Of a stretch of DNA of 22,172 bases, positions 1 to 22,172 are shown in pieces. How positions within the stretch are numbered: position 1 is the stretch's first letter; every line of letters starts with the position of its first letter. The notes below the pieces were generated by a model that saw nothing but the letters and a program-made list of their open reading frames with translations, ran no database searches and was not told the origin of the DNA. A program made the position numbers and the translations under genes. This stretch comes from a virus. Where the stretch lies: positions 1-22,172 of IMG/VR virus record IMGVR_UViG_3300009285_001137. One strand, written 5' to 3'.

Positions 1-54
1 CGTGGCCAACGCCGCGCCCTGGTCGCCCGTGGCCAACGCCGCGCCCCGGTCCTT
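1..54 (-). repeat. 27-bp coding tandem repeat (9-residue unit)
   Basis: Two adjacent 27-bp units (1-27 and 28-54) share their first 18 bases exactly and differ by few bases afterwards. They encode the GDQGAALAT-type unit of the edge gene. The array continues leftward out of the window, so copy number cannot be read. Confidence 0.7.
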
Positions 55-405
55 CGAGGACTTATCCTCGGCGTTCTTCCAGTCCACCCGGTCAAAGACA
101 AACTTCACGGCTGCCGATGCCATCGCAGATAGCGACAACTCTGCGACAACTCTTATGGATTTCGACACGCGCTTAATGTCTCCTTGCGTCTCAGTGGAGA
201 CGCCTTCCGCCTCTACCTCGGCGAATCTGGATTGCGACGGCGGGTAATAGGAGAACACGTCCAGCGGATGCTCGCAGAAGTGCAAGCCGGACTTGCAGAG
301 CGCGATCTCCCCGGAGTGCGTGTGCGTCGCCCCGACGGAATACTGGACGGTATTACCTTCGGCTGTACACTTTAGGTCCTTGTCGAATCCCTTAAATCCC
401 TTCAT
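1..405 (-). CDS. Phage protein with N-terminal DUF7666-like domain and 9-residue repeats (partial, runs off left edge)
   Basis: The first 135 codons are present and the C-terminus lies beyond the window. It begins MKGFKGFDKDLKC, followed by a stretch with LCKSGLHFCEHPLDVFSYY and SRFAEVEAEG. I recognise this as a phage/prophage family usually annotated as hypothetical (DUF7666, number from memory). After about residue 115 the protein enters a GDQGAALAT-type repeat, of which about two units are visible before the edge. Such repeats commonly follow this domain and may form a repetitive solenoid. The ATG at 405 is preceded by GGGGAG at a good distance. It is the last visible gene of the early-type block, downstream of recT and separated from it by two hairpins. 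Function unknown. The family call is fairly secure; the fold of the repeat is inference. Confidence 0.7.
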   Translation of the reverse strand, partial: MKGFKGFDKDLKCTAEGNTVQYSVGATHTHSGEIALCKSGLHFCEHPLDVFSYYPPSQSRFAEVEAEGVSTETQGDIKRVSKSIRVVAELSLSAMASAAVKFVFDRVDWKNAEDKSSKDRGAALATGDQGAALAT

Positions 406-435
406 AATCTCCCCTTTCCTGCAATTGTCTGGGTA

Positions 436-470
436 GTCGGTAGTCCCGACCTATCGCCGCCCAGGCGGCG
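436..470 (-). other. Two adjacent intergenic hairpins between recT and the next gene
   Basis: Positions 455-470 form a 7-bp perfect stem (CGCCGCC/GGCGGCG) with a 2-nt gap. Positions 436-450 form a 5-bp stem GTCGG/CCGAC around a 5-nt loop. Both sit in the 78-nt gap after the recT stop. Neither is followed by a T-tract on the minus strand, so a canonical intrinsic terminator is not supported. They could protect the recT mRNA 3' end or modulate read-through into the downstream gene. Confidence 0.4.
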
Positions 471-483
471 CATATCTACTATC

Positions 484-1638
484 TCAGGCTTTCCGCATCT
501 CCACCAGGTCCCCATCGTCGGCGACGAAGACGACCGGGGTCTTGCTGTCGCACCACGCCCGGGCGGCCTTGCCCATATCCGCGTTGGGCGTCTCGTAGCG
601 CATCCCGTCGATGTAGATGCAGTAGAAAACCTTCTTCCCCTTTTCCGTCGTCGTGACCTTCTCGATGATGAAGGAGGTCTCCTGCGCGGCCCCGTCATTG
701 GCCCCTGCTTGGGACTGCGCAGCAGCTTCGGCAGGCGTCTCCGGGTCCTTCGCGGGCTCGGGGGCGGGCAGCGCTTTGGCCTCGCTCGCTCGCTTCGGCA
801 TCTCCGGGTCCACGGTGGGCTCGGCCGTCGTGTCTATGTACTTGGGGTTCCCTTCCTGGTCGAATACGGCCTGATCCTTGACCACGGCGTCCTGCATCTC
901 CGTCGAGAGCGGTCCCCACTTCGACAGCTCGTTCTTGACGACGGTCTTGGCGCACATCCCGTAGGTGCCACTCTTGTACGTGACCAGGCCCTTGAAGGAC
1001 TTGAGGTCGACGCGCCGGTCACGGCCGGTCCCGGTCTTCGGGATCAGTGGGTCGTCCGGCCATTGGCCGTTGCAGTAGCCGAAGCTCTTGGAGAACTTCC
1101 AGCCGTGAGCGATGCACTGAGCGGTCGACCAGTAGGCTTCATGGAGGAATCCGTTGGTCAGCTCGAAGTAGAAATAAAACCCCATGACCAGGTCGGACTT
1201 CTTGCGCGCCGCGTCGAGCCGGACGACGCCCTTGAACTCGTCGTACTCCACGAGCTGCCCCTCGAACACGGGGGCCAGGTGGATGCGGCGATACTTGCCC
1301 GTGCGGTGGGCGAGCTGCACGTAGCCCTTCCACTGCATCTGGAACTGCGCCTGGCCGCTGTACGGGACGAGCGCGGCCTGGCCGAGGCTCGGGTTGATGG
1401 GCAAGTCCAGGCTCGCCGCGACGGCCGCGGCCGCGAGGATGGACTGCGGGTCGCACTCCTGGAGCGCCTTGTTCGCCTGGTGCGCGCTGATGATCGAGGA
1501 AATAAACCCGGCCGACTTCTGTCCGAGTATCTCCCGGAAGCGCTTCTTCGCGGACTCGTCGCCGAGCATTTCCTTGAGCGACTTGTTCTTTGGGGCTAAC
1601 GCTTTCGTCTGCGGCTTCGTCTCCGTCGTGGTCTCCAT
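484..1638 (-). CDS. recT: RecT-family single-strand annealing recombinase with extra C-terminal domain
   Basis: RecT proteins bind single-stranded DNA and anneal complementary strands in phage recombination, usually with an exonuclease partner; none is visible here. The 384-residue product has the family core at about residues 25-250: SAHQANKALQECDPQSILAA, then LDLPINPSLGQAALVPY, FQMQWKGYVQLAHRTGKYR and MCAKTVVKNELSKWGPLS. Residues about 270-320 are a Pro/Ala/Glu-rich linker. Residues about 321-384 are an additional small domain not part of the standard RecT core. The ATG at 1638 is chosen because AAGGAG lies just upstream. An ATG at 1659 overlaps the previous stop as ATGA and would add seven residues (MKEKERD). 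It is probably co-transcribed with the small genes to its right. Family call secure; role of the tail unknown. Confidence 0.93.
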   Translation of the reverse strand: METTTETKPQTKALAPKNKSLKEMLGDESAKKRFREILGQKSAGFISSIISAHQANKALQECDPQSILAAAAVAASLDLPINPSLGQAALVPYSGQAQFQMQWKGYVQLAHRTGKYRRIHLAPVFEGQLVEYDEFKGVVRLDAARKKSDLVMGFYFYFELTNGFLHEAYWSTAQCIAHGWKFSKSFGYCNGQWPDDPLIPKTGTGRDRRVDLKSFKGLVTYKSGTYGMCAKTVVKNELSKWGPLSTEMQDAVVKDQAVFDQEGNPKYIDTTAEPTVDPEMPKRASEAKALPAPEPAKDPETPAEAAAQSQAGANDGAAQETSFIIEKVTTTEKGKKVFYCIYIDGMRYETPNADMGKAARAWCDSKTPVVFVADDGDLVEMRKA

Positions 1639-1655
1639 GTCTCTCTCCTTTTCCT

Positions 1656-1931
1656 TCATAGCGTCACTGGTCCGGCGGTCCTGGACCGGAGCGCACAATC
1701 GCACTCGCAGACCCGATAGTCCGCCCCGGTCCTCTTGTCCACGCCGCGATGGCTCGTCCCGTCGCACACGAGGCGCGTGTGGTCGGACTCGCCCAGGACC
1801 TTGTCGCTCTCGGGCCAGATGGGCTTAAGGTGGTCATCGCATAGGTCGGCAAGGGCCTTCTCGTCTACGGGCTTGCCGCAGCCGCGCACCGAGCAGGTCA
1901 CGAATCGGCCGCCGAGCATCTTGGTAGTCAT
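1656..1931 (-). CDS. Small Cys-rich, probably zinc-binding phage protein
   Basis: 91 residues with paired cysteines CSVRGCGKP near residue 13 and a CDDH motif near residue 31, resembling a short treble-clef or HNH-like zinc knuckle. Further cysteines follow near the C-terminus (VCECDC). The start ATG at 1931 overlaps the stop of the preceding gene (ATGA), and its own stop overlaps an ATG in front of recT, implying translational coupling. No HNH catalytic signature is complete, so nuclease activity is not claimed. I do not recognise a specific family. Confidence 0.6.
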   Translation of the reverse strand: MTTKMLGGRFVTCSVRGCGKPVDEKALADLCDDHLKPIWPESDKVLGESDHTRLVCDGTSHRGVDKRTGADYRVCECDCALRSRTAGPVTL

Positions 1932-2080
1932 AGCGGTCGCCCGTACTTGAGCGTCGCCTTCTCGACGGCATCCGCCACGCCCGCGGCGCGGATGAATCGG
2001 CGGCTTCCGTCCACTTCGACGAAGTATCCATGCACCCGGCCGTGGCGACGAGCCCGCTCCACCTTCCCGATTTCGACCAT
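1928..2080 (-). CDS. Hypothetical 50-residue basic phage protein
   Basis: Starts MVEIGKVERARRHG at 2080, just one base after the TGA of the upstream gene, and ends with ATGA overlap into the Cys-rich gene. It is rich in Arg/Lys with alternating hydrophobic residues (VHGYFVEVDGSRRFIRAAG), suggesting a small beta fold. Codon use and packing match its neighbours, which supports a real gene. Function unknown. Confidence 0.5.
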   Translation of the reverse strand: MVEIGKVERARRHGRVHGYFVEVDGSRRFIRAAGVADAVEKATLKYGRPL

Positions 2081-2081
2081 G

Positions 2082-2276
2082 TCAGCCCCCCACGATCTGG
2101 AACCCGCGCTCGGCCCATACCGCAAGATGCCCGAGCAGATATCCGAGCGAGACCAGCACTACAGCCCACCCGAGCAGGTCCCCCAGGAAAAGAGACCGGA
2201 CCCGGAACTCGACGCGCTCCCACCATAAGGCGTCGTCGGCTTCGATGGCGTAGCGCAGGAAGGCGAGGCGGCGCAT
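2082..2276 (-). CDS. Hypothetical 64-residue membrane protein
   Basis: Begins MRRLAFLRYAIEADDALWW. The likely start is the ATG at 2276, immediately after the TAA of the upstream gene, which fits coupling; a longer frame reaches 2348 but overlaps that gene. One clear hydrophobic segment of about 20 residues (LLGWAVVLVSLGYLLGHLAV) near residues 35-54 indicates a single membrane span. Function unknown. Confidence 0.5.
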   Translation of the reverse strand: MRRLAFLRYAIEADDALWWERVEFRVRSLFLGDLLGWAVVLVSLGYLLGHLAVWAERGFQIVGG

Positions 2277-2278
2277 GG

Positions 2279-2527
2279 TTAGCGCCCCCCGGCCTTGGAT
2301 ATGACGGCACGGAGTCGCGCCCTGGTACTGGCAAAGGAGTGTGCGCATAAACTGGCATGGTCATCTAGTAGGTAGAGGACTATCCTGCATTCGTCCAGCA
2401 GCTCCTGAGCGACGGCATGAAGTGGGCACCGCTGGAGATCCAATTTTCCCGGGATGAATCTGCAGGCGCAATCCGGAGTCCCGTCAGTTATCTCCCGCAA
2501 TGTCAGTCGGTCAGTGTCGTTGAGCAT
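2279..2527 (-). CDS. Hypothetical 82-residue phage protein
   Basis: Starts MLNDTDRLTLREITDG with GGGGGA a short distance upstream of the ATG. It contains CACRF and CPLHAVAQELLDECR, so Cys/His residues could bind a metal. The C-terminal half looks helical. It lies in the early-type operon between the HTPGPW gene and a membrane protein gene. I do not recognise a characterised family. Confidence 0.55.
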   Translation of the reverse strand: MLNDTDRLTLREITDGTPDCACRFIPGKLDLQRCPLHAVAQELLDECRIVLYLLDDHASLCAHSFASTRARLRAVISKAGGR

Positions 2528-2612
2528 CCGGTCCCCCGTGATTTTATTTTTGACATCGTCTCTCCATCAGTTCACCCATGCGCTCATGAGCATGAGGAGG
2601 AGACTTTGTGGC

Positions 2613-2876
2613 CTACTCCGCATCCGCCCGGGCGATTGCGGCGCGCAGTGCCAGGATTTTCTCCGCGAAGCCGACGGGACCCTGCACGAGCCCGAAACCA
2701 TACACGAGGTCCCGCGCAGCCGATAGCAATTCCGGCGCAGCGGCAATGAGGCGGGCGTCATTCGCGCACACATTTTCCGCGACGCTCATATCATCGGAAG
2801 CGGTCACTTCCACGACCCCCCCGTGATTTTCTCCAATGGTCCACGGCCCCGGCGTGTGCTTCGATTCGGTTTTCAT
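2613..2876 (-). CDS. HTPGPW-type small phage protein (hypothetical)
   Basis: 87 residues beginning MKTESKHTPGPWTI and containing ANDARLIAAAPELLSAARDL. This combination, HTPGPW near the start and a NARLIAAAPELL-like helix, is a very common but functionally uncharacterised phage/prophage protein. The ATG at 2876 is preceded by GGAGGAG with a four-A spacer. That ribosome binding site lies inside the right arm of the repeat-containing leader described separately, so expression may be controlled by RNA folding. It is the first annotated gene after the strong promoter at 3024-3052. Confidence 0.8.
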   Translation of the reverse strand: MKTESKHTPGPWTIGENHGGVVEVTASDDMSVAENVCANDARLIAAAPELLSAARDLVYGFGLVQGPVGFAEKILALRAAIARADAE

Positions 2877-3013
2877 TTTTCTCCTCCATCGCATTTTGTC
2901 CTACAAAAAAGAGCGCCGGACCCCGGAGCCGACGTGCGATGGAGGGGGCGGATACCCTTCTCCCGTCGGTGGTTCCCCGAGGCCCGGCATAAAAAATCCG
3001 CTCCCATCTCCAT
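2873..3013 (-). CDS. Possible 46-codon leader ORF upstream of the HTPGPW gene
   Basis: ATG at 3013-3011 (a second in-frame ATG at 3007) opens a 46-codon frame. It runs through the whole leader and ends in a TGA overlapping the ATG of the next gene (ATGA). GGAG lies just before it, although the predicted transcript start is so close that initiation may be nearly leaderless. The peptide (MEMGADFLCRASG..., basic) matches nothing I know. The exact stop-start coupling is suggestive, but an open frame of this size is not rare in GC-rich DNA. Confidence 0.3.
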   Translation of the reverse strand: MEMGADFLCRASGNHRREKGIRPLHRTSAPGSGALFCRTKCDGGEK

Positions 3014-3017
3014 CGCA
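2883..3017 (-). promoter_or_regulatory. Structured leader with three copies of a 10-nt word that can form alternative hairpins
   Basis: On the minus strand TGCGATGGAG occurs at 3017-3008 and 2893-2884, and its exact complement CTCCATCGCA at 2944-2935. The middle copy can pair with the first (10 bp) or with the last (11 bp when the flanking base is included), but not both. The last copy includes the GGAG ribosome binding site of the gene starting at 2876. The first copy begins at about the transcription start predicted from the promoter. This is the layout of a translational switch or attenuator. No ligand class is recognisable. Confidence 0.5.
2905..2929 (-). terminator. Terminator-like hairpin with T-tract inside the leader
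   Basis: Minus-strand 2929-2913 can fold as GC, one mismatch, then CCGG/CCGG around a 3-nt loop. It is followed by TCTTTTTT at 2912-2905. It lies between the promoter and the first gene, so it could act as an attenuator. The stem is short and has a mismatch, so strength is uncertain. Confidence 0.4.
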
Positions 3018-3023
3018 TCTCCA

Positions 3024-3052
3024 AGGATAGCACGATACTGGTCATTTGTCAA
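3024..3052 (-). promoter_or_regulatory. Sigma70-type promoter, TTGACA-17-TATCCT
   Basis: On the minus strand a perfect -35 TTGACA (3052-3047) is separated by exactly 17 bp from a -10 TATCCT (3029-3024, four of six consensus bases). The surroundings are AT-richer than the window. The predicted transcript start is near 3016-3018. It lies downstream of the ribbon-helix-helix gene and would drive the HTPGPW gene, the small genes and recT. Confidence 0.75.
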
Positions 3053-3070
3053 GCCAAAAAATCTAGTAGG

Positions 3071-3271
3071 CTATTTTTCTTGGTTGAACTTACGGATGAT
3101 CTCCTCCACCATCGCGCTCCGACTCCGGTGCTCGGACGCCGCCAGCGCATCCAAGCGGGACAGCATATCCGGGTCCATGGTGATGGTCACGCGATCCTTC
3201 CGTCCGTATCTCCCCTCCGGGTGCTTCGCCGGATGCTCGTGCATTTCGCGCGACTCCCACATTTTATCCAT
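3071..3271 (-). CDS. Ribbon-helix-helix (CopG/Arc-type) DNA-binding protein
   Basis: 66 residues. The C-terminal half has the ribbon-helix-helix pattern: a strand DRVTITMDPDMLSRLDALA followed by SEHRSRSAMVEEIIRKF. The MDPDML strand-turn, the small/basic turn and the second helix SAMVEEIIRKF are typical of CopG-like repressors, which act as dimers inserting a beta strand in the DNA major groove. The ATG at 3271 has GAGGGAGGG upstream; a longer frame to 3439 lacks such support. It sits directly upstream of the promoter at 3024-3052, so it is the natural candidate regulator of that promoter (inference). An antitoxin role is possible, but no toxin partner is recognised next to it. Confidence 0.8.
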   Translation of the reverse strand: MDKMWESREMHEHPAKHPEGRYGRKDRVTITMDPDMLSRLDALAASEHRSRSAMVEEIIRKFNQEK

Positions 3272-3345
3272 TAGCCCTCCCTCGATTTTCAGATTCCCGC
3301 CAAGTGGTCCGAGCTCGCGCCCGGACCCTATGGCCGGAATCCGGA

Positions 3346-3711
3346 TTATCGTACCAGAGAGTAAGGACTGTTCCCCCGCTCCGTCCGGGTTTCCGCATAT
3401 TCCGATTCGGGGATGATGCCGGCACAACCGCAGATGCAATCCCCCTCCCGGTAGGCATTCCGGGCTTTCACGGCTGTGAGCGCATCCACGGGCCCGCAGA
3501 TGGTCCCGCCACCGTGGAACGCGGTTTTGAGCACGTAAAATTTCCCAGATCCAAGCTTCTGCGCCTCTTTTTGTTCATCATCTTCCTTTTCCATTTCCGC
3601 GTTGTTCTGCTCCACTTTCGCGCATTCCGAGCAGAGTCCCACTTCCCCCCATGTCTCCAAATCCTTCGTGTCGAACTCTTGATCGCATCCGAAACAGGTG
3701 CCTTTTTCCAT
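3346..3711 (-). CDS. Small zinc-ribbon-like phage protein
   Basis: 121 residues starting MEKGTCFGCDQEFD at 3711, with GGAG upstream. An N-terminal CxxC (CFGC) and a second CxxC (LCSEC, about residues 27-31) form a classic four-cysteine zinc ribbon. A highly charged coiled segment follows (NNAEMEKEDDEQKEAQK). The C-terminal part contains CICGCAG, an extra Cys cluster. Function unknown; such proteins are frequent in phage early regions. Confidence in the gene is good, in metal binding moderate. Confidence 0.65.
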   Translation of the reverse strand: MEKGTCFGCDQEFDTKDLETWGEVGLCSECAKVEQNNAEMEKEDDEQKEAQKLGSGKFYVLKTAFHGGGTICGPVDALTAVKARNAYREGDCICGCAGIIPESEYAETRTERGNSPYSLVR

Positions 3712-3845
3712 TTTTTATCTCCAATCCGATCCATTCGGCGCTATCCGCGCCCATATCTCCATTGCCCGAAAGACCTAGACGGGGCTCCCCCCTATATATA
3801 GGTCGCCCCCCGGAGGAGATGGCCGGGAGGCGGGTGCGACGCGAT

Positions 3846-3971
3846 CTACTGACCGAGGGGAGATAGGATGGAGCAGAGCAGTCCGTAGACCAGCAACAAC
3901 TCGACCGCGACCCAGGCCGCGAGGTGGGCACTCGGGCGCAGGGACTTGCTGAGCCATCGGGCGCGGGACAT
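3846..3971 (-). CDS. Very small single-span membrane protein (41 residues)
   Basis: The short frame begins MSRARWLSKSLRPSAHL and ends with a TAG at 3846. Residues about 18-36 (LAAWVAVELLLVYGLLCSIL) form one hydrophobic span after a basic N-terminus, so the tail probably faces outward. The ATG at 3971 lies one base after the TAG of the upstream gene, consistent with translational coupling, although no strong ribosome binding site is visible. Position next to another membrane-associated small protein suggests a lysis-accessory role (holin or antiholin class), which is inference only. Confidence 0.5.
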   Translation of the reverse strand: MSRARWLSKSLRPSAHLAAWVAVELLLVYGLLCSILSPLGQ

Positions 3972-3972
3972 G

Positions 3973-4242
3973 CTAGGGCTGGGGGAGCTCGCCCGGGACC
4001 GGGGCGGGGTTGACTGGTTTGGTCAACCTCTGATCCCCCGCGATCTTGTCGATGCGCGCATCGATGCGCTTTTCGATCCGGTCCACCGCCATTTTGAGCA
4101 TTTCGGCTGGGACGAACCGGAGCAGAATCCGCAGGATGGTGTCCACGCGGGCCAGGGCCACGGCCAGCGCGGCGATGATGGAATGGCTGGCGAGGAAATG
4201 GTCCTTGACGAAATCCATAACAACGGCGGTCAGTTGGTCCAT
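3973..4242 (-). CDS. Small membrane-associated phage protein, possible holin-class
   Basis: 89 residues starting MDQLTAVVMDFVKDHFLASH, with GGAGG upstream of the ATG at 4242. A hydrophobic helix (SIIAALAVALARVDTILRIL) spans about residues 20-40. An amphipathic charged helix MAVDRIEKRIDARIDKIAG and a Pro-rich tail follow. One potential membrane span plus a charged coiled tail fits small lysis or membrane-anchored proteins, but there is no decisive signature. It follows DUF1353 closely and precedes the 41-residue membrane protein. Confidence 0.6.
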   Translation of the reverse strand: MDQLTAVVMDFVKDHFLASHSIIAALAVALARVDTILRILLRFVPAEMLKMAVDRIEKRIDARIDKIAGDQRLTKPVNPAPVPGELPQP

Positions 4243-4251
4243 GTGCGCCTC

Positions 4252-4626
4252 CTATTTTCTCCGTCGCCCGGATAGCGGATTGAGTTCCTCGATGCAATTC
4301 CAAATGGGACGAAAGATGCCCGTCGCGACGAACCAGGACCGCGCCCGGAACCAGCGGCCCTCTTTGAGCAGGATGTCGTGCAGGACCCACGACGCCATCC
4401 AGTTTGTGCATTTCGCCCCGTCGTCGAATGTCCCGCTCGAGCAGAGGATGTCATGGACCCACCACGCCTCCGAGACGATGTCCTCGGCGGGACCGCTCGC
4501 GCCGTCGGAGATGTAGCCCTCCGGGACGGTTGCGCGTCGGCGGTAGCGCGGGGAGACGTATGAAATCTCGCGCAAGAGTTTGTAGCCCTTGCCGTTGGGG
4601 AGGATGTCGAAATTGAGATTCACCAT
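4252..4626 (-). CDS. DUF1353 family phage protein
   Basis: 124 residues starting MVNLNFDILPNGKGYKLL. It carries the family signature: VPEGYISDGASGPAED, then WWVHDILCSSGTFDDG and WVLHDILLKEG. The aspartates and histidines in SDGAS and VHD are the conserved positions and could form an active or metal site. DUF1353 is widespread in tailed phages near lysis genes, but its biochemical role is not established. The ATG overlaps the preceding stop in a TAATG, so translation is coupled to the secreted-protein gene to its right. A longer upstream frame (to 4890) is a shadow of that gene. Confidence 0.85.
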   Translation of the reverse strand: MVNLNFDILPNGKGYKLLREISYVSPRYRRRATVPEGYISDGASGPAEDIVSEAWWVHDILCSSGTFDDGAKCTNWMASWVLHDILLKEGRWFRARSWFVATGIFRPIWNCIEELNPLSGRRRK

Positions 4627-5111
4627 TACAGCACCCTCGCGGAGACGTTGACGCCAAGGAACAGCAGCTCGCTCATGCGCCATGAGGTCCCCCGCCCCCA
4701 GCTCTCGCGCGGGAACGCGGTGCCGGCCGAGCCCCAGACCTGCCAGCGGTGCGTCCAGGGGGCAGCGACCACGTTGGATTTTGCGAAGATGCGCCGCCCC
4801 GTCTCGACGAGCTCGACGGAGAACGCCGTCGCCGCCTGCGGCTTGCCCCATCCCTGCTCCGTGCTGATCCAGGAGACGCCGAGGCCCCACTTGAAATGCT
4901 GGGTGGACTCGGGCCAGTACATCGTCGGTAGGCCGAGGTAGAGTCGGCGCTCCCCCGCCGCCGTGGCCGCGAGTGCGCCCTCCAAGCTGGCCGAATTGGA
5001 GGAGACGAAGGCCGACATGGAGGACGATACGGAACCCTGCGCCTGCCCCACGTCCTGCGCGCGGGCGGGGAGAGCGAGGAGTGAAAGGACGACGGCGAGC
5101 ATTATCTTCAT
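4626..5111 (-). CDS. Secreted beta-rich hypothetical protein with Sec signal peptide
   Basis: 161 residues. The N-terminus MKIMLAVVLSLLALPARA is a classic short signal peptide with an ARA cleavage site before QDVGQ. The mature part starts Ser/Ala-rich. It then becomes aromatic with alternating residues (RRLYLGLPTMYWPES, FKWGLGVSWISTEQGWG, WTHRWQVWGSAG), ending VNVSARVL. This resembles beta-barrel or beta-sandwich envelope proteins. The ATG at 5111 has GGGAGGA upstream. It is coupled by TAATG to DUF1353. No family recognised. Destination would be periplasm or outer membrane, unusual for a phage cassette unless involved in lysis or surface change. Confidence 0.65.
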   Translation of the reverse strand: MKIMLAVVLSLLALPARAQDVGQAQGSVSSSMSAFVSSNSASLEGALAATAAGERRLYLGLPTMYWPESTQHFKWGLGVSWISTEQGWGKPQAATAFSVELVETGRRIFAKSNVVAAPWTHRWQVWGSAGTAFPRESWGRGTSWRMSELLFLGVNVSARVL

Positions 5112-5112
5112 C

Positions 5113-5664
5113 TTAATATCCTCCCACGATGGGCAACGTCTTCGCCCCGTTCTCGATCCAACAGACCTTGAGCATGAGTAAGGCGCCTTTGAGTTCCGCA
5201 TTCATCTTGCGGAGCGCATCCTTGGAACCCGTGACGCCCATCTGTGCTTTCGCACCAGCAGGCGGCACGTTGGCCGGGAATTTCGCCACACACATGCCGG
5301 GGGCGATGCAGCCGAGGAGTTGAGAGACGTAGCCCTTCTCCACGTCCCCCGCGAGGTTCGCCGCGTGGATCTGGACGTTCGAGCGGCCCAGGACGTCCTC
5401 ATGCTCAGGGGTGAGGGGATTGTCCCACTCCTCGTAACACTCTCCATGTTTGGGTGAGTCGGTGCGCCACTTGAAAAGATATTCCCCGGCGGGGATGCAG
5501 GACTTGCCGACTGCGTTCTCGCGCGAGGGGAGCTCCAGCGTGTAGCACTTGAAAGCGGGCGCGGCGGGGTCGCCGATGGTCAGGATGCCGAACGTCCCTT
5601 CGTCGCCCGACTCGTAGCGGGTAAGGGTCGCCTTGCGGACTCCGGATATCGCCTGGTCGTTCAT
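5113..5664 (-). CDS. DUF5675 family phage protein
   Basis: 183 residues beginning MNDQAISGVRKATLTRYESG. The family pattern is clear: CYTLELPSRENAVGKSCIPAG followed by a strand GEYLFKWR, HGECYEEWD, VQIHAANLAGDVEKGY and LLGCIAPG. DUF5675 occurs in many phages and integrated elements, often near lysis genes. The conserved Cys/His residues suggest an enzyme-like site, but activity is not established. The ATG at 5664 overlaps the stop of the holin-like gene (ATGA), so the frame upstream to 5721 is not needed. Confidence 0.85.
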   Translation of the reverse strand: MNDQAISGVRKATLTRYESGDEGTFGILTIGDPAAPAFKCYTLELPSRENAVGKSCIPAGEYLFKWRTDSPKHGECYEEWDNPLTPEHEDVLGRSNVQIHAANLAGDVEKGYVSQLLGCIAPGMCVAKFPANVPPAGAKAQMGVTGSKDALRKMNAELKGALLMLKVCWIENGAKTLPIVGGY

Positions 5665-5966
5665 TTCGCCTCCCAGAGCAGGGTCAGGAACGATACCGCG
5701 AGCGCGATGACCGCCGCCCACTTCTGCCAGGTGGAATCCGTCGAGGCACGGGCAGCCTTCACGGCGTCCGCACCGTGGGCGTTGAGGTCATCAAGGTGCT
5801 CATCGAAATCATCGCGGATGCCGTCGGCCTTCGCGCTCACGGAAATCAGATGTTCCTTGGTCGCTTCGGATTTGGCATCGAGACGCCCGAGGAACTCCTT
5901 GATATCCATGAGATGCCCCACGACGACGGGGTCCGATCCATGAGGTTGCGGCTCAGGTGTCGTCAT
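5661..5966 (-). CDS. C-terminally membrane-anchored holin-like/XhlA-like protein
   Basis: 101 residues. The long N-terminal part is a heptad-like, Asp/Lys-rich helix (MDIKEFLGRLDAKSEATKEH, DFDEHLDDLNAHGADAV). It ends in one membrane span, WAAVIALAVSFLTLLWEAK, at about residues 83-101. This arrangement, coiled coil then C-terminal span, is found in hemolysin XhlA-like and other accessory holin proteins encoded after tail fibres. GGAGG precedes the ATG at 5966. It is coupled to DUF5675 by ATGA. Lysis role is inferred from topology and location. Confidence 0.6.
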   Translation of the reverse strand: MTTPEPQPHGSDPVVVGHLMDIKEFLGRLDAKSEATKEHLISVSAKADGIRDDFDEHLDDLNAHGADAVKAARASTDSTWQKWAAVIALAVSFLTLLWEAK

Positions 5967-6025
5967 GATGCCAGGTCCTCCAAGAGGTCGCGCAGTCGGT
6001 CCATGTCGTCTTTGTCGTCAGGCAT
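5963..6025 (-). CDS. Possible 20-residue acidic micro-ORF coupled on both sides
   Basis: ATG at 6025 overlaps the last codons of the 155-residue gene. The TGA at 5965-5963 overlaps the next ATG at 5966 (ATGA). The product MPDDKDDMDRLRDLLEDLAS would be a short acidic amphipathic helix. It contains the ribosome binding site of the holin-like gene, so its translation could influence that start. No ribosome binding site of its own is obvious, and it may be only a spacer. Confidence 0.3.
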   Translation of the reverse strand: MPDDKDDMDRLRDLLEDLAS

Positions 6026-6485
6026 CGAAGTATACCGCCTCCCTCACCTCGTCCTCTGCCTGCGCCCAAGCCCCACTCTGCGGCTGGATGATGTAGAGGC
6101 TCTTGTCCGTCAGCGCCCACGCCGCCCGATGGCAGACACCGTCCTTGCGGATATAGTCCACGCCGCCCATCGCCTCGGGGATGCGGAGGCCCGCCTTCCA
6201 GCGATAGCGGATGCGGTCAGCGCGGAACAGCCCTTCAAGGTCGTCGCAATCGCAGACCTCGGCCTCGTAATTGGGGTAGACGGAACGGGCGTTGAAGCAG
6301 AACTTCTCCGCGAGGTCGTGCCGCATGGCGAGGAAGCTCTTGTCCTTCAGGAGAGAGAGCATGGCCGCACCGCCCACGGTTCCGGTCAGGCGCACCAATC
6401 CGAGGAGCCTCCCGAGCAGGGCCTCCCGCGAATAGGTCACGCTCCCGGCGTGGTAGTCGAGTCGGCGGAAGGGCCAGATGCTCAT
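6018..6485 (-). CDS. Putative DCDD...H transglutaminase-like/cysteine-enzyme-type phage protein
   Basis: 155 residues starting MSIWPFRRLDYHAGS. The C-terminal half contains VCDCDDLEGLFRADRI (about residues 77-92), then CHRAAWALTDKSLYIIQPQSG. This Cys-Asp-Asp followed by His and a terminal QPQ/EPQ motif resembles a phage family of papain or transglutaminase-like fold. In such a fold Cys, His and Asp/Gln would be catalytic. I recall the motif pattern but cannot confirm the family. Its start overlaps the stop of the tail fibre (ATGA), and it lies right before the holin-like gene. That makes it a candidate for a late cell-wall or maturation enzyme. No standard endolysin is otherwise visible. Confidence 0.55.
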   Translation of the reverse strand: MSIWPFRRLDYHAGSVTYSREALLGRLLGLVRLTGTVGGAAMLSLLKDKSFLAMRHDLAEKFCFNARSVYPNYEAEVCDCDDLEGLFRADRIRYRWKAGLRIPEAMGGVDYIRKDGVCHRAAWALTDKSLYIIQPQSGAWAQAEDEVREAVYFDA

Positions 6486-8506
6486 GGCTTCGCCACCTGT
6501 GCCTTCGCCTTCACTTTCGCTTCCAATGCCGCCACCCGCGCCGCCAGTTCCCGACTTCCCTTCTCAGCCGCGAGCATCCGCTTCCGGAGCATCTGCACTT
6601 CCTGCACTAGCGCGGACGCGATTGCGTTGGGGTCTACTCCGGTCAGCTTCCCGGCGGGGACCGACGCCGATGGCATGACCGACGCGACCTCCTCCGCTAT
6701 GAATCCTGACCTCTGGATGGTGGGGGAGTCCTTCATGCGGTAGAGGACCGGGCGCAGGTCGTCGATGCGCGCCGGGTCATAGGGCAGGGCCGACACTCCC
6801 TGCTTTAGCTTGATGCTGGATGCGACGCACCCATCAAACTTCCCGGCGGCGTCGGTCGTAGCCCCGAGCGTACAGTCCTTTGCCGTCTCTTGCTGGATGG
6901 ACCCGGAGAACTCTGCTCGCGCCGCCGTAAAGGTGATGGTGGAGACGCTTGCAGATATTCCTTCCGCCTGTTTCCATATTGCGATCGTGTTCCCGCAACC
7001 CTCCGTCCCGCAGACGCCGATGCTCATTACCCCATCCACCACCTGATGGGTAAAACTCCCTGAGTTGTCGGTTTCGGTGTACTGCATCCCCGGGGCCGAC
7101 CCCAGAAGCATAAGTCCCCTCGTCCCACCGCCATCGACGATGGTCAGCGATGAGAGAGATACTGTTACTGGTCCGATGATGGTAGGTGCCGTCAGCGTCC
7201 CGCTCGAAAAGAAATGAGAGGCCACCGCCGTCCCTGTCACATCCAGCTTCGTCGTGGGCGCGGTGTTGCCAATGCCGACGTTGCCCAGGTTCCCCGCCAG
7301 TATCGCCCCGCCACGAAGATGCAAAGATTTGTATGGCGAGACATTCTGCGTCCCGACATTCAGGATTGCATTGTAGGCGGCGGAATTGACGGGATAGTCT
7401 CCAGCGGCAGTCCCAATGGATAGGACCTTCATAGACATTCCCGGGGTTCCTCCACCGATTGAGTCCCCGAAGTAAGCGATAGGTTCACCACGGATAGAGG
7501 CGGTGGTTACGGTCAGCACCCCGTTTACATCTAACTTTGCCGACGGAGCCGTCGTCCCCACCCCCACATTCCCCCCGAAATAGGCCCCCGCGTTGGCGGA
7601 GAGGGGGAGGGCGTTGAAGCAGACAGATGCCGTTGACGGACAGATGCCCCCGCCGAAGGTCCCCGTCGCCGCGCTCACGCCTGCCCCCGAGATAGTCAGG
7701 CTCCCCGTCATCGTGTCCCCGGCCTTCAGGACATTCAGGGAGGAGGCTCCGGTCAGGGAGGAGGTGATGGTGCCCGCGCTGAAGTTTCCACTTCCATCGC
7801 GATGCACCAGTGTGTTGATAGTATTCGCAGAAGCGGAACCGTGAGTCCCGGCCGCAGTCAGGGCGTTGTGGCCGTATAGCTGATTGCTCGTTACCGGGGC
7901 CGTAGACCCATTGACCATCGAGTCGAAGACGGCGGCGCATGAGGACACGCCTGCGGCACTGATGTCGAAGGTCACGCTCCCGGCGGCACAGCCAGCGGGG
8001 TCAGCGGCCAGGGCCGTTGCGGTCCCTGCGCTTCCAGACACATTCCCCGTGACATTCCCGGTCAATGCCGCGGTGATGGCCCCCGCGCTGAAATTGCCGC
8101 TCCCGTCTCTCGCTACGATCTGCGAGGCTGTGTTTGCTGACGCCGCACCGTGAGCGTCCGCCCCGGTCAGGGAGGCGTGGGCTTGGGTCGCCACGCCAAC
8201 GGCGACCAGTTCCACGCGCAGGGCGGCGGACGACACCCCCGCCGCCATGGAATCGGTCTTGAGGCCAGCCGTAGAGACTCCGACAGCCACGAACCGCGCC
8301 TCGTAGGTCGCGGAGGAGCCGACAACGGTGGACGAAGATATGGCGTCGAGGGATCGGTTGATACATCCGAACATCTCCGTACCCGAGGCCCCGGCGCGCA
8401 CCTTCTCCAAGGTCAGCGGGCCGCTGGTGTTCTGGCATCCGGCGCCTGCGGCCCAGGCCTGCGACCCCGTCAGGATCAAAACCGCCGCGAGAGCGATGCG
8501 CTTCAT
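6482..8506 (-). CDS. Tail fibre with C-terminal S74 intramolecular chaperone and N-terminal signal peptide
   Basis: 674 residues. The C-terminus (about 563-674) is a peptidase S74 chaperone. It has the Ser/Lys start SSIKLKQGVSALPYDPARI, then LRPVLYRMKD, SGFIAEEVASVMP and a terminal coiled coil. In this family the domain trimerises the fibre and then cuts itself off just before the Ser. The middle is Ala/Gly/Ser/Thr-rich beta-helical repeat, with two DGSGNFSAG units near residues 134 and 237 and several VGVGTTAPSAKLDV-type modules. Unusually, the N-terminus MKRIALAAVLILTGSQAWA looks like a Sec signal peptide with an AWA site. GGAGGAGATACT precedes the ATG, which overlaps the hub-gene stop. Confidence 0.85.
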   Translation of the reverse strand: MKRIALAAVLILTGSQAWAAGAGCQNTSGPLTLEKVRAGASGTEMFGCINRSLDAISSSTVVGSSATYEARFVAVGVSTAGLKTDSMAAGVSSAALRVELVAVGVATQAHASLTGADAHGAASANTASQIVARDGSGNFSAGAITAALTGNVTGNVSGSAGTATALAADPAGCAAGSVTFDISAAGVSSCAAVFDSMVNGSTAPVTSNQLYGHNALTAAGTHGSASANTINTLVHRDGSGNFSAGTITSSLTGASSLNVLKAGDTMTGSLTISGAGVSAATGTFGGGICPSTASVCFNALPLSANAGAYFGGNVGVGTTAPSAKLDVNGVLTVTTASIRGEPIAYFGDSIGGGTPGMSMKVLSIGTAAGDYPVNSAAYNAILNVGTQNVSPYKSLHLRGGAILAGNLGNVGIGNTAPTTKLDVTGTAVASHFFSSGTLTAPTIIGPVTVSLSSLTIVDGGGTRGLMLLGSAPGMQYTETDNSGSFTHQVVDGVMSIGVCGTEGCGNTIAIWKQAEGISASVSTITFTAARAEFSGSIQQETAKDCTLGATTDAAGKFDGCVASSIKLKQGVSALPYDPARIDDLRPVLYRMKDSPTIQRSGFIAEEVASVMPSASVPAGKLTGVDPNAIASALVQEVQMLRKRMLAAEKGSRELAARVAALEAKVKAKAQVAKP

Positions 8507-11013
8507 AGTATCTCCTCCGCCAGAATTTCAGCATGACCCGTATCGTAATTCGGTTTATATTCGAGGACCTTCATCTCCAGAGCGTTGGCGAGGATGTTCT
8601 GGGGGGTGTCCAGGACCATCTGGGAGCCCACGCGCGCGCAGGGGTCATTGGCGACGGCGTGGAGCATGATGGATTGGTCAGCCACCGTTACCGTCACCTT
8701 GTCGGAGATGTCGAGCCATGGGACCAGCCATGTCGAAAGCCGCAGGCGTATCCTTGGCTCATGTCCGCGCTCGAAGGCTATTTGCGCCCGGGCCGCGGCG
8801 ATGTCCACGTCATTGGCGAGGGCGCGGGTCCCGAGGTTGATGCCGCCCCCGGGGGGAAGGACGCGCCCGTACTCCTCCTCGCAGGTGGGGGACGATTCCC
8901 CCGCGTCGGCCGCGTCGTACTCCGCGACGTAACTCCCATACTGGACCTTCCCCACCGTGACGACCCGGTCCCGCCCGTCGTCGTAGTCCAGGACGTCGAT
9001 TATTCCGTTCTCCTGGGTCAGGTGGACGACGGACTCCATGCTGACGTCCTTGGACCGGATGAACAGCTTTCCGTCGGGGTCGTCGCCGCCCTCGTAGTCG
9101 ATCATCTTGAGGTAGGCTTCAATGGAGGCCCCGCAGCTCGCGTCCGTTCCGAGGTTCGCCAGGGAGATAATGACTTCGGTCGTGTAGAACTCAGCGCGGA
9201 AGCTCTGCACCACGGGGCCGGCGTAGCGCGTGGTGGCGTCGTCGAACTTGACCCGTATTTTGAGCCATTGCTTCGCGGTGTGATTCATCTGGCCGTCAGA
9301 GTCGGTCGTGACCAGTGCGTCCCACGCTCCCGGACTCCCGCCAGAGTCCACGGCTCCCGCGCTCTGAAAGGTCAGCGTCCCCCCGTTCAGGGATCCGACG
9401 TAGGTGATGCGGCCCATGGCCGTGGGGACCGAGGCCAGGTCGAAGATGTAGACGATCTCATTGTCCGAGGTTGACCAGGAGCCCGAGTCGCCGTATGCGC
9501 CCTCGGCCCATTGCGCGTCCGTCAACATGACCAGGTTGTAGTCGGTCCCGAAGGCTACGGCGTTGACCTCGATGACGTAGGACAGGACCGTGGGGACGGG
9601 GTCCTCGCTGACCGTACCCTGGCTGATGCCTCCGCGCCAGAGCTCGAACGTCCCGGATGAGTCGATGGTGATACGAAAGGCGACACCTCCCGAAGTGGGA
9701 TTCGCCCCGAGGCTCTTTAGCGAGGTCCAGACCCCGGCCGTCTGCCGGCCGAAGTAGCAGCTCCCCGACTGCGAGAAGACGATGCCGTAATGCCCCCGGT
9801 TCGTGACCATGACCTTGATGTAGGCCACCTCGTCCGGGGAGGCCGTGGACTCGATGGATACTTGGGCGCTGAAATGGATGGTCCGAACAGTCGCCAGGGC
9901 CGTGGTCGTGTATGTCTTCCACGCCTTCGCGGAGGCCGAGCCGGGGCCGCCGAGTGGACCCGTGCCGACTCCGAGGTATCCGGCGTCCGAGGTGTAGGTC
10001 CCCCCGGCGAGCGTTGACCATTCTGAGTGTCCGGCCGCCGAGAAGTCGGCTATGGAGTGGAACTGTTGCTGGCCGCTCCCCTCCTCAATGGCCGTGTCGA
10101 TGTTGACGCGCGAGTCATCGGCGTCCCACTCGACTACGGAATCGACCTCCTTGAACCCGGTGGCCGACGGGATGGTGATAGATCCGATGGTCCTCTGGGC
10201 CGCCAGGACCCCGGCCTGGTCGGCGAGGAGGCCGAGCAGGACGCCCAGCTCCTGATTCTGGAGCCACTTCCGGCCCGAGCATTTCACGGTCTGCCCGGCG
10301 AGAGGAGCGTCGGTCAGAGCGAAGGCGACCCGGCCCGTGTTTCCGGGGATGGCTATTTGGTTCGTATTCGACACGCTGTAGGAGTTGCGGGATAGCGTAA
10401 CGGCATTGACTTGCAGGTCGGTGATGTCGTTGACTCCGAGCGAGGTGCTCTCAAAATCCTTATTCGACCCGTCACCTGTCGCCGGGATGCAGTCCTCCAG
10501 TGTAAACGTGGTGGAGACCTTGCCCGGGTCCGACTTCTCAAGCTGTAGGGCGGCCTTGCTCATGACCCGGATCGCGGCGACCCCGCTCCCGGTCATCTTA
10601 GGGCCGAGTGCGATACTAGTGAACTCCGTGACCCATTCGGTAGACCCGGAAGAAAGCTCGTAGCCGCATTGGATAATGAACTCGCTCTTGAACAGGCGGT
10701 AGCCGTCCGTTGCCGTGTCGTCTGCGGCGAAGATGCTGGGCACCGCGGCCGACTGCTTCCACTCGTTGCGTATGTTCTTGAAGGACAGCGTCACCACGCT
10801 CGACTTGATGACGTTCTGCTGCTGACTGTCGATGGCCCAGGGGATAGTCCCGACTCCGACGAAGTCCTGCTCGTACAGGTAGTTGTAGCTCGACTCCAGG
10901 ACGAAGGCGGCCCCGCTCCAATACCTGCGCTTGTAGCCGATGCGGAGCTTGTAGCCCTTCCGGACCTTCGCCGCCCAGATTGCCTTGAACTCGTCGGAGA
11001 CCGTGCGGGCCAT
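8503..11013 (-). CDS. Tail hub/tip protein
   Basis: 836 residues beginning MARTVSDEFKAIWAAKVRKG. The N-terminal 200 residues look like a beta-rich tail-tip domain (NVIKSSVVTLSFKNIRNEW, CGYELSSGSTEWVTEF). Residues about 330-490 have a lectin-like beta-sandwich flavour (TIHFSAQVSIES, FELWRGGISQG). The C-terminal 200 residues contain SKDVSMESVVHLTQENGIID and WLVPWLDISDKVTVTVADQS. These are hub features seen in proteins placed after the tape measure and distal tail genes. Its stop overlaps the fibre start. It probably caps the tail and carries the fibre. Large-domain assignments are inferred from sequence feel and position. Confidence 0.7.
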   Translation of the reverse strand: MARTVSDEFKAIWAAKVRKGYKLRIGYKRRYWSGAAFVLESSYNYLYEQDFVGVGTIPWAIDSQQQNVIKSSVVTLSFKNIRNEWKQSAAVPSIFAADDTATDGYRLFKSEFIIQCGYELSSGSTEWVTEFTSIALGPKMTGSGVAAIRVMSKAALQLEKSDPGKVSTTFTLEDCIPATGDGSNKDFESTSLGVNDITDLQVNAVTLSRNSYSVSNTNQIAIPGNTGRVAFALTDAPLAGQTVKCSGRKWLQNQELGVLLGLLADQAGVLAAQRTIGSITIPSATGFKEVDSVVEWDADDSRVNIDTAIEEGSGQQQFHSIADFSAAGHSEWSTLAGGTYTSDAGYLGVGTGPLGGPGSASAKAWKTYTTTALATVRTIHFSAQVSIESTASPDEVAYIKVMVTNRGHYGIVFSQSGSCYFGRQTAGVWTSLKSLGANPTSGGVAFRITIDSSGTFELWRGGISQGTVSEDPVPTVLSYVIEVNAVAFGTDYNLVMLTDAQWAEGAYGDSGSWSTSDNEIVYIFDLASVPTAMGRITYVGSLNGGTLTFQSAGAVDSGGSPGAWDALVTTDSDGQMNHTAKQWLKIRVKFDDATTRYAGPVVQSFRAEFYTTEVIISLANLGTDASCGASIEAYLKMIDYEGGDDPDGKLFIRSKDVSMESVVHLTQENGIIDVLDYDDGRDRVVTVGKVQYGSYVAEYDAADAGESSPTCEEEYGRVLPPGGGINLGTRALANDVDIAAARAQIAFERGHEPRIRLRLSTWLVPWLDISDKVTVTVADQSIMLHAVANDPCARVGSQMVLDTPQNILANALEMKVLEYKPNYDTGHAEILAEEIL

Positions 11014-11014
11014 G

Positions 11015-11848
11015 TCAGGAGCCCCCGGTTTCCTCGAAGTCGAAAGTCATGGTCTCGCCGCCGGAGCGGGACAGGTGGGAGTAATTCCTGGTGATGGTGT
11101 CGATCACGGCATGGCCCAGCACGGCAAGGCCCGGGCGGTCGCCTGGCTCCGGAAGGAATATGAAGGGGTCCGGGGCGACCAGGACAGCCTCCAGCGCGTC
11201 CGCCTGTGATTCGGTAAGGCCCGCGAACCCGACCGCGAAGTCTCGGAAGTGGTATCCCGCGTCCGATCGTGATATCATCTCGCGGCGGATCGAGTTGTCG
11301 TACATCCGCGCGCCCCGGTGCTTGAATCGGTAGGGCTTGCGCTCGAAAAGGCTCATGCCTATGGGCATTTGCAGGTGCTCGGACGCGGCGATGAGGCATC
11401 CGACCTGCTTGAAGGCGTTGGCCGTCTGGGTCGCCTTGGCCGAGAACTTGATTTTATCGGCCTCTATCGCGGTCGCCAGGGATAGTAGATGGTTCGCCGT
11501 GGTCTGCGCTGTGATGGCTTGTTGGTTCGCTCCGGGATATGTCCCCCCGTTGTCGTCGGAGAGGTCCCAGTCGAACGACGCCAGATTGTGATTCAGGACC
11601 GCGAGGAACTTGACGTCCTGCGCGGTCTGCATCCCCGGTTCCCAGAGGCCGAAGGTAATGGTCTCGGTCGTTGCATCGGACTCCGCTTCCCCTTGCCACA
11701 GGGAGGCCGGGTCCATGTCGCGCAGGCGATGGCGCAGAGCGTTCCCGGCAGAGCAGACGACGTCCCCCTGGTCGTCGGCGTGGACCTTGAGGAATCCCTC
11801 AGTCAAGAAGATGGGCCTCGCGCCCGCGGTCAGGACCAGGGCGCTCAT
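11015..11848 (-). CDS. Distal-tail-like protein between tape measure and hub
   Basis: 277 residues starting MSALVLTAGARPIFLTEGFL. It includes VKFLAVLNHNLASFDWDLSD, a pattern I associate with jelly-roll or discoidin-like parts of tail-tip proteins, then FERKPYRFKHRGARMYDNSI and MTFDFEETGG at the end. The ATG overlaps the tape measure stop (ATGA). It is followed after one base by the hub gene. Position between tape measure and hub is that of the distal tail adaptor in siphophages. No signature is decisive. Confidence 0.6.
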   Translation of the reverse strand: MSALVLTAGARPIFLTEGFLKVHADDQGDVVCSAGNALRHRLRDMDPASLWQGEAESDATTETITFGLWEPGMQTAQDVKFLAVLNHNLASFDWDLSDDNGGTYPGANQQAITAQTTANHLLSLATAIEADKIKFSAKATQTANAFKQVGCLIAASEHLQMPIGMSLFERKPYRFKHRGARMYDNSIRREMISRSDAGYHFRDFAVGFAGLTESQADALEAVLVAPDPFIFLPEPGDRPGLAVLGHAVIDTITRNYSHLSRSGGETMTFDFEETGGS

Positions 11849-13557
11849 CCGTGCGCCCTCTTAGCGTTCAGGGTGCTTTGCTCAGACAGGGCCGAACCGA
11901 AGGCAAGCGCCTCGGCGGCTCCCGAGCGGAGCATGGCGGCCCCGGTCTGGAAGAATCGGCGGGCCATCTCCTGGCTGGAATAGTCCATGCCGCTCGCGTG
12001 GAAGTGCTGCTCGACCTTGCCCCCGCCTACGCTCCCGCCCATCTTGTCGTTGGGGATGATGGCCCCGCTCCGGTCAGGGGTGAACAGTTCCGGCCCGGCC
12101 TCTCCCACCATGTAGGTCTGGCCCGCGTTGACGGGGCCGCCCGTCTCCATGGCCTCGATCTGCGCTACGTTCCGCATCCCGGCCGCGAACGTAGCCGCGG
12201 CGAGGACGTAGTTGTAGGGTGGGGAGGCCGATGCCAGGGCTTTCGTGGCGGCGACCCAGGTGTCTATCGTGGCCGTGATGATGGCCGCGGCCTTCGCCTC
12301 CTTCGACTGCTTCCCGTTCGCGTCGGCAATCATGCCGGAGAGCAGGGACAGGCTCGACTGAGTAGCGGACAGGTTTTGCTCGCGGATGCGCCGCTTGTCG
12401 GCCGCGAGCTTGTCCTCGTCGGACTTCATTTTGCGGAGCGCGGCCTCGTTGCGGCGGGCCACGTCCTCGATGGCCGCCGCGCTGACCTGGCTGGAAGTCT
12501 GGATGGCCGCCGCCGCCGCGGGCGCCGTGGTCTGAGCTGCGGTCATCTGCTCGTTGAGGCGGGCCATGCTGGAGGCCGTCATCTCATAGCCCTGCGCGGC
12601 CCCATTGATGACGGCCTGGGTGATGTTGGCGACGCGGTTGAATCCGAGCGAGGCGTCCGTGAAGGCCTTCATGTCGAGCGTGGCGACGGCCGACAACATC
12701 CGCCCGAAGTAGACTATCTTCTCGGTCAGGACCTCGATGAACGCCTTGACCCCTCCGAAGGCCCCATTCAGCCCGGCCGCGAGGTTGCCTAGGTTGGCCG
12801 TAATGAACTGGATGGTCCCTACCAAGGAGTCCCGCAGGGGGCCCTGCATCTCCAGGAACAGGTCCCCGAAGCGGTTGCGAAGTTGGGACAGTGCCCCGCC
12901 GAGCGTATCCACGGCCGCGGCCGCGCGCCCGCCATAGGCGACGGCAAGCTCGTTGAGGATGAGCGTCTGCGCCTCCGCCAGCCGGCCGCTCTCGGCCAGG
13001 TCGGTGATGTTCTCCTTGAGCGCGTCGCTCATGGACACCCCGGCCCTGCGGAGCATCGTAAGACCGTTGACGGGGTCGTTCAAGGCCATCCCCAGCGTCC
13101 GAGCGGCGTCCGAGGCGTCCCTCCCGGTGGCCGCGGCGAAGTCGAGTATCACTTGCTGGGAGCGGACGAACACGTCACCGACGATGTTGCGGAAGGACAG
13201 CATGGTCGCCTGCATCCGCTGGATGGCCTCGTCCGAGAACGTGGTCACGTTCTGGAGGGCCGCGGATTGGAGCATGAGCTGGGACGCTGTGAATCCGGCC
13301 GCCATCCCGGTACTCTGGACCGCCGCGGCGAGCTGGGCCTGGGCGTTCTCGGCCTCGATGGTGTCCCGGATCATGGCCCCGAAGGAGAACCCTATCCCGA
13401 TGCCCTCCAGGACGCTCTGGATGCCTCCCGACACCGTGGAGAAATGCTCTTGCAGGTTCGTGGCCGCGTTCTTGGAACGCGCCATATCGTCCATGAGCTT
13501 CTGGGAGTTGGCCGAGAGCAGGAGGACCGCTTGGCCCAGGACGTCTTCACCCGCCAC
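11845..13557 (-). CDS. Tape measure protein
   Basis: 570 residues with the recognisable tape measure core: NVTTFSDEAIQRMQATMLSF, AATGRDASDAARTLGMALND, LTMLRRAGVSMSDALKENI and LILNELAVAYGGRAAAAVDT. Hydrophobic helices follow. The C-terminal motif GGPVNAGQTYMVGEAGPELF then IIPNDKMGG is typical. The protein spans the tail lumen and sets tail length. At about 0.15 nm per residue this predicts a short tail of roughly 85 nm. The start is a GTG at 13557, with GGAGGTG immediately upstream. It overlaps the end of the frameshifted chaperone extension. Confidence 0.92.
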   Translation of the reverse strand: MAGEDVLGQAVLLLSANSQKLMDDMARSKNAATNLQEHFSTVSGGIQSVLEGIGIGFSFGAMIRDTIEAENAQAQLAAAVQSTGMAAGFTASQLMLQSAALQNVTTFSDEAIQRMQATMLSFRNIVGDVFVRSQQVILDFAAATGRDASDAARTLGMALNDPVNGLTMLRRAGVSMSDALKENITDLAESGRLAEAQTLILNELAVAYGGRAAAAVDTLGGALSQLRNRFGDLFLEMQGPLRDSLVGTIQFITANLGNLAAGLNGAFGGVKAFIEVLTEKIVYFGRMLSAVATLDMKAFTDASLGFNRVANITQAVINGAAQGYEMTASSMARLNEQMTAAQTTAPAAAAAIQTSSQVSAAAIEDVARRNEAALRKMKSDEDKLAADKRRIREQNLSATQSSLSLLSGMIADANGKQSKEAKAAAIITATIDTWVAATKALASASPPYNYVLAAATFAAGMRNVAQIEAMETGGPVNAGQTYMVGEAGPELFTPDRSGAIIPNDKMGGSVGGGKVEQHFHASGMDYSSQEMARRFFQTGAAMLRSGAAEALAFGSALSEQSTLNAKRAHG

Positions 13558-13903
13558 GCTTCACCTCCGAGGCGATGTTCTTGAAGGCGGCCGCGTTGGC
13601 CGAGTCGATGTCCCGGCGGCTGCGCCCCATGCGCGACCATCGGCCCTTGACCCGGTTCACGTCGGACGGCTTCATCTGCGAGGAGCCCGCGAGCGTGGCG
13701 ATGGTGGCCGCGTTCAGGCTCTCCTGGGCGCGGAGACGGTGCATCTGCTCGACGTGCATCTCGATTGCCTCCATCGGCATCTGCTCGCTCCACTCCTTCC
13801 AGTTCCCGCCATAGAATCGGCGCAGGGCCGGGATGTTCTCTAACAGCTCGCGGCCGGGGTCTTCTTCTCGTCGCCCTCGGCCCCCGGTCGGCTTTGGGCG
13901 CTG
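13547..13903 (-). CDS. T-extension of tail assembly chaperone made by -1 frameshift
   Basis: This frame is open from 13903 down to a TGA at 13547 and continues directly from the slippery site. Read as a fusion, 102 codons of the upstream gene join 118 more, giving about 220 residues. The added part includes RELLENIPALRRFYGGNWKE, MEAIEMHVEQMHRLRAQESL and DVNRVKGRWSRMGRSRR. The second open frame lying between tail tube and tape measure is the lambda G/GT arrangement. There the fusion bridges the chaperone and the tape measure during tail assembly. The GTG of the tape measure lies within its last codons. An independent start at the ATG 13780 is possible but lacks a good ribosome binding site. 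Confidence 0.65.
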   Translation of the reverse strand, partial: QRPKPTGGRGRREEDPGRELLENIPALRRFYGGNWKEWSEQMPMEAIEMHVEQMHRLRAQESLNAATIATLAGSSQMKPSDVNRVKGRWSRMGRSRRDIDSANAAAFKNIASEVKRGG

Positions 13904-14208
13904 AAAAAATAATTGAGGACCTGCGCGCGCTCATCGTCCGACATGGCCCCGGAAACCGCATCCGCGGCCAGCTCCGGGGAGACCACTTTCATGGCGTCCA
14001 GAAGCGCCGCGCTGACGGGCCTCATCTCTTCCGGGTCCACCTTCGCCTTGACCGCGTCCCCCAGGCGCCCCATGTCGCGTAGGACGTTGATGAGGGCGAC
14101 CTTCTCCGAGAGCGTGACCTCCCGGGCCTCCCGGATATGGAACTGCTTGTCGTCCACAGTGATGGTCCGATGCTCGCGCTTGGTCTTGATGCTCAGTCCT
14201 TCAGCCAT
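13840..14208 (-). CDS. Tail assembly chaperone (G-like)
   Basis: 122 residues starting MAEGLSIKTKREHRTITVDD, with GGGAGGGAG upstream of the ATG at 14208. The protein is a mix of a beta start (FHIREAREVTLSEKVALINV) and helices, ending in a charged, disordered tail. It lies between the tail tube pair and the tape measure. That is where siphophages encode the chaperone that keeps the tape measure soluble. Near its end it carries the heptamer T TTT TTC in the correct frame. The assignment rests mostly on order and the frameshift signal, since chaperones diverge strongly. Confidence 0.75.
   Translation of the reverse strand: MAEGLSIKTKREHRTITVDDKQFHIREAREVTLSEKVALINVLRDMGRLGDAVKAKVDPEEMRPVSAALLDAMKVVSPELAADAVSGAMSDDERAQVLNYFFSAQSRPGAEGDEKKTPAASC
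13903..13909 (-). promoter_or_regulatory. Programmed -1 ribosomal frameshift heptamer T TTT TTC
   Basis: The minus strand reads AAT TAT TTT TTC AGC. The heptamer at 13909-13903 is in register with the chaperone frame (X XXY YYZ). Slipping back one base leads to CAG and an open frame of 118 codons. A possible stem CGCCC (13900-13896) / GGGCG (13876-13872) lies just downstream, although its spacer of two bases is shorter than usual. Confidence 0.65.
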
Positions 14209-14395
14209 GACTCCCTCCCTGGGTGTCTCCGCTTGCCTGCGCCTTCCAGAACGCCGCCGTGGTCCTGCGGCTGCGCTCCATGTCCCTCTGGGCGGCGCGT
14301 CGATGATACGAGCTCGCCCGCTTGTGATCCTTCGCGGACGCCAGGAGAGCCCCTGCCGCTTGCTCGAGCGCGGCTACGGCCTCCTTGGAATCCAT
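14201..14395 (-). CDS. Small helical tail-region protein (64 residues)
   Basis: Starts MDSKEAVAALEQAAGALLAS at 14395, one base after the tail tube stop (TAG), and overlaps the chaperone start by a few bases. The product is basic and helical (HKRASSYHRRAAQRDMERSR). It has no recognisable domain. Its frame is conserved in packing with its neighbours, supporting translation. It may be a small assembly factor, but nothing in the sequence proves this. Confidence 0.5.
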   Translation of the reverse strand: MDSKEAVAALEQAAGALLASAKDHKRASSYHRRAAQRDMERSRRTTAAFWKAQASGDTQGGSHG

Positions 14396-14396
14396 C

Positions 14397-14993
14397 CTAG
14401 AGCGCGACCGCGTCCTGGGCCAGGATCTCTCCGAACTTCCCCCCGGCGTAATCCGGGTCCTCGATGGTCGTAAACTCCATGAGGACGCCCATGGGTTCGT
14501 CCTTCTTGCCGACCAGCTCCGGCTCTCCCGAGTGGACGACCCGGGGGATGCGCGCCTCCAATTTCATGGAGTCGGCGTAGGGGCTGGCGTCGAAGCGGAT
14601 GAGGAGTGCCATCTGGGTGACGTCCAATCCGCGGTAGAGCGGCATGGAGCGGTATCCCGCAACCCCGGCCACCGCCGCCACGTCCGTGACGGTGTTGGAG
14701 TTGAAGGCGCGCTTCAACTGCTCCAAGGTCATGTCGAACATCGTGAAGGACCCGACCAGGCTTTCCTCCACGCGCGCGGCCTTAACCGCGCCGGTACTCC
14801 CGAGCACCCGGAAGAACTCCAGCTTCTGGCCGGACTTGAGGCTGATGCCGTCCTCGCTGATGTTCTTGTCCCCGTTGGTCCCGAGCTTCGACCAGGATGC
14901 TGAAGGGGTCTCACCGATGTCGGGGTATGCGGTTCCGACGGCGGCCGCCCAGACGGTTCCGGGTGCCGCAACGATCTCGAAAGGTGAAGGCAT
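14397..14993 (-). CDS. Major tail tube protein
   Basis: 198 residues beginning MPSPFEIVAAPGTVWAAAVG, with AAGGGGGAG upstream of the ATG at 14993. The sequence is beta-rich: YPDIGETPSASWSKLG, KNISEDGISLKSGQKLEFFR, VEESLVGSFTMFDMTLEQLK and TQMALLIRFDASPYADSMKL. This is the pattern of hexameric siphophage tube subunits. Length and place, just before the chaperones and tape measure, fit. A longer frame extending to 15773 is a shadow of the secreted-protein and terminator genes. Confidence 0.82.
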   Translation of the reverse strand: MPSPFEIVAAPGTVWAAAVGTAYPDIGETPSASWSKLGTNGDKNISEDGISLKSGQKLEFFRVLGSTGAVKAARVEESLVGSFTMFDMTLEQLKRAFNSNTVTDVAAVAGVAGYRSMPLYRGLDVTQMALLIRFDASPYADSMKLEARIPRVVHSGEPELVGKKDEPMGVLMEFTTIEDPDYAGGKFGEILAQDAVAL

Positions 14994-15007
14994 GGTATCG
15001 CTCCCCC

Positions 15008-15418
15008 TTAGAGCTTGAGGACCGCGATGGAGAGGCCCACCGTGTCCGATATTGTGAAACTGACCAGCTCGTTCGCATCGTTGAACAGGCTGGCCGGGAA
15101 CGGCCCCGTGAACACGTCCCCGCTCGTCGCGGCGACGCTTACGGTCTGGTCGCCGATGGCGTAGCCCTGCATGGTGGCCTGCGTGACGACGGTCACGGTG
15201 CAGTCGCCCGCCCCGGTCTTTTTGAAATGGACGAAGACCCTCCCGTCGTTGTTGAACTGGTAGGTATTGCCCGTCGCCAGCCCGGTGCTGGTATAGGTGG
15301 GTGTCGAGCCCGCCTTGGCGATCTGCTGCACCGACACGCTCACATCCGACGCCATCGCCGGGGCCGAGAACGCCAGGGCCAGCAAGGCCCCCAGGAACAT
15401 CTTCGTCAACTTCGTCAT
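15008..15418 (-). CDS. Decoration-like phage protein carrying a Sec signal peptide
   Basis: 136 residues with AAGGAGGAG upstream of the ATG at 15418. The N-terminus MTKLTKMFLGALLALAFSAP ends in AMA before SDVSV, a good signal peptide. The mature part contains VSVQQIAKAGSTPTYTSTG, YQFNNDGRVFVHFKKTG, TVSVAATSGDVFTGPFPASL and a beta-rich end. I associate this small beta fold (NDGRVF...HVKN, TGPFP) with virion decoration or minor structural proteins, which normally lack a signal peptide. It sits between tail terminator and tail tube. Export would place it in the periplasm or outside the cell, unless the peptide is retained as an anchor. Confidence 0.7.
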   Translation of the reverse strand: MTKLTKMFLGALLALAFSAPAMASDVSVSVQQIAKAGSTPTYTSTGLATGNTYQFNNDGRVFVHFKKTGAGDCTVTVVTQATMQGYAIGDQTVSVAATSGDVFTGPFPASLFNDANELVSFTISDTVGLSIAVLKL

Positions 15419-15435
15419 GGACTCCTCCTTTTGCG

Positions 15436-15852
15436 TCATACGGCCTGATTCTCGGCCGCGAGAACGGTCCAGCTTGAGAGCGTGTAGGGCCAATGCGTAG
15501 CGGGCTCGCGCAGTCCGCGGCCGCCGGCGACCATGTCGAAAGAGTGGATGAGGGTTTCCTGCACAACCTGCCGGCGCGCGCGCTTGAGGATGCGCTTGAC
15601 CTCCAGGTAGATATCAACGGCGTCCTTTGGCGTGGCCCCATTGCAGAACACGTCGAATCCCGTCCAGTCGAACTCCAGGTATCCTCCGACCAGGAGGCCG
15701 TTGGGGGCATGGCGCAGGACGACGGCTCCCCGGGGCTGATACTTGGATTCGCCGCAGGGCAACTCCTCGCCATAGATGCGGTCCCCCACCAGGACGCGCA
15801 GGTCGGCGTCCAGTTTGAGGAGCGCGATGGTGGCCGCGATGGGGTCCATCAT
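15436..15852 (-). CDS. Tail terminator/completion protein (DUF3168-like)
   Basis: 138 residues starting MMDPIAATIALLKLDADLRV. It then has VGDRIYGEELP, PRGAVVLRHAPNGLLVGGYL and EFDWTGFDVFCNGATPKDAV, then VEVKRIL-type helices. The opening helix followed by RIY...LP and a central strand pattern is that of DUF3168-like tail terminators, which cap the tail tube. The ATG at 15852 overlaps the stop of the gp10-like gene as ATGA; the next codon is also ATG (15849). AAGGAG lies upstream. Confidence 0.75.
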   Translation of the reverse strand: MMDPIAATIALLKLDADLRVLVGDRIYGEELPCGESKYQPRGAVVLRHAPNGLLVGGYLEFDWTGFDVFCNGATPKDAVDIYLEVKRILKRARRQVVQETLIHSFDMVAGGRGLREPATHWPYTLSSWTVLAAENQAV

Positions 15853-16214
15853 ACGCGCGGGAGCTCCTTGTAGGCCTTCTGGATCATATCGGAGAGGATG
15901 GGATAGACCCGCTGGGCGGTTGGCCGCAAAGTAGCGAACGCTGACATGGTCGCGGTCCCGAACTCCAGGAAGGCGAAATATTTGCAGGACATGCTCCCCC
16001 ACAGGCCCGCGGTCTGCTTCTTGGTCGTCTCGGCTCGGACCACGATGCGGATAGACCGCTCGGCATTCCCCGTCCTATTCTCGAATGGGTGGGTGGACTT
16101 GGCCTCAGTCACGGCTACGGCCATCGTCCGGTTAATGCCGATGCGCGCCGCGGCCTGCATTTTCTTGATGATGGTATCGCCGTTCCAATCCAGGCCCTTG
16201 ACTTTAGCAGCCAT
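15849..16214 (-). CDS. HK97 gp10-like head-tail/tail component
   Basis: 121 residues: MAAKVKGLDWNGDTIIKKMQ, then a helix with RIGINRTMAVAVTEAKSTHP, a strand region RTGNAERSIRIVVRAE and the family hallmark FLEFGTATMSAFATLRPTAQ. The EFGT motif followed by a Pro-containing segment is typical of HK97 gp10 proteins, found between connector and tail genes. Start overlaps the end of the stopper gene. It probably joins the neck complex that links head and tail. Confidence 0.85.
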   Translation of the reverse strand: MAAKVKGLDWNGDTIIKKMQAAARIGINRTMAVAVTEAKSTHPFENRTGNAERSIRIVVRAETTKKQTAGLWGSMSCKYFAFLEFGTATMSAFATLRPTAQRVYPILSDMIQKAYKELPRV

Positions 16215-16569
16215 TGGCCCTCCGCAGGCGGGCCTCGTAGTGGCTCGGGCAGTCCCCGACCTTCTTGGGTGTCAGCACGTCCACTTCCAGCGTCCCGTCC
16301 ATGATGCTCCGGCCCCGGCGGTCTTCGAGGATGACGATGCGGTCTCCGCGCTTGATGTCGGCGTCGTGACGGAAATATGCCCGGATATCCTCGACGACGA
16401 CGGATTTGCCTTCGAGGACTTCCTTGCTCGCCTTGATCCACAGGTAGCAGGGCACGGCGTCCGCGACCATGACCCATCCGTCGGTCTTCTTTTCGCCGTA
16501 GACGTCCGCCCCCGAGGCGTTCCGCTTGAGGGTGGCGCGCATGGTCATGATGGAGGATATCGCGCTCAC
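16204..16569 (-). CDS. Head-tail stopper/closure protein (SPP1 gp16-like)
   Basis: 121 residues starting with GTG at 16569, which overlaps the connector stop (GTGA) and has GGAGG upstream. The product begins MSAISSIMTMRATLKRNASG. It carries a small beta-barrel pattern: RATLKR, VVVEDIRAYFRHDADIKRGD, RIVILEDRRGRSIMDGTLEV. This fits head-closure proteins that bind below the connector. An ATG at 16548 is an alternative start. Confidence 0.72.
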   Translation of the reverse strand: MSAISSIMTMRATLKRNASGADVYGEKKTDGWVMVADAVPCYLWIKASKEVLEGKSVVVEDIRAYFRHDADIKRGDRIVILEDRRGRSIMDGTLEVDVLTPKKVGDCPSHYEARLRRANGC

Positions 16570-17087
16570 GCGATTAGCCTCCGGCGCAGGAGCAGCCGCC
16601 CGAACAACTTCTCGCGCTCGGCCTGGTAGTCGAGGGGCTTGATGCTCACGTCGCCGATGTCCTTGCCCCCGTGCGCCTCATACTGGAGCGCGAGGCGGAC
16701 CAGGTCGATCTCCAATTCGATGCGCCGCGCTGAGTCGGAGATCGGGACGTAGACGATGGTCACGCGCCCATCCCACGACGTCGCCGGGTAAGTGGACCCC
16801 TGGAGACGCTGAACGCGGGACCCGTCGCTGAGCAGTGAGTAGTCGTCGGCCCCCAGGACGTAGTCCGTCTCGCTGACGCGCTCGGTTGCCGACGTGATGG
16901 AAGACGCCTTACGGACCAGGTGGAGCATCTCATTCCCGCCATCCAGGACCTCAGTTGCGGTCGCCAGCTCCCCCAGACGCGCGATGATCTCGGAGTCGGC
17001 GGCGTCGATGAGACGTTGCACCGCATCGTCGATAAGACAGGTCTCGACGTGCTGGCGGAGCTGGGCGACCGTGATGAGCGCGGACAT
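16566..17087 (-). CDS. Head-tail connector (HK97 gp6-like adaptor)
   Basis: 173 residues beginning MSALITVAQLRQHVETCLID, then DDAVQRLIDAADSEIIARLG. These short helices resemble the start of the gp6/gp15-like connector. They are followed by a beta insert (ERVSETDYVLGADDYSLLSD, WDGRVTIVYVPISD) and long C-terminal helices IELEIDLVRLALQYEAHG. Connectors of this family form a dodecameric ring under the portal. It is the first gene of the neck series that continues with stopper, gp10-like and terminator. Confidence 0.82.
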   Translation of the reverse strand: MSALITVAQLRQHVETCLIDDAVQRLIDAADSEIIARLGELATATEVLDGGNEMLHLVRKASSITSATERVSETDYVLGADDYSLLSDGSRVQRLQGSTYPATSWDGRVTIVYVPISDSARRIELEIDLVRLALQYEAHGGKDIGDVSIKPLDYQAEREKLFGRLLLRRRLIA

Positions 17088-17097
17088 GGTGCCTGGG

Positions 17098-17340
17098 TTA
17101 CTTCTTCCCCTTGTTGGCCTCGGGCTTGAGGCCCTTGTTCTCGGCCGGGGCGGACGCCTTCATCGATGCGGGCTCCATGAGTCCGAGGTTCGTGGCCTGC
17201 TCGATGCTGATGGTCTTGCCCTTGCGCGCGACGAGGAAGCGTAAGCGGCCGTTCTCGTGGTTCGCCTTCTCGCCCGCCCGGAACACCTTCCCATTCTGGT
17301 CCTGGAATACATCTTCGTTGCATACGAATCCTTTCGCCAT
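17098..17340 (-). CDS. Small hypothetical head-region protein
   Basis: 80 residues from the ATG at 17340, preceded by GAGGAG; an ATG at 17379 would add 13 residues but overlaps the polymerase gene. It contains MAKGFVCNEDVFQDQNGKVF, a basic segment RLRFLVARKGKTISIEQATN and a Lys/Ala/Pro-rich tail. Similar short proteins with a Lys-rich end are common between capsid and connector genes in phages, with unknown role. No enzyme motif is visible. Confidence 0.55.
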   Translation of the reverse strand: MAKGFVCNEDVFQDQNGKVFRAGEKANHENGRLRFLVARKGKTISIEQATNLGLMEPASMKASAPAENKGLKPEANKGKK

Positions 17341-17369
17341 ATCAGTCTCCTCATTTTCTCGTGCGATGC

Positions 17370-19058
17370 TCAGCGCCATAACCCCACCATGGCGTTGACC
17401 TGATCGATGCGCTTCCCGAGCTTTCCCTCCAGGTGTTTGTCTCCTACCGCCCTGGCGAAGGCCAGATGGCGGAGCATGGGGGGCATGAACGTCGGGGCCA
17501 GTTCTTGTGCCCGGCCGAACGCCGCCCCAGCGATATTGACATTGACCGGGACCCCCGAGGCGTAGGCGATGACGACGGCCTTGCCGAACAGCTCATGAGA
17601 GTAGGAGTCCCGGGGGTGGTCCGCTACGGCCTGGTGCGCCGTGATCATGAGGGCCTCGGCCATGGGCGCACGCACTGATGCGGGGACGCTCCCGAGCGTA
17701 GCCGCCGCCGACTCGACGTGACGGGTGAGATAAAGCATATCCCACGGATGCAGAAGGTGCGCCCGCTGGTAAAAATATGCCTTGTCGGCCCTGGCCTCGG
17801 GCGGGAGCGTGACCGCGCGGGCGGCCATCCATGAGGCCCCTACCATGCGCGCCGACGTGAAACAAACCAGGACCCCGAGCGCGACGGAAGCCCACCGCAT
17901 CGGCTGGGCCGCCTTGAACTTATAGCCGGAGGCCACCCCGAATATGGCCGCGAGGACGCAGTAGACCGACCCGGAGACGGGATTGAACTTGGAGAAGACG
18001 AAGTATGCCGCGAGCATCCCCGCGAGCGCGAGAGAGTCCTCGTCGTCGCTTTGGACGGTGACGACCAGGACCGCCGCACATCCCAGGAGAGCATAGGTCA
18101 GCAGGCCGAACAGGCCCATGGTGGCCGCGACGTGCAAGACGTCGTTGTGCGCGTGAGCCTGTACGACATGCGTCCCTCCAACATGTCCCAGGTACTCGGG
18201 GGAGATGTTCGCCCGAAGGTAGAGCAGAAAATCGCTCGTCCCTATCCCGGTCAGTGGGTTGTCCGAGAAGGCCCGCCACGCGATGTGCCAGACGTCCCAT
18301 CGGGCGCCGTCCACCGCCTCGAGATGGGACGCATGCATCCGGGAGAACACGACGCACAGAACCACCAAACCCCCGGCGGCGGCCGACCACTTGCGCCACT
18401 TGGCGGGGGCCATGACCAGGAGACCAGCACACATCGCCAGGGCCGCTCCGCGGGTCTGGGTCAGGGCCATGGCCACGAAGCAGAGGCCCAGGACTACCCC
18501 GCCAAGCCAATCCTTGCGGCGCAGTAGAGATGCCGCGGACACCGACACGAGCGACACCATGGCTCCTAGGTAGATGGGACCACCCTGCGTAGATCCAGCT
18601 CGCCCCCCCAGGACCCCCGTATGGAGCGTCTGCCCATCCGGGAGGAGCGGGTCCGACGACACGACTCCCTGGGCCAGGGCGTAGATCAACATGGGTAGGG
18701 CCGACATGCAGAGCAGGCGCATGGAGTCGCTCACCGTGATCCCGGAGCGAGCGGCCCCGGCTATCACGACCAGGTAGAGACCCATCGCCATGATCGAGTC
18801 GAATGGCTGCAGGACGTATGATCCGACCAACGAGTACCTCCAATCCATCCCGCGTGCTGCCGACACCAGTCCGGCCACCAGGAGCAGAGCCATGAATGGC
18901 TCCAGGTAGGATGGCTCCCGGTCCCGGGACAAGACCAATAGGGCGAGCGCGGCTAGCCCCGCCGCGAGGAACTTGGGGATGACGTAGGGGTCCATGATCC
19001 CCGGGATGAAAAAGGTCACGGAACCAAACAGGACGCAGAAGAACAGGTCGCGCTTCAT
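17370..19058 (-). CDS. Wzy/O-antigen ligase family (Wzy_C) membrane polymerase
   Basis: 562 residues with about ten or more hydrophobic spans over the first 400, for example PKFLAAGLAALALLVL and GGVVLGLCFVAMALTQTRGA. The Wzy_C signature is clear: GSTQGGPIYLGAMVSLVSVS, then ALTQTRGAAL, then HAHNDVLHVAATMGLFGLLT, with the conserved outside loop. The last about 140 residues are soluble and helical, TPR-like. Members polymerise or ligate O-antigen, capsule or glycan chains on the periplasmic face of the inner membrane. Phage-borne copies of this family can alter host surface glycans. It is in the head gene series, between the capsid and connector genes, which is unusual. GGGAG precedes the ATG. 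Confidence 0.85.
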   Translation of the reverse strand: MKRDLFFCVLFGSVTFFIPGIMDPYVIPKFLAAGLAALALLVLSRDREPSYLEPFMALLLVAGLVSAARGMDWRYSLVGSYVLQPFDSIMAMGLYLVVIAGAARSGITVSDSMRLLCMSALPMLIYALAQGVVSSDPLLPDGQTLHTGVLGGRAGSTQGGPIYLGAMVSLVSVSAASLLRRKDWLGGVVLGLCFVAMALTQTRGAALAMCAGLLVMAPAKWRKWSAAAGGLVVLCVVFSRMHASHLEAVDGARWDVWHIAWRAFSDNPLTGIGTSDFLLYLRANISPEYLGHVGGTHVVQAHAHNDVLHVAATMGLFGLLTYALLGCAAVLVVTVQSDDEDSLALAGMLAAYFVFSKFNPVSGSVYCVLAAIFGVASGYKFKAAQPMRWASVALGVLVCFTSARMVGASWMAARAVTLPPEARADKAYFYQRAHLLHPWDMLYLTRHVESAAATLGSVPASVRAPMAEALMITAHQAVADHPRDSYSHELFGKAVVIAYASGVPVNVNIAGAAFGRAQELAPTFMPPMLRHLAFARAVGDKHLEGKLGKRIDQVNAMVGLWR

Positions 19059-19133
19059 GGTCTCCCACCCTCCCCGCCGACCCCCTCCCCCGTGCTCGGA
19101 GGAGAGGGCCAGCGGTTCGGGTCGATCAGGTCC

Positions 19134-19637
19134 TCAATGCCCCGGGTTGGAGCCCGAGGACGTGTGCACGTAGAACAGAGTGTCGTGCGTGGACTCGCTC
19201 TGCACTCCGACCAACCCCAGTTTGAACCGGACTGGATGCTTGGGGAACCAGCACCCGTTCGCCTCCGAGTTGGTCGAGGTCGTTCCCGGGATAGTCCCGT
19301 ACACGTCCGGCGACACCGCGTAGCTCAGGCTGTCCACGGTCAGGCCCGCCGCGCCGGAGGCCGAATCCAGTGCCAGGGAGTAGGCCGATGCCGCGTCTGC
19401 GCCGATGACGCAGACTCCGTCGAGGAAAGATGCCCCGACGATGAGCTGCGCCGCAGCCGCCGACTGATTGATGCGGTAGACCGACATCCCGTAGTAGTCG
19501 AGCGTCTCGTAGATGCCCGCCCGACCGCTGGGCGTCGGGGATATGAGCGCGGACTCCGCGAACACGTTCCCCACCGCCAGGGACGACACCAGAACCAGGG
19601 CCAGTGCCCCGGTCGCCATCTTCTTGATCTTCTCCAT
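19134..19637 (-). CDS. Secreted protein encoded directly after the capsid gene
   Basis: 167 residues with GGAGGAC upstream of the ATG at 19637. The N-terminus MEKIKKMATGALALVLVSSL ends in VFA before ESALI: two Lys pairs, a hydrophobic core and an AxA-like site form a good Sec signal peptide. The mature part starts SPTPSGRAGIYETLDYYGMS and is Ala/Ser/Gly-rich and beta-like, with two cysteines in the middle. No known family. Its place right after the major capsid gene is where decoration proteins usually sit. But a signal peptide would export it, so a surface role paired with the adjacent polymerase is as likely. A longer upstream frame (to 19715) lacks a ribosome binding site. Confidence 0.62.
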   Translation of the reverse strand: MEKIKKMATGALALVLVSSLAVGNVFAESALISPTPSGRAGIYETLDYYGMSVYRINQSAAAAQLIVGASFLDGVCVIGADAASAYSLALDSASGAAGLTVDSLSYAVSPDVYGTIPGTTSTNSEANGCWFPKHPVRFKLGLVGVQSESTHDTLFYVHTSSGSNPGH

Positions 19638-19650
19638 CTGTCCGTCCTCC

Positions 19651-19717
19651 GTGTGATCTGAGATTCTTGCGGCTTGCCCCGGGAGGCCATTACTGACCCC
19701 CCGGGGCCGGATCACAC
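19651..19717 (-). other. Large nested stem-loop between capsid gene and secreted-protein gene
   Basis: Outer arms GTGTGATC (19717-19710) and GATCACAC (19658-19651) pair over 8 bp. Nested inside, GCCCCGGG (19707-19700) and CCCGGGGC (19683-19676) pair over 8 bp, and the stem can extend inward with further GC and GU pairs. There is no T-tract, so it is not a canonical terminator. It ends directly before the GGAGGA ribosome binding site of the next gene. It may tune read-through or protect the capsid mRNA end. Confidence 0.5.
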
Positions 19718-19722
19718 CACCC

Positions 19723-20988
19723 TCAGACGTTGAGCGTGATGTAGACGAACGCCGTCGGCCGATAGATCGGCAGCGCGACGCGGACGTCCGCCCGAATCGC
19801 CTGCTTCCCCTTGACGAAGTACGTGTCGTGGCTGTCCGACGACTTGACGGTGATCCCCCGCCGCTCGGTCAGCTCGATCGCCTGGGCGAAGTCCCCAACG
19901 ATGGCCTTGTGCTCCGTGATCGCGGTCGTGACGACGACCGGGAGACCCCAGATGCGCTCGGGGCCCGGCTCCGACGGATGACCCCAGACGTACTGGCCCG
20001 TGTTGGTCTTCAGGAGCCGGATGTCCTCCCAATCGTAGGGATGGAGGATCATGTTCGTCGGCTGCGTGAACGCCACCGCTCGGACCAGTGTGATGGCTCG
20101 GTATAGGGCGTCCACTTCTAGGTCGCCCGCGTTGTCGCCCTTGTTGAGGGTCTGCACCGTCCCCTGGTCGATGATGCCGGACAGGTTGGGCGCGGTCCCG
20201 TTGCCATTGATGATCTGGGAGTCGAGGCGCTGTTCCAGCATGAAGCGGAGTCGGCGGTCGAGATACCCGGACACCTGCGGCACGTCTTCGAGCTGTTCAT
20301 CCGTGACCGGGATGTAGACCGCGATCTTGCGGACGGTCGAGGACGTCTCGGTCATCGCGAGAGCGGCCTCGCCGTATAGGGCTGCGTCGGAGTCGCCCTC
20401 CTTGATCTCGGTCGCGTTGTTGGTGAACGTGCTTTCGACCATATACGTCACGGCCGCGGCGCTGGTCTGACCGCGCGGGATGATGCTCATTACCGCGATG
20501 GGCCGCGTCGGGTAGTCCTCGACCCGCCCGGTGCGGAGGGTGGGAACCGCCCAGCCGGCGCCGGTGGCGAACATGGTCTTCAGGTTGACTCCCTCGGGAA
20601 GGGTGAACTCCTTGTTGAAGTTCTTCTTCTCGAAGATGCCGCTCATGCGGAGGGCCTTCTTGAGTTCGACGGGCGCGGGATCGTCTTCGTCCTTCGTCTC
20701 CACGGGGGAGCCGCCCTTGCCTTCGGCGGGGTGGACGATGGGGACGAGTCCCTTACGCTCAAGGTACTCCTTGCGGGCCTTCTCGACGGACAGCAGGGGT
20801 TCGATCTCCTTCTGGGTGGTCGCGCACTCGTCGTTCATCTTGCGGACGGCGGCGCACTTCTCCGCGTCCGTTCCAGCAATCTCCGTGACCTTGGAGAAAT
20901 CCATGTCTTCGCCGGCCTGGTCGAAGACCTTAGCCATCGTGGCCTGGGCCTTCGCCAGTTTCTCTTGCAGATCCTTCAGATTCGCCAT
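19723..20988 (-). CDS. HK97-type major capsid protein
   Basis: 421 residues beginning MANLKDLQEKLAKAQATMAK, an N-terminal coiled delta/scaffolding domain of about 100 residues that is normally removed by the prohead protease. The fold core has TRPIAVMSIIPRGQTSAAAV, the spine region IPVTDEQLEDVPQVSGYLDR followed by RLRFMLEQRLDSQIINGNGT, and the axial-domain stretch MILHPYDWEDIRLLKTN, ERIWGLPVVVTTAITEH and IVGDFAQAIELTERRG. These are hallmarks of HK97 capsids. The gene follows the protease directly. The start at 20988 has GAGAGG upstream; a longer frame to 21069 overlaps the protease. Confidence 0.95.
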   Translation of the reverse strand: MANLKDLQEKLAKAQATMAKVFDQAGEDMDFSKVTEIAGTDAEKCAAVRKMNDECATTQKEIEPLLSVEKARKEYLERKGLVPIVHPAEGKGGSPVETKDEDDPAPVELKKALRMSGIFEKKNFNKEFTLPEGVNLKTMFATGAGWAVPTLRTGRVEDYPTRPIAVMSIIPRGQTSAAAVTYMVESTFTNNATEIKEGDSDAALYGEAALAMTETSSTVRKIAVYIPVTDEQLEDVPQVSGYLDRRLRFMLEQRLDSQIINGNGTAPNLSGIIDQGTVQTLNKGDNAGDLEVDALYRAITLVRAVAFTQPTNMILHPYDWEDIRLLKTNTGQYVWGHPSEPGPERIWGLPVVVTTAITEHKAIVGDFAQAIELTERRGITVKSSDSHDTYFVKGKQAIRADVRVALPIYRPTAFVYITLNV

Positions 20989-21016
20989 CGTCCTTGCCTC
21001 TCGTTGTGCGGAATAG

Positions 21017-21763
21017 TCAGCCCGCGCTCTGCATCCGCAGATATCGCAGGTACTCTTTGTGCGGGTCAACGTCCGGCGCTGACAGAGCCGCGAGTTCCGT
21101 GACCGCTCCCTTCAGGGAGCAGGCCACGGCGGCCAGGCGCTCCCGGTTGGCCGCGGATACGGAGCGGCCGTCCTTCGCGCGGAGGTCGGCAAGCGACTTC
21201 CCGCGCACGGCGAGGGCCTTGGCGGCGGCAAGCACCGACTCGGCCTCATCGCTGAAAGTGGTGTCCGGCGTGTCGGTCCCCGCGGACTTGACCATGCGGG
21301 TCCCGGTCCCCTCGCCCGCGCCGACCAGGACCGGGGAGACCTCCCAACACTTGCACCCGGGGCCCGCACCGATGGGCTTGAGGAAGCGGACGTCCTTCCC
21401 GTCCATCTGCCCGGCCTCGGAGCCGCCGTCCAGGATGTTGAACCCGTAGCTCCATTGCTGGAGGGGCTTGCCGTTCTTGAGGTCGAAGGCGAGCGCCGAG
21501 TGCCAGGCCTTGGCCTCCGGGATATCCATGTTCATCTGGATACGGGCGATGGCCTGATTCCCTTCCTCGGAAAGGACGCCCTTGCCGATCGGGATATGGT
21601 TCCAGTCGTGGGTCGGGATCATGACGACTTCCTGCGTCCCGAAGAATCCGGGCATGGTCACGTCGCCGTCTTTGTCCATGACGCCCAATGTCGCGATGAC
21701 GGCTTCGACAAGTCCGGTCTCGCTGACGGACTTGAAGGTGACGGCCTTGTGAATCTTGATCAC
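21017..21763 (-). CDS. HK97-family prohead protease (S78-like)
   Basis: 248 residues from a GTG at 21763, preceded by GGGAGGAAACC and overlapping the minor head stop as GTGA. It starts with IKIHKAVTFKSVSETGLVEA. It contains HDWNHIPIGKGVLSEEGN with the candidate catalytic His, and QQWSYGFNILDGG, matching the conserved Ser-x-Gly-Phe region. GCKCWEVSPVLVGAG matches the following motif of S78 proteases. The last about 85 residues are helical and may serve as a scaffold. It cleaves the capsid delta domain during maturation. The frame running up to 21874 is not supported as the true start. Confidence 0.9.
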   Translation of the reverse strand: MIKIHKAVTFKSVSETGLVEAVIATLGVMDKDGDVTMPGFFGTQEVVMIPTHDWNHIPIGKGVLSEEGNQAIARIQMNMDIPEAKAWHSALAFDLKNGKPLQQWSYGFNILDGGSEAGQMDGKDVRFLKPIGAGPGCKCWEVSPVLVGAGEGTGTRMVKSAGTDTPDTTFSDEAESVLAAAKALAVRGKSLADLRAKDGRSVSAANRERLAAVACSLKGAVTELAALSAPDVDPHKEYLRYLRMQSAG

Positions 21764-22029
21764 GGTTTCCTCCCGAAATATGGGACGAGGTCCCTGGTCC
21801 CGTTGGGGTGCTCTTGGTTGAGGAGTGACTGCGCCTCGGCGAAGGTGACGATGGTCCCGTCCATGGCCTCGCACTCATCGTCGGTCGGCCCCAGTCGGGC
21901 GTCGATCATCATGACGGAGTCGATTCCCTCGGTGGCCTCGTAGCACTGCAGGGAGGACACGCCCTGCGCGTATCGGGGCTCGGTGAGGGCGATGACCTCG
22001 GCGCGAATCTCGTCGAGCGTGCGGGTACC
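21760..22029 (-). pseudogene. C-terminal remnant of Mu F-like minor head protein (5' part missing)
   Basis: An open frame of 89 residues runs from just after a TAG at 22032-22030 to a TGA at 21762-21760. It reads RTLDEIRAEVIALTEPRYAQ, VMMIDARLGPTDDECEAMDG, then NQEHPNGTRDLVPYF. This TE..., D-R...C..(M/L)DG..., HPN...P series is the end of the phage Mu F minor head/SPP1 gp7-like domain. Everything upstream in that protein (normally 200 or more residues) is absent, replaced by DNA of different character at 22030. A GTG at 21960 could start a 66-residue product, but the homologous pattern extends further up. Truncation is either real or an assembly artefact. Confidence 0.6.
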
Positions 22030-22172
22030 CTAAGCAGCACGAGCCAACCCATCGTCCTGAGTGGGCGAAGCTTCGTTGTTTCGCCGAACAATCCGAGTCA
22101 AAGCTTCATCTTCAGCTCCGACAGGGACAGCAACTGACGTGGTGGGAGCCTGCGCTGCCATCCCAACGAGCA
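22030..22172 (-). other. Compositionally distinct end segment with short open frame
   Basis: Minus-strand ATG at 22161 opens a frame MAAQAPTTSVAVPVGAEDEA ... LARAA ending in the TAG at 22030. An extension to the right edge is also open. GC content is visibly lower than the rest. Ala and Val codons end mostly in T (GCT, GTT), unlike the neighbouring genes. The segment abuts the truncated minor head gene at a GGTACC. I recognise no family. It could be another gene end, an insertion or a chimeric join. Confidence 0.4.

Follow-up and report, generated by a model that had tools for sequence, protein, structure and literature searches.

The leader of an operon on a 22,172-base DNA record contains a 10-nt word, its complement and the same word again, and on balance we favour the reading that this leader exerts autogenous control through an antisense RNA of the C4/CI kind, either diverged from the known examples or convergent with them. 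The DNA is a whole IMG/VR record, here called the window, and is probably a fragment of a phage genome. Judged from the sequence, the C4/CI layout would be what is known, and a different sequence and fold in an unrelated phage would be what is new. Since the layout of a known RNA fits, an autogenous antisense RNA is more likely than a switch operated by a ligand. The transcript, its ends, the pairing in trans, the sign of the regulation and any role in immunity are parts of this reading that we infer.

The leader and its three repeats

The likely genes of the window are all located on the minus strand, in a compact array with a single direction (Table 1). The leader, about 140 nt in length, sits in a gap of 194 nt, which is among the two longest gaps of the array. 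The ribbon-helix-helix (RHH) gene adjoins it on the upstream side, and the order downstream is the 87-aa gene, small genes and RecT. The 87-aa protein belongs to a family without known function (PHROG 1273), and no Pfam match was found for it. The RecT gene that follows on this strand assigns the region to early/replication functions, and from the gene order the leader therefore stands at the head of an early/recombination operon, where late genes give way to early ones. Neither an integrase nor an immunity repressor could be recognised among the genes of the 22-kb fragment, which counts against the C4/CI reading.

Table 1. Position and basis of the main features of the window
Feature	Position	Strand	Basis
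Capsid gene (Pfam Phage_capsid), tail and probable late genes	high coordinates downward, before the RHH gene	-	
Arc/CopG-like ribbon-helix-helix repressor gene	3071..3271	-	Pfam RHH_1 E=1e-9; PHROG Arc-like repressor
Promoter of sigma-70 type, TTGACA-17-TATCCT, extended -10 (TG)	3024..3052	-	consensus match
Copy 1, TGCGATGGAG, putative upstream target box	3008..3017	-	exact match; placement relative to the promoter; P1/P4 comparison
Element C, folded, 74 nt: closing stem GCCGGGCCUCGGGG/CUCCGGGGUCCGGC (14 bp) and CCGACG/CGUCGG (6 bp), inner hairpin	2915..2988	-	predicted fold
Copy 2, CTCCATCGCA, putative antisense box, complementary to copies 1 and 3	2935..2944	-	exact match
Terminator-like tail: hairpin CGUCGG..CCGGCG (2934-2914) or larger closing stem, then CTCTTTTTT (2913-2905)	2905..2934	-	sequence
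Copy 3, TGCGATGGAG, putative downstream target box	2884..2893	-	exact match
87-aa "HTPGPW" phage protein, first gene after the leader	2613..2876	-	PHROG 1273, hmmscan E=4e-14
RecT-like annealing protein	484..1662	-	PHROG 148 E=4e-55; Pfam RecT

A preliminary description of this DNA had reported three exact copies of the word, the first at the transcription start predicted from the promoter and the last over the ribosome binding site of the next gene, and all of this was confirmed. Apart from the promoter, no site on either strand of the window reaches 10 of 12 consensus matches, and the start predicted from the promoter, at 3018/3017, coincides with copy 1. The exact 10-mer is confined to its three sites in the window; a single match with one mismatch is located far away, at 15023. 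Copies 1 and 3 have 11 nt in common (ATGCGATGGAG), and the complementarity of copy 2 to copy 3 extends over 11 nt. Copy 3 overlaps the Shine-Dalgarno sequence GGAGGAG (2887-2881) and stops 7 nt short of the ATG at 2876. No second triple of at least 7 nt was found inside the leader, which thus has a single box only. A classical leader peptide was considered and rejected, since the frame from the ATG at 3018 stays open through the gene start with no stop.

The earlier judgement that such an arrangement is very unlikely by chance was borne out by simulation. The longest triple of word, complement and word within 200 nt measured 10 nt in the window and 7-9 nt in 150 Markov-1 simulations of it, of which only two reached 9 nt and none contained a 10-mer triple (0/150). 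Triples of 8-mers occurred in 47 of 60,000 simulated 194-nt gaps of the same composition, which places 10-mer triples at an order of 1e-5 or less. Triples of 10-mers within 250 nt were present in 7 of 254 records, the window included, from 3.2 Mb of phage and prophage DNA, and none were expected from simulated versions of the 254 records. A chance origin of the triple is excluded.

Two further features were observed around the promoter. An 11-bp tandem, TGGAGATGCGA/TGGAGATGGGA, at 3023-3002 (minus strand) spans the predicted start and overlaps copy 1, and it could serve as an operator for the RHH protein encoded directly upstream, which is a possible DNA-level regulator of the leader promoter. 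The 3' end of the RHH gene contains GCGATGGTGGAG at 3115-3104 (minus strand), identical at 11 of 12 positions to GCGATGGAGGAG at copy 3. This site lies within a 33-nt stretch that is 73% complementary to 2948-2916, and readthrough from the RHH gene could supply it as an extra pairing partner.

Predicted folds of the leader

Copy 2 had been described as able to pair with either end copy, so that two exclusive hairpins would form a switch in cis. The two pairings are indeed exclusive at the RNA level, but the folding of both states argues against the switch. The hairpin of copies 1 and 2 (fold A) has a predicted energy of -42.4 kcal/mol in cis, and 2 of 1000 shuffled sequences were as good. With both end copies present, the fold with copies 2 and 3 paired was about 6.7 kcal/mol worse than the one with copies 1 and 2 paired (-54.8 vs -61.5 kcal/mol); the probability of the former pairing was about zero at every transcript length, and it was favoured only without copy 1. 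A cis switch with copies 2 and 3 paired as its main state was thus rejected on energy. The extension of the stem of copies 1 and 2 past 10 bp, equalled by 273 of 2000 shuffles, was not used as evidence.

The true competitor of fold A is a 20-bp closing stem (14+6 bp), overlooked in the preliminary description, in which GCCGGGCCUCGGGG-AACCA-CCGACG (2988-2964) pairs with CGUCGG-CUCCGGGGUCCGGC (2934-2915). The energy of this duplex was -44 kcal/mol as compared to a shuffle mean of -30 kcal/mol, and 3 of 2000 and 0 of 2000 shuffles showed complementarity as good, counts that are post hoc as the pairing was noticed after folding. Element C, which this stem closes, has a predicted energy of -47.7 kcal/mol (4 of 1000 shuffles as good), and copy 2 is contained in a compact hairpin with a z-score of about -3.8. 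Within element C, the bases AUCGCA of copy 2 (2940-2935) are placed in the internal loop on the 3' side and the rest of the box is paired; after removal of copy 1 these six bases were unpaired with a probability of 0.90-1.0. Based on these models we propose that element C may be the body of an antisense RNA. The duplex of the box has a predicted energy of -16.7 kcal/mol, as compared to -7 to -11 kcal/mol for single boxes of P1 and P4. Cofolding predicted no strong intermolecular pairing for the leader, and the known C4 pairs were likewise missed by cofolding.

The terminator-like hairpin that had been placed at 2929-2905 is present, but its stem spans 2934-2914 and is followed by a run of six T at 2910-2905. 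The small hairpin alone was matched by 550 of 2000 shuffles and was not used as evidence.

The main rival to an antisense RNA is a switch or attenuator that works only in cis and involves no trans-acting RNA. The hairpin of copies 1 and 2 with the small terminator would alternate with the large closing stem (or copies 2 and 3 would pair and hide the Shine-Dalgarno sequence), steered by a ligand, a protein, the ribosome or the speed of the polymerase. Folds A and C, each significant on its own, overlap and share bases, so that they are mutually exclusive, and their energies are nearly equal around position +116, just past a T-run that is rightly placed for such a device. Two exclusive folds, a T-run and a possible occlusion of the Shine-Dalgarno sequence are also what the leader has in common with riboswitches and attenuators. 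It differs from these in its three identical boxes and in having neither a conserved ligand-binding core nor a match to a known riboswitch family. Moreover, the pairing of copies 2 and 3 is disfavoured in cis, and a hairpin precedes the T-run in both folds, hence there is no clear choice between terminator and antiterminator. The 11-nt identity of copies 1 and 3 is needless for an attenuator in cis, whereas an antisense RNA acting in trans needs it. We therefore regard control in cis alone as rather unlikely.

Comparison with known C4 and CI RNAs

The window was searched with 4227 Rfam models, at the gathering score and then at a relaxed threshold of E<=5, and matched none of them, known riboswitch and leader families included. 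This agrees with the earlier statement that no known riboswitch family is recognised, although the layout of the known C4/CI RNAs fits. For C4 (RF01695), c4-a1b1 (RF03163) and isrK (RF01394) in particular, no match was found in the window at either threshold. The leader is not a member of these three families, given that no model matches, that it has one box and not two, and that its fold and downstream genes are different.

Eight known C4 loci, from P1, P4, P7, PY54, phiKO2, D6, 48ST307 and NAR688, were examined for comparison. The known loci recovered by BLAST with the P1 and P4 leaders are all from enterobacterial phages, and the eight loci examined all matched the Rfam C4 model with 69-81 bits. 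Exact triples of 7-8 nt of the box/complement/box kind were found in 8 of 8 loci; for PY54, phiKO2, NAR688 and 48ST307, the same scan yielded no more than a single fitting exact 7-mer triple each. The boxes are TTGACAG and GTTAGTG in P1, TTAGCAG and GATTGTG in P7, TTCACAGG and GTGAGAA in P4, and GCAAAAGG and TTGAGAC in D6, with GTAGGAA in PY54, phiKO2 and 48ST307 and GTGAGAA in NAR688. The letters of the boxes thus vary by phage or immunity type, which suggests that the boxes act as specificity determinants and change together. Because they change together, conservation of the box sequence is not to be expected.

The annotation of the P1 record lists the promoter P1c4, the a1/b1 targets, a 77-nt C4 RNA and the a2/b2 targets, and the last target site (b2) ends 11 nt before icd. 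C4 binds around the ribosome binding site, and the complementary sequences are likely to be located in loops (PMC12197685). The P1 and P7 C4 regions resemble the leader in having a promoter, a 5' target box, a folded antisense RNA of about 75 nt and a box on the Shine-Dalgarno sequence, all on one transcript and with exact boxes across three places. They differ in having two boxes of 7-8 nt, as compared to the single 10-nt box of the leader, and a spacing from the first box to its complement of 111-139, as compared to 73. The leader also has another order of stems, no similarity in sequence or model, a T-run after the element and a downstream gene that is no homologue of icd, kil or ant.

The P4 locus (L253) contains TTCACAGG at 8651, its complement at 8463 and the same sequence again at 8384, on the Shine-Dalgarno sequence of the next gene. 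The P4 CI RNA has two pairing partners, seqA on its upstream side and seqC on its downstream side, and causes termination (PMC4825925). The leader is similar in that a middle sequence (seqB in P4) is complementary to both flanking ones, the last of which covers the Shine-Dalgarno sequence. Copy 1 would thus correspond to seqA of P4 and a1/b1 of P1, copy 2 to seqB, and copy 3 to seqC of P4 and b2 of P1. In contrast to the leader, P4 matches Rfam C4, has two boxes and carries its terminator-like hairpin after seqA, whereas that of the leader follows the middle copy. The P4 seqA hairpin was observed to match Rfam isrK, with seqB within Rfam C4, and the P4 annotation still gives a cI protein gene.

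The fold of the Rfam C4 model, a 17-bp closing stem round two hairpins with the boxes in the second loop and the 3' junction, is not that of element C, which has a closing stem of 14+6 bp, one inner hairpin and a box that is half paired. The seed of copy 2, in the internal loop on the 3' side, resembles in this the 3' junction of C4, which is single-stranded. Among the features of the functional class C4/CI, the leader has the same box on both sides of its complement behind a promoter, and a downstream box on the Shine-Dalgarno sequence of the first gene; it does not have the two boxes a and b. The leader therefore has both of the layout features that define the class and can be read from the bases, with the stable trans-acting RNA itself only predicted.

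Proposed mechanism and further alternatives

In the autogenous antisense reading, one strong promoter would give a transcript with copy 1 as its first ten bases and copy 3 in its Shine-Dalgarno region. Copy 2 would sit between them in a folded, GC-rich RNA and be complementary to both. Termination at the T-run, or processing, could release an RNA of about 75-110 nt that exposes the seed AUCGCA. In trans, the released RNA would pair with copy 3 in transcripts that read through, so that the first early gene is left untranslated, and it would also pair with copy 1 of nascent transcripts. A copy 1 paired in trans could not open the antisense RNA in cis, and the nascent leader would refold to the antisense/terminator form. 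In a first infection, with no such RNA present, copy 1 would capture copy 2 once made, the Shine-Dalgarno sequence would stay free of copy 2, and the operon would be on.

A stronger version, which we find doubtful, is that the leader is a single-box, bistable RNA immunity switch of the C4/CI type with an origin independent of the known C4 family. Bound to the first ten bases of every new transcript, the antisense RNA would tip the nascent leader to the antisense/terminator fold, resulting in a self-renewing memory made of RNA only. The same layout with unrelated sequence and fold would mean, if true, that autogenous antisense immunity evolves repeatedly and escapes family models.

The signature of the layout, a word of at least 8 nt that recurs after its own complement, the second occurrence being near a Shine-Dalgarno sequence and a start codon, was searched on both strands of 3.2 Mb. 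Five loci were found. One is the window itself, another the P4 locus, which is known and served as positive control, and the others are L010, L002 and L222. The matches in L002 and L222 are apparently located inside coding sequence and were rejected. The signature is rare, and its recovery of the P4 locus without a sequence model offers a route to more cases. The match in L010, a phage contig, was likewise set aside: at 4056-4180, TGAGAAGTAA and its complement alternate, four copies in all, around a promoter-like sequence before a 119-aa gene, and these copies are probably repressor operators. A scan of IMG/VR for the exact full triple gave 0 matches, and a pair of copies 2 and 3 recovered by such a scan, in L262, proved to be a fortuitous hairpin of 14 bp, located in an unrelated tail region.

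None of 80 IMG/VR loci with homologues of the HTPGPW protein (about 31-48% identity) had the leader, and the triple was absent from 70 homologues of this downstream gene. At such distance, and with no related leader among them, these homologues do not bear on the refutation proposed in the preliminary description. Relatives of RecT in IMG/VR and GTDB genomes showed about 33-42% identity and those of the capsid protein 29-45%; searches with the tail protein and the RHH protein gave no relatives. The leader DNA had no match in phages or in any fetched locus, and no close relatives of the phage were found in IMG/VR, GTDB species genomes or GenBank phages. Since the leader is absent from all of the relatives found, covariation gives no support to fold A or fold C, which counts against the C4/CI reading.

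The copies could also be DNA operators, that is, repressor sites around the promoter, for example for the upstream-encoded RHH protein. The RHH gene lies directly upstream, copy 1 overlaps the 11-bp tandem beside the start site, and the alternating 10-mers of L010 around a promoter provide an operator-like parallel. Such a role is possible for copy 1, the only copy at the promoter. Copies 2 and 3, however, lie 74 and 125 nt downstream without the tandem, copy 3 is on the Shine-Dalgarno sequence, and no copies of the word were found at other promoters of the window. The complementarity of the closing stem and the exclusive folds would be left unexplained, and we consider operators an unlikely account of all three copies.

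Still less probable is a device like IsrK of Gifsy-1 (RF01394), in which a short terminated RNA would activate its own readthrough mRNA in trans by freeing the Shine-Dalgarno sequence. Readthrough of the IsrK terminator gives an inactive mRNA, which the short form activates in trans (PMC4825925). The window has a promoter, a T-run and a Shine-Dalgarno sequence that could be sequestered, and the leader shares with IsrK a terminator, alternative folds and a short form that would act on its own readthrough mRNA; the isrK family is also matched by the seqA leader of P4. In IsrK, however, the terminator precedes the complementary target and the 30-nt pairing is inside the coding region, whereas here copy 2 covers the Shine-Dalgarno box directly, which fits repression and not the activation exerted by IsrK. 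The missing isrK match in the window also argues against it.

Template switching can yield short inverted and direct copies. A leftover of such a duplication, copying an 11-nt stretch forward and inverted and without any regulatory role, would agree with the absence of conservation among homologues and is nevertheless highly improbable, since one event would not be expected to place copy 1 at the predicted start and copy 3 on the Shine-Dalgarno sequence, nor to produce a further pair of complementary stretches interleaved with the copies (0-3 of 2000 shuffles).

Three other proteins of the window were observed, all encoded on the minus strand. A 562-aa protein of the Wzy/O-antigen ligase family (17370-19058; Pfam Wzy_C E=6e-18) is located amid the head and tail genes, an unusual cargo for an array of structural genes. 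A DUF7666 protein (1-405) is truncated by the end of the window and contains the start of a repeating ALATGDQGAALAT. A 674-aa protein (6482-8506) displays recurring VAVGVST-like segments and is presumably akin to tail-fibre proteins that end in an endosialidase chaperone.
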